Shown in pieces: positions 1-64,000 of a DNA stretch of 64,000 nucleotides (position 1 is the first letter of the stretch; each line of letters starts with the position of its first letter). Position numbers and translations under genes: made by a program. The stretch lies in contig NC_080589.1 of assembly GCF_029962835.1 (NCBI RefSeq), positions 18,125,586 to 18,189,585 on the forward strand, in the 5' to 3' direction. This stretch comes from Magnolia sinica (lineage: Eukaryota > Streptophyta > Magnoliopsida > Magnoliales > Magnoliaceae). The notes beneath the pieces were generated by a model. The model did not search any database. It saw nothing but the letters and a program-made list of their open reading frames with translations, and had not been told where the DNA came from.

Positions 1-160
1 AGTTTACTTCTTGCAAACTGTCTATCGTTGGCTACCCCCTGTCTTCTATTTGCTTTGGAGCCATGTCAGGATACTCGATTATTTTAGGATCTTCTTCCGA
101 TAAATGCTCAGTAGTAATCGTGTTCACCAATGACTCTGCCCCCAATCCTTGAAATTTTCC

Positions 161-616
161 TCACTTTTCTTGACCAACCCCAATAAGAATTTGAATTCCT
201 CTCCCATAATTCAGGTCGGTGGGTTCTTCATAATAAAAATCCATGTTTCTTATGATTTTCTTTCTTACTGGGCTATATTTTTTAAGATCTTGCGGTGTCA
301 GCCTACTGTGGTACACATTATTCTTCGCCTCTTTACCTGTTTTTGCTTCCACCAAGGCGTAAAATTCTATTGGTTCTGGATATTTCGCACTAGCCCTGAC
401 CTGAAATCTTCCTGGAGTGGCCGAAAATGGTTTATTTCTTTCAACATATGACAATGACACTATGTAATTGGACTGTAAAATTTTCAATTGTTCCGGTGAT
501 AACAGGGTTAGTGGCGGTTGCCCCGGTTGTCTCAAATGTTTCGATACAAAATAGAATTTCTTCTTTGCTTCTGCAACCCTGGATGATTCTGCCTTTTCTG
601 TTTCTTCTTTCATCAC
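161..616 (-). pseudogene. Ty3/gypsy pol linker between protease and RT (fragment)
   Basis: An open stretch of 151 codons lies just downstream of the protease on the same strand. It is charged (KEETEKAESS at the start) and contains HLRQPGQPPLTLLSPEQL. Its position matches the poorly conserved linker that joins protease to reverse transcriptase in Tat/Ogre-type polyproteins. No catalytic motif is visible in it. RT itself would lie off the left edge. The methionine start is only the first ATG after a break and not a true start, so the piece was probably once continuous with the protease. Confidence 0.5.
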
Positions 617-747
617 CTTTACTTAAATGTCCTTTAGGACTTTCCTTTCATCATTCTTCTTTTCTTCTTTAGCAAACCCTTTATAATAACTAGCGTCTAA
701 AAAGAAGTCGCATCGGCCATTAGTTTATACTGTATCCCACTTTTACA

Positions 748-1308
748 TTATTTAAAGCATTGATATAGAGTAGAGGGTACAATGTTATACTGATGTATCC
801 ATGGCCTTCCTAGGAGAAGATTGTATGTCATCACCGCATTTATAATGTGGCATATGACATCAGTAGTCATCTCTCCTATCTCCAATGTCACTGTAATTTT
901 ACCGAGTGCACGTTGCCCATCTTGATTGAAGCCCTGTATCATCATTCCACTAGGGCGTAGATCAGAATGACGATAACCCAGTTTACTCAACATCGAGAGT
1001 GGTAAGGGGTTCACCGCAGACCCATTATCTACCATAATCCGCTTAACATTCTTTCCACGAATATGACCTTCTATCGTTAGTGGCTTGTTATGCTCCGCAT
1101 CGCAGATCAGATCATCATCGGAGAAGGAAATGATTGGCAGGCATTCTTCTTGCTCTTTGTACTCTTCGTGTTTCGTCTCTACTAGCAATGTCTCTCTGAT
1201 ATCATGATCGGACAATGCTTGAACCAAGTTCTGCCGAAATCCTCCTAACAACTTAAGCACGTCATATATGCGTAATCGCGCCGGTATGCCCTTTAAATGA
1301 TTTACCAC
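748..1308 (-). pseudogene. Ty3/gypsy aspartic protease (retropepsin) domain
   Basis: This 186-codon open stretch has the retropepsin fold signature: IMVDNGSAVNPLPLSML around residues 91-107, where the aspartate of DNGSA is the catalytic residue, and later YNLLLGRPWIH near residues 162-172, the conserved ILGRxW block. The enzyme dimerises and cuts the Gag-Pol polyprotein. It lies between gag (higher coordinates) and the pol linker (lower coordinates) on the minus strand. DNGSA, rather than DTGSS, is usual for Tat/Ogre-like elements. The frame is intact here but flanking parts of the polyprotein are broken, so it is scored as part of a dead element. Confidence 0.8.
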
Positions 1309-1316
1309 ATCGTAGC

Positions 1317-3045
1317 TTACTTTTGTTGCCTCATCCCTCTCTTTTTTTTATTATCATCGTTCTGTCTTTCAACAGCTTCTCTTCTTATAACTCCTGTTTT
1401 CTGCTTCATAGGGCTTGTTATCTTCTTTCCCGATCGCAGCGTAATTACTGCTACCTTCCATTTCGTCTTACTGTCCTCGTTCTCCTTCATTTCTCGGGCC
1501 TTTTCCCGAATCGTGAGCATATTTACTGTCGCCATTGTACCCTTTTCTTTTTCTTTTCCAATTACTATTTCACCCCGGTCTATCATTCGTTGTATTATAC
1601 ATTTTATCGTATAACAATTCTTCGTTGGATGTCCCACCAGGCGATGATAGCGACAAAAATCTCTCTCTGGTTCTTGTCACATCTTCGAGGTGTTTGGGTT
1701 CTGGTAATTCTATTGTACCAGCCTTTAGCAGTTGGTTCATCATAGGAACAATATCTTACCTATCGAACACAAACCCCTCATGAGAATTGACTGTTTTGGG
1801 CCTTTTTCCACTGTATCTGTTTCCTGGTTGATTTGATTCTTCTTTCCGTTCCGGCCTTTTATCTCTTGAGTCTCTGGCATCTTTACTTCTCTTTTCACAA
1901 TCGATGGTATTCACGGCCATCCTGCTAGGTGCCCTCCTGGCTGTCTCATAGTGAAACGCTAGTATCTTCCGAGTCATCAATTCTAAGGCATGAGCTTTAG
2001 TGGCTAGGTCACGGAAAGTTCTGATATCGATGCTCGTGAGTCCAAACACGATTCCCGTTTCCATGGAGTTCAGACACATCTTAACCTGTTCCTTTTTTTC
2101 CGGCAGCTACCTACATGAGGCTCCCAATGTCTTCTATCTGTCTATAAATTTTTCTACCGGTTCCCCGTCCCTCTGCCGCATGGAAGCCAATTCCATAATA
2201 CTAACATCACGCTCTTAAGAGAAGAAGTTTGACATAAAGGCATCCTGCATTTGTTCCCAAGTACGTATCGACCCTGGGGCCAGACTAGAATACCATCGGA
2301 GTGCTTTGTTTGTCAGGGATGATCCGAACAATCGTAAGCAATACTATGGTATTGTGAAAAAATTTCCCATGCTAGTGATGAAGTGCATTAAGTGTTCCTC
2401 TGGCGATCCTTCCCTGTTAAACTTCTAAAAATTTGGGTGTTTGAAGTTGGCTAAGTACGGGATGTCTTCTACCTCTCTTGGATACGACGTTCGGTATCTG
2501 AATCAGCCAATATTTTCACACACTCTCTCTACTCTGATAGCTTCTTCGATGACTTGTCTCACCTCATCTTGTGTCATGGTTCTCGCTGTTGGGACAGAAC
2601 CCCGTGATCCTGCCCCCTATGGTTGAAAGCCTTCGGGTTGATTTTCTTGTCCATTCATTGTGCCCGTCATTAGGGGAGCCACTATCTGAGCTACATTGTG
2701 TGAGAGAGTCGCTAAGGCTTCTCTGAGGTTTTTGCACTCTTCCATTAGTGCCCTTTGTGCTTCTGCCATTTCATTCATACGATCCTTCGTAGTTGGCATA
2801 CTCTCCTGATTTGTTCCGGCCATATGTACTGCGGCTTCTCCACTCTTCGATGAAGCCGTAGTTGGAGTAGGGCGGGAATATATCGACATAATAGGACTTA
2901 CGATGAGAGGGGAAGATGGAGTTTCATTTGATTTTTCTGTGCTTGCATTACCATTGATCGATTGAGGCGATACAAACATTGGTGAACTTGTTGGTAATGC
3001 CTTACCTTTCTGTTCTTTCATCCATCTGACTCTTGGGGCAACCAA
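1317..3045 (-). pseudogene. Ty3/gypsy gag, broken by stops and frameshifts
   Basis: The gag reading is spread over three frames. An N-terminal part (2,617-3,045) has an alanine- and glutamate-rich helix (EMAEAQRALMEECKNLREAL). A middle part (about 2,080-2,530) holds NKALRWYSSLAPGSIRTWEQ and MELASMRQRDGEPVEKFIDR, the core of the plant retrotransposon gag family. A C-terminal part (1,756-2,079) is followed at 1,317-1,637 by GHPTKNCYTIK, matching the zinc-knuckle region of this family. Gag would form the virus-like particle. At least two stops (for example after SNFFS and FIDR) interrupt it. Confidence 0.75.
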
Positions 3046-3620
3046 AGCCGGGAAGTCGCGCGACGTTAACTGTGGATTTGTTCGCCCAGGATATATCGCA
3101 GGAGGAGTGAGTTCAGGATTCTTCCTAGTGACATTGCGCGTTATCGGCCCTCTAACTCTCCTCAGTGGTGAATTTGTTCTTGCTGCAGTTACATTTTGGG
3201 TCCTTGTCCTCCTACGAGTGACGACGATCCATTCATCTCTTTCTCCCTGTGCTACTGGCGAAGCAGTTACAACTGTAATAGTTGCTTGTGATTCTGTTGG
3301 CTTGCTTGTTACTGGTTTATCTTTGGGACTTCCAGTTTAATCAGTATACTCCACAACAAACCTTGTCGTAGTGAAGTAGAAAACTGTGTTTCCTTGAATG
3401 ATTGCCATTGGTTTGTTGGTTGCAATATTCTTCCTCTCCTGTCGTTCACATTCACGAAACGACAATAAAAAAATAGTACTTATATCAAGTCGTATTTTAT
3501 TTTGGAGATGAAAGGTAGGATGTTCCCTTTGAGAGTCGCCATTTTGGCGTCTTGAGGATGCCAAATAGTCATGATTATCTCCCGTGAAGTTCTTAAGTTA
3601 ATATTCAAGTGAATATGAAA

Positions 3621-3642
3621 AAGTCCCCACCAGAGTCGTCAT
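3621..3642 (-). promoter_or_regulatory. Primer-binding-site-like motif next to LTR
   Basis: On the minus strand this reads TGACGACTCTGGTGGGGACT, which resembles the TGGCGACTC-type primer-binding sites of Tat/Ogre elements (tRNA-Arg by family knowledge). It lies between the presumed LTR (higher coordinates) and gag. One position in the leading TGGCGAC is changed, as expected in an old copy. Confidence 0.5.
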
Positions 3643-3849
3643 TTTGTTTCGAACAAGAAACAAATGCATTTTGTTTGGAAAATTTCATTCACTTAATAAT
3701 TAACAAAAAAAGACAAAGAAGATAATCACATTATTTATTTATTCCAAGTTCTTTTACATCCATTTCTCCTTTGATTCCAAAATAGACTTGTGATAATAGT
3801 AAAAAATAAAAAAATGATATGAGCTAAGAAAATAATTGCTGGAAACATC

Positions 3850-4135
3850 ATGTATTGCGGACTATTGCCCAGGTCAGCTATGCACAAAAATCCCTATGCA
3901 CTAAGATACATTGTGCACCAGGGGAACCCATTGTGCGCCAACCCTATTGTGTGCCCGGACACATTGTGCGCTCTGGCCTATTGTGCACTCTGGCCTATTG
4001 TACACTCTGGCTCGTTGTGCGCTTGTGCTTGTTGCGCGCTAAGACCTGTTGCGCGCTGATGCTCGTTGCACGTTGATGGTGTTTGTGCATTGATGGTGTT
4101 GTGCGCCGCACAACACCTATTCCGCACAATGAGAG
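3850..4135. repeat. Degenerate TTGTGC(G/A)C tandem array
   Basis: Units such as 'ctattgtgcactctggc' and 'tgttgcgcgctaagacc' recur every 17-22 bases, about a dozen times. The same core recurs more loosely at 4,255-4,460. The array lies downstream of the LTR TATA box and would therefore be in the transcribed leader. Confidence 0.7.
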
Positions 4136-4216
4136 TGGAGCTCTACTTCTCTCTCTTCAAATTCTTCTTCTGCTTCTTGATTGGCTGCTTCTGACCCCTT
4201 ACTGACAGGTGGGAGG

Positions 4217-4224
4217 TATTTATA
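4217..4224 (-). promoter_or_regulatory. TATA box of the LTR promoter
   Basis: The minus strand reads GCTATAAATACC. It is the best core-promoter match in the LTR and has the correct orientation for the gag-pol genes at lower coordinates. Confidence 0.5.
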
Positions 4225-4560
4225 GCCTTCCCACACATGCGAACATGCCACGTAGTCATTGTGCAGTCCTCTTTGCACGAACCTCTTTTATGGGGATGAC
4301 TTCGTGCAAATTCCATTGTGCGGATTCCATTGTGTGGATTCTTTTGTGCAGAAGCTAGTGTGCGGATATCTGTATTTCAAAGTGTATTTCCACACAACGA
4401 TTTGCGCACAATACTTAATTTCACACAATGATTTGTGCACAATGAGTTGCGCACAGCAACTTTTCTGCTGCCTCTCTCTTTTTATGCCTCTACGTGGATC
4501 TATTTCATTTTTTGGATAATGTCATGATATGGAAAAACCAATTTATGACTGGGATGAAGA

Positions 4561-5275
4561 GACCACATAAATATGGGCTTTATCCAAAACTTTTGTGGCT
4601 TATGAGAAGTTGTTAATGGTCGATTACCATTATTTATTGTATTATGGTCTACTTAAGATTTGGATATGCTTTATTTTTAGGATCATACCCTAAAATGAGT
4701 TTTCAAAATGGATGGATGACGTGCATGTAAGGCACATACATCATGGTGGGTCCCACAACCATGGATGCCACCCACATCTCCAAACAAGAGGAAGGGGAAA
4801 ATGTGTCAAATTAACAGATTACAAACATTTCTAATGTTCGTTAACAAACGGATTGTTTTGGATTCCATGCTTAATTTTTGAACCTCCGTAACTCCTTCAA
4901 ACAGTTACTAAATAGGTTTTTGGACTTCGGATTCAGACTTTGGATTTAGATTTTAGGCTCAGGCTTCAAACTTCATATTTAACAAACATTCCTTAAGTTA
5001 TGTTAGGTTTAAGAGACTTACAATTTTTTGTTATTTTTTGGTGTTTTGAGAGCCTCCAAGGAGAGAGCTAGGTTTTTTTTTTTTTGTAAGTTTTCTCCAT
5101 CCTTATAGTCTTCTCCGAATAGTAGATTGATCGTCGCTTTGTGCTATGGTTTTTTCTGCAAGGGGTTTCCACATAAAAATTGTGTGTTCTCTATGTGGTT
5201 GCTTGAAATTTTCATTTTCTCTTGTTTATTTCAATCTAGATTAAGGTGTTTCTGCAGAGCCAGTTCTCCAACAAG
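4561..5275 (+). repeat. Decayed copia LTR
   Basis: The stretch ends in ...TCTCCAACA directly before a tRNA-Met primer-binding site at 5,276 and is AT-rich, with a T-tract near 5,070. The LTR start was not found. No coding potential is seen in it. Confidence 0.5.
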
Positions 5276-5290
5276 TGGTATCAAAGTAAG
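5276..5290 (+). promoter_or_regulatory. tRNA-Met primer-binding site of a copia element
   Basis: TGGTATCAAAGTAAG resembles the TGGTATCAGAGC primer site used by most plant copia elements. It sits three bases after an LTR-like end (AACA). Confidence 0.65.
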
Positions 5291-5317
5291 GTTGGTTTGA
5301 TAATTTGGATCTGAGAT

Positions 5318-5430
5318 ATGGCATTAAGAGGATCAAATGTAAAGTACGAGATAGAAATTCACGAGTAAAAATAACTTTGAACCATGGAGATTGAAGATGA
5401 AAGCTCTCCTAATTCAATAAGGGAGGTTGG
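5318..5430 (+). pseudogene. Copia gag start (short relic)
   Basis: Just after the primer-binding site, one frame reads FEPWRLKMKALLIQ, matching the conserved W-x-x-x-M-x-x-L-L block at the N-terminus of copia gag. The frame ends at a stop two codons later and the similarity is lost by 5,430. The element seems to be truncated here, because no protease, integrase or RT follows. Confidence 0.55.
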
Positions 5431-7054
5431 TTTGTTAAAATAAAGTTGTTTTAACATTTACAATTAATTAAACTCAATTTGATCAAGTCAAGATGACCCA
5501 ACATTACTCCTTAAATTCAATTTGAAAATCAACATGGATTGTCGATCAATGCAGTTGATCGATCGAGCCAGCTCGACGGCCTTCGATTGATCTCCTGATC
5601 GATCGATTAGGGATCGATAAAATTTAGAATTTAATGCCTCAAGTCTCTAAACAAAATTGGTCATCTACGATCAATCGAACCTACCCATCAATCGATCGAA
5701 AATGGGTATACTCGATCGATTGGCATCGCCTAAGGAGACCCTTGATCGATCAAACCTAGATTTTGATCAATCGCAATATAGCACAATTTTAAACTTTGGT
5801 TTCTTGACAAAAATTGACAAGTTCGATCGGTCAACCAAAATTTGATAGGTTCTGTTACACAATTCGATTAAAAAAAAAAAAGGGTTTCTCTTCTTCTTCC
5901 ATAATTTTGATGAATTCCATTGATCTCGAAATTGAGTTCAACCCATCCAATGATTTTTACTATCATCGAATTCGGAGTAGCTAAAGGATCACTTGGATCC
6001 AAAACATCAAGAATCTAGATTTGATGTTTGAAAACTGATTTTTGACATAACTATAGTTATCTATACCATACGTAGATCATTGTGAAAAATTCCTCAGTCA
6101 AATCACTCTAGGGTTTGAAGTCCTAACATGGTTCGGCTTTAGGATCATTTAATTTAAATCCTCCTAGACTGATATGGCTGGGTTTCTCGAAGTCTATCTT
6201 CTATATTATAGAAACTACGCGAAAACTGTTTTCTCTTCCACAAAACTTATCCATAGGTTAATCCTCAATGTCCATTGATTAGATCTATGATTTTTGGATA
6301 GAAAAATTACGAAAAATTAAAGGAAACATTGATGAAACTTACCCGCGGAGACTCCTCTTCATATGGCTTCTCTCTCTCTTTGGGCTACTCTTAGGTTTAT
6401 GATTTTCTGTAGAAATTTCTGCGGTTTCCACCTTTATATAAAGAAAGAGCCTTGAATCTAAAAGATTCCACAAATGTTTCGTGGAATTTAGCAAAAAATA
6501 ATATCCTATGAACTTAGAGTAAATCCTTTAACCTATCCCTCAATTGAGAATACTCTTACCAATTGGGCTAAATGTTTAATTTTATTAATAACTACAAAAT
6601 TAATTTATTAATTTGGTTAGTCTGAATTTTACTCAAGTCTAAAAAATCACGGTCGTTGAACTAGCGTAAGGTATAAATATGGTGGGTATAAGACATGCAT
6701 CATCATTTTTTTTTTACACACACCCACGCACTCACACCAAGTAGTTTTTAACCACAAAAGCATCATGGTGGTCTCCACAAAGGCTCATGTTACCGGAAAT
6801 TTCCCCATCCATTTGAACCAAGCATGCAATGGATGGTGCAAAACCCAGAAAATCGACCAAAGTGAAAGCAACCACTTCGCCCTCATGAATGCAGCACCTG
6901 TGCTGAAAGCAACCACTCTGCAATTTTCTTCTTTCATTGAGGCCAATAAACTGTATGGTACAAAACATAGTTCTAGACTCGGTACTTTGACTTGAAACTC
7001 AGTTGAGTCAGATCGACTCAAACCTATTCTTATGTTTTATTCATGCATATCTTT
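5431..7054. other. Non-coding stretch with TCGATCGA-rich part
   Basis: No supported gene. At 5,545-5,850 the motif ATCGATCGAT and variants recur about ten times, a pattern common in plant LTRs. At 6,430-6,440 the minus strand has TTATATAAAGG, a possible minus-strand LTR promoter. Small open frames near 6,765-6,995 exist on both strands but match no family I know. Confidence 0.5.
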
Positions 7055-7488
7055 GAGAACTGCTCTAGTTCTATCAGGGAACTGTAACTTATAGTACTGC
7101 TTCTAGCTGCATCAGTTCAGTTAGACAGTTCAATCGATTAGTGATCAATCAGTACTGTACATTAAGTCTATAAACACATTTCTAAGGTTACCTTATAAAG
7201 ATCTCACAAATCCCATCATCCAATCCATCCCTGCTGTGGCCTTATTTTCCTTGGTCATCCCTTTTCCAAGACATGGGATGGATACTTGTTGAATAGACCT
7301 ATTTTTGTTTGAATGATCTTGACTGTCTATATTAAAGATCATTGATAAAATGGTTAATATTTTTCAAATTATTGGACCTAGTGAACAATCTATATCAATG
7401 GATTGGATAGTCCAAGTGGCCCAAAATAAATGAATGCAATTAGGAGCATTATAACTTATATTGCTATAAGATCACTTCAGCATTTCTC
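7055..7488. mobile_element. MITE-like element with imperfect ~50-bp inverted ends (copy 1)
   Basis: The left end (GAGAACTGCTCTAGTTCTAT...) and the reverse complement of the right end (GAGAAATGCTGAAGTGATCT...) match imperfectly over about 50 bases and share TAACTTATA-type blocks. Nothing inside codes for protein. A related sequence lies at 19,462-19,935. It ends 27 bases before the CACTA element. Confidence 0.5.
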
Positions 7489-7539
7489 TACAACTTGTTA
7501 AAATATTTATAAATACACTACAACAACTGGGAGATTTAC

Positions 7540-7800
7540 CGGTGCTCCTAAGTGCCGCTAAAAGCGCCGGAAAATTTAATAGTGGCGCTAACCAAGCACC
7601 GATAAATGGGTATGTCGGGAAAAGTATAGGCGGCGCTAGGTGAGCTTTACCGGCGCTTGTATGACGCCAATAATTGCAGTTTTTAGCGATGCGAAAAAGC
7701 GCCGCTAAAATTCGCTCCGAGCGCTGGGATAAATTATTTCTGAATACTTTTTCTCATGAAAAAGCGCCGTAAAATTTCTACACAAACGCCGCTAAAAGCT
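7540..7800. repeat. CACTA 5' subterminal repeats
   Basis: At least five copies of GCGCCGCTAAAA or close variants (for example near 7,552, 7,583, 7,700, 7,763 and 7,787) occur in both orientations. CACTA transposases bind such subterminal repeats. The right subterminal region has fewer copies. Confidence 0.7.
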
Positions 7801-8024
7801 TTTGTATAGATTTAAGAGGCCTTAGCATGCCAGTAATTTTTTTTTATTATATATAATTCAATCGAAACCTGTATTTTTAAAATATTTGAAACATAAAAAT
7901 GATGCCATACAAATAAAACTGAATATTAAACAAATTTTACATTACTGGACAATAAAAAAAATATAGTATTTATTACAATACATATCTTCAATTTGATGAG
8001 TTGGCTAAAAAATATTAATGTTAA

Positions 8025-8714
8025 TTGATAACTAATATAGCAAATTTCCTTCACTTGAGGGTTATCTGGGGGCCTTATGCCATACAAATATCTTGCAATT
8101 TGAGTCCGAAGATCTGCTATGCAAATAAACTTCTTCAAAATGTTCTTGGGCATGATGTATGTGTAAGCCTGTCTCCTGTAATCAGTAATTACTCACATAA
8201 GTTCAGTTTCCAGAACCTTGAAAGTTAAAAAGTGCGTACAATGGAAAATAACCATAATTATTTGCCTTAATGTCCTCAGTGTTCACATAAATATGATTGA
8301 CTCTAAGATATAGATTCGTCGCTGAGATTGCTCTTACACGCCAATCAGTTTTAGAACCAAATGCTACTTGCTCATAGGGGCTTGTTGTGGTGACAATGAG
8401 TTCATCACCGTGCACAATTGTTGTCCTTGTTGTGACTGCTATAAGTTGGCTTGCTTCTTTTTACCTGCACATGAAGATTTGCTAAAGATTATTAGCCAAG
8501 TGAAACCGGCAAAGAAGCTTCTCAGCTTGATAGACTTTTATTAAACACATCACCTGCTTCTCAATCTCCGTAATCTGTTGCCTCTGTTGTAAAGTGGAGT
8601 TATCTCAGCCCCCAGTATTATATCACGAATTTCAGACTGTGTCAGTGCCAAGGTGTTTACATTATTCTTCTTGGCATATTTTGAGAGTATAAGATCTCTC
8701 AGAGCAACCTCAAC
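8025..8714 (-). pseudogene. PRP8: Captured Prp8 gene fragment (three exons with introns)
   Basis: Three exons of the spliceosome core protein Prp8 can be read in order on the minus strand. Exon 8,554-8,714 gives [19 protein letters not shown] and [14 protein letters not shown]. Exon 8,266-8,464 gives [25 protein letters not shown] and [20 protein letters not shown]. Exon ~8,025-8,175 gives [15 protein letters not shown] and [14 protein letters not shown]. The piece covers the region leading into the Jab1/MPN domain. Introns are kept: acceptors TGCAG and TTACAG and a GT donor are present, but the second donor is GC. It is broken by a 1-base deletion after AEITP, a 1-base insertion in exon 3 (GGCTTACAC) and a shift at the start of exon 2. 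The rest of the gene is absent, so this is a genomic fragment taken up by the CACTA element. Confidence 0.9.
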
Positions 8715-9066
8715 CTGCATTGAAGGAGATATTAGCAACTCTCATATATGAAAATTAAGGTAGCAATCACCAGTTCTACTTCATTTCACACCATGTAACA
8801 GCTATTGGGTCTATCAACACATGATAGACAATTGTATACTGTCTCGTTGGGGTTAATTCCAATAGGGAGCTACAAGATTTGAAATGTGTAAATTTTCCTA
8901 AGTATGCATGTACACATTAGGGTATATGAGCATTCATGAATGTATGCATCTAACAGTCTGCGTGCATCCAATAGCATCTTTTTTTAATGTTCCAACCCTG
9001 TAAGGGGTGTGATCAATTTAATAGATAAGAAATACCTAGATGCGGGCCATTCCTAGTAATTTTCAA

Positions 9067-9105
9067 ACAACAACAACAACAACAACAACAACAATAATAA
9101 TAATA
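9067..9105. repeat. (CAA)n / (AAT)n microsatellite
   Basis: About nine CAA triplets are followed by four AAT triplets. It lies inside the CACTA element. Confidence 0.9.
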
Positions 9106-9837
9106 CTGGCCCAATTCCTTTTATCCGTGAGATACTACCTTGTATGTACTTGGATGCAAGGACACAAGAAAGGAGACGCCAAGAGGACGGCGTTAGTAAT
9201 CTCAAGAGTCAAGATTAATGGCAGAGAGCAGACTTATTTAACTAACAAAAGTATGAATGTGGGTAGCATTTATTTCCTTTAGAAAACATGGATTTCTTTG
9301 GTGTCAAGAATCGTAAACAGCAAAGAAAGGTTGAGAGAATGAATACATGGGTGCGATACATTACGCTATAATGATATTTAAAACATGGGGCTCTAGTACC
9401 ATAAAACTTACAAAGAAAGGTTGAGAGAATGAATACATTCCTAAAGTTGTATACAAATACAAACTACAAAAACAATGACTGCAATACCATTATATACACT
9501 AAATGTCTAAACTACCTTCATATAAAATACTATGTAAATATAGAACCTTATATTACAAAGAAAACAAGACCAATCTGAGAAAGAGAAAACATAAGAATAT
9601 GCATGTTTTATTTCTCGAGTATTGTGTATGTGCTAAAGATCCAGGAGCAAAAATCAAGTACACCTACGAGTAAAATCCAAAAACTGAAGACAGGAACAAA
9701 CATAAGATACATAAACCAAACAAATCATCACAATCATCTTAAGCCTCTCTCCTAGGCAGTTCAAAAAAAAAAAAACCCTACTAATTGCCACACTCGCATG
9801 AGAGCAACAAGCTATTGCTAGAATACATCCATATACA

Positions 9838-9936
9838 TCATAGTGATGGGGCAAGAGCCAATGCCTCTGCCTTAAAAAGGAGCTTCTCTAATTTCTCAAT
9901 TCATAGTGACGGGGCAAGAGCCAATGCCTCTGCCTG
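9838..9936. repeat. Direct repeat of ~36 bp, 63 bp apart
   Basis: 'tcatagtga(t/c)ggggcaagagcc' and the following 'aatgcctctgcct' occur twice, with one mismatch over about 35 bases. On the minus strand both copies can be read as QAEALALAPSL followed by a stop, so the repeat may be a duplicated end of an exon from an unidentified gene. Confidence 0.7.
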
Positions 9937-11217
9937 GTCAATCAATCCATGTGCTGTAGAAAATGATGCCTGACATCCTCCTCACCACTCATTGTTTCCT
10001 GCCTGGCCCAAGTTCCCATCTGAGAAACCACTGTAAATTAAGCTTCCCACAACCTGTCGGGGAAGGAGACCAAGTAGGTGGCAACCTTTCCCACTGTCCT
10101 TGGCAATCACTGCATGATGTTAAGTAGCTGTAAATGTGAGGAAGCTAAATAATAATAATAAATAAATAAAACAAGGAGATATCCAAGAGGTGAATCATCA
10201 TACATGTGCCAACATGACACATTTATGTGACATCCTTCATCAGGTTGATCCCACCAATAACATTCCAGGCACAAAATAATGCTGGTCTACTTATTGATGG
10301 GCCATGGAATCTAGATTGCTAGTCATTTTCTTTCAGATGATCCATATTCACCACATGCATGTGGCTAACCATTAACTAGATAAGTGGACCAACATGACTT
10401 TAGGCCAGGATATGATTAGAATGTTCCCCACCTAGTGACTAGCACAAATCTCAAGGGCATGTGCCCAAATCACACATTCAACCGTCCTAGCATTTCTCAT
10501 TGAAAACACCTGCAACAGGCATTTTTACATAAAAACATCAATCAATTACTCAAAAAAAGGAAAAAGAAATAAAAGAACATCACCAAATCAACTAGATTTG
10601 CTTAATACTAGGCTGATAGAAAAGCATTACTCAGTAAATAAAAACAATTCAAAAGAAATATTTAAAAGACACTCAATGAGAAAGAGGATAGATGTCTTAC
10701 AGAGATAGCCCCTTCTGCACAAAAGGGATGAGCCTAACACAACCGAACTGAATTCCCAATTCACGAATATCCAGCGTCGTCCTACAACACCATCAGTAGT
10801 TCTTAAAGGGCACAACTTCATTGCATTACAGAAAACAAATCGAAGCATCTTTCTTTTTCAAAAACCCAATTTGAAATACTTGTCAATATTCCAGTCCACT
10901 ATCATGTTCCACATTGAAGAAATGCTTCCCAATCATGTTCCACATTGAAGTAGCATGTAGCTAACAAGGTACAGATGGTGCCCTAGCTAAAAGCATGTCC
11001 CCTTATTTGATACATAGAAGTTCCCTTCATTATTATACCATGCCCAGAAGCTGACCCTACTAATTATTAACAAGCTGGAAGAAAAAAAGAAAATATACCA
11101 TGGTCTGATTCAAGAATGTCATGTAGTGTTAGCATACCTATCTGAGTAGTTGGTGATATTGCATGAGAAAGTTACAAGTTTGAATTGCTCTTATATATAG
11201 AATGGTTGGATATTCAC

Positions 11218-11531
11218 CTCAACATCTTCAGATTCAGCTGCTCCCAGGGTCTTTGGCTGTCCAACTCCATCAGCCTTTCTTCCAACATTGGGTTTAACTG
11301 ACCCACTTTTTTTAGTGACTGACTGAAAAAAATACACACAAGTCCATTAAACTAGACAGTAGATATCATGAGTGCTTTTTTCCACTCAAGAGTAGACCAC
11401 CATGATGAAGTGCTTGCAGAATTATAATTTGAATTGATTAAAAGGAAAAATGAACTCACTGTTGGGTGGACGGGCCTCTTTCCACTAAGCATGCTTGCTG
11501 CTGATCTTCTCACAAATGAGCTTTCTGCAGC
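11218..11531 (-). pseudogene. MOR1: Captured fragment of MOR1/GEM1 (XMAP215-type) gene, two exons
   Basis: Two small exons with good splice sites lie on the minus strand. Exon 11,460-11,531 gives SFVRRSAASMLSGKRPV and is bounded by GCAG and the donor GTGAGT. Exon 11,218-11,322 gives VTKKSGSVKP and then AAESEDVE, bounded by TTTCAG and a GT donor. Joined in phase, they resemble the low-complexity linker of plant MOR1/GEM1, the TOG-domain microtubule polymerase of the XMAP215 family, where SMLSGKRP and EDVEPAEM are familiar to me. No stop or shift is seen in these 59 codons. The rest of the gene is absent. The match rests on memory of a linker region, so it is less certain than Prp8. Confidence 0.6.
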
Positions 11532-11559
11532 CTGCAAAGTGATTAACCAAGAGCATCAT

Positions 11560-14400
11560 CAGTTTTAATGCAATTGATATACTACCCAACATAGAGAACA
11601 CAATTGCTTACTACACTAAGTGCCAGAACGAGAAATTGGAGGCAAACAGAGAATATAATTTAGGAAATTCTGATTTTAAAAAATTTCTTACTGTAGTTAC
11701 TGGATGATGAAATGGATGCCAGAAACAGGAAACAAGAAACTAGGTGTTTGAGACAAAATGGGTTCCTTCAACCATACAAATGACATGAAGGGTTGTAAAC
11801 CTTTTAGCAAAAGAATGGGAAAAATATACCATTATCTGTAACTTACCCTACCAATGTTACAAGCTTCTACAACATGTCCAGAATAGGCTTGCCATTCAAA
11901 TATATGCATGCGCGTGTACATATATATACACATACATGAAAAAGCTTATGATTTCAATGACAAAAGAAAGACCTGATAAGGAACTAATCAGGATGATGAA
12001 AAATAAGAAAGTATTTGCACGCAGAAGCCTGAAGAAGGAACACTCATAGCAACACAATGTAGCAGTTGCTCTAAAAAATCAGCCAATTCCATGACAAAGA
12101 TCAACTAAATAAGACCAATAAATTCAAGCATTGGGTATTACAATAAGAAAATAAAATTTGAAGCTTCCAGTCAGCATCTCCCTGCTAGACTTTAGCAAGA
12201 GTGAGAAGCAAGACAACCAATATTCCAAAACATGGTAGGAAGTTAGGGTAACGGTTTCTATTTCAGCTGTATTATTTGGGCACTCACATATGCCAAATCT
12301 GGATTCAGATAGCATGGATATGTTTTTCTAATTCAACTACACCAGTTCTTATTTACTAAGTACAAGATATCATTTAGGTTTTTTACCAAACAAATCATTA
12401 GCAATCTGCATCTATGGAACACAACAAGCATCAACATTGTGGTGTTCTTGTGTTCCTTCTCTTCAATCAACGAACATTCACATTAGGTGGGTAGCTGGTT
12501 TTAAACTTTTGCCAAACAATAATCACAAGAAATCCTCTCTCAAATCTAGTTGGTGAAACAAGGTGCTTAACACCAATAGCAAATGGCTTGGACAATGCTA
12601 TGATGAGGACAGTGATTGACACAAAACTGGAATTCCTTCTTTGCAAGAGGTTGAACTTAGTTTTCTTCTTCTTTTTAATGCCAACATAATTTTATTAGGA
12701 AAACCAAAAACCAAAAAACTACAAAATGAACTTGGATTGGTTGATAGTGAGTGGCCCTCTTGTTCTTCTCTAGTAGCAAAACAGCACCTCTAGCTAGCTA
12801 GCTTTTAGCAATATGGGGGCTATCCCTGTGAATTTGGAGCCCCACCATTGACAAAATTAAGATGAGGTTGTCAAGCCTAAGCACCAGCCTCTGAACAGAG
12901 GTATCTTTTGCCTTAAAAAATCCTAGCATTTCCCCCGTTGCGTAGAAATCACAGAGCATGAACTGTCATGCTCCAAAGAATGTGACCATATGACCCCATG
13001 TCTCCATGGACCAACTCTCTATTTTATGTAATGAAATCTCTATGGAAGAACACTTCCAAATCCAAAACGACTCCTCTTTAAAAACTTTCCTATAAGGCAT
13101 AAGAATTTTTTTAAAACACAATGAAATGCCTAAAATCCCGTTTTGAAGCATTTGTGAAACCCTTGTGAAATGTTTATGAAATGTAAGAGAAACGCAAGTG
13201 AGTTGTTTGTTAAAAGCAAGTGAATCCTTTTCCACCATTCCACTCTATCGAGGTTTGAGTTTCGAATGATATTTTAATATCATTCGAATACATGTTGGCA
13301 AGTGCCCTGATAGTGCCCAATCCAGTCAGACAAAAAAAAAAAAAAGAAAAAAGAAAAAAGGTTTGCATGCTAAAATATAGCATCTGTATGCATAGCAGTT
13401 TGTGTATAGTAACCTATTTGCAACTGTGTATGCAGCTGTTGAAATCCAGGTTACACATGGTTTTGGCAAGTTTATGGATGTTAGAACTCTTTAATGTAAA
13501 TATAAATGCATTTAATGAAAGACAATTTGCATGTGTGATATGAAGTCCAACCACTATAATGCAACAAGAGCTGCAAAGATATAATTGTTAAATATTTAGG
13601 CATAACATTTACAAGAAAGGATGGGATAGTTCATGAGCATGGATTATGCTTGACATTTACCTATATTTTCTCAAAACAGGGGAAGCACATCAATTAAAAT
13701 ACTTAAGAAAGAAAGAAAGAACTACAATTCATCAAGCAGAATGTCACATGGAGTTGAATATTAACATGCAACAGGGCAGCTGTGGGCACATGTACTGTAA
13801 GTATGCCATACAACCATCCAAAAGGTTGATCCAATCATTGGGTAGGGAGGCACCAAAAATCAGGCTGACCCAATCATCATGAGGACTATGCCATAGATAA
13901 GAATCAACAACAACTCGAAAATTCCAATTTCATGTTACTTGGAATCATTGACCTGATACAGATATTCATGGTATCCTCTGGCATTCAGTTTATAGAAATG
14001 GGCCCACAACAATGCAGATGTTCATCTCATGGGTCCCAGTTTAAATGGACCATGTCCCAGAAGTCGTACAGATGGGAAGATCCTAGCCACCCAATCTTTG
14101 GCATTTTCTCGGTTTAAATGGAGACTGTTGCCATATTTCTTTTCATAGCTGCCTCAGGCCAGCAATCAAAGAGCTTTGGATCCCCCATCAAAGTTTCATG
14201 GGGAAAGGTCTATACAGGGTGGGTCCATTAAATGAATGATCTTGATCACCCAAACATCTGGCCTGCTTGTGCAAAATGACCCATGCATATTATGCAAATT
14301 GGATGTTCATATTGCCAAGTGGTTTTCTTCTGGTTACTCTAATAATGGAGTTGTTGGGGTATACCAAAAGTTTCAAAGGATAACAACTAAGTTCACAAAT
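11560..14400. other. CACTA interior without identified gene
   Basis: This is AT-rich non-coding sequence. It contains a poly-A tract (about 13,330-13,360), a 28-bp palindrome (13,261-13,288) and, at 13,780-14,230, text of the 'gggcccac' repeat type shared with other parts of the window, which suggests small insertions within the transposon. Confidence 0.5.
13261..13288. repeat. 28-bp palindrome
   Basis: TTCGAATGATATT is followed by TT and then its exact reverse complement AATATCATTCGAA, giving 13-bp perfect arms and a 2-base centre. Confidence 0.85.
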
Positions 14401-14414
14401 TGCTTGTTTTACAG

Positions 14415-14519
14415 TGGTCAGCTTACGTTGTAGATGGGAAGGTTAAGGTTCTTAATGTTTAGAAAGTCCCTTCTGAATTCAAGGTTTCTGGTGGAGAGGT
14501 AATCTTGGGTCAGATTTAA
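14415..14519 (+). pseudogene. PRXIIF: Captured last exon of mitochondrial peroxiredoxin IIF
   Basis: After a clean acceptor (TTGTTTTACAG) the plus strand reads WSAYVVDGKVKVLNV, stop, KVPSEFKVSGGEVILGQI and then TAA. This matches the C-terminus of plant type II peroxiredoxin F, a mitochondrial thiol peroxidase whose family ends in VILGQI. The catalytic cysteine lies in earlier exons and is not present. A TAG at 14,460-14,462 replaces the glutamate codon expected there, so the exon is dead. Its strand is opposite to the Prp8 and MOR1 pieces in the same transposon, so the fragments were captured separately or rearranged. Confidence 0.85.
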
Positions 14520-14757
14520 CTTGTTTGAATTGCTACCTCTTCTAAATGAGATATATTCTTCCAGTTTAACGAAATAGTGGCGGTATGAGTTCTGCCCTTT
14601 TAACAATAACATCCATTTTATGTATTCCATTTTATCCACATTCTACTTGACACGCAATACTTCTTATCTTCCATGTTGGGAAATAAATTCTGGTATATGA
14701 CAGTTTTCTCTTCCTATTCCATTCCCATGTTGCCAACTTGCATTTTCCTTGCCTTTA

Positions 14758-14893
14758 GGACCCGTTTGGACACAAACTCCAAAAAAGCATTTTCCTGCAA
14801 AATCGACTCTGAAAACCAATTGGCTTTTTAGTGCCTTTTTCATCAGGTGATTTTGAAACCGGCGATTTGGCATGGGTTTCCAAACGGGCCACA
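14758..14893. mobile_element. Small MITE-like element
   Basis: GGACCCGTTTGG at the left and CCAAACGGGCCA at the right form imperfect terminal inverted repeats about 136 bp apart. Ends of the form GGxCCCGTTTGG are common in plant hAT-type MITEs. It is nested inside the CACTA element. No clear 8-bp target duplication was seen. Confidence 0.45.
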
Positions 14894-15299
14894 AAATAGG
14901 GTTGTCTACAAACAACTGTTTGGACACACGTAGTCCAAACAAACCCATAGTCTTATTAGTTTCCACAGATGAAAAATGGATAAAGAAAAAGCATCTTCTC
15001 ACTTGAATTTTCTGAAATCCAAACCCTAGTTCTAGATCTAGTAAATCCCCACCATAACCAGTCAAAAAACCTTGCAAAGTGCAGAAAATAGATCCAAAAC
15101 CCTAGGAAACAAGAGAGTAGTAGATCTAGATACCTAATGGGTTATAAAACTGCAAATCGAACAGAATTCAGATTGAAAAACTCCACCGGTCACGAAATCC
15201 AATAGAATTCAGATCGAAAAACTGCAAATCGAAGTATTGAACAAATCAGAACTGTATCACACAACAAATCGTTTCTATGTATTCGCATCAAACAACATA

Positions 15300-15375
15300 G
15301 AAAAATCCCTAATTAGGGTTTTAACATAGTAAATCCCTAATTAGGGTTTCAACATTGTAAATCCCTAATTAGGAA
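15300..15375. repeat. Three copies of a ~30-bp direct repeat
   Basis: 'gtaaatccctaattaggg' with a short spacer occurs three times in a row near the right end of the CACTA element. Confidence 0.75.
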
Positions 15376-15454
15376 ATCACTAAGGTTGAAATTAATGAAA
15401 TCTAGAGTCTTACCTGTTTCAGATCTTCATCTAAGCCCTAAAATTAATGGCAGC

Positions 15455-15540
15455 TCGCGCGAGAGAGAGAGTCGGGGGTAGGAAGAAGCTGAGAGTCCCG
15501 CGAGAGAGCGAGAGTCGGGGGTAGGAAGAAGCTGAGAGTC

Positions 15541-15575
<35 letters not shown>
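15455..15575. repeat. Duplicated 'gagtcgggggtaggaagaag' unit plus (GA)n
   Basis: A ~42-bp unit containing GAGTCGGGGGTAGGAAGAAG occurs twice and runs into a GA microsatellite of about 16 repeats (15,543-15,575), all inside the CACTA right arm. Confidence 0.85.
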
Positions 15576-15577
<2 letters not shown>

Positions 15578-15834
15578 GGGAGTGAAATGGAAATCGCGTC
15601 CTGTTTTTAATTTATATAACATCCATGGCCCGCATTTAAATAGCGCCGGTGCATGATGCACCCAAAGTGCCTGTTTTTCACGATTTTGTTGTAGTGATAA
15701 TAAATCATTTAAGCATTAAACATCGATTCCAGTCAAGTAAAGACTCGTCCGAGTCTTCGACTCAACCCAACTCGGCAAGATATTGGGTCAAGTCGAGTTG
15801 AATTTTCAAGTTTTCGAACTATATGGTGCAAACA

Positions 15835-18508
15835 CTAGAATTTGGTACAGTCGGCCTTGGCAAAAGCAACCAATTCCTTATCAAGGTCATAGCCCACAAT
15901 GCGATTTTGCTGTGCTAGATTTCCTAAGATCGAAACGTCAGTGGTCGGCTTCATGGCCAGGCAATATATGCCGCGATCTACCTCTGTGTAGGTCCCTATC
16001 TTGGGTAGAACTACATCGGCTCCGGTGAAATGAAATGTTATGTCTGGTGTGACCTCAAAGTCATTGATCGAATTTACATAGTAGCACAAATGAAGTCTTC
16101 CGTAGGGGTCCTCAGCCGGGTCTAGAAATATTTCATCATCCAATGCACTGATTAAGGCATCGAGACCTTCCTTGAAGAGGAGTGTGTATGTTGTGCCCGA
16201 GTCGACTATGAATCCTCCCTCACCCTTCTCATTGGCATGGAATAGTCCTTCTTTGATTGGTAGCCGGTTATTCCCGACGCTGATGCCGTCAAGACTGACA
16301 TGGTAAAACTCTTCTTGGCCCTTAACCTGTTGATCAAAAGATTCAATGGTGAAAATGATGTTTTCCATGATTTCTTAATGGCCCCACTTTTGTGGGGGCA
16401 TTTAGCTCAAAAGCCACATTGATAGGATGATCCTAACCATGGAGTCAGATGTCGAGCCTAATCCAACAATCTATCCTGATGGGGCATATGCTCAACAAAG
16501 AATGTAGGGAATTAAATAGGAACCTCAGAAAATGCTCACTTCAGCACCCCACTTGGGTGTAACTGAGAGGATGGACTTGGTCGTGGCAAGGGCTCTGTGG
16601 GCCCCACCTTGATCTACGTGTTTTATCCACACGATCCATCCATTTTAACAGACTGATTTAATTAGGAATGAGTTCAAAAAGGAGATAGATCCAAGGATCA
16701 AATGAGCCACACCACAAGCAGCAGTTGTGATAATGATGCCACCATTTGAAACCTTCTTAGGGCCCACCATGATGTTTATTTGCCATCCAACGTGTTCATA
16801 AGATCACATACATTTGGATGAAGGGAAAACACAAAGTTCAGCTTGATAAAAAACTTCTGTGCCCCCAATAAGTTTTCACTTGTACACATTTAATCCTCAT
16901 CATTTCCTGTGGTGTGGCCCACTTTAAACCTAGATCTACCTTCTTCTTGTGCTCATTCTTTAAAATGATCCGTTAAAATGATGAACGGCATGGATAAAAT
17001 ATATATATCAAGATGACCCTACAAAACCTCACTTATGAAGTCCTGCTGGGATAGGAAGCGGTGCCAATGAAAAAGCTCCATGCATGCACATATATAATGG
17101 GAACTCAGTATAAGCATAAAATCTTCATTTCGTGCTAGAAATATTCACTATAGGTCCTGTGCCTATACATGCACAGGTAGCACTTCTTCATTTGCCAGAC
17201 ACAACCTACATTTTCCATGGTTGGTTAGGAAATAGGTACCCAAAATAGATGTTTACACAACAGGGAGTCATACACAATCAAACACATGAGCACAAGTGTT
17301 ACAACGTGACACTTATGTGGGATCTAAGCTTTCCATCGGCACAGCTACACACTTAGTTTTTTGGAATAAAAATGAGCAATTTTAGACCTTAGGTGGATCA
17401 CACCGCCGTTACCTTGCTCACTAGTTAATAAAAATGCAGTATTTTTAGGTAGAAGATGTAAGCATTATTTCCAACCTCGCATGAAAACTCATATCTCACG
17501 CATGTTTCACAGCACCTGTGACCGCGTGTGAATGTATATAGCTTACACACGTGTGGAATTGCATACATGTATAAGTTAACATGCATGATGTGCATGGTCT
17601 AGGGTTTAACGTGACAAAAAAAATAAAAAAAATAAAAAAATAATTAAAAAAAAAATCTTGATACAAAGCATTACCTTTAACATCTGTGTAAAATTGCCTG
17701 TAAGTTGAGCTTGCTTTCCAAAAAGGATCTTGCTCCAGGTTTTCAAATAATAGAATGGAACCAAGCAATAGGAGAATTTAAGGGCCCCTATCTGCCTAAC
17801 AAACGAATACGGATCCCTGCTGAGGCCCACCAAACCGGCCTCATCTTCGTCGTAGGCTCCGGTAATTTCATGGCCACAACCGAAGATGATGCTTTCAAGC
17901 GTAATGTTGGGACCGTTGGTATCCTCCAAGATGAATGCCTCATAAGCAGCGTCGCCTTCCGTCACTGCACCATCCCCAAATGTCTCCTTGAATATGCAGA
18001 CATTAGTGTTGGGCTTGCACGAGGCGGTGTACTCGACCTCACAAAAAATATTGCTGCAGGTAACCTTGTCGAACGTCACTGACCTGGAAGGGTCGAATAG
18101 GGGCTGATTCATTTCATAACATTCTACGCAAGGCTCACATTGAACCCACAACAACGAGCTGCCTGAGTCGATGATGGCCCACCTCTTAATTGGGGGTGTG
18201 CCCATATAGAAGCTCATCACATACTCACCTAAAGTGGGCCGAAGAGGGGCGTTTGGGACATTGATTGATGATGATCTTGATTGACGTGACTGGAAGTAGT
18301 GGAGTCGGGAGTCGGAGCGGCGGTGTGCGGCCATGGTGCGGTCATGGAGAGATATGGTGTTTGGGTTGTAGAAGGGGGAAAGTGGGGAGTCATGATGGAT
18401 GAGGCCGGCCGAGAAGCCGATGTTGGCATGTGGGTGTGATGAGAGGGAAGGTGGGACGTGGATGAGGATGATGAAGAGTGCAACTATAGTGAACGTGGGT
18501 GTATGCAT
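15835..18508 (-). CDS. CDR1/nepenthesin-like secreted aspartic protease, two exons
   Basis: Exon 1 (17,675-18,508) and exon 2 (15,835-16,326) join in phase, with donor AAG|GTAATG and acceptor TTTGATCAACAG, to give 441 aa; CDR1-type proteases are about this long. Residues 1-24 form a signal peptide. Residues 31-48 (GFSAGLIHHDSPLSPFYN) match the CDR1 prosegment. The first catalytic site is IIDSGSS (D114), followed by the cysteine-rich nepenthesin insert (WVQCEPCVEC, residues 121-130). The second site is IVDSGTT (D320). The C-terminus has SILGNLAQQNRIVGYDL. The flap reads TFGDG where YGDG is usual, so the flap tyrosine is phenylalanine here. N201 and N272 are possible glycosylation sites. CDR1 relatives act in the apoplast in defence signalling; a similar role here is inferred. 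The 1.35-kb intron holds a MITE. No stop or shift is seen. Confidence 0.85.
16585..17030. mobile_element. Long-inverted-repeat MITE in the protease intron (family M1)
   Basis: The left arm (CTGTGGGCCCCACCTTGATC, then TTTTATCCACACGATCCATC) and the reverse complement of the right arm (GTAGGGTCATCTTGATATAT, then TTTTATCCATGCCGTTCATC) pair imperfectly over about 80-100 bases. The interior has 'gggcccaccatgatgttta', shared with the copies at 42,606-43,043, 43,077 onward and 62,680-63,130. It is non-coding. Confidence 0.6.
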
Positions 18509-18547
18509 GGAGTGAAGCTAGGAATAGGGAAATGGGAAGAAAATACA

Positions 18548-18680
18548 AGTGAGGAGAATACAAACGTTTCTAGGATAGGTTTGAAGAAAAAGCATGGAGT
18601 GCATTGCTTGTGTGGATAACCTCTTTATACTAATAAGAGGCTAGATCCAATACAAACGTTTTTAGGATAGGTTTAACGTA
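18548..18680. repeat. Direct repeat in the protease promoter
   Basis: 'aatacaaacgttt(c/t)taggat' plus 'aggttt' occurs at about 18,557 and again at about 18,651, 94 bp apart and flanking the candidate TATA box. It may be a local duplication of promoter sequence. Confidence 0.65.
18624..18629 (-). promoter_or_regulatory. Candidate TATA box of the aspartic protease gene
   Basis: The minus strand reads TAGTATAAAGAGG about 115 bp upstream of the ATG, a usual distance for a plant core promoter. No initiator or enhancer can be assigned by eye. Confidence 0.5.
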
Positions 18681-19461
18681 CAAATCGATATATGTGGGGC
18701 CCATTCTAATGCTCTAATGACATACAATCCGTACATCATGTGTGGCCCTTCCTATTCTCCTTGTATCCCGAAACTCAGGTCAATTAAAAACTCTGGTGGG
18801 CCAAACTATGAAAAATCATGCCTGGACTTCTAAAATTAGGTGTTGTGGCCCGGTTTACATTCTATTGGTCCCCATTCTAACTCTTTTCTATGTTTACATG
18901 TCTGTTTATTTGTGGATAGAGTAGATTTGGGAAGTTTGAGGGAGGGATAATCTTCCTTTTGTTATTTTTTCATGATACGCGGGCCAGTTTTTTGTTTTTG
19001 GTTAGCAGCTCCACTGGAATCTTTCGGTATGTAAAGTTTTTTATTTTTTCCATTAAATGAATATATCCTTTTAAAAAAAAAATTCTGAAATAGGAAGAAT
19101 TTTTTCATGTACATTTATCCCAACTGTTCCATTTGGTGTGGCTCATCTGAGTGCTGAATCGTGCGAATTTTTGGACTGCAAGGAGAAAACCAAGGTTAGA
19201 ACATGATGACCAGTGTGGATGTCATTTAAACATCACAGTGGGCCCGATACGTGAATTTGTACATTAAGCTTATACCAGATACAAACGTATCTGGATCCGG
19301 CCCTGTAATAAAAGATGGATTGATACTGTGTGAGAGAGTTTAGAAATGAGATCTTCTGGGAAACTGAAATCATGGATTTTGGTTTCAAGTTCATAAGGAT
19401 TTTAAGTAAGAAATAGATTTCCTCCCAAACTAGAGAGGAATTGCTAGGTAAGATACAAATT

Positions 19462-19935
19462 GAGAAATGCTGCAGTGCTATCAGAACACTATAAGTTATA
19501 GTGCTCCTAGTTGCATCAGTTCACTTTGACAATCCAATCGATGGATCTGAAACATCCACTGAGTCCAAAACAGGCTTTTGGGCCATGACCGAAGAACGGC
19601 ATAGATAGGATGATCCATGCATCTTTGTTTGTCCTAATTTTCTATATCCATCCTTTTTCCAAACCATGGATGGGATGGTTAGAATTGCGTAACAAATGTC
19701 AACCTTTAGAATCATAAGCAATCCATGACGGGTCCTACCAAATAGATGGATTAAATTGTTTATTTGACCTATTTTCTGTAAATGATCTTGACCGTCCATA
19801 TTAAGGCCATTGATTGAATGGTTACTTTATTTTGTATCAGTGTAATGTTTGCATGGTATACCATGAAATGTTTGTTGGAGCTAATGAACGGTGTAGATCA
19901 ACGGATTAGTCTCCATGTTCCAATCCGCTAGTTCC
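19462..19935. mobile_element. MITE-like element, copy 2 (right end missing)
   Basis: GAGAAATGCTGCAGTG and the following 'ataagttatagtgctcctag' match the ends of the element at 7,055-7,488. The inner block 'gaccgtccatattaag...cattgat' also matches. The mirrored right end could not be found. Confidence 0.5.
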
Positions 19936-20119
19936 TGGTGCATGTTGTTAGACGAGCAGTGACCCGGTGGGCTAAATGCATGAAATGGAAACCTAGTTGC
20001 ATTTGACGTGGCTGACATTCTCACCACCTATCTAAATTAAACCGTCCATTACGTTCAGACCCCTCTTCTTTTGTTACTGTAAAAGATCACGTAAATCAGA
20101 CGGCTCTAAATATCTGTTA

Positions 20120-20352
20120 CTGGGTCTATCTTCTTCGAACAATCTTCTACATTCAGTTCGCATGCCACTAACTAGACATTTTGTATCATCTGATCAGCGT
20201 GCATTTTCCAAGGTAGCCTATGAAGAGTGCACCTAACGAACCGTCCAGATAGGTGATTTGCATGCTACCGAGTCCTATCTTCTTCTAACAGGATGGTTTG
20301 GATCATCTGGCCAGTATGCATTTTCCAAGTAGACTAAGAAGAGTGCACTCGA
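20120..20352. repeat. Degenerate tandem duplication, unit ~115 bp
   Basis: 'tatcttcttc', 'atcatctg(a/g)(t/c)cag' and 'tgcattttccaag...aagagtgcac' occur twice in the same order. Confidence 0.6.
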
Positions 20353-20539
20353 TCTTCACCAAAGAAGCATAGCGTATGCTGTTTTTGGAATACTATATCT
20401 CCGCACAAGCCGCACATGTATATGACATCTGTGCTGGGACGCCAATCCACAAACAAACCCAACAAGAAATTAATCCAAATTTTACAAAAACCTTTGTGGA
20501 AAGGAAACCATGGCACGAAATGATGAGTAATGCACTATA

Positions 20540-20995
20540 AAAGAAAAATTACAAAAGATAACAAATTTGACTGATTCAAAAAACCCTCGAATCTACTTTG
20601 AAACTCTATGTATGCCTTCGAATCCTTTAAAACACTTTAAAAAGTAATAATCCTTTTCTTAATCCCTAATAAACCTGGTATATATACTAACCAACCGAAA
20701 TATGAAACAAATTGTGCACTTATGTAACTCTGTGCGTGCGCTTGACGAAACCTTTGATCGCATTGACATGCATTGAACACCAGTCGATGACATCAAAGAT
20801 CCTTCAATGCCATTGAATAGCAATTTCCAAAATTGTCCAATAATAAAATAGGATTTTTTTTTTCTCGATTGGATCAAGTGGTTTGTCGATGGCATCAACA
20901 TGATCTACATCTACTAGATGTGATCGAGCGGTCCTTCAATGGCATCGACAAACCCTGTTACAGATAAATTTACGACATTAGAAAAGTATCTCCAC
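20540..20995 (-). repeat. Probable 3' LTR of copia-B (approximate)
   Basis: It lies directly downstream (minus strand) of the copia-B RNase H end and a purine tract (GTGGAGAT). It contains repeated CGATGGCATCGA-like words and a minus-strand TATATATAC. The borders are not certain and no partner LTR was found to the right of 40 kb. Confidence 0.4.
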
Positions 20996-21084
20996 TATGT
21001 CTAATATTCAGTTGTCATTGCTCCTTTACCACCCCCATCTCTAATTACCTTCCATCATAGTTTCATCATCGCTTTTTGTGCATA

Positions 21085-21227
21085 CTCCTGCTCATTACAG
21101 CTTCGCCAAGCCTAGAAAAGTTGTACATAACTTAAACTTCTCTGAGGAAACCACATTCGTTAGCATGTAAGTCGGATTCATATATGCTTATGTGTATCTT
21201 CTCACACCTCCTTCCTCAAGCACCTGT
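21085..21227 (-). pseudogene. Copia-B RNase H, C-terminal part
   Basis: The minus strand reads VLEEGGVRRYT, stop, and then YMLTNVVSSEKFKLC, which fits the last block of copia RNase H (A-D-M-L-T-K). The preceding part (KNSIYHSHTKYIDVCHHFI) lies on the far side of copia-A, at 31,098-31,165. Copia-A therefore inserted into this coding sequence. Confidence 0.75.
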
Positions 21228-21691
21228 TGTAAGAACTCTATAAGGTGAGCCTTATTGATCAACGGTCTAGATTGATCTGAATGTTGGACTGTGTGATTAT
21301 CTAAACTAATGGACCCCACTTCTATGTGATTTACGTAGATACTCTGCGTTAAGGGTGTAGTGCTATAGCCTTACGCAGGGATGTTTGAGTTGAACTGAGA
21401 TATAACAATGTGGAGCAGTGGGAGAAAGAGTTATGATGAGATTCAAACTCTCATCTCCACAGATTCTATATAAGAGAGAGTTGGATCCCCGATCCTACAC
21501 AACGACAGAACCCTAAGTCCCATCTATTATTCTGTATATTATTGTGAAGGAAAGGAAGACTACAACAGAGGTTTTCTGGTATTCTAATCTGGTTCAATGG
21601 CATCTTAGTTAGGTAAGCCATCCAAACCCTTGATCTCCCTGTCCTATGCACAGTTTGATCTCAAGTATTTCCACATCTAGATAATCTAACA
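21228..21691 (+). repeat. Copia-A 5' LTR
   Basis: It starts TGTAAGAAC, ends TCTAACA, and contains a TATA box (TTCTATATAAGAG, about 21,464). It matches 30,634-31,097 at the same length. Confidence 0.93.
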
Positions 21692-21707
21692 GTTATATCA
21701 AAGCAGC
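21692..21707 (+). promoter_or_regulatory. Copia-A primer-binding site
   Basis: GTTATATCAAAGCAGC directly follows the LTR and is a weathered form of the TGGTATCAGAGC tRNA-Met site. Confidence 0.65.
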
Positions 21708-21774
21708 CGTGCAAAGGCAGGGATGATCAGACTCGGATTAATCTATTAGAGATTCATATTCAAAATCAGATCTT

Positions 21775-22115
21775 CGAATTCCTAAATCAGGCAAATTAGG
21801 ATTTCAAAATTTGAATCTAATTAGGGTTTTTCAATTCGAAATCCCCATATCAGTAGTTAGGGATTATTCGAAACCCTAAATCCGAATTAGGGATTTTGAA
21901 TTCAAACTCCTGGTCCAATTATCAATTAGGGATTTTGAATTCAAATCCCCAAATCCAGATTCAGTAATTAGGGTATTCCAATTGAAACTCACATCCAATT
22001 AGGGATTTCGGATTCCAATCCCCAAATACAGCAATTAGGGATTTCAAATTCCAGATTTCAGAGCTTAGATTCGAATCTAATAATCCCAAATTAGGGATTT
22101 TATATACACTTACCT
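21775..22115. repeat. Degenerate minisatellite in the copia-A leader
   Basis: A 30-40-bp unit around 'aattagggatttcgaattc' and 'aaatccccaaat' recurs about eight times. Confidence 0.75.
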
Positions 22116-23617
22116 ATATTTCTGGGAGATAGCCATGGATGCTAGGACTCCGTCGGCATCTTTGTTGGTTAGCTGTGCATCTTCATCTAAGTTAGGCCCA
22201 GATTTCGGCCATCTCCTTCTTCTCATGCGTTGGTTTCTCCCTCCATGAGCATCAAGGTGCTGGAACCCTACATGTAGTCTCATCGACGATGGTCGTCTAC
22301 TCCATGAGATGTCCATCGTCGAAGCCATGACCACCAACACCATGATCTCTCTTTGCGGCAGTCATTATCATTGCATGGAGAGATTCTTCTGGCAGATGCT
22401 GGTGGCAGAGCTCTCGCATGAGTTTTCTCTAGTTGCTGTTCTCAGACAGTCGAGGACGACTGTTTTCGGCAGGTTTTAGGTCATGAACGACCTTATAAGA
22501 AGTTAGGCCTTTCGGACCCGATTTCATCAGATTTGGGTTCTGTTTCGAACCCGATTTCATCAGATTCGGGTTTCTGTTTCGGACTCGATTTCATTAATTT
22601 GGGTTTTGTTTCCTTCTAGGCCTAACACTCGTTCTAGGGCCCATTTCGAGTTATGGATTCATCTAATTTTGCATTGGGCTTAACATCTGTTCTAGGCCCA
22701 TTTCATATACTCTGGGACATTAAATCTAGTTTCCTTTTGTCTCCAGTGGGCTTCATCAGCAGATTTTAGCATGGATGTAGTTAGGCCCATTTATTTGGAT
22801 CATGTGGTTCACATTAAATTCAGATCTTAACCAGGCCCACATCTGATCTATATGTACCGTTCATAATGAGCACTCAATTTAGTTCATTCTCTGCATAGAT
22901 GATAAAGATAATAGCCTATATTTATCAAATATGTGGTATATGAGTTGATCCATCCATGTTGTAGACACCCCTAAATGGATTTACACATTTAGTTGTTAAA
23001 GGTCAACATTCCCCATATGTCATGAGAATTGCCATTAATTAGATTTGATTTACTCATTTATAATGACCTAACAATACAGAGTTCTGATTCGACCCTATTG
23101 TTGGCCCATCACCCATCCTTAGTAGTTGATACGGACAATTGGAATATATGATCTGAAATATATCCATATGTTTCACTTTAAGGTTCCTTCATTTTCTAAA
23201 AGGTCAGTACCAACTAACTTATGGGCCGTATCGGACTAATTTAGATATAATCCATTGAGAGGCAGGATTATAATCGCGATCCTAAGTCTATATTTATAAT
23301 GTAGGATTTGGATGTGTTAGCCACCATAGTGACCTCAATCGATGAAAATTTTACAAGTACAGACTTGTAATATTAGGATAAAGAGGATTGCATACAGTCG
23401 TGTTCACATTTTCATGCGTACAGTAATGAAACATAGATGATTACCGTTTGGTAGTCACATGAATGGTTGAAGTAAATGGTGTTGATGATGTAAAGCTAAA
23501 AGACTCATCTCACCCACAGGTGTTGAGAGTCTCAGTTTTACATAATTAACATCACTTGGCTTCATGTTCAGGAGGATCACTAACATGTTATCATTACTTC
23601 CAACAAGAAGAATAATG
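22116..23617 (+). other. Copia-A leader, no gene seen
   Basis: Non-coding leader between the minisatellite and the solo LTR. At 22,500-22,620, 'ttcgg(a/g)(c/t)(t/c)cgatttcat' is repeated about three times. No open frame with known similarity. Confidence 0.5.
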
Positions 23618-23622
23618 ATGAT

Positions 23623-25882
23623 TGTTCACTCCCCAAGTATAGGGTTGTGATGTAGTAATAAACTCGGTGAGACCGAGGTCGAATCCCAAGGGACTGAAAC
23701 CTGTACGTAATCTGAAACTAGGTAGAAATAGAACTAGCCTACGATGAAATCTAAATCAAATATAAATTGATGAATAATGGTGAGAGATTAATGTAAAACT
23801 TAAGAGAAATCAGAGATAAGAAACTAGGGCTTCAGAGGATCCACTTGTAAAGATCAGGGCAGTCTACGCTTGATTCACGAACTCAACTGGACTTCGAGTC
23901 CCATCTTCATCCAGTTGGAAGATATATCACTAGAATCGAATCTGAACTGTTGTTGATCTAGTTTTCAAGAGACAAGACGGATGTAAATTAGAATGTATTC
24001 CATCACAAAACCATGCCCATGAGACAAAGCAAACAACAGAATTAAACCAATCCACAACCAATTTGAGTGAGGTATGAATGTTAGGAAGGGTTCTGTCATC
24101 CAACCATGTCCAAGGGGCGATGGTGAATAACAAGGTTTCCTAACTGCATAATCACAATAATGAAAAGGAAATACTCAAAGCCATTGCAGATCTATTGTAA
24201 TTTCAGTCACAACAAACCATTAAAAACTAAAGGTATTCCTTAAAATCAAACTAATATCCGCATCAGTTTAGTAATGAATCAAAGTCATAGAGTCTTCCCA
24301 TCATACCACAAGCTTCACCTCTTAGCCTTAGCTAAGAGGTTTAGCCAGCCATGAATGGGCTAGAACTTGAACAAAAACAAAACAAAAAAAAAAGAAATAA
24401 ACTCTAACCCCTCTACTCTCTCTCCTCCTTGTGATGCACGTCTAACCGAGAGCCATGGAAAATTCCCCCTGGCTCTTTTTTTCTCTTTCTTTTATAACAA
24501 GGATGCTGTCGTGGAGTCGGTGCAGCAAAGAAGGATCGGGAACTCCTTACGTAGGTCCCTGTTTACGCAGTTCAGTTCGCAGCGGAACCGAACACAAGAA
24601 TCTGCTGCACGTTGATGGTGGGCCCTGTATTGTCTGGAGTTGGAGGAATCCGTTCCTTCCACCGGATTTGTGGTGAAATTTCGGTGGAATGGATAGATTT
24701 CAGATTGAAATCGTGACCCACAGAGATGAACTGCAGCTCCCTGTTCGTACCGTCCATCTTGCGTTTTAAACACATGGACATCGTTCTTGCTGTGTAGGTT
24801 CGATTTCCTCATCTAGGTCTAGATAAGAACCTCCGTTGGAGTCTAATGGACTGTCCAGATTGGGCTGATGATGCAAAATGGTGGCCCACAAGGATCGTCC
24901 GCAAGTCACTTCGCAAAACAGAGCATGCACGTCCTGCGCTGTGATAGTTGGTGGTCCCATGATTGATGCAGGTAGGGAAATCCAATCCGTCCACTGGATT
25001 CATAAGGTAGATTTAGGCCACTATTCCAGATTTTAAGTGGATCCAAGTTTTGGGTGGGTGACACCACTAATCGACGTGGCGACGTGTTCCTGTTGCTGTG
25101 TATGCATGGCTGCACAGAACTGATTGGGGTTTGGTCGGTTTTGACCCCTATAACGATAGAGGGTTTGGATTGGGCAAATGGTTACGCACGATGGACCACA
25201 TCATTGCTCAAACAAACATCTTCCGTCCATTTTTTCCACGAAAAACCAGATCTTCGAATCCGGTTTGGATTCTGCGGGTTAGCGCACGCTGACCGTTTTG
25301 GTTGGTTTGGTGTTAATCGCTTTCACGTGCGCTATGTATGCACCCGACCTAAGGTGGGGTCCTCAGTGATTTCTTTTGATAATCCGCTCCGTTCATTCCC
25401 TTCCTCATTTAATTTAAGGGGTGAGACCAAAATTGAAGCATATTCAGAGATCAGGTGGGCCCCAGGTTAATAATTCATAGGCTAATATGACCGTTGGGTC
25501 ACTTCCACAGGGATCTAGGGGGTGAAATTTGACACGTACGGTTAATTTATGGTCCTCAGGCTATATGTGAAGTTTCGAGCCAAACGGATGGTGGGAACCC
25601 TGTGATTTTGCATTTTGGACCAATTTCGGGCCACTTGAGCTTCAGTTTCTCGATTTTCTCGGATCTCTGACGTGTAAATCCATTGATCTTAGTCCCCTGA
25701 GGTCTGTCCCTTGCCTTGGTGATTCTGAAGTGCTAAATCCATTCTTTTAATACCCTTTTCCAGTCCAAGCTCCTAAATACACCTTGCATCAAAAACACGA
25801 TTAAAGCAAGGCGTTAAACGGTATCATGCTCGTAAATTTAGGCAATAACTGGGGTCTAGTATACAATATTTGACCCTCAACA
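23623..25882 (-). mobile_element. Solo LTR of a Ty3/gypsy-type element, 2,260 bp
   Basis: The reference strand starts TGTTCACTCC and ends CCCTCAACA, with the perfect 5-bp duplication ATGAT on both sides (23,618-23,622 and 25,883-25,887). On the minus strand the start TGTTGAGGGTCAAATATTGT closely matches the LTR start at 54,037. A TATA-like TTATAAAAG on the minus strand near 24,490 supports that orientation. No internal genes are left, which is the usual result of recombination between two LTRs. Several short open frames between 24,360 and 25,470 have no known match. Confidence 0.85.
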
Positions 25883-26032
25883 ATGATGTATTAGATCCTC
25901 ACCAGGATGTGATGGTTGAGCCCATTAGCTAGGATAATTCAGTTGATACCTCCCTTAACAACTGAATTAATTAACTTTGCCTAATATTTTTGTTTACATT
26001 CACGAAATTGCTTTGTGAAATAATGAACTAAT

Positions 26033-26935
26033 GTGAGTATATATATCTCTTTTATTTTAGTCTCGATTCCAACTAATACGTATCAAGTCCCTGCCCTAAA
26101 TGGATCTAATTATGCTCAATGGAAGGACTCCATTGAAGTTGTCCTGGGCTGCCTACAATTAGATCTTGCCCTGATAACACTAGAACTGCCAAAGCCATTT
26201 GATGATGCCACTGAAGCAGACTATAATCAATTGGAGGCATGGTTTAAATCAAATGATATATGCCTGAAAGTCATAAAGTATTTGATTTCTGAATCTATGA
26301 AGGGTGTCATGCCTAAAACAGATAAGGCCAAAGCTTTCCTGACTGAAATGGAAAAACAATTCAAGAAATCTGATAAATTTGAAGTGGGCATTCTTTTGAA
26401 TAAATTAACTCGCTCATCCTATGGAGGAAAAAGAAATATTCATGAATACATTGTAAATCGGATTGAGGTTGTTTCTAAGATACGTTCTCTAGGGCTTATA
26501 CTCATTGATGATTAACTGGTTCATTTGATCATGAACAACCTACCTCCCCAATTCGACACGTTCCTGGTAAACTATAACACTCTGAAGGACATGTGGATAT
26601 TGGATGAACTAATCACTCAGTGCGTCTAAGAAGAAAACAAGATCAAGCAGATGGTCAATGTTCAAAATGTTAATATGGTGACCTCAGGTCATGGGCATGG
26701 GCACGAGAATAAAGGTAAAAGGAAAAGGAAACAAGGATTTAATACAGGATCCTCTGGTCCTCATCTGGAAACCATGAGAATCAATTTAGAAATGGATCAA
26801 AACTCAAATGGGTTAAAGGAAAACCATGCTTCTTTTGTAAAAAGACAGGTCATCTGAAGAAAGACTGTGAAGGGTTTCAGAATTGGCTCATAAAGAAATG
26901 TAATCATTTTGTTCTTGTCTGTTTTGAAACTAATC
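26033..26935 (+). pseudogene. Copia-A gag
   Basis: The frame reads VPALNGSNYAQWKDSIEVVL (the gag N-terminal W-x-x-x-I block), then the helical core (KSDKFEVGILLNKL, then NNLPPQFDTFLV). The zinc knuckle CFFCKKTGHLKKDC follows at about 26,829-26,870, a complete C-x2-C-x4-H-x4-C that would bind RNA. In-frame stops after LILIDD (26,513-26,515) and before EENKIKQ, plus a shift before the knuckle, inactivate it. Confidence 0.85.
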
Positions 26936-29900
26936 TTACCGATGTATCGGTGGATTCCTGGTGGATAGATTCAGGAACTACTACTCACATATGTAATTCT
27001 ATGTAGGAATTACTACAGGCCAAGCCACCAACTGATGAAGAACGCTCAATATACGTAGGCAATGGTGTCAAGGTAGACATGAAGGCAATAAGAGTTTATA
27101 GGCTTAATTTAAAGTCTAGTCATTTTTTGGATTTAGTAGATACATTTTATGTGTCGTCTATAAAACGCAATTTAGTGTCAATTTCTTGTTTGGATAAATT
27201 GGGATATTCATTTCAATCTAAAAATAAAAGCTTTAGTATTTACTTTAGTTCGATTAAAGTTGGAACCGGCTCTATGGTGAACAACTTATACTAGTTAGAC
27301 TTGATTGCCTCTCATATCTATAATATTAATGCATTGCATGGAAATAAAGTAGGATCCAAGAGAAGGCTAGACTATGAGATTTCCTCCATGTTGTGGCACA
27401 GGCGACTATGCCATATATCTCGTGAGATATTAGATAGGCATGTACGAGAAGGAATTCTATATTCTCTAGACTTCTTTGACTATAAAGTATGCATTGATTG
27501 CATAAAAGGAAAACAGACTAGAATTAGAAAGAAAAGTGCAACCAAGAGTGTAGGTCTATTAGAGGTGATACATACAGATATTTGTGGACCATTCTCTACA
27601 GCTTCATGGAGTGGACACAAATATTTTATTACATTTATAGATGACTACTCTCGTTTCGGGAACCTCTACCTTATCAATGAGAAATCAGATGCCCTGGATG
27701 CTTTAAAAATCTATATGGCCGAAGTTGAAAATCAACTCGATAAAAGGATTAAAGTTGTCAGATCTGACCGTGGTGGTGAATACTTTGGCAGGTATGAAGA
27801 ATCAGGTCACAATCCAGGGCCATTCGCTAGATACCTGTAGGATTGTGATATTGTCGCCTAGTACATTATGCATGGTACTCCAGAGAAGAATGGTGTGGCT
27901 GAGAGGCACAATCGCTCCCTTATGAATATGGTGCGAAGCATGATTAGTAATTCGACATTGCTAAAAACATTGTGAGGTGATACAATCAAAACCGCAGTTC
28001 ATATACTAAACAGGGTCCCTAGCAAAGCAGTAAGCAAAACTCCTTTTGAGTTGTGGAATGAGAGAAAACTACGTCTCTGATATCTACATGTTTGGGGTTG
28101 TCCTCCTGAGGCTAAAATTTATAACTAGCATGAAAAGAAACTTGATCCTAGAACCGTAAGTTGTTTCTTCATATGATATCCAGAAAGATCAAATGGCTAT
28201 CGATTCTGCTGTCCTTCTCACTCTATCGGGATTGTTAAGACTGAGAATGCCAAATTCATTGAGGACACTAAAAACAGTGGGAGCACGAACATTAGAAATT
28301 TTGTATTTGAGGAACAAAAGACTGTGACTCCAATCATAATCAATCAAGGTCATGTGGATATTAATGATGAAGTCAATTTTGCAATCACTATAAAACACCA
28401 CGTAGAACCTCATATACCAACCACTGATAAGGAAAATAAAGATCAAAATCATACCCAACAAGAAGAAACATTGAGAAGATCTGAAAGAGAGAGAAGGCCT
28501 GTAAATCAAGACGATTACATCGTATACTTATAGGACTATGACTTTGACATAGGGGTAGGAAAAGGATCTTTGAATCCTTTACATAAGTCAAACAAAGTAC
28601 TGATCCTTCTCGTTGGTTTGATGCCATGAAAGATGAGTTCAAATCCATGCGGAACAATAAAATATGGGATCTTGTAGAATTACAAACTGGAATAAGGCCG
28701 ATTGGTTATAAATAGATATTTAAAATTAAGAGGGACTCTAAGGGCAATGTCGAAATATATAAAGCTAGACTTGGTGCCAAAAGTTTTAATCAACATGAGG
28801 GCATTGACTTTAAGGAGACTTTCTCACCAGTAACTAAGAAAGACTCATTTACAATTATAATGGCTCTTGTAGCTCATATGGACTTAGAGTTACATCAGAT
28901 GGATGTAAAGACTACATTTCTCAATGGAGATCTGAATGGGAATGTATACATGTTACAATCCGAAGGTTTTATAACTAATGACTTAGAACATTTGGTTTGC
29001 AAACTAAAGAAATCCATCTATGGGTTGAAATAGGCATCACAACAGTGGTACCTAAAGTTTCATGAAGCAATTTTCTCATATGACTTTGTAAAAAAAACTG
29101 CACATAAATGCATCTACATTAAAATTAGTGGGAGTAAGTTTGTTATGATGATTTTGTATGTTGATGACATTCTATTGGCTAACGGTGATATCATGATGTT
29201 GAGCGACACTAAGAAATTCTTATCTCAAAGATTTGAAATAAAAGATTTTAGTGAAGCTTCTTATGTCATCGACATTGAGATTTGCCATGACAGATCACTT
29301 TGCATTGCTCAGCCTGTCACAAAGGGCTTATATTACTAAGGTATTTGAAAGATATGGAATGCAAAATTGTGCTTCTGGAAAGTTGCCCATTGTAAAAGGT
29401 GACAGATTTGGCCTATTTCAGTGTCCAAAGAATGATTTGAAAAAGAATCGAATGAAAGAATTTTCTTATGCATCAATAGTAGAGAGCATCATGTATGCAC
29501 AAGTCTGTGCGCGACCAGACATTGCCTTTGCTGTTGGAATGTTGGGAAGATACCTATCTAATCCAGAAATACAACATTGGATAGCTACAAAGAAAGTATT
29601 ACGGTATCTATAGAGAACGAAGGACTTCAAACTCACATACAGAAGATCTGATCAATTAGAGTTGATTGGATACTCAGACGCAGATTTTCTGGCTACGTTG
29701 ACACTAAGAAGTCGACCTCAGGATATATCTTCATGATGGTTAGAGGAGTTGTGTCTTAGAAAAGCGTGAAATAGTCCACCATAGCCTTGTCTACCATGGA
29801 AGCTAAATTTATTACCTGCCATGAGGCATCTAATCAGGCACTATGGTTAAATAGTTTGTTCTCAGATTTGCAAGTACTGGAGCATATCCTGAAACCATTG

Positions 29901-30170
29901 AGAATATTTTACGATAATTCAGCTGCTATTTCCTTCTCTAGCAATAACAAGTATTCATCAAGGTCGAGACATATTGACATCAAATATCTTGTTGTAAAGG
30001 AAAGAGTTCAAAATCATCAAGTGTCCGTGGAATTCATCGGCACTAAGCAGATGATTGCAGATCTACTTACTAAAGGGCTCCCGATCACGCCATTTCAGGA
30101 GTATGTGACATCCATGGGAGTCATTGATCCCACAGATGTTTTTAGATGGTGGGAGTTAAGTGTACTTTGA
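26936..30170 (+). pseudogene. Copia-A pol: protease, integrase, RT, RNase H (dead)
   Basis: Domains follow in copia order. Protease: WWIDSGTTTHIC (~26,960). GAG-pre-integrase: MLWHRRLCHIS (~27,390). Integrase: IHTDICGPF, FIDDYSRF and SDRGGEYF, then EKNGVAERHN (~27,560-27,920), giving the D-D-E set. RT: QMDVKTTFLNGDL and LYVDDILL (~28,900-29,175). RNase H: STMEAKFITCHEA and HIDIKYLVVKE, ending in IADLLTKGLP (~29,790-30,090). More than ten in-frame stops occur. Several are TAG where CAG or TGG is expected, for example in LK-stop-ASQQW at 29,030-29,032. No function can remain. Confidence 0.9.
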
Positions 30171-30621
30171 TTTTCACAGATATTTAGAGATCTCATTTAT
30201 ACTGTTTGATGATTTTGATATAAAGATTTATTTCTGCTTTTCTATATATATGCACAAATTTTGAGTAAGTAGAACTATAGTCATGTCTCATTGGAAACAT
30301 GTAAAAGCTTTAGGACCTCTTAAGGATAGGTACATATCATCACACTAAGTGTGTAATCCTTATACCATATTTCCTAGTTCCTGATTTATATCATTAAGAT
30401 TGAAAGTACGTGTGACTGCACTTAGCCTTACTTCACCTAAATTAAGTGTTGTGACAACTACCACGATTTGATACTAACAGTCTTGATGGACTAGATTGAA
30501 TAACATTACACATATTGTCCAACAATTTCATTGATTAAACATTTGGATGTTTTCTTAAATCAAAACTTATTTTTCAAAAGTATTTCTACATGGTTAATCA
30601 TTGACGTTGCTCAGCGTGGCC
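30171..30621 (+). other. Copia-A 3' untranslated part
   Basis: AT-rich sequence between the end of RNase H and the polypurine tract. No gene is seen. Confidence 0.6.
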
Positions 30622-30633
30622 CAAGTGGGAGAA
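30622..30633 (+). promoter_or_regulatory. Copia-A polypurine tract
   Basis: CAAGTGGGAGAA lies directly before the 3' LTR and is the usual plus-strand primer of plant copia elements. Confidence 0.75.
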
Positions 30634-31097
30634 TGTAAGAACTCTATAAGGTGGGCCTTATTGATCAATGGCCTAGATTGATCCGAATGTTGGACTGTGT
30701 AATTATCTAAACTAGTGGACCCCACTTCTATGTGATTTACACAGATACTCTGTGTTAGGGGTGTAGTACTATAGCCTTATGCAGGGCTGTTTGAGTTGAA
30801 CTGGGATACAGCAATGTGGAGCAGTGCGAGAGAGAGTTATGATGGGATTCAAACTCTCATCTCCACAGATTCTATATAAGAGAGAGTTGGGTCCCCGATC
30901 CTACACAACAACAAAACCCTAATCCCATAAATTATTACGTATATTGGTGTGAAGGAGGGGAAGACTACAACAGAGGTTTTCTGGTATTCTAATCTAGTAT
31001 TTATAGCATCTTAGTTAGGTAAGCCATCCGAAACCTTAATATCCCTGTCCCATGCACAGTTTGATCTCAGGTATTTTCGCATCCAGTTAATCTAACA
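30634..31097 (+). repeat. Copia-A 3' LTR
   Basis: 464 bp, aligned end to end with the 5' LTR. It includes the TATA region TCTATATAAGAGAG. Confidence 0.93.
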
Positions 31098-31805
31098 CCT
31101 ATCAGATAAAATGATGGCACACATCAATATATTTAGTATGTGAGTGATAAATAGAATTCTTTACCAAATTAATCGTGTTTTCACTATTATAATTAATCGG
31201 CATGGTCTCTTACTAAAGCCCCAACCCCAACTAATTTATCATCTCTCTCAACTAAACACCTTCTTTGAATACTTTAGTTACCTTCATATATTCAGCTTTA
31301 ATTACGGAATGAGACACTACAAACTGAAGCTTCGACATCGAACTGATTGCTTATCCCGTTAACACAAACCAGTAACCAAAAGTCGACCTTTAATTGTCCA
31401 CATTGCCCGTGTAATCTAAATACACATAACATACTAACTTGTCCCATGATTTTTCAAATGCCAGGACTTAGTCCTATGTACCTTGAATATATCTAAGCAG
31501 CCATTTCACTACCTTTCAGTGTTGCTTGCTGGGGTTAGATATGTATCTGCTAATAACACCCACCGCATGTGAAATTTCTGGTCTCATACATACCATGACA
31601 TACATAAAGTTGTCAACCGCACTCGAATAAGACACCTGAGACATATCTTGCTTTTCTTCATTTGTTTCATGACACTATTCGAAAGAAACCTTAAATTGAG
31701 TCGCGTGAAGAATGCTAACCAGTTTTGCCTTGTCCATCCATACTTCACTAATACCTTCTCTAGGTATTTTGCCCTTGATAACCATAGCCTTCTCCTCTTC
31801 TTATA
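31098..31805 (-). pseudogene. Copia-B RT C-terminus and RNase H
   Basis: On the minus strand, in shifting frames: KKRRRLWLSRAKYLEKVLV and NFMYVMVCMRPEISHAVGVI, then KWLLRYIQGT, and near the left end KNSIYHSHTKYIDVCHHF. These are consecutive blocks from the end of copia RT through RNase H. Stops and shifts are frequent. The upstream part of RT lies at 34,415-34,926, past a Ty3 insertion, and the last part lies at 21,085-21,227, past copia-A. Confidence 0.85.
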
Positions 31806-32460
31806 TGACACAAGGATGGGCATCAAACACCGTCTTCCTCAGGAGATAATTACTCTGAATCCACGGAGCTTCTCCAGACTCCTCATAGAGATTCCCCGAA
31901 TCCACAAGGAGAGATAGAAAATAGAAATGAATTCTTATAAAATCTTGAAAAAAAATTAGATAATTGACTCATGTGTGTGTCCTTGTTACACCATTAATAA
32001 AGAAAAAAAACCAAAATTTATAATTACCAAAAATAACAAAATTTTTACTCCAATAAAAATCTTAATTATAGTAATACTCTTCTAAATCCTAATTTCAAAA
32101 GCTAAAAATTTTAAATAAACTTATTTTACAAGAGTCTTAGCATGATTACAATTTATTTCTTAAAAAAAGAAGAAAATATAAAATTCTAAAAATAAAAATA
32201 AAATATTTAAAAATTTAGAATTACAAAAAATAGTAATTTTTCCTTAAAATTCTGTTTTTAAGTTGAAAGCACTCATATTTTGATGAAACAGACAAATGTG
32301 ACCCACTTCATAAGTTTGTTCAACTCGGATGGCTCATTACAATAAAGATTGATAGGTTGTGCACCCCGTAACAATACTCGAATCAAAAGTTATGACCAAT
32401 TTACGGTTCACTTTCTTTTGGTACAACCATGCTACGAATGTATCTGTGCCACGTCCTACA
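31806..32460 (-). repeat. 3' LTR of the deleted Ty3 element
   Basis: Aligned with 33,761-34,414 throughout, for example 'ccttgttacaccattaataa' and 'caaaagttatg'. By eye 10-15% different, so it is an old pair. Confidence 0.85.
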
Positions 32461-32599
32461 TTAGCACTACACCAAAATCCCCATTTGGAAAAAACTTGTC
32501 CTCGAGTTACTCAAGAGACTTCGCTCATGATACTCAAATAATTTTTTACGCCAATGTTTATTAACATTTTCCTTGCATTTTGCATTAGGCTATTGAGCT

Positions 32600-32930
32600 G
32601 ACACAATTTATATACTCATGCTCTCATTGACTTGACTAGTATGGATCAGTTACTTCACTTGTGTCTGCAAGATCTCACATCCTTTCTAATGATATGAGCA
32701 ATTAGGTAGACTTGCTCCTGAGATAAGATCAATGTGGCTTTGAATATCTCGTATGGGAAGGAATTCATCGAGCACAATCGCCTTAAACTCATGTAACATT
32801 GGTTTCAAATCCCCTGGGATTTTCATAGTCTCCATATATTTTTCCTTTTCAACTAATGCATCTACATCTCCAGTCTCCTCAAATTGTTTAACAAAATCCC
32901 ATTCAATTATGAGAGACCATCCCTCCACTT
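32600..32930 (-). pseudogene. Ty3/gypsy RT N-terminal fragment
   Basis: The minus strand reads MLHEFKAIVLDEFLPIRDIQ, then SHIDLISGASLPN. This is the conserved entry to Ty3 RT (F-x-D-V-x-P-x-x-L-P... I-x-H-x-I-D-L-x-P-G). The fragment stops soon after, before the catalytic YxDD would appear. It sits directly downstream of gag, so protease and its linker were deleted. Confidence 0.75.
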
Positions 32931-32989
32931 TAGAAGTCTTGGGTTAGTTCTTCGTTCTAATAGGGATATATGTCTATCACTGATGAATC

Positions 32990-33725
32990 ATGTGGCCTGT
33001 TGCAACTCCGTTTGGACGAGGTCATCTCTCACTGACAAATAATGAGATTTCTTTGCATAACTCTTTACTGATTGACTATCCTGCCAATAATTTTGATTTT
33101 GTTGGAATAATACTTAACCGTAGTGGCTAGGGAGGAATCGCATGCACAACAACCACTTCATCCGTGACCATGTGCGGATTGACGCCTTCATCTGTCTCGT
33201 CTACTCGAGTTAAAGTTGTTCCCACCAAACCAGAGCTTTACCCTTCAACTTGTAAGTGACACGTTTAACTTTATTCTCTTCCACGATGTCCATGTAGTCG
33301 AAGAAACGTTCAACTTCAAACAACCAATCAAAAAAGTCCTTAAAGTAGAGTTGGCTGTTGAAACTAAGAAGATCGACTTTTATCTTGAATTCTCAATCTG
33401 TTCGATCTATCTGATCAATGCCTCATCCAGGATGTTGTGGAATCATGTCACCGGATCCCCCCTTCTTAGGAGTGATCATGTAGTTCACTGCTGGCATCGT
33501 CTTGCGATCAGTGTGATTATGAGTTCCAGTGCCTACAAGGGGTAGCTCACCGCCATAAACTTAGAACTACCCTAGGGCCTCCATCATGCGATCGATGGCA
33601 GCCTGCATCCCTTGCATGACTTGCCGATTCTCTCGCTCCATCGATTCGAAAGCCACCGCAGTTAAATGATGATTCCCTAAAACACCGTCCATGGGATTGT
33701 TGCCTGACCTATCATTAAAAGCCAT
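32990..33725 (-). pseudogene. Ty3/gypsy gag fragment
   Basis: The minus strand, in changing frames, reads RENRQVMQGMQAAIDRMMEA, then EVERFFDYMDIVEENKVKRV and YKLKGKALVWWEQL, the signature of plant Ty3 (chromovirus-type) gag. Stops occur in and between these blocks. Confidence 0.75.
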
Positions 33726-33740
33726 AGATCCGAGGATAAA

Positions 33741-33757
33741 GCCTCACTCTGATACCA
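33741..33757 (-). promoter_or_regulatory. tRNA-Met primer-binding site
   Basis: The minus strand reads TGGTATCAGAGTGAGGC, three bases from the 5' LTR end. Confidence 0.85.
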
Positions 33758-33760
33758 AAC

Positions 33761-34414
33761 TGACGTAGGAATGGGCATAATGAGGTCAAACACCGTCTTC
33801 CTTAGGAGATAATTACTTCCAATCCACGGAGTTTCTTTGGACTCCTCACAGAGATTCCTCAAATCCCGGAGGAGAGATAGAAAATAGAAATTAATTATAA
33901 TAAATTTTGGAAAAAAAATTGATTGATAGATAATTGTCTCATGTGTTCTTCCTTGTTACACCATTAATAAAGAAAAGATAAACCAAAATTCGTAATTACC
34001 AAAAATAACAAAATTCTAACTATAATAAAAATCTTAATTCTAGTAAAACATTTCTAAAGCCTAATTCCTAAAAATAAAAATTCCAAATAAACTTTTGTTA
34101 TAAGATTCCTAACATGATTACAAGTTATTTTTTTTAAAAGAAGAAAATCCAAAATTCTAAAAATATTAACAAATTTAGAACTACTAAAAATAGTAAAATT
34201 TCCTCAAATTTTTAAGTAGAAAGTGCTCGTTTTCTGATGAAACGGACAGACTTGACCCACCACGTGGGTTGGTTCACCTCGGATGGTCCATTACAGTAAA
34301 GATTGATAGGTTGTGCGCCCCGTAATGATACCCGGATCAAAAGTTATGGCTAATTTATGGCTCACCTCCTTTTGGTCCAACCATGCTAGGAATGTATCTG
34401 TGCCACGTCCTACA
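33761..34414 (-). repeat. 5' LTR of the deleted Ty3 element
   Basis: 654 bp. On the minus strand it starts TGTAGGACGTGGCAC and ends CCTACGTCA just before the primer site. Confidence 0.85.
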
Positions 34415-34943
34415 TCACTATCTCTATATATTTCAATGCTGAGAACCCTCTTTACAACCCTTAGATCTTTTAGCTTAAATGTCCCTGAAAGCTGAGTTTT
34501 TAATATGTTGATATCAGACATGTTATAACTGACGATAATCATGTCATCAACATACAATACTAAGATAATGAACTTCCCATCGCTCAGTGTCTTGTAATAG
34601 ACACAATAATCATATTCACTCATGGTAAACATCTAACTCACTATGAAAGAATTAAATTTCTTATACTACTACCTAAGTGACTGCTTGAGGGTGTACAATT
34701 TCCTCTTCAACCTGTAAACTTTGTTCTATGCCCATTGTATTTTAAAACCTTCTAATTGTTTCATATAAATCTACTCTTCTAATTTCTAATGCAATAAGGC
34801 AATTTTCACATTCATCTGTTCGAGCTCAAGATTGTATTGGGCAACAGTGCCAATACGAATCTGATAGATATTTGCTTTACTATGGGTACAAATATCTCAA
34901 TGAAGTCAACACATTCTCTTTGAGCATATCCCTTCGCTACTAG
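34415..34943 (-). pseudogene. Copia-B reverse transcriptase, main part
   Basis: The minus strand reads SLVAKGYAQRECVDFIEIF (entry to copia RT) near 34,940 and then, in decayed frames, the region that should hold the Q-M-D-V-K-T-A-F-L block. The best-kept part (34,420-34,632) reads YCVYYKTLSDGKFIIL, then LYVDDMIIVSYN and TFKLKDL, with the catalytic YVDD intact. Many stops precede it. The frame is cut at 34,415 by the Ty3 insertion and resumes at 31,805. Confidence 0.85.
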
Positions 34944-37900
34944 GCTGGAATTCGCGGCTCAGATGTCTGATGACCCTGACACCCATCTTAGCAAAGATCA
35001 TCTAGCCCATCTTCAGCTCTATGAAGAAGTTTTCTAGAAGCAAAAATCCAGAAACAATTGACTCAAGGAAGGTGACCACAACACCAAATTTTTCCACAGC
35101 GTTACTTCCGAGAAATCTAGAGGATCGGTCATTTCCAACATCAAGCTGGATGATGGGTCCGTGATGTCTGATCCCTCCTCTATCAAGCAAGCTGTGGTAT
35201 CCTTCTACTCAGCCCTCATGCAAGCAGATCCTACGCCTGCCCCTGCTGCGCTCCTGGACGCCATTCCCTCCCTGGTTTCGGCCGCTGACAACCTCACTCT
35301 CCTCCATGAACCTTCCCTTGAGGAGGTGTGGGAGGCAGTCAAAGGGATCCTGTTAGATGGTGCCCCTGGCCCGCATGGCTTATCAAGTGTGTTCTTCCTC
35401 GATTGCTGGGACACGGTTAGTTAGGACCTTCTAGCTGCCGCTCGCTCCCTCTTTAGAGGTGGCACCATTCCGCGGGCATTCACATCAACTCTCATCTGTC
35501 TTATCCCTAAGACCCCATCCCCATCTCAATTCTTAGACCTCCACCCCATCAGTCTATGTAATTATGTATATAAAATTTTTGCCAAGCTACTTGCTGACAG
35601 ATTGGGTAAGCTTCTTCCTAACATTATTTCTGTTGAACAGGGAGCCTTCGTTCAAGGGAGATCTATTTCGGAGAATTGTGCTCTAGCCCAAGAAATCTTC
35701 CGTGATATTGATCGGAAAGTCAGGAGCGGAAACATTCTGATCAAGATTGACATGGAAAAATCCTACGATAGGTTGGATTGGGGATTTCTCAAGGTCGTTC
35801 TTCAGAAATTCTGCTTTAATAATAGGTGGATCATGATCATTGAAAGATGTTGGTCTAATTCTTGGTTCTCCGTTCTCATTAACAGTGAGCCCAATGGATT
35901 CTTCAAATCCTCTAGAGGCCTCCGCCAGGGCTACCCCATCTCCCTAGCCCTGTTCATCATTACGGCTGACGTCCTCAGTAGAGGCTATAGATAACTTGTT
36001 GTGAGAGGTTTCTGTCAGCCCTTCTTCACCTACAGAAGTATCTGCCCCATCTCTCACCTACTCTTCGCTGATGATACAGTTCTCTTAGCCAACGACAACA
36101 GTGACTCCCTCAGGAAAATCCAAGACTTCCTTTCCATATACCAGTCCTCCTTTGGCATGAAAATCAATGCCAACAAGAGCTTCTTCCTCAGCTCGGTCAA
36201 GTAATCGGAATCGAGAGTGAGAGCTATTCAGCGTATTCTCGGTTTCAACAAAGGGAACACTCCATTTACCTACCTAGGCATCCCAATCTTCAAGGGTAGG
36301 CTAAGGAAAGCCTACTTCCAGCCTGTTCTTGATAGCATATCCCGTCGCATTTCTAGTTAGAACAGCCGTATCTTATCACAAGCAGGTCGCCTCACTTTGA
36401 TCAACCACGTTCTCTGCAACATCCTTGTCCACACCATAGTGGCTGTGAACATCCCTGCAAGTATTCTGGATGTGCTTGCGAAATCTTTTGTAGCTTTCTT
36501 TTGGGGCTTGGATGGGCCCCGCAAACGACATCACTAGGTTAGCTGGAAGTCTATTTGTAGGCCCAAATTGAGGGCAGCTTAGGAGTGAAGAGCTTGCACA
36601 GTGTCATGAAGGCACTGAGAATGAAAATGGCTTAGTCTGTGTCATGCAGGGGCCCAGGTAGTTGCTGGGCATCATTAGTTAAGGACAAAAACTGCTTCTC
36701 CCCTAGCGATACTGGCGGAATCAACTCCATAGCTTCCCCTCTGTGGAAGAGAATCCATAGCCTCATCCCATCAATCGATACCCATACACGATGGCTTGTG
36801 GGGCGTGGTGACTGCAACTTCTGGCACGCAGACTGGACTGGTCTAGGACCCCTACAAAATTGGGTAATCAACTCCACTTCCAACCAGCCCCAATGTGTCA
36901 GCGACTGGATTGGACCGTCTTGCTGGCTCCACTCTCCCAATGCCAAGACCTTGCTTCCTCAAGTGGTGATCGACCACATCTCGGACAACGGCTTCTACAC
37001 TTCCCCTGCTGAAGACACCCAGATATGGATCCATTCCAAGATGGGTGAATTCACTATCACCTCAGCTTGGCGATGCGCCAAATCAGCAGGCCCCCTTTTA
37101 GACTGGTCCAGATGGGTTTGGCACTCCAACCTTCCACCCAAAATCTCCATTCTTACCTGGAAAATATTTCTTCGAGCTCTCCCGGTGGACACCAACACTC
37201 AGGCTAAAGAAGTCGCCATGGCATCTAGATGCAATTGTTGCCCGTCCTCTCTGAATTCATCCGTCGAATCCATCGATCATCTTTTCTCCTCGAGAGACTT
37301 AGCACTGAATCTATGGCATAAATGCGGAGCTTTTTTCACGTCCCTTCCACTGTATCTTCGCATTCAGCTATGGGTAGAGCCTCCATTTGGTGGGCTTCTC
37401 CATCCATGGTTGACTCCTTCTGCACCCTCAGGGGCCTTATGCCATCTCGTATTCTGTGGGAAATATGGACAGCCAGAAATTCTAACCGTATGGAAGGTAC
37501 TACCATCAATGTAGACCGATCCCTCTCCAACATCCTACACTGGATCAGAGCTATGGCCCCATCTCTCCCTCTCCCAAAATCCATCAGTCGCTCATCTACA
37601 GAGGCCCTCAATAGCCTGGGGATGAATGGGTCTAATTCCTGCTCCACCTCTCTCCAGAGAGTCCATTGGACTCGGCCCTGCCCCGGCAGGATCAAATTGA
37701 ATGTGGACGGCTCCTCTCTTAGCAACCCAGGTCCTTCAGGTGGTGGTGGTGTCGCAAGGGACAGTTCTGGGGCCCTCATCTTCACATTCCACTTCGGCTA
37801 CGGCCATGACTCTAACAGCTGGGCCAAAACCAAGGTGATTTGGGAGGCCTTATCCCTCTGCAGGACCATGGGCTTCTCCAAAGTTGATTTGGTAAGTGAT

Positions 37901-38318
37901 TCCAAAATGGCTGTGGACTCCCATCTCCAAGTCCTGCTCCCCGTCATGGTTCATATGGTATTGGTGGATTAGGATTAAATCTCTTATGGTAGGCATGGAT
38001 ATCTCCCTTTCCTACTCCTTGAGAGAAGCAAATGCAATGGCAGATGGACTCGCGTGGATGGGTAGTAATGGCCAGCTTCATTCTTTCTTCCAATCAGAGT
38101 CTGATCTTCCCCCTCACATTAGGGGTCTCCTCTTTCTTGACAAAATAGGCTTAGGCTACCTGAGAGAATCTTAGTCTAGTGTAGCGTGTGGATATATGAT
38201 AGGTGAGGTCCGATTCTTTTTGTTGGGACCCACTCGAATGGCTGTAAAGTTCTCATGATTAATGAAATTCTCGTGGCATGAGTCCACTTCTTTATAAATA
38301 AATAATAATAATAATAAG

Positions 38319-38356
<38 letters not shown>
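34944..38356 (+). mobile_element. L1-type LINE, 5'-truncated
   Basis: The element is flanked by a 17-bp target duplication, TATCCCTTC(G/A)CTACTAG (34,927-34,943 and 38,357-38,373, one mismatch), and ends in an A/T-rich simple tail (AAT repeats, then TA repeats). It encodes RT, zinc-binding and RNase H domains in plant-LINE order. The endonuclease and ORF1 are missing, the usual result of incomplete reverse transcription. It inserted into the RT-integrase region of copia-B. Confidence 0.92.
34990..38174 (+). pseudogene. LINE ORF2: RT, zf-RVT and RNase H (dead)
   Basis: Before RT, EEVWEAVKGILLDGAPGP matches the plant-LINE block ending D-x-A-P-G-P-D-G. RT then reads EQGAFVQGRSISENCALAQE (~35,635), ILIKIDMEKSYDRLDW (~35,740), GLRQGYPIS (~35,915), and the catalytic LLFADDTVLLAN (~36,060-36,095). 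A zinc-binding part (TSAWRCAKSAGPL, then WHSNLPPKISILTWKIFLR) lies at about 37,050-37,260. RNase H (IKLNVDGSSLSNPGPSGGGG) starts at about 37,690. Frameshifts near 36,560, 37,350 and 37,960 and about ten stops inactivate it. Confidence 0.9.

Positions 38357-38358
<2 letters not shown>
38298..38358. repeat. (AAT)n and (TA)n tail of the LINE
   Basis: Four to five AAT/ATA units, then about 18 TA units, ending at the target duplication. Confidence 0.9.
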
Positions 38359-38365
<7 letters not shown>

Positions 38366-38373
38366 ACTACTAG

Positions 38374-40050
38374 TCTTGCCTAGTACCTATCCTATTTCTT
38401 CTTGAAGATCCACTTGCAACCGATCACTTTACGACTGATGGGAAGTTCCATCGGCTCCCACGTCTCATTCTTGTATAGAGAGTTCATCTTGCCATGCATT
38501 GTTGCTATCCACGTTTCGGTATCTACATTGTCAAGAGCCTTCGAAAAAGTAGACAAATCCCTTCATCCTCAATGAGGGCAAATACAACATTCGAGTTATT
38601 CTTGTATCTCACCGGTAACCTACAATCCCTTGGCAAATTTCTTCTCACAAATGGCTGCTCCACCTGCTCATATACCTCTGTCTACGTCTCAATATCATCC
38701 CATGTCTCATCTCTATTTATCTAAACGTCCACAACTAACTTTTCATCCCCCTTGTGTTCATCCTTAAGGAACAAGGACCCTTCGTCGAATCTGACGTTAC
38801 GACTAAATATAATTTTCCTTGTGACCTGGTCATATAACCTGTAACCCTTCACACCACCACCATAGTTGATAAAGATGTACTTTTTAACCCTTTGGTCCAG
38901 CTTATCTCTCTCAACTGATGGTACATGGGAGTAAGCATCACAACCAAATACTCATAGCCTTGAGTAGTATACCTGTTAACCACTCCACACTTCCTCAGAA
39001 ATTTTACAATCTATAGGCATAGAAGGGGATAGATTCACTAACTAGCAAGTTGTGTTAATGACTTCAGTCCACATTTCCTTACCCAACCCAGCATTGCTCA
39101 TCATGCATCAGGCCCTCCAAGAGAGTCTAATTCATCTGCTCAACCAAACTATTCTGCTCAGGTATGTGGTGAAACTGTATTGTGCCTCACGATCCTTTCA
39201 TCCACCATTATCTATTTCAACACTTTCACCTATTGCCTTGTCTGCTTTTCCACCATTGTTTTTAATTACTTTAAGTTGGTGAAAACCTTAGATTTACTTT
39301 TCATAGAATAGACCTATACTTTTCTAGAGTAGTCGTCAATGAACATAACAAACCATGAAGATCCTCCACCAGAAACTATGAGTAATGACCCCCATACATT
39401 AGAATGCACATAATCTAGAACCCCATTATATAAATGTTTCTTAGATTTAAACAATAACCTTAATTGTTTACCATATATACAATGCTTACATATACTAAAA
39501 TCAATGCTTTTAAAAACTAGAATTAAACAACAGTCAAAAAGTACCTACATGCCCTGCTCGATCATGTGGCTTTGGTGTGCATGCCACATACGTGCAAACG
39601 TGGAATCTACTAAAGCTATTGCAGCTCGACCCGATGAAGTGGTCTCAATTAACCTATAAAGGTTACATTTCCTCCGTGCCTTCATGACAACAAGTATCCC
39701 CTTTGAAACTTTAAGCATACGATTGAATCAGATGAATTTACACCCAAGTACCTCGAGTACTCCTAGAGATATCAGAATCTTCCTCAACTCAAGAACGTAT
39801 ATCACATTTGTCAAGATATGCTCCATGTCATCAAACGTCTTGATGCGCACCGATCTAATACCAACCATGTTATATGCATTCTTATTGCCTATAAACACCT
39901 GACCACCATCGCACTCACAGTAGCTGGTAAACCAACTCCTAGGAGGAGTCATGTGATACAAAGCCACTCTATTCAAAATCCATTCATCAGTGAAATATAT
40001 GGATTTTGATGTGGTCAACATGTCACTACCACATGCCTCCTCATTGGATT
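38374..40050 (-). pseudogene. Copia-B protease and integrase region (dead)
   Basis: On the minus strand the best-kept part (39,728-40,050) reads WILNRVALYHMTPPRSWFTS, where the D-S-A of the protease is replaced by N-R-V, and then TNVIYVLELRKILISLGVLE. Next come the GAG-pre-integrase words MLKVSKGILVVMKARRKCNL and STFARMWHAHQSHMIEQGM (39,540-39,720). Integrase follows in pieces down to 38,374. KGxLVVMK and NLYxLxGxT point to the Tork/SIRE side of copia. Gag and the 5' LTR are absent: the element stops at the junction with the gene relic at about 40,050. Confidence 0.8.
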
Positions 40051-41032
40051 CCGTACACATCTCGAGTAGGCATCATAGAAGAACTGCTTGATTGAAACTA
40101 AGCCTGAATTACCGAATTCATATTCATTGTTTACCTTATGCAGCAATTTACCATAGCTTACCTTCCATTCCCAGTAGGCTTTTTCCATCAAGAACAAGAG
40201 AGCTTCAGCAAGGGCCAAAGCATAGAAAATATTCAAAGCCGACTTCCGATTCCTCTTGTCAGAATCCCCTTTGCTTAGATCCCCTTAGTCCTGCTGGATA
40301 AGCCTTATCAGTGAGAGTGACACGCAGGCCGAGGCTGATAACAGCTGAAGGCAGTAGAGAAACTTGCTTATGTTCTTCGTCAGGAATATCCATCCTGTAT
40401 GTGGAAGTAAAGGGACTTCCTGTGTCACCCATGTTCGTGTTGCCGGATTCTGGCTATCTTGATTTCTTGATTTATTGATGTTGGTGTTGTCTGTTACTTC
40501 TCGGCTGTTGTTTGTTTCTGGTCGGATGATTGAAAATGGCGGAAATAAAGTTTTCAGAGTCCGAATCAGGAAGTTGGAGCTGGATTTCAATGCTCGGAAG
40601 CTGAACTTCCCTGCATCTGTTAGTGACCATGTGGCCTGCTGTTGCCATTCGAGTTCATGACTTCGGCTGAAAATTCGTTCCCTCGATGAGGAGAATAATG
40701 GTGATGAACCAGAAATCCTTTTTATCCAAGGTAATGGCGAAACCTCCCAGAAGAACGACCGTGGCCCAGATGAATCCCAGAGTTCCAAGGCCACTCGCTG
40801 TTTTTTAAAGAATTGCCAGCTGAAGAGCGAAAAGGGTGAGCTTCGTTTCTGGTGCCTGATCAGCCTGTCTTACGGAAGAACCACCCGAGTCCGTGTTACT
40901 GTCTGTCTTTTCCATTGCATCAGGGATTTCTCTCTGGGGTTCGCTGAACTTTGTGGGCAGATGCCACTGTTCGATGATCTGCAGACAAACGCTAGTTTCA
41001 CCTTCTTTCAATTTGGGACTCCTGTATTCCAT
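40042..41032 (-). pseudogene. Plant membrane/ARM-like gene, dead 5' fragment
   Basis: The minus strand reads, over three breaks: MEYRSPKLKEGE, then LTLFALQLAIL, stop (TAA, 40,805-40,807), GLGTLGFIWATVVLLGGFAI, DFWFITIILLIEGT, a 2-base loss near 40,674, IFSRSHELEWQQQATWSL, SFRALKSSSNFLIRTL, a second stop (TAA, 40,285-40,287), and then NIFYALALAEALLFLMEKAY and QFFYDAYSRCV. I recognise a plant-only family with two or more membrane helices followed by ARM-like repeats; its biochemical role is unknown to me. Each break is one or two bases, so the gene was lost fairly recently. It is cut off at about 40,050 by copia-B, and the remaining ARM part is not found. Confidence 0.7.
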
Positions 41033-42605
41033 GGTGCAGAAAGCTTTTGCCCTCTAATCTCTATGGAAATTCTAATAGAAACTGCACAAAATTCCAGCAG
41101 AATGGTTATCAGGTGATAGAAATATTCTTTCTTTTTGAACAAGAAAACAAAAAACAAAAAGGTTCTTACTGAAACAAATGTGCAAGAAATTCCTAAACTT
41201 TTCTTTTAAAGGATAGAAATTCAAATTGTATGAAACAATAGAGAAATTGTATGATCTTCGACCCAACGATATGGGTACTGTCCTCAGGCCTCCAATTTAT
41301 GAAAGTGGGTCCCATGGTTTGCTGATCCAGACTGTTGATCTGCTGGTCCCCATCATAGATGGACCCTGCCCAAAACTCCAACATTCGGTCTTGTTCACTG
41401 TTCACGTTTCATGGAAATGGTTGCTGAAAATTTCTTAACTACTTGGAGACAACTGACCGACGGGTTAGGATCATCCCATTTTGGAGACTTTGGGGTATGT
41501 CAATTGCTTGGATAGCAGAACCAGGGGCTTCACATTTTTCAGACCAATGGCCGAAGGATGCTATACAGCAATACTGATTATGTTCTAACAACTCTTGTAA
41601 TGTGATGAATTTGAATGCATACCTTATCAAAAGAACTCTTCTCAGCTTGACCGATCGAGTTCGGCGTGATATCTAATTTATGTTCGAATTGTAGTGGATT
41701 GAGTGGGAAAACGGTTTCGGAGTTTGAATGTAGGCTTTCTGAATTCAGTTGAATATGGAAAGAATGTAGTTAGATTGGAAATGGAGAATGTAGTTAATAT
41801 TGGAAATGGGTTTTTGATGTTGATGTCGAGAATTGTCTGATGAGGTGTTATTTGAAAATGGGCAGTCCTGATTTCATAGGAAGAGAGAGAAAATGGTGAT
41901 GAACATGGAAGAGGAAGGTGAGCGTGGGGTGCACGTTTTTGGCATGTACACGAGGGGAAGAGTAATAGCTATTGCTTCTCTTCTGCTTCCTTTTTGAGTT
42001 TCTTCTCTCTCCTTATGTTATCTTTCTTTTGGGAGTTTGTTTTTTCCCTGTTTTAGTTAGTTTTGAATATTTCTTAGTTTCTTTTATGTAATGATGTTTG
42101 TCTTTCACCCTTGCAGCATTTTGTTGCAGTGTCTTGGGGGATACCCTTTTTTCTGTTTTACTTTTCTGAAAATTTGGAATTCTCTTTCATGAATCCTAGT
42201 AAGAGTAGTTATTTGAAATACCCTGGCAGAGTATGATCTGAGCTGTACAAATGTGTGGGCCGTCCATCTAACAATGTGTGGGCCGCCCATTTTAGATGGA
42301 CGGCCCAATCCTGACCGGTTTGATTGGTGGGTAATAAATGAACGCATGAAACGAAAAATTATATGGTCTAAGATAAATGGATGAAGTAACTGGCGATTAG
42401 GATAATCCATTCAGTCTGACTTTTGGGGCTGTGCCCCATCTATGATGGGTCATATTTGGATGGTTTGGATTGATGTGCATGTATGGAACAGGTAAGGTTG
42501 TGGCTGTGTGCACTTGTGTGGGTGGTCGTACGATGCGAGTATCAATGGTCTTCTCTCAACCAACCGAAAGTGGATTGTCTGCCCCACATGGAAGGAATCG
42601 GTCGA
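41033..42605. other. Upstream region of the dead gene, non-coding
   Basis: No gene is supported. It has a short tandem repeat 'gaatgtagttagattggaaatgg' at about 41,763-41,810, CT-rich text near 41,980-42,060 and a 14-bp hairpin (42,257-42,306). Confidence 0.5.
42257..42306. repeat. Perfect 14-bp inverted repeat (hairpin)
   Basis: GGGCCGTCCATCTA (42,257-42,270) pairs exactly with TAGATGGACGGCCC (42,293-42,306) around a 22-base loop. Confidence 0.85.
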
Positions 42606-43043
42606 GGCAGATGTTCTGTGGGGCCCACAGTGTTGTATGGATTTTATCCACGCTGTTCATCCATTATTTATTATTATTATTTTTTCCTTCAGATCAGCCC
42701 AAACTTTAGGTAGATCCAAGGTTCAAGTGGACTGCAGTGGGGATTGAACTCCCACCATTAAAAACTTCTTGGAGGCCACGGGAAGCTTTGGATCAAGCTG
42801 ACATTTGTGTTTTCCCTTCATCCAGGTCTTTATGAGTTATGGACAGGTTGGATGACAAATAAACATCATTGGTGGGCGTAGAATGGTTCCAATAGTGGCG
42901 TCATGATCACGGCTGATTTCTGTGGTGTGGTCCACTTAAGCCTTAGATTTTCCTATTTTCTGGCTTTTACTCTAAACTGATCTGAAAAATGGATGGACGT
43001 GGATAAAACCCGTACATCACAGTGGCCCTACGGAGCCCCTGCC
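42606..43043. mobile_element. Long-inverted-repeat MITE, family M1
   Basis: GGCAGATGTTCTGTGGGGCC at the left pairs with the reverse complement of the right end (GGCAGGGGCTCCGTAGGGCC), and both continue into TTTTATCCACG. The interior matches the intron MITE at 16,585-17,030 in the opposite orientation (for example 'aacatcattggtgggcgt'). Confidence 0.65.
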
Positions 43044-43333
43044 TGGACCAATTTCCGTCTAGGCGGGAAGGAAAGGGGTGGATTGCGTGGTGGGCTACAC
43101 ACCACTCACTTTAGTACTGTGTTGACGTCACCATGTTCCGTGGAGCTAATGATGTATGTGTTACATCAACCTTGTCCATCCAACTTGAAAGATTATTTCA
43201 GGGTATTGACTTAAAATGAGAGTCGGATCCAAAGCTCAGGTGGAGTTGAACGTCAACCATTGAAAACTTCCTAGGCCAAGGAAGCTTTAGATCAGGCTGA
43301 TATTTGAGTTTTCATTTCATCCTGATGTGTGTA

Positions 43334-43930
43334 GAGGTGTACACGAGTTGAACCGAGTCGAGACTTGGCTCAACCATTTGCTGACCCAGCTCGAACTTGG
43401 CTTGGCTTGGTCCTTGAGCTTGACTGGCTTGCTCGACTTGGTTTAGTCAGCAGCTCGGGCCAGTTCAAGCTGAGTTCAAGTCAAGATCAAGACGAGTTCG
43501 CCTATGCAGCATTTTCAGAAATACATCAACTGCACCTTCAAAATTTCACTGTATGTAAAACAACAGTAATAATTTTACAGGTATTTCATCAAATACCTTC
43601 TATGCAATATAAAAATCAAGGAAAAAAAAAAGGATATTTGTTTCATATACATACCTTCCTTGCCACTAGCCACACTTCGTCGAGTCATTTCATCAAACAC
43701 TTGGTGAGCAACATCAATGTCAAAGTAACCGAGTCACCGAACTGGTTCGATCCAAGTTCGATTCAAGTTGGGTTCAATCCGAGTCGAGTCAAGCACGAGC
43801 AAGTCCAAACTCAGTTTGAAATTTTTTTCGAGCTCAAAAAATCAGCTCGAACTTGGTTTCAAACCAAGTTGAATTGAGCTTTTTCGAGTCGAGTGAGCTA
43901 ACTGAGCTAACTTGGTTTGTGTACAACCTT
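43334..43930. mobile_element. hAT-like MITE inserted in the M1 copy
   Basis: GAGGTGTACACGAGTTGAAC at the left and GTTTGTGTACAACC at the right are imperfect inverted ends. The interior is full of GAGTCGAG/GAGCTCGA words, a known pattern of plant 'aggtgtacacgag' MITEs. An open frame at 43,365-43,877 is low-complexity and has no known match. Confidence 0.5.
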
Positions 43931-44038
43931 GGGTTTGTCTGAAAATAAGCATCATCGTTAGTCATAAGAAGATTTTAATCATAGGTGTCATTGTTCCCAT
44001 TACTTTATTGTGGTATGGTCCACTCGAGCTTTATATCT

Positions 44039-45013
44039 TGTTGGAATATTTAGTTGAATTAAATAGACTATTAAAAATCGAGAACAAATAAAAAAAAAAG
44101 AAAATAAATTTTGAGAAAGAAGAACTTATTGAATGAGTCGAGGTGTGACTGAGTCACTCGGCTTGAAATCGAATTTGCTCCCCTTGGACAGCGTCCCAAG
44201 TGCAACAGGTTTCCAGAGCAATCGACCTCCAGGATACAACGACTATGACTCGGTCCCAGCGGTGTACTCACTGTACACGGGCTCGAACTACTTGCAGTTT
44301 AATCTGAAAGTGCTGAGTTGACTCAGCGATGAACTCAGTAAAATTCTTAAAATTGTATCAGAGAGAGTTTTATAAGAGAGATAATTTTTTTTTATATGAA
44401 ATTAGAATCGGTAATCTTTATATAGACTCCGAAGTGGTGCATAAGCACCCTTTTCAAAAGGTTAGGTCCGTTGGGTTTAAACCCAACAGAGGCGACCAAC
44501 CGGAAGGGACGCATCTCTCTGGTTTAAAACGAAAAAGCGCAAATGCGAGTACACTCCCGCACATACAGTCCTGCGAGTACCCATACACACATCCACGCGA
44601 GTACACACACACCGCACCCGCACCCGCGCTCGTGCCCACGCCCAGCCCAGCCTAGCCCGTCCCGTCACGTCGCGCACGCGCACACGAACACGGACACGGA
44701 CTCGGACTCGGACTTGGCTTGGCTCGGCTTGGCACGGCTCGGCTCGGCTCGGTGTGCCCGCGCGTGTGTGGTCAATGGCATAGATTAGAGCTATTGGCAT
44801 AGCTCTCCCACAGGACCAAATTCACATGCCCCCTGAAAGGGGCTCAAGCCCTAGGCAAAAAGACTATCTTATATACAAGATAGTTTACCTTTTCAAATCC
44901 GATGTGGGACAAAACCCACAACACAAAAGTACCAAAGCTTTTCAAATGTGGAGGGAAAACACCGAAAACTTGAAAATTTAAATTTTAATATTATTTTAAA
45001 ACAAAATACAACA
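44039..45013 (-). repeat. Copia-C 3' LTR (975 bp)
   Basis: Contains the stem ACTATCTT-ATATAC-AAGATAGT around the TATA region (44,864-44,886) and a GC-rich CGGACTCGG/GGCTCGGCTC tract (44,610-44,770) that is longer than in the other LTR. Confidence 0.93.
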
Positions 45014-45022
45014 ATCCCCCAC
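45014..45022 (-). promoter_or_regulatory. Copia-C polypurine tract
   Basis: The minus strand reads TGTGGGGGAT directly before the 3' LTR start TGTTGTATTT. Confidence 0.75.
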
Positions 45023-45513
45023 ATGTTTTAAAATAAACCCTTTCGGATTAAAGCGTAATAGTTGTGCAATGGTGCCGGTGTCACCATAGACTTGAACCGA
45101 CATTAGAGTAAGCAAGACAGGTCTACAGGAATCAGGTGACATCATAGTCTTGAACCTGAATCCTTTTAATGTAGATCGCAAGTACATGCCACTCACACAA
45201 CTCTTCCTCTGCAAGTGATTCTACGGTTCGGTGCGTTTCGGCCATACACCTTTACCTGGATTTCATGAGTGCTCTAGAGAATTCGCCTAGATTCTCATAG
45301 GAAGCGGCCTCCACCTCCACACCCATATAGGTGAATTCCATCAAGTGTATGCAGCAACTGTATACACCACCAAATATATGGCTATGGATTCATTAAGAGT
45401 TCTAACAACACATCCTTCTGCGTTGCTGCTCACACTGTACACCATAGAAGGGGCTCATACAACTCAGTGCAATCGTCTACCTCGTGTCTTGTTGTTTACC
45501 CATTGAACCTATC
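45023..45513 (-). other. Copia-C 3' untranslated part
   Basis: 490 bp between the RNase H stop and the polypurine tract. No gene is seen. Confidence 0.6.
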
Positions 45514-47298
45514 TCATGGGATCTCCACTTGTATAAGTTTGGTTGCCGACACTAGCAGCTCATATATTAGGCTCAGCCCCATTCCCTTCGATGTATCATT
45601 GACTAACCTTTTATATAGTCCTTTAGTCAGAGGATCTGCTAGATTCTTTTCTGACCTCACAAAGTCAATAGATATGACTCCATCACGCAACATATGTTTC
45701 ACTATGTTGTGTCTGAGTCTAATATGCCTGCTCTTTCCATTATATATTTTACTCTTTGCTTTCGCTATAGCTGCTTGACAGTCACAATGAATAGATACGG
45801 CCGATACAGGCTTTGGCCACAATGGTATATTAGCCAAGAGATTTCTAAGCCACTCGGTTTCTGTTCCAGCCTTTTCTAAGGCAATAAACTCGGATTCCAT
45901 AGTAGACCGAGTGATACATGTCTGCTTGGTAGACTTCCAAGAGACTGCTCCTCCACCTAAAGTGAAGACATATCTACTCGTGGATTTTGTCTCATCTGAA
46001 TCACTAATCCAGTTAGTATCACTGTATCCTTCTAATACAGTAGAAAAACCATTATAATGTAAACCATAGGCTATACTGCCTTTTAGGTATCTCAAAATCC
46101 TAGACAAAGCATTGCAATGCTCTTTTCCAGGGTTATGTGTATATCTACTTAGCCTTCCTACTGCAAAAGCAATGTCTGGTCTAGTGCAGTTTGTTAGATA
46201 CATAAGGCTACCAATTATTCTGGAATACTCTAATTGAGACACACTATTTTCTGTATCCTTTATGAGAGTCACACTATAATCATAAGGAGTACTGACAGGT
46301 AAACAGTCAAAATGGTTAAACTTTCTCAATATCTTCTCAATGTAATGAGATTGAGATAATATAATAACACCATTTTTTCTGGTTACTTCAATACCCAAGA
46401 TTACATTAGCCTCTCCTAAGTCTTTCATGTCAAACTTAGATGACAAAAATTTCTTAGTTGTATTAACTAATTTAATATTAGTTCCAAAAATAAGCATGTC
46501 ATCAACATAAAGGCATATAATAACATAATCATTTTCAGAAATTTTACTATATACACATCTATCTACATCATTTATATGATAACCATTTGATTTTAAAACA
46601 CCATCAAATTTTTCATGCCATTGTTTAGGAGCCTGTTTTAAACCATATAATGATTTAATTAGTCTACATACTTTATTTTCTTTTCCTGATATCTTATAAC
46701 CCTCAGGTTGTTCCATATATATTTCTTCTTCTAAGTCTCCATTTAGGAAAGCTGTCTTTACGTCCATCTGGTGTACCACCAGTTTATATATGGAGGTTAT
46801 CGCTATTAAGACCCTGATAGTTGTAATTCTAGTTACAAGAGAATATGTATCAAAGTAATATATTCCTTCTTTTTGTTTAAAGCCTTTTGCTACCAACCTA
46901 ACCTTAAACTTATCAATAGTCCCATCTGGTTTTAGTTTCTTTCTAAACACCCATTTACAACCTATTGGTTTATTTCCAGGTGGTAGGTCTACAATTTTCC
47001 AAGTGTTATTAGATATAATAGATTCTAACTCATCATTTATTGCTTCCTTCCAAAAGGTTGCATCTGGAGAGTTAATTGCTTCTATATAGGTTGTAAGATC
47101 ATCTTCTACTAAGAAAGTGAAAAAACCATCTCCTAGGTTAGTTTCTCTTCTAACCCTAATACTTTTTCTTGGTTGTATCTCTTCTACTACTTTCTCGTAT
47201 GCATTTTTACTAGTAGATGCAATATCTGATTCATTGACTTTCTCTATTCCTATAGATTTAGATTTCAATAGGGAATATGTTCTCAAAGAACTCTGCAT
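45514..47298 (-). pseudogene. Copia-C pol, reverse transcriptase and RNase H
   Basis: An open frame of 594 codons. RT starts at about residue 80 ([13 protein letters not shown]), with [20 protein letters not shown] (~188-207), [16 protein letters not shown] (~228-243) and the catalytic [11 protein letters not shown] (~275). RNase H follows ([19 protein letters not shown] ~470, then SRHIRLRHN, and LADPLTKGL near the end). RT copies the RNA genome and RNase H removes the template. All catalytic blocks look complete. It is joined to integrase by a 1-base shift in the overlap at 47,258-47,298; the ATG counted here is internal to the polyprotein and not a real start. Confidence 0.92.
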
Positions 47299-49447
47299 CC
47301 CTAGCTTCTATAATTGTATTAGGATCTAGAATATTATTCTTAGTTTTTAAAACTAGAAACCTGTAGGCCGCACTATTTTGTGCGTAACCTATAAATACAC
47401 AGTCGGTTGTTTTAGGACCTAACTTTCTTTTCTTAGTTTCAGGTAATCCTACTTTAGCAAGACACCCCCACACTTTAATATATTTGTAACTAGGAACATG
47501 ATTCTTCCATAGTTCATATGGTGTTTGTTCAGAAGATTTAGAAGGAATCCTATTTAGAATATAACAAGCAGATAGAATTACTTCTCCCCACATATTTGAG
47601 GGTAAGCCTGAACTATTTAACATAGCATTCATCATCTCTTTTAGAGTTCTATTCTTATATTCTGCTATTCCATTCTGTTCTGGTATATAAGGAGCTGTAG
47701 TTTCGTGAACTATTCCATTCTTTTCACATAATTCTCTAAATTGAGAAGATTCATATTCACCTCCTCTATCTGTTCTAAGTCTTTTAATTTTTATATTTAA
47801 CTGATTTTCAACTTCAATTTTGTATTTAGAAAAAGCATCTAAAGCTTCATCTTTGTTTCTTAATAGATAGACTCTAGTGAACCTAGAGTAATCATCTACA
47901 AAAGTTATGTAATATCTTTTTCCACCTCCAGACATGTAATTTTTAAAATCACCTAAGTCACTGTGTATTAACTCTAATAGGACAGATGATCTTTCTATTT
48001 ATTTAAAGGGTTTTCTAATGAATTTTGATTCGACACATGTTTCACATTTGTCAAATTCTTCATTAGATATATTAGGTAATAAACCTAATCTTTTCATTTT
48101 CTTCAAAGATGCTATATTCACATGACCTAATCTACTATGCCATAGATAAAAAGTTTCAACGATATAAACAGAACTGAATGTCTTCTTATTATTATCATTG
48201 GATACATTTATAATGAATAAACCATCGCTACAGTACCCCTTACCAACAAAAGTTTTATTCTTAATCATTACAAGCTTATCTGAATCAAATACTAACTTAA
48301 CACTAGCCTTATTGAGGAGTGAACCAGAGACCAAGTTTCTTCTAATGTCGAGCACATGTAGGACATCATTCAACATTAGAGTCTTTCCAGAAGTAAGTTT
48401 CAGAAGTACTTTCCCTTTCTCTACAATTGGAGACGTTCTAGCATTACCCATGAACACCTGTTCATCATCTCCTGATACTTGGTAGGAGGTAAACATGCTA
48501 CGATCCTTGCACACGTGCCTAGTTGCACCAGTGTCTAGTACCCACTCCAAGTTGTTTACAAGGAAGACTTCTGACACCACAGCTACTATCATGTCAGACT
48601 CATTGCCTGTTTCTGTAAGATTAGCCTGCGGTTTATCTTTGTTTTTCTTAAGCCTGCAGGTTTCGACATGATGCCCAAGCTTTCCACAGTTGTAGCAGTT
48701 TCCCTTTTTCTTAAATTGATTGTTTGCATTCTTCTTTTTGAGCCTGCATTCATTTGCATAATGTCCAGGTTTGCCACAGTTATGACAGTTGCCCTTTTTC
48801 TTATTATTTGCCCGACTTAATTCCACAAGATTCGCCTTTGAATCTATCTCATTTTTATTTTCTTTTTGGTCCCTGATTCTATTGGCCTCCTCTGTTCGTA
48901 TGTGTACGATAGTGGTTTCCAAAGAAACACCGTTCTTTTTATGTTTCATTCTATTCTTATATTCTTTCCAGGAGGGCGGTAACTTTTCTATTAGTGCTCC
49001 TGAAAGAAACACTTCATCCAACTTAATTCCTTCTGTTGATAGTTCATGAACTAAACTTTGAAAATCATGAATCTGATTTATAACAGGTATATCGTCTGTC
49101 ATTTCATAATGAAAGAAATTAGCAATTGCATGTTTCTTAGCGCCTGCATCTTCTAATATGTATTTCTTTTCCAAAGCAGTCTATATGTCTTTAGCAGACA
49201 CGTAAGAAGCATACACGTCATATAATTCGTTGGATAAAGAATTTAGAATATAATTTTTACAATTATTTTCATCTGTTAGTTCAGTTTGATTTGCTGGATC
49301 TATAGTAAATGATTCAGATAAAATGTATGAAACTTTCAGGGTGGTCAGAGCGAACATCAGTTTCTGTTTCCACCGTTTAAATGATTGTCCAGCGAACGGT
49401 TTGATTTTGGCTAACTCAGTAGAAGCATTTACTGTTACTGTAGCCAT
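47258..49447 (-). pseudogene. Copia-C gag, protease and integrase
   Basis: Starts MATVTVNASTELAKIKPFAG at 49,447, 33 bases from the 5' LTR. Gag runs to two zinc knuckles, CHNCGKPGHYANEC and CYNCGKLGHHVETC (about 48,650-48,800), so RNA binding is doubled compared with the common single knuckle. Protease: WVLDTGATRHVC (~48,540). GAG-pre-integrase: YLWHSRLGHVNIASLKKM. Integrase: FVDDYSRF, RTDRGGEY, and PEQNGIAEYKNRT, which carries the catalytic E (47,640-47,910). Three lesions: TAG at 49,178-49,180, TAA at 47,999-48,001 and a shift near 47,280. Confidence 0.92.
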
Positions 49448-49480
49448 AGTCTATGTAATTCAACAATTCGATTTCAAGAT

Positions 49481-50398
49481 TGTTGGAATATTTAGTTGAA
49501 TTAAATAGACTATTAAAAATCGAGAACAAAAAAAAAAGAAAATAAATTTTGAGAAAGAAGAACTTATTGAATGAGTCGAGGCGTGACTGAGTCACTCGGC
49601 TTGAAATCGAATTTGCTCCCCTTGGACAGCGTCCCAAGTGCAACAGGTTTCCAGAGCAATCGACCTCCAGGATACAACGACTATGACCCGGTCCCAGCGG
49701 TGCACTCACTGTACACGGGCTCAAACCACTTGCAGTTTAATCCGAAAGTGCTGAGTTGACTCAGCGATGAACTCAGTAAAATTCTTAAAATTGTATCAGA
49801 GAGAGTTTTATAAGAGAGATAATAATTTTTTTTATATGAAATTAGAATTGGTAGTCTTTATATAGACTCCGAAGTGGTGCATAAGCACCCTTTTCAAAAG
49901 GTTAGGTCCGTTGGGTTTAAACCCAACAGAGGCGACCAACCGGAAGGGACGCATCTCTCTGGTTTAAAACGAAAAAGCGCAAATGCGAGTACACTCCCGC
50001 ACATACAGTCCTGCGAGTACCCATACACACATCCACGCGAGTACACACACACCGCACCCGCGTCCAGCCCAGCCGGTCCCGTTGCGTCGCGCACACGCAC
50101 ACGGACACGGACTCGGACTCGGCTCGGCTCGGCTCGGCGCGCGCGCGCGTGTGTGGTCAATGGCATAGATTAGAGCTATTGGCATAGCCCCCCCACAGGA
50201 CCAAATTCACATGCCCCCTGAAAGGGGCTCAAGCCCTAGGCAAAAAGACTATCTTATATACAAGATAGTTTACCTTTTCAAATCCGATGTGGGACAAAAC
50301 CCACAACACAAAAGTACCAAAGCTTTTCAAATGTGGAGGGAAAACACCGAAAATTTAAAAATTCAAATTTTAATATTATTTTAAAACAAAATACAACA
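49481..50398 (-). repeat. Copia-C 5' LTR (918 bp)
   Basis: Same ends and TATA stem as the other LTR, but the GC-rich tract (50,050-50,155) is about 57 bp shorter. It ends 33 bases before the gag ATG; the bases between read ATCTTGAAATCGAATTG and do not match the tRNA-Met primer site. Confidence 0.93.
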
Positions 50399-50515
50399 TA
50401 TCTTTCCCATTTTTTAGCCCGTATCCTGTAATGACATGCAAAATAGACAGAAAGTGCATATGTAAACACCCGGTAACAACCACTAAGGGCGTTGTGGTCA
50501 TTTGAACTTGGATAT

Positions 50516-50820
50516 CCTTAAGGGGCATTATAGTGAGCTAGCTGCGCCATTTAAAAATGGGTGGCTCAATGCAACTCACATTTGGCATTAATGTGAGCTA
50601 CCTGGATCATCCAAATTGTGGATTCCATTGTGCATGGAGCATGTATCGAAAATAACACTGATATATCAAGTCTAATTATTGAATTATTGGCTATGAAATG
50701 GATGGTTAAAAATAAAAACAGTGAGTGGTCCAAATTTGTTGGAAAAATTGGATGGTTAATATCATTTTCTCTGATAATTTTTTGGCTTTGCTCCATCCAC
50801 AATTAGGCCAATGATTTGGC
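50516..50820. other. Non-coding stretch
   Basis: AT-rich; 'tggatggttaa' and 'aatgtgagct' words recur. No gene or clear element end is seen. Confidence 0.5.
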
Positions 50821-51673
50821 TGTTGTACTTATTTATGGCAATTCCTGTAATAGCTAATAAGGAAATGACACGGATTACCGCACAAAGAGAAAATAACATG
50901 TGAAAAGATCTTAAAAGATATTTGGAGCACTTTTCACATAAGTATAGTTGGCGCTGAGCTTGATAGTACATGTCATCTGATGACAATGTGTGACCACGAA
51001 GTTCAAGGGACAGTAAGCGGTTGAGATGAGAGAAATGCTTAGAAGAATACAAAAAAGCAAAAGGATTTGCTTGACTAATGCGGCAACAATTGATCCACCA
51101 TAACGGCAGGAGTAAATAACAAAAACAGGTGAAAGTATTTGCATAGTAGGGAAGCTTATAAATAAAAGGAGAAATCAATAGAATAAATTGTCAATCAATT
51201 TATATTTCCTTATCATAATTTTAGCTCTATTTTAAGAGTACCGATAATCTCTAATGGTAATCTTTAGTTGTAATATAAGTCTATGCTTTTACGCTAGACT
51301 ATTTATGTTCCAATATAAATAGTTCTTCATTCAAAAAGGCTCCTTGCAGTCGAATGTAAGGTTTTTTTTTTGTGGTTGTTTTTTATTGCCTGGTATACTA
51401 AAAATCCTTTCGTACAGAAGGTAAAGTGCAACACATCTTAGTAGGAAGAATCCCACCTTTCGATAGTCATTTGATCATCTTGTAATAATCTTGTGCGAGT
51501 GACTGAATAGGTAACTGATCTTCTCAGGTCTCAGTCATATATGATCGCATTCGACGTATCTGCATATCTTGGCGCTTGGAGTCAAAGTTGTTTGGTTTGA
51601 ATTGAGTTGCATAATTGGTTCTGGCATACCCGCACACAACACATGTAATAAAAAAACAAGCCGAGAGTTAACA
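50821..51673 (+). repeat. Probable 5' LTR of a Ty3-type element
   Basis: Starts TGTTGTACTT, ends GAGTTAACA and contains TTATAAATAAAAGG (about 51,163), a plus-strand TATA box. It is followed by TTTTAGCATGCCTGGTGGGACC-like text (given here only as a resemblance to the TTTTGGCACGCC...GGTGGGACC motif seen after some plant Ty3 LTRs) and then gag. The partner LTR is not in the window. Confidence 0.5.
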
Positions 51674-51799
51674 ATTTTTAGCATGCCTGGTGGGACCTCA
51701 AACTACTAGGCCGTTATAAATATCTACTATGCACTAGTGCAATATAATCCGGAGAGGTCATAACACTTTTAGTACTATTCAACCTCCTACATAAAAAGA

Positions 51800-52690
51800 G
51801 GAAATGCAGGTGCAGCCAGTGCTTGAGGTGTTGCCGAATCCGGTACCCAATACTCCAAACTAGGATAGGGCATCGTCATCCCGGACAAATCCTCTTAAGA
51901 TAATGTCGGTTGGACTACGCGATATGCAAATGGGGATTCATCATATTGCATAGCAGTCATGAGCATAGGTCGAATAGTGTCGAATTCAGGCTGAAACCTT
52001 CAACAGGTAGATGGCCAGTTAGACTGAGAGCTTGAATAACATGATGGCCATTTTTGCTGAAAGAGTACCTACTGTGCCTCAACAAATTGCTCCTTAACCG
52101 ATTGTTGATACTAGTTATGACGGAAATCTGGCACCAACACTAACAACATAGTTAGTACCGACATCACCTCTTTTACAACGGAATAGGCATCCTACTTCGG
52201 TACAAGAAGTACAAAATATTCCTTAACCTGTTGAGGTTAGATGGCCTGAATGGGAGAACAAAAATTTTATTCCTGAATTCAAGAATCGGGGAATACCTGG
52301 GGACCATCCTTTCCTAGGAATATCCCTTACAATGGAGAATACTACTTTGTAAATTCTGAGCCATCTCTAATGGTCGAACCTCATCATGTGGACTATGACC
52401 AAATTTTGCAGGTGGTTCAAGAGGTGACAAGCCAAATTCTTGGCCAAACTACCCATCCCGTCTATCATAAACCATATTATGAATGGATCGACCAACAATA
52501 TCCATTGTCAAAAAATTATCGACCTATTTTTACACTATTTACAGGTGATATTGGTTAATCGACCATAAAACATATAGATCAATTTACCATAAAACATATA
52601 GGTCAATTTACCATATACAGATGACTGAGTCCATTCGAGTCATCTAAGGAAACTTCGATGACATCGAACAAGGACAGATTTCTGCTCATT
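51800..52690 (+). pseudogene. Ty3-type gag fragment
   Basis: The clearest part (52,370-52,640) reads YHKPYYEWIDQQYPL, then FTLFTGDIG, stop, STIKHIDQF, which resembles the start of the conserved plant Ty3 gag domain (KPYPxW..., F-x-G-x-D-x-x-x-T-x-x-H-I). A 24-base unit around 'ccataaaacatatag(a/g)tcaat' is repeated in tandem at 52,562-52,612. The gag ends soon after, so the element is truncated at about 52,690. Confidence 0.6.
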
Positions 52691-52699
52691 TTTTTACTG

Positions 52700-53820
52700 T
52701 TTGAACTTTATTGCTTATTTAAAGAGGGTTGCTTCTTAGGTTCCATACAAAGAAAAGGAAAGAGATTTAAGAGAGTTATTGTTATAGTTGATCTATCCTC
52801 CATCTTAAATCTCCTTTCTCATGGGAGTTCATCCTTCAATCTTTTCTTAAATTTAGTCATTGAAAACCAATAAATTGGATTGAAGAATGAACTCCACCAT
52901 TTAAGGATCTTTCAGCAACACTTTTATGCAAATCATTAAGTTGAAATCTTTTGAATGGTTAATATTTTAGAATCTCTCCCTTACTTAATGACCAACATTT
53001 AATAGAGAATATTCTATAGAATACCTTGACCCAACACCGGCAACTTGCATATGAAGCATCTATAGCTATTGTGGATCAAGAAAGTTGAAGACCCTCCATC
53101 AACAAGAAAAATCATCTTCAGCATGTGCTAACAATGGGGCTCACCTACTTACAAGTAAGTCATTAGAGTCCAGTGACCCTGAAGATCTTTCCTTGTGTAG
53201 GACTGGTATTCGATGGCTAACATACTAAGACCTTCATAGGCCTCCGGCAGGAAAATACGTTGAGTCCTTGTGTAGGACATTATTGCCTTGTGTAGGCTAT
53301 GCATTGTGTAGGCACTTGTGATTGCCTTGTGTAGGCATTGGTTACCTTGCATAGGCTCTTAGTATGTCCTTGTGTAGGACTTGTTTGCCTTGTGTAGGCT
53401 TCTAAGGTTGTCTTGTGTAGACTCCTTAGGTAATCATGAGTAGGTTGTGAAGGTTAATGGTCAACCTGATGTAAAACCATTTAATAGTAAAATACGGCAC
53501 ACTCTAAGGGGGAGTGCGTCAGCCTAGAGTGGAGTAGGCACATAGCCGAACCAGTATATATCGTTGGATTTGTGATGATTATTTGTGCTCATATGTATTG
53601 ACTGATTGAATGTTTAAATTATTCAATACATGTTTGATATGATGCAGTAGTTAGATTTTCACTATCTAAGATGATTTTGTGATAACCCTACTTAACTCAT
53701 GTTAAAATTGGTAGAATTTTCAGTTAAGAAGGATTAAAGTTTTAAAAGTCTTATTCACCCCCTCTAGGACATTTGGTCATATATCCATACTTCAGTAACA
53801 GTGGTCCCATCGCAATTTCA
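52700..53820 (+). repeat. 5' LTR of SIRE-like copia-D (left border uncertain)
   Basis: The stretch ends TCGCAATTTCA, two bases before a primer-binding site at 53,823, and contains 'ttattcaccccctctaggac', usual near the end of SIRE-type LTRs. The left border was not found. No coding sequence. Confidence 0.6.
53185..53425. repeat. CCTTGTGTAGG(A/C) degenerate tandem array
   Basis: 'ccttgtgtagg' or close variants occur about ten times with spacers of 8-25 bases inside the copia-D LTR. Confidence 0.8.
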
Positions 53821-53822
53821 CT

Positions 53823-53837
53823 TGGTATCAGAGCGGG
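53823..53837 (+). promoter_or_regulatory. Copia-D primer-binding site
   Basis: TGGTATCAGAGCGGG is a perfect 12-base tRNA-Met site with extension. Confidence 0.85.
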
Positions 53838-53899
53838 TTCCTCTTAAAGGGTTTAACAACCTATAGGGAGATCCTAACTAAAGTTGGAATTATAGTCAA

Positions 53900-54036
53900 A
53901 GGAGAGGGAACTTCGGTCTCTCGACCACCCATCTTTGATGGTTCAAATTATGCATATTGGAAAGCAAGAATGAGCTATTCTTTGCAATCTTTGGACCATG
54001 ACGTTTGGAAAATTGTTGAGAATGGATATGTGTTGC
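53900..54036 (+). pseudogene. Copia-D gag start, cut by Athila-like insertion
   Basis: Reads GEGTSVSRPPIFDGSNYAYW, then KARMSYSLQSLDHDVWKIV, the N-terminal gag block of SIRE/Maximus copia elements. It breaks off at 54,036 where the LTR TGTTGAGTGTC begins. The continuation would lie beyond the nested elements to the right and is not found in the window. Confidence 0.8.
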
Positions 54037-54755
54037 TGTTGAGTGTCAAATATTGTATATTTCTCCCTATTTATATCTTGGTTTTATGAACACGATAATA
54101 TTTAATAGTATATTTTATTCATGTTTATATTGCAAGGTAAATCTAAGAGCTTGGATTGAAAAGAATGTTAAAAGCATGGATTTGATGCTCAAGAATCACC
54201 AAGGCAAATGATGGATCTTAGAAAACTAAAATTAAAGAATGCACATGCCAAAGATCTAAGGAAACCAAGTGAGGAATGAAGAAAATCGAAGATTTGAAGT
54301 GAATAAAAGGAATACGCGTGAAATTCGACTAGCCCAAGCTCTGGTTCGACTAGCCCAAGAAACTTCTGCTCGAACTCCAGTAATATTATCTATCAAATTT
54401 GCGTGACCTACGACCACTCAAAGATTCCACTCGACTACTCGAAGATGACCTTTGACCAGTCAAAGATTGCTCTCGACTATTCAAAGGTTAAGCAGATTTT
54501 GCGCGGACTGCGTAAATTTGAGGCAGTTTCCGGACCTTTCCAATTCGGTGCGAAAGTTGGAGTTCCCCAACTATAAATAGGAGTTCTTAGGATGCTTCAA
54601 GGCATCTTCTAGGGTTTAAGGAGTGGAGTAAAAGGGTGGAGAACCGCCGCTAAGAGTTTTCTTTTTCTTCCTTAGTTCCTTAAGAGATTTTTATTTAATC
54701 ATGTCTGTGGTTAACTAAACCTCTTAGCTTTTCAATCAAAACACATTTAGCTTTT
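54037..54755 (+). repeat. Athila-like LTR, partial
   Basis: LTR-like start. 'cgactagcccaag', 'cgactactcgaag' and 'gaccagtcaaag' words repeat at 54,325-54,490. 'caactataaatagg' (about 54,570) is a TATA box. The end is lost at the join with gag. Confidence 0.65.
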
Positions 54756-54756
54756 C

Positions 54757-55299
54757 AATTAAAACACATTACAGGCTTTCCAAGACCTTAACAAATCCAT
54801 TCAAAGGATTGAGGCACACTTAGCGAGTGGGGAGAAAGGGATGCTTCCAGCCCGACGTCTCCCCAATCCAAAACCACAATGTGAAATTAGTAACCCAAGC
54901 TCTTCAAATCAGATGGAACAAGCTAAGTCTATCACTACTCTTAGAAATGGTAAGACAATTAACAATTTTATTCCGATAAGGGCTGAAAAGTCTAAGGACT
55001 CGGAAGAAGACACAGATGATAGACCTAGCATTGCCTCACATGGGTTAGAACCGGAACCTCAAAGCAAGTCAATTGCTTCATTCTCCCAGCGGTTGATTGC
55101 ACCAAAACCTCTAGCCAACTCACATGATATTCTAGAGGTGTTGAAACAAGTGAAGGTCAACATCCCTCTTCTGGATGCTGTGAAACAAATTCCTTCATAT
55201 ACCAAAGACTTATACACAACCAAGAGGCGGCAAAGTATCAAAAAGAAAATTTTCCTGACAGAAAGAGTAAGTGTCATCTTCAAGCAAAATATGCCATAA
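54757..55299 (+). pseudogene. Athila-like gag, C-terminal part
   Basis: Reads FQDLNKSIQRIEAHLASGEK, then LPARRLPNPK and QAKSITTLRNGKTINN, matching the Athila gag tail (x-L-P-S-Q-x-x-x-N-P-K, A-I-T-T-L-R-S-G-K). The stretch to 55,299 leads toward protease (VLKQVKVNIPLLDAVKQIP, then YTKDL, a familiar Athila block). The N-terminal gag is missing. Confidence 0.8.
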
Positions 55300-55309
55300 A
55301 AATATAAAG

Positions 55310-56643
55310 ATCCTGGTAGCCCAACTATTACTTGTATAATTAGGAATCACCAGATTGAGAATGCACTCCTTAACTTGGGGGCGAGCGTAAATCTGATCCT
55401 GTACTCGGTCTACAAATAACTGGGTTTAGGTGAATTAAAACCCACCCAGACCACATTACAACTTGCTAATCACTCAGTTCGTATACTGAGGGAGATGATT
55501 GAGGATGTATTGGTCCAAATTGAGAAAATTTACTATCCAGTAGATTTTATCGTCCTGGATACTCAGCCCATTGTAGATATGAGCACTCAAATCCTTGTTA
55601 TACTTGGCTACCCATTCCTTGCTACATCCAATGATATCATCAATTTTAGAAATGGGGTCATAAATTTGTCTTTTGAAAATAGGACGTTGGAGCTCATTAT
55701 TTTCTTTAGCATGAGCAGACAAGTAGAGGATGATGATGAGGCCCACGACATTAATGTGATAGACTCTTTCGTGGAAGATAGAACTCTGATGACCTTATCG
55801 TCTGATCCTCTAGAGACGTGCTTGACACACTCCCATAATTTGGATGATGACACGATTAGGGAGATGAATGCCATGCTCGATATTGCACCGGTACTTGAAG
55901 TTAATTGGTGGAGGCCACAATTTGAGAAATTGCCCCAAACTAACATAGTGCCTCCACCGTTTATCCTCAAAGCACCGAAGTTTAACCTAAAACCATTACC
56001 AGATAATCTTAAATGTGTCTACTTAGGACAAGATGAGACATACCTGGTGGTGATTTCTTCCCACCTTGAGCAAGAATAGGAGAGTATGCTTATCGCTACT
56101 CTTACTGAACATAAAGGAGCCCTTGGATGGTCGATTGCGAATCTCAAGGGAATCGATCCTTTGATTTATACTCACCACATTTATCTTAAGAATAATGCGA
56201 AGATCTCCCGACAACCACAATGTCAGTTAAATCCAAACATGAAAGAAGTGGTTAAGGCCGAAGTTCTTAAGTTATTGGATGTGGGTATCATATACCTTAT
56301 ATCCGATAGTCAATGGGTGAGTCCAACTCAAGTGGTTCATAAGAAGTCCGGAATCACCATCGTAGCCAATGCCAACAATGAACTCGGGCTAACTAGAGTC
56401 ACTACTGGTTGGAGAATGTGCATTGACTACATGAAGTTGAATACTGTCACGAGGAATGACCACTTTCCTTTGCCCTTCAATGATCAAATCTTAGAAAGGC
56501 TAGCTGGTCACTCTTACTATTGCTTCCTTGACGGATATTCAGGCTACAATTAGATAGAGATAGCCCTTGAAGATCAAGAAAAGACCATATTCACATGCCC
56601 CTTTAGCACCTTTGCTTACCGAAGGATGCCATTCAGACTATGT
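55310..56643 (+). pseudogene. Athila-like protease and RT N-terminal half
   Basis: The protease core reads NLGASVNLILYSVYK, where Athila usually has D-L-G-A-S, so the catalytic aspartate is replaced by asparagine. It is followed by FIVLDTQPIVDM and ILGYPFLATSND. RT begins at about 56,190 (PQCQLNPNMKEVVKAEVLKL), with WVSPTQVVHKKSGITIV, WRMCIDYMKLNTVTRNDHFP, and LDGYSGYN followed by a stop. Three stops in all (after VYK, after SHLEQE and after GYSGYN). It ends at RRMPFRLC, before the YxDD block. Confidence 0.88.
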
Positions 56644-56644
56644 G

Positions 56645-58488
56645 TAAGTGCTTTGTTTTAGATCTAGCACCCTGTGTTGTCAAATTTTGTAGTGACAAAC
56701 CATTTGAGAGTGATTAACTTGTTTGATAGATGGAAAGTTCACCTTCAAGTTCAATAGATGGAAAGTTCACCTTCATTCGAAGATGAGTTTCAAGTCATCT
56801 ACATCAACATTAAAGTGTTTTACTACTTCAAATCAAAGTGCATGTTCAATTGCAAATACAAAATCAAGTTCATACACATGGCCGAGTGTAAGTGCGACTT
56901 CAAATACTAGTTCAAGTCCAAGTGCATTACATGATCAAGTACACAAGTTCAAGTTCAAGTTTACAAGCTCAAGATCAAGTACACAAGTTTCAAGCTTCAA
57001 AGTGTACAAGATAAAGCTTCAAAGTATGCTATTTATCGAAGTGATCAAATTGAAAAGTTCAATGCTCACATTTAAGGTATACATGACCTAGAAAGACCTT
57101 AAGGATAGGTCATACATATTGCATATAGAATTTGGGTCATAGTACTCTATTTGGACCTTGCTTCAACTAGTCCTAGTCATGGTTCGACTAGTCCATGCAT
57201 TGGCTCGACCAGTCTAGGATTTTTCTCGACTAGTTTAGAAATTAACTCAAATTTTCAGATAAGTTTAGTAGGTCTTCGACTAGTCGAGCACCCTGCTCGA
57301 CCAGTCATGGAGATTGGCTCGACCAGTCGAGCAGGGCTCGACTCGAACTCCAGCAAGGAGATTTTTACCCACTCGACCAGTCGAGCAGGCCACTCGACCA
57401 GTCAAGTGACGAGTTTATCCAATCACGATAGAATTTTTGAAAATTGGTTACTGCTTGGACCAGTTGAGGCAGACCTTAGACCAGTCGAGGGAATCGAATT
57501 TCACCCTATAACTAGAGGACTTTTCTCAGCATTTGATATGAATTCCAAGCTAAATCAAGCCTCCTCTCTGAGCATTAAGTCCCTGCTATTGTGAAGCTAT
57601 TGTTCGGTAATTTAAGATTATTTTATAGCTTTTTGATTTTGAATTTCTTGATCTCTTGTTATTCAATTCTACTTATTAGAAAGGGAATTTAGCTTTACTC
57701 TTTTGAGATCCAAGAAATTGAATCAAGCTAGCCCAAGGTTGATTTTAAATTAAAAGTCATTTATACCAACAACCCTTTCATTTGTGAGATTGAACATTGA
57801 GCATTGGACATCTTCGTCTATAAAGAAGTGGTTCTATCGGGCTACAATGAAGAAGAATCTTCAGATAAGTATATTTCATTTATTATATTGTGGTTTGTAA
57901 GATTGTCAGAAAATCTTTCTTTTTGGTTTTGACTGAGATAGCCAGAAAATCTCAGTGTGTGGGGTTTTTAATTATGGTAGCCCATTGAAAACACAATTGT
58001 AAAGGTTTTAAGGTGAACCTTAGAAAACCTTCTTTCATAGTGAAAGCCAATATCCCGTGGGTGTGGATATTAGGAGTGGAGTAGGTGTGGCTGTTTGGGA
58101 ATAATTGGTGTACACACCGAACCACTATAATTCTCAGAGTTTGGCTGATGATGATGGTGGTGGTGATGCATGTGATGTGGTGAGTGTTGTAATTTATTTT
58201 CATGTACATGTGATGAATGTTGTAATAGCTAGATTTATTTCATTTGCCTTTGGTATTAGTTTGAGTTTTTGATCCTTATTAAGTTCAAGACATCAGGTTG
58301 TCCTACCACAAACCTTGGTTTTTTGGTGTATAGTTGTCCTTTGAACGAAGTTTGTATCCACCTCTCAAGACTAGTGCATTTGAGGTTGTTATTTATTTCG
58401 GTTATCTGCATTTATATTCCGCTTTTATTTTTTATTTGGCATAGTCCTATTCACCCCACCCCTTAGGATTGAGGGCTCACCCTTTTCA
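56645..58488 (+). repeat. 5' LTR of SIRE-like copia-F (left border approximate)
   Basis: Ends CCCTTTTCA just before two primer-binding sites. It includes a 28-bp tandem duplication (56,726-56,774), many 'caagttcaagt' words (56,780-57,060) and repeated 'ctcgaccagtcgagca' words (57,165-57,495). Length near 1.85 kb is within the range of SIRE/Maximus LTRs. Confidence 0.65.
57165..57495. repeat. CTCGACCAGTCGAGCA-type repeats
   Basis: About ten imperfect copies, each partly palindromic, inside the copia-F LTR. Weaker copies occur in the Athila-like LTR at 54,325-54,490. Confidence 0.8.
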
Positions 58489-58490
58489 AA

Positions 58491-58524
58491 TGGTATCAAA
58501 GCTAAAATGGTATCAAAGCTAAGT
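58491..58524 (+). promoter_or_regulatory. Tandemly duplicated primer-binding site of copia-F
   Basis: TGGTATCAAAGCTAA occurs at 58,491 and again at 58,508, a 17-bp direct duplication immediately after the LTR. Confidence 0.85.
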
Positions 58525-58574
58525 GGATCATATATTTGGATTCATTTCCTGAGTTTATCGATCCAGAGCTTTAA

Positions 58575-59623
58575 GGATGTCAAATTTTGATAGCCTATCT
58601 ATTACTAGGCCACCACTGTTTGATGGCTCCAACTATGCATATTGGAAAGCCCGAATGAGGATCTTTCTAAGTCCATTGATGAAAGTGTGTGGCAAGCCAC
58701 AATGACTAGATGGACTCCACCAATGTCTGAAGTTCTAGGCAGTGATGGAACCAAGTCCATGAGAGAAACACCATATTATACGTGGACTACTCTTCAAAAA
58801 AATGAGAGCAGTGCTAATGCTAAGGCTTTAAATGCAATCACTTGTGCACTATCACCTGATGAATTCAAAAGAATTATGTCTTGTGATAATGCTAAACAAG
58901 CCTGGGACACTCTTGAAATGACACACAAGGGTACATCTATTGTTAAAAAAGTCTAAAGTTCAGATCCTCACAACTAAGTTTGACGAAATTTGTATGGAAG
59001 AAAATGAGACATTCATAGACTTCTTTACGAAACTAAATGATATAGTGAACTCTATGTAGGTTCTTAGAGAAAGCATCCCAGAAACCAAAGTCTATGCAAA
59101 AATTCTGTGATCACTTCCTGAGAGATTCAATTGCAAGGTTACTTCCATTCAGAAACTTAGAGACACAGATAACATGAAGGTTGAGGAACTTGTTGGTTCT
59201 CTTCAAATATACAAGTTCAATTTCAAAGCTTCAAAAGGTAAGTCTATCACTCTTAAATCATCCAAATCAGCTCACATAATAGTAATGTTAATTCTGATTA
59301 TGAAAACTCAGAGGATGATATGGCTCTACTTGCGAAAAAGTTTTATAAAATTTTCAAAAGTAAAAAGAGAGTTGATTTTCAAAAACCCTCTGAGAAGAAA
59401 AAGGTTAAATCTAAAACTTGAAAATCTCTAAAAGATAGTCAATGTTTCAATTGCCATGAATACGAGCATTTGGCAAATAAGTGTCCAAAGAAGGACAAGC
59501 CAAAATGTAAAGGCATGTTAGCCACATGGGATGAATCATCCAGTTCAAAAGTTTCTTCTGAGTCGAATGAATCAGAACCCGATACTTCAAATGAAGTCAA
59601 GGCATTAATGACTCTATCCAGAG
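58575..59623 (+). pseudogene. Copia-F gag (dead)
   Basis: Reads LSITRPPLFDGSNYAYWKAR and, in shifted frames, NAKQAWDTLEMTHKGT, KFDEICMEENETFIDFFTKL, LPERFNCKVTSIQ, and a decayed zinc knuckle near 59,440 (CFNCHEYEHLANKCPKKDKP). The order and words match SIRE/Maximus gag. At least three frameshifts and two stops occur. It is cut at 59,623 by the LTR-like sequence TGTTACGCCCC. Confidence 0.85.
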
Positions 59624-61650
59624 TGTTACGCCCCAAACTCGAAAACCGGGCTCACAAAATTTTCGATCACCGAATCTGGAGCCGACATCCTCCGTAGTAC
59701 CCCATTCTCGGCTCTTAGCGTCCATACGCCAGATTCCGATCTTAGGATCTTACACGGAGAATTTTTCAGTGTGAATTTTTTTTTGTAAAGGAGTAGAACC
59801 ACAAGTGTACCCAAATTACAAGAGCAACATTATCATCACATATCCACTAATATAAATAGTTAATTACAATGCTGAAAGGAAATACATGTATATAATAAAA
59901 TCTCCACAAAGCTCGGCCTCCACACTCCTGCCTCAATGCTACTGCGATCTAACATCACCTGCACGCAACAGTCGTGCATAAGCTTTATAGAAAGCTTAGA
60001 GGGTGATGTAAGTGTGTGCGCAACAAGTGCCAAGTATACAATACAAGTCCACATTTCATACGATATCAGAGATACTGGCAAGTTCATGAGTCATACAATA
60101 TCAGAGTAAGCAGAAATATTGACAAGTCCATAAGTCATACAATATCAGAGTATGAAATGCAGATCGACTATGCAATGCAGGATCGTGGTAAACCAAATGC
60201 CATGAACTGGGGATGCAATGCAATATGCGGTACGAAAGAAATGACCAAGCTAGAGCGTGGAGTCAGGATGATAGTACATAGTATCGCAAGCTGTGGGGTC
60301 CATCATAAAAGATTTCTATCCAAACTGGCTCATACCTGATTTGGATAGCTTGATACAATGTGGTAAACTCCTGATCTTAGGTTAGTCGCATACCCAACCG
60401 AAATCATAGCCATTGTGAGGGTATACATAACAAATTAGTTGTGCACCACCAGCCCGAGTGGATAATGAATGAATGAATGAATGTGATGCTGAGTACGCAA
60501 TTCCTACTTAGTAAGTCCACATAACAGTACCGTACATCTCTGGGATCATCACTAGGGTCTAGTATACTCTACACTAGTTGCCGCCTCCCTATCCATGCAA
60601 CAAGTGAGTGAAAGAGACCTCACTACCCGCCTGACCAGTAGTCTGCCAATACCTACCTGGCTCGTCGATAGCGGACTCATTTACGAGCTGGTCAAACTCA
60701 GCCTAGCTTACAGCCCCCTTAGTCGGGCGGATAAGGCCACACCGCCTTCCAACTGATCACGACATAGTGGGAGACATGGCCTAATGGTATACAGCCCTCA
60801 TGCGCTTATATATTAATTCGGTCTAGACGTTGGAGCATCTCCTATCCACGGAGGTTTAGGGACTTTCACCGACTGACAACTAACGTGCCTAGATGCTCGC
60901 ACCAAACATTTTCGGCCATCCACGATGTGCATGTGGATGTCACAGCCCCGATATCGCTAGGGAGACAAGTGATCATGTCACATAAATGCAAGATACATGA
61001 GTCATACTATCCAGTCATGCATCAAACCTGTCCGTACCGTGCAATCAAATGGGGCAACTCCATCTCACAAGGAGTCTCATAATAAACCAACCTAATGATA
61101 TATACTATGATTAATCACTCATCATGACAAGCATACATATGATGCGTATGGGCATGTATTACGATGTAATAAAGTACATAGGCATGATTATCTGATAAGG
61201 CGGACAACAATAATCCAGAATCGACCTTTACCGGCATGTCACATATCCAAAGTATAAACTAAACAACATCCTCCTTCTACAACTATAGGAGTCCATGCGG
61301 CATGTCCCACGTTATACTACATTAGCCTTCCAAGGCACTGATATATCATATATTCCAAGACGGGGTCCACTGGAAGGACGGCGGATCTTGCCCATACATT
61401 GAGATAGGCTCTATATGGTGGATATACCAAACCTGATACTACATATTCTCCCATCTACAATAAGAGGGGGATGCTGATGTACTAATGTCAAAGATAGGTC
61501 TCATACTCGTCCTAAGAAGGTAAATGGACAGTGTGAATGATACACACATAACACGTGGTCCTAGCAATCAATTATAAGGTAGAATACATCTCACAGGGCG
61601 AGTCAAGTAGTTATACATCAAGATGAGTTAAGAGGATGAGTCTAAGTACA
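59624..61650. repeat. LTR-like sequence beginning TGTTACGCCCC
   Basis: TGTTACGCCCCAAACTCG is a common form of an LTR end in plant Ty3 elements, and it abruptly interrupts copia-F gag. The following ~2 kb is non-coding, with a plus-strand AATATAAATAG near 59,850. Orientation and the far end are unclear. Short open frames here have no known match. Confidence 0.45.
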
Positions 61651-61764
61651 ATAAGTGGGCTTCCTCACCCTTTCTATCATGTAATAATTGGGCTTTCCTG
61701 TGGGGCCCAATACGTACACAAGGTGGGTTCAAGGTTTGGATAATTCTACAAGGTATGGTGGAAA

Positions 61765-61935
61765 GCACCATCATCAATGGGGACCCAACGGTTTGAGGTA
61801 GCCCAACAAGGGAAGACGGGTATCACTAACATCAATAAGGGCCCAACGGTTTGGGATAGCTCGACAAGGGAACATGGGTATCGCTAACATCAATGGGGCC
61901 CAATGATTTGGGATAACCCAATAAGGGAAGATGGG
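61765..61935. repeat. Three tandem copies of a ~58-bp unit
   Basis: 'atcaat(g/a)(g/a)gg(g)cccaa(c/t)g(g/a)tttg' followed by '...caa(c/t)aagggaa(g/c)a(c/t)ggg' is repeated three times in a row. Confidence 0.75.
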
Positions 61936-62424
61936 TTGAAAATTAGATATAACAGTGGGCCCTACAGGGTATGGTTTTCAATGGTTGGATGTTTAACCAC
62001 CACTATTCCTATGGTGCGGTCCACTTGGGATTTAAATCTGACCCTCAATGGGGCCCACGACCCTATGAAATCTGGAAGAATGAATGATCAGCATATCAAT
62101 AACACATACATTATGGTGGGACTCAACTCAAGGCTAGGGTAAAAGAGAGGATGGGGAGATGGGCTTCATGGTGGGCCCTATAATGGTTAACAACAGTGGA
62201 CATTTAACCACCGTTTACAACGTGGACATTTAACTGCCATTACTCCCAAGGTGTGGCCCATTTAGAACTTAGAATCTAACTACAATGGAGCCCATGACCC
62301 TTATACTAGCAAGAAAATGGATGGACTACATAAATATTATCACATACATCATAGTGGAATCATACATCACAATTGGGCCTCACACATACAATGGACCTTC
62401 AAACAAATAATGGGTCTATACATC

Positions 62425-62570
62425 ACTTTGGGCCTCACACAAGGTCACACATACATCACAATAGGCCTCATCACTTGGGCCTGATATACATCACAACGGG
62501 CCTTACACAAGGCCACGTATATATCACAATAGGCCTCATCACTTACAGCCATAACGGGCCCCACATACGG
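62425..62570. repeat. Two tandem copies of a ~71-bp unit
   Basis: 'atacatcac', 'gggcctcacacaagg' and 'atcacaataggcctcatcac' occur twice in the same order. Confidence 0.75.
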
Positions 62571-62679
62571 CCATATGGGCCTCATATACGACCATAATGG
62601 CCTCACATAATCAAGTGGGCCCTGCATACAATAGGTGGGCCCTATGTATACATCAGATGGGCCTCACCAAACGGAAGGT

Positions 62680-63130
62680 GCAGATACATTACATACATCA
62701 CAATTGGGTCCCACCATCCACGTACTGGACAATGTGGATAAAACATATACATTACGGTGTGGTCCACCGTCAGATGGATGGTTGGGATGAAACACATACC
62801 TCATGTCTAGACCCACAGACCTTGCTGACGTGAATACAACAGCTATATAGTTGTATAAAGTACACGAGCCAATTTTCTTCACAGATGTGGGTCCCACCAT
62901 AATGTTTATTTTCCATCCAATCTGATCATAAGGTCACAAAGACCTGAATTAAGAGGAAAAACAAATTTCATATAGATCCAAAACTTCTGTGACCTAAAAA
63001 GGGTTTCAGTGGTAGACGTTCAATCTCCTACTGCTTTTTTTTTTTTGTAGTGTGGAGCACTTGAGTTCCGTGTATGGCTGATTTTTGGGGAAACCCCATT
63101 TTTAAAGGGGACCCATCATTGCATGGTGTA
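62680..63130. mobile_element. M1-type MITE, further copy (borders uncertain)
   Basis: 'gtgggtcccaccataatgtttattttccatcc' and the text after it (read as separate words) match the middle of the copies at 16,585 and 42,606, in the same orientation as 16,585. Confidence 0.5.
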
Positions 63131-64000
63131 GATGTTTGACAAACATCATGGTGGGGCCTACTGCTAGGTCCCACGGACCCAGCCATTCCAAGCAGCTAGA
63201 CGCTAGTTGCTACAGTGTGCAGCAACTCCTGACATATATGTATATTTATTTATTTATTTTTATCTTTCCATGGTTTTTCATAGGTAGGGCCCACATCAGG
63301 AGGATCCACTTGGTCGGTTGGGTTCCTGGGCTTGAGACAGGCCTAACAAGCCCAATATTCGATATATTTCAATGTGTAAAAACATCACAGCGGGCCCTAA
63401 CAGTCTATATCACAAAAACCACTATTTTCTATAATGTGGCCCACTAGAGATTTGGATTGGCTTCATTTTTTGGCTCAACACATAAAATGAGCTGGGAAAT
63501 AGGGTGGACGGTGTGGATCGGATATATACATCAAAGTAGGGTCCATGTGTGTGGACGGTGTCAATATATAAAATATATACATCATATGGGCTCCCTGGAT
63601 GCAGGGTGTGCATTTAACACATATAATAGGTAGCTTCCACCATCCAGACAGCTGGATGGTGTGGGTACAAAATGCCTACATCACAAGGGTCCCACATCCC
63701 ATGTGTGGACGTGTGGCCATCACACAGCAGGTGGGTCTCATGGATGTACGGTGTGGATGAAGCACATACACCATGTGGTGCCCATGTGTGGAGGGACAAA
63801 ATACATAGATCAAGGTGAGGTCCACGTGTTGGACGGTGCATTCCACCAGAGATTTGAATCTACCTCATTCCCAGACCCATGGCCTAGGAGTTTGGTTGGA
63901 CGGTATAGGTCCACACGAGCAGCAAGGTGGGGTCCATGTGAGTGGCCCACCAGCTGAATAAGCTGATATTTGTGTCTCTCCCATCGTCCAAGCCTACTGC
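63131..64000. repeat. Degenerate 'ggacggtgtggat / tacatca' repeats
   Basis: No gene. The words 'ggacggtgtgg', 'tacatcaca' and 'gtgggtcc(c)a' recur about every 50-70 bases in both orientations to the right window edge. Confidence 0.6.

Follow-up and report, generated by a model that had tools for sequence, protein, structure and literature searches.

Gene fragments in CACTA elements and the Magnolia locus

DNA transposons that capture genes are already known. The closest kin of the element described here are Tgm-Express1 of soybean and Tpn1 of morning glory, and the element belongs to a known type. Tgm-Express1, the CACTA element of the soybean wp allele, is 5.7 kb long and carries five gene fragments, which are spliced as cassette exons (PMC1947982). 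For the Tpn1 family of Japanese morning glory 339 copies have been found, which with one exception have 3-bp target-site duplications (TSDs) (PMC5105172), and maize Pack-CACTA elements often combine coding DNA of several loci (PMC8903248).

The window, a 64-kb stretch of Magnolia sinica DNA on C17 analyzed as a whole, contains a non-autonomous CACTA element of 8,181 bp at 7516-15696. Like Tgm-Express1, it carries exon-intron pieces of several unrelated genes (PMC1947982), but its cargo is different. The isolated Tgm-Express1 transcripts began at the host F3H promoter (PMC1947982), whereas the Magnolia element has a putative promoter inside one of its own ends. As in Tpn1, conserved ends enclose an interior swapped for captured host sequence; Tpn1, however, has 28-bp terminal inverted repeats (TIRs) and subterminal repeats of 122 and 104 bp (PMC5105172), in contrast to an inverted match of 11 bp here, and the common arm of the Magnolia family, unlike Tpn1, bears a Prp8 fragment. 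CACTA ends, a TSD and gene fragments in place of a transposase are also the features of the Pack-CACTA and Pack-TYPE elements of Arabidopsis, maize and rice, although the rice and maize CACTA elements of one study had 5-nt TSDs (PMC8903248) and the Magnolia element has one of 3 bp. The TIR starting with CACTA and the 3-bp TSD place the element among the CACTA (CMC/EnSpm) transposons; the lack of a transposase match, the fragments of genes found elsewhere in the genome and the multiple copies with conserved ends place it among the Pack-CACTAs. An earlier note on this DNA correctly took gene capture by CACTA elements as known but thought the three-gene combination undescribed; multi-gene capture by CACTA elements is already in print (PMC1947982, PMC8903248). 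Among the papers listed for CACTA and Prp8 together, none was evidently about capture.

The element is very probably a gene-collecting Pack-CACTA of a large family, for which we infer serial capture and exchange. It has complete ends and cargo, sisters with all or part of that cargo, relatives whose cargo differs, and loci that are candidate donors. The exon shuffling is of a known kind, visible here in unusual detail. A single genome supplies the common arm, the cargo groups, the sisters, the donor candidates and a MOR1-bearing element without the Prp8 arm, and the order and ages of capture and the exchange of ends can therefore be reconstructed.

Ends and coding content of the element

The TIR is a perfect 11-bp repeat beginning with CACTA, CACTACAACAA, located at 7516-7526 (plus strand) and 15686-15696 (minus strand), which are the 3' and 5' ends of the element, respectively, under the orientation argued below. 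Beyond 11 bp both ends differ. These are the only two exact matches in the window, and with one mismatch allowed the sole internal match is at 8382-8392, inside a Prp8 exon. Simulation of 60 windows under a Markov-1 model gave a mean of 0.05 such 11-mers per 64 kb and not one inward-facing pair. The copies of the ATA TSD are at 7513-7515 and 15697-15699. These ends and the TSD, along with a full-length sister copy (L020), bear out the single 8,181-bp element that the earlier note had proposed. Subterminal repeats of the GCGCCGCTAAAA type are clear on the left, where 7552-7797 holds five of the six matches (at most two mismatches) in the 64 kb; the right end has only isolated GGCGCT-type motifs. 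The terminal 18-mer has no exact match among viral contigs.

As had been claimed, the element has no recognizable transposase: none was matched in Pfam across its six read-through frames or in PDB from the five frames other than plus frame 7517. No intact transposase source was seen among the relatives, one of which (L003) has only a piece, a Transpos_assoc match at E 4.1e-4, under the curated cut-off. None of ten single open reading frames (ORFs) of the element could be assigned to a gene through Pfam, and no Rfam family reached gathering score anywhere in the window. The CsoSCA_C match among the single ORFs (E 0.09) is a chance match, and we also take as chance the PDB matches to cystatin-like chains (E 0.25 and 0.33) and, at E 0.14-0.96, to SpaR, two maltose-binding-protein fusions and an scFv.

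Captured pieces and their donor candidates

Three minus-strand exons of Prp8 lie in the left arm: a piece of exon 1 (8554-8714), exon 2 (8266-8464) and a truncated exon 3 (8043-8175), with best PDB E-values of 3.2e-15, 1.5e-29 and 7.2e-20. The window copy has a 1-bp deletion in exon 1 relative to three sisters, an extra base in exon 2 at 8458, opposite which at least 14 of the 18 aligned copies have a gap, and an extra T in exon 3 at 8165, which it alone has in the alignment. The splice donor of exon 2 is GC in the window and translates as GT in L001, L008 and L017, the three other copies with frames printed. Over 18 sequences, divergence at the three codon positions is.068/.052/.055 in exon 2 and.049/.043/.047 in exon 3, and.050 in the intron. 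The Prp8 exons diverge about equally at all codon positions and are therefore not coding. The earlier note placed these exons correctly, but they are not private to the element, as the left arm is common to many copies.

An exon of ORC6 had been overlooked; the three captured genes that were claimed stand, but their number rises to at least four. This exon, the start of the second cyclin-like domain, lies at 10701-10781 on the minus strand with an open frame, AG before it and GT after it. It matches Pfam ORC6_2nd at E 0.0048 in a blind six-frame scan and, taken alone, at E 1.1e-5 and 26.3 bits, just missing the curated cut-off of 27. The surrounding block (10147-10905, minus) is shared at 94.2% identity with the ORC6 gene on C4 (L025), where further ORC6 exons flank the matching block on either side; this gene is a likely donor candidate.

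The last exon of peroxiredoxin IIF (PRXIIF), with its stop codon, is on the plus strand, as reported, at 14415-14519 (E 1.2e-7 to mitochondrial peroxiredoxin 2pwj). It has an in-frame TAG in the window copy and GAG in three sisters. The block at 13931-14941 (plus) matches a PRXIIF locus on C14 (L023) at 95.4% with sharp edges, which makes that locus a likely donor candidate; no upstream PRXIIF exons were seen there.

A third block (11176-12476, minus) is colinear with a gene on C15 (L022), with introns about 79% identical over ungapped columns. It contains exons A (11460-11531, 24 codons) and B (11218-11322, 35 codons), both minus-strand with AG/GT edges, which we tentatively take to be MOR1-like from their sequence. 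The next exon of the C15 locus presumably resembles MOR1 as well. Exons A and B have no match in Pfam or PDB; the further exon has nothing above chance in Pfam (DUF1707, E 0.007, is a chance match) and nothing in PDB, so the MOR1 name stays tentative. A literature search with the peptide of a MOR1-like exon found no paper. The colinear locus helps the putative MOR1/XMAP215-like assignment of the earlier note. The C15 gene is a likely donor candidate, but the block could come from a lost paralogue instead of an old capture from C15.

The MOR1-like, PRXIIF and ORC6 pieces lie away from their donor candidates: the window is on C17, and the candidates are on C15, C14 and C4. More than one capture event, previously argued from opposite strands, is upheld on other evidence than strand alone: donor identity is about 79% for the MOR1-like introns versus 94-95% for ORC6 and PRXIIF, and the ages of capture therefore seem unequal.

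Family copies and probable exchange of ends

A genome search with the left 685 bp, including Prp8, gave 43 matching stretches, counting the window; some are two pieces of one copy, and 40 of 722 candidates were scored. The 20 copies fetched were those that matched best and had a nearly complete left end, with one partial copy passed over, and since they were picked by left-arm similarity, their sharing of the left arm is partly by design. Twelve of the 20 have complete ends, with a 3-bp TSD at the right end equal to that at the left, and seven have no matching right end within the stretch examined. L020 is full length, yet its flanks, TTG and AAA, are unmatched. With these 20 copies examined, the claim also survives the check for copies with other termini.

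The complete-ended copies sort by eye into six cargo groups. The window cargo is present in full in L020 and with deletions in L017 and L004, the latter without the ORC6 block; pairwise divergence among sisters with this cargo is 4.1-5.2%, and L020 is 94.3% identical to the window element over 8,281 columns. Other groups carry pieces of AMP deaminase, SNF2, MAP70, metallophosphatase, C13-peptidase and cytosine-methylase genes. Over the terminal 89 bp, left ends are.787 identical within and.791 between cargo groups, and right ends.857 within versus.655 between. Left arms alike across groups and right ends unlike indicate that ends and cargo have been reshuffled. Groups D, E and F have similar right ends (.78-.90), so there are fewer right ends than cargo groups.

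An ancestor may have gained the end of a Prp8 gene beside its left end and been mobilized by the transposase of other CACTA elements. Serial repair or rearrangement would then have inserted intron-containing blocks of 0.8-1.3 kb, the MOR1-like block long ago and those of ORC6 and PRXIIF more recently. The composite probably amplified afterwards, and family members may have swapped ends and cargo blocks. Hybrid formation, in which two adjacent elements mobilize together and take the intervening DNA (Catoni et al. 2019, whose Pack-CACTA model is outlined in PMC13317346 and PMC8903248), is possible but doubtful as the only process. It would account for one left arm joined to four or more distinct types of right end (groups A, B, C and D/E/F), and for L024, which has the MOR1 block at 96.8-97.9% but a related left end without Prp8. 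However, the cargo blocks have their matches on three other chromosomes, no internal CACTACAACAA end separates them, and small internal blocks are more easily explained by template-switch repair within the element.

The promoter-like right end and the orientation of cargo

The right end is promoter-like at 15414-15618 on the minus strand, with TATATAAA at 15618-15611, a CT-rich leader and a splice donor (CAG/GTAAG) after 15414. A CT-run of at least 14 nt is present at the right end of all 14 complete elements and a TATA-like box, 79-119 nt inside that end, in 11 of them. The leader donor occurs in only two, the window element and L017; it is lost in L020, and the other 11 have none within 420 nt. 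Transcription from this end would read the Prp8, ORC6 and MOR1 pieces in the sense direction and PRXIIF alone in antisense. The suggestion of antisense RNA against Prp8 is set aside because Prp8 would be in sense to the promoter-like end, on the minus-strand reading. Some captured exons retain AG/GT at their edges, and the promoter-like end, leader and donor may, judging by sequence, give rise to transcripts spliced to the exons on the minus strand. Such transcripts would carry short ORFs only (the longest in the modelled spliced RNA has 55 codons), so that if they have a product at all, a non-coding or silencing-related one is likelier than a protein.

Across four elements the cargo is sense to antisense 10:2 (p = 0.039), or 8:2 (p 0.11) without the two weakest matches. 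The count includes RPL35Ae (E 0.0019, under the curated cut-off) and excludes an Atrophin-1 match (L011, plus strand, E 0.012, judged low complexity). The sense bias is a lead, not a result; if it holds in a larger unselected sample, orientation filtering of such elements becomes testable. It is conceivable, but unlikely, that the family is a directional exon shuffler, in which standard 5' and 3' cassettes flank a slot that loads host exons kept mostly in sense. The 5' cassette would consist of the promoter-like box and CT leader, plus the splice donor in some members of the window's cargo group, and the 3' cassette would hold the Prp8 end, with host exons exchanged among family members. Many composites would then yield exon-trapping RNAs from one promoter design.

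That selection maintains the captured exons as a new chimeric gene is highly improbable. The AG/GT edges of the MOR1 and ORC6 exons, the promoter-like end pointing along the same direction and the 10:2 ratio are consistent with it, but the similar divergence of the Prp8 exons at every codon position, the frameshifts and stops, the 55-codon limit of the modelled RNA and the missing ORC6 block of L004 argue against it. An assembly artefact, or TIRs that match by chance on either side of nested gene fragments, has solely the unmatched flanks of L020 in its favor and can be dismissed, being refuted by full-length and near-full copies of the element's interior elsewhere, with TSDs of their own in 12 of the 20 family copies and no inward pair in the simulated windows.

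Ends and cargo of the window element

The 64 kb scanned contain just two perfect matches to the 11-mer CACTACAACAA, one at 7516-7526 and the other, inverted, at 15686-15696. ATA flanks the element on either side, so that, as the earlier note proposed, these repeats bound a single element of 8,181 bp. In 60 simulated windows, 11-mers of this kind occurred on average 0.05 times per 64 kb, and no inward-facing pair was seen. Five of the six matches to a subterminal motif in the whole window lie within 7552-7797. No transposase was found inside, either by Pfam in six frames or against PDB in five of the six (the plus frame at 7517 being left out), in agreement with the earlier note. The stop codon of an aspartic protease gene (TAXi_N and TAXi_C domains, 15835-18517, minus strand) is about 140 bp from the element end, and long open frames at 45514-49180 (minus strand) resemble, by eye, a copia-type retrotransposon.

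The element carries three minus-strand exons of Prp8 (PDB E 3.2e-15, 1.5e-29 and 7.2e-20), the last exon of PRXIIF including its stop codon on the plus strand (E 1.2e-7), and two further minus-strand exons, with AG/GT at their edges, which we take to be MOR1-like, a name that database matches do not support. The three genes listed earlier are thus retained, MOR1 under a tentative name, and a fourth is added: an ORC6 exon at 10701-10781 on the minus strand, edged by AG and GT (Pfam E 0.0048 in a blind six-frame scan, 1.1e-5 for the exon alone). Two short near-perfect duplications lie between cargo blocks, at 9321-9438 (28 bp, spaced 90) and 9838-9935 (35 bp, spaced 63), and are possibly repair filler.

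Over 18 sequences (copies L007, L010 and L018 dropped), the codon positions of Prp8 exon 3 diverge by.049/.043/.047, those of exon 2 by.068/.052/.055, and the intron by.050. Since all positions and the intron diverge similarly, the Prp8 exons have no sign of protein constraint. The PRXIIF exon of the window has a private TAG where three sisters have GAG; an extra T at 8165 and a deletion in Prp8 exon 1 are also private to it among the aligned copies.

Published cases of capture by CACTA elements place the window element in an already known kind. In maize, Pack-TYPE elements frequently contain several loci, those of the Pack-CACTA type the most (PMC8903248), capture is reported in Chenopodium CACTA (PMC8978399), and hybrid formation has been described (PMC13317346). 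Closest in design is Tgm-Express1, a 5.7-kb CACTA element with five gene fragments spliced in many combinations (PMC1947982), whereas splicing is here only predicted from sequence; closest as a family is Tpn1 (PMC5105172). What stands out here is that arms, cargo groups and donors are on record for a whole family within one genome.

Copies and cargo groups

The 1.84-Gb assembly (127 contigs, the window on C17) contains at least 43 stretches matching the left 685 bp of the element, window included, some of them two pieces of one copy. Scoring covered 40 of 722 candidates, which leaves room for a larger family. Twenty copies (L001-L020) were fetched as the top matches with a near-complete left end, one partial match being passed over. 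Eleven have a right end (one mismatch allowed, within 10 kb) and a target-site duplication (TSD) equal to that on the left, and L003 is a twelfth once 8 kb more is read. The genome self-search suggested earlier therefore yields 12 of 20 copies with matching right ends and their own TSDs; these are 6.3-12.0 kb long. L020 has a right end, too, but its flanks do not match (TTG/AAA). For L002, L004, L006, L008, L010, L012 and L015 (7/20), the stretch examined shows no matching right end; L004 and L015 have right-arm sequence farther out. L003 (with L021) measures 12,012 bp, has the TSD AAT and carries on its minus strand a piece of a transposase-associated domain, the closest thing to a transposase relic among the copies seen.

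All-against-all comparison beyond the left arm, sorted by eye, gives group A (window, L004, L017, L020), B (L002, L005, L006, L009, L018), C (L013, L014, L016, L019), D (L003, L008), E (L007, L011, L012) and F (L001, L015), with L010 alone. The boundaries are blurred: L007 is the sole link between L011 and L012, and D, E and F have stretches in common. The left arm (7517-8199) is common to 20/20 copies and 8526-9039 to 9/20; sharing up to 8200 follows from the choice of copies by left arm. Within group A (pairwise divergence 4.1-5.2%), L020 matches the window throughout, while L017 and L004 carry deletions and L004 is without the ORC6 block.

Ten ORF stretches from other groups, picked by eye, were run against Pfam; two matched no family, and the matches include P5C reductase (weak, E 0.0077), metallophosphatase, MAP70, a CRM domain, C13 peptidase and LRR. 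Pieces of AMP deaminase, SNF2 and cytosine methylase are also present by Pfam. L011 combines pieces of a C13 peptidase and of a cytosine-5 DNA methylase (Pfam E 4.3e-6) with one of a CRM-domain gene in antisense; in L013, the SNF2, AMP deaminase and MAP70 pieces matched by Pfam share the minus strand. In L010, a YRFRLGYRLRFRDLSLGYRF-type peptide recurs in three ORFs (6528-9739), like a tandem array.

Candidate donor loci

The MOR1, PRXIIF and ORC6 pieces lie away from their donor candidates, which are on C15, C14 and C4, the window being on C17; the earlier note had named a position at the parental loci as contrary to capture. For ORC6 all nine candidates were scored and three fetched. The C4 gene matches only 10147-10905 (94.2%) and has ORC6 exons to both sides; four of its ORF stretches match Pfam ORC6 families (E 2.5e-4 to 2.3e-6, two below the curated cut-off). 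The other two, L026 and L027, appear to be additional elements carrying pieces of ORC6. All five PRXIIF candidates are accounted for by the four group A copies and a C14 locus at 97%, which matches 13931-14941 only (95.4%, sharp edges). Its last exon is uninterrupted; no upstream PRXIIF exon could be made out over the 5.5 kb examined. MITE-like inverted ends at 14754-14895, within the PRXIIF block, are present at the C14 donor too and so probably came along with the capture.

The MOR1 stretch has 13 candidates, every one of them scored: six are near-identical (window among them), one on C15 is at 77%, five match 11461-11580 alone at 96-98%, and one is a 36-bp piece. The C15 locus is colinear with 11176-12476 (BLAST pieces of 76.6% and 68.8%) and continues into another MOR1-like exon. 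Over ungapped columns of a local alignment, identity is.797 and.785 in introns,.899 and.867 in exons, and.881 in a 42-column downstream piece. Judged by these identities, ORC6 and PRXIIF diverge from their donors about as much as sisters do from one another, and MOR1 much farther; the MOR1 block would be either an older capture or one whose donor has been lost. A MOR1-block copy lies about 0.56 Mb from the C15 candidate (G000:C15:29838544 and C15:29274251) and could bear on local capture.

Probable exchange of arms and a promoter-like right end

The 89 bp inside each end were compared among 14 complete elements (the 12 copies, L020 and the window). Left ends are as alike between cargo groups (.791) as within them (.787); right ends have identities of.857 within groups and.655 between, against.58 when shuffled. 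Those of D, E and F are mutually similar (.78-.90), so that the right ends fall into about four kinds. A higher rate of change on that side is rejected as the cause, since group A right ends are more alike than the left. On the left-arm tree, end branches have a median of 0.038 and inner branches are short; cargo groups cluster beyond 200 shuffles, and only B forms one side of a branch. Among five partial MOR1 matches, L024 has a left end 81.5% identical to that of the window, with likeness ending before Prp8, and a MOR1 block at 96.8-97.9%; its right end was not found in the stretch examined. The query 15000-15420 has at least 48 matches (40 of 374 candidates scored). Six of the matches listed span the whole query and most others have one part or the other, so the right arm is a mosaic as well.

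A CT run of 14 nt or longer occurs at the right end of all 14 complete elements, and a TATA-like box 79-119 nt in is present in 11/14, both counted without a control set. Together with the minus-strand transposase piece of L003, these features lead us to take the right end as the putative 5' end. In the window it would lead to a putative splice donor, CAG|GTAAG at 15414, aimed at the MOR1, ORC6 and Prp8 exons in sense; this donor is found in 2/14 complete elements (window and L017). The longest ORF of the modelled spliced RNA is 55 codons. Scanned in six frames, the window together with L009, L011 and L013 gives ten genes in sense and two (PRXIIF, CRM) in antisense, with Prp8 counted once, MOR1 under its tentative name, Prp8 and PRXIIF by PDB in the window only, and an Atrophin-1 match omitted. 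The bias (p = 0.039; 0.11 without the two weakest genes) is a lead only.
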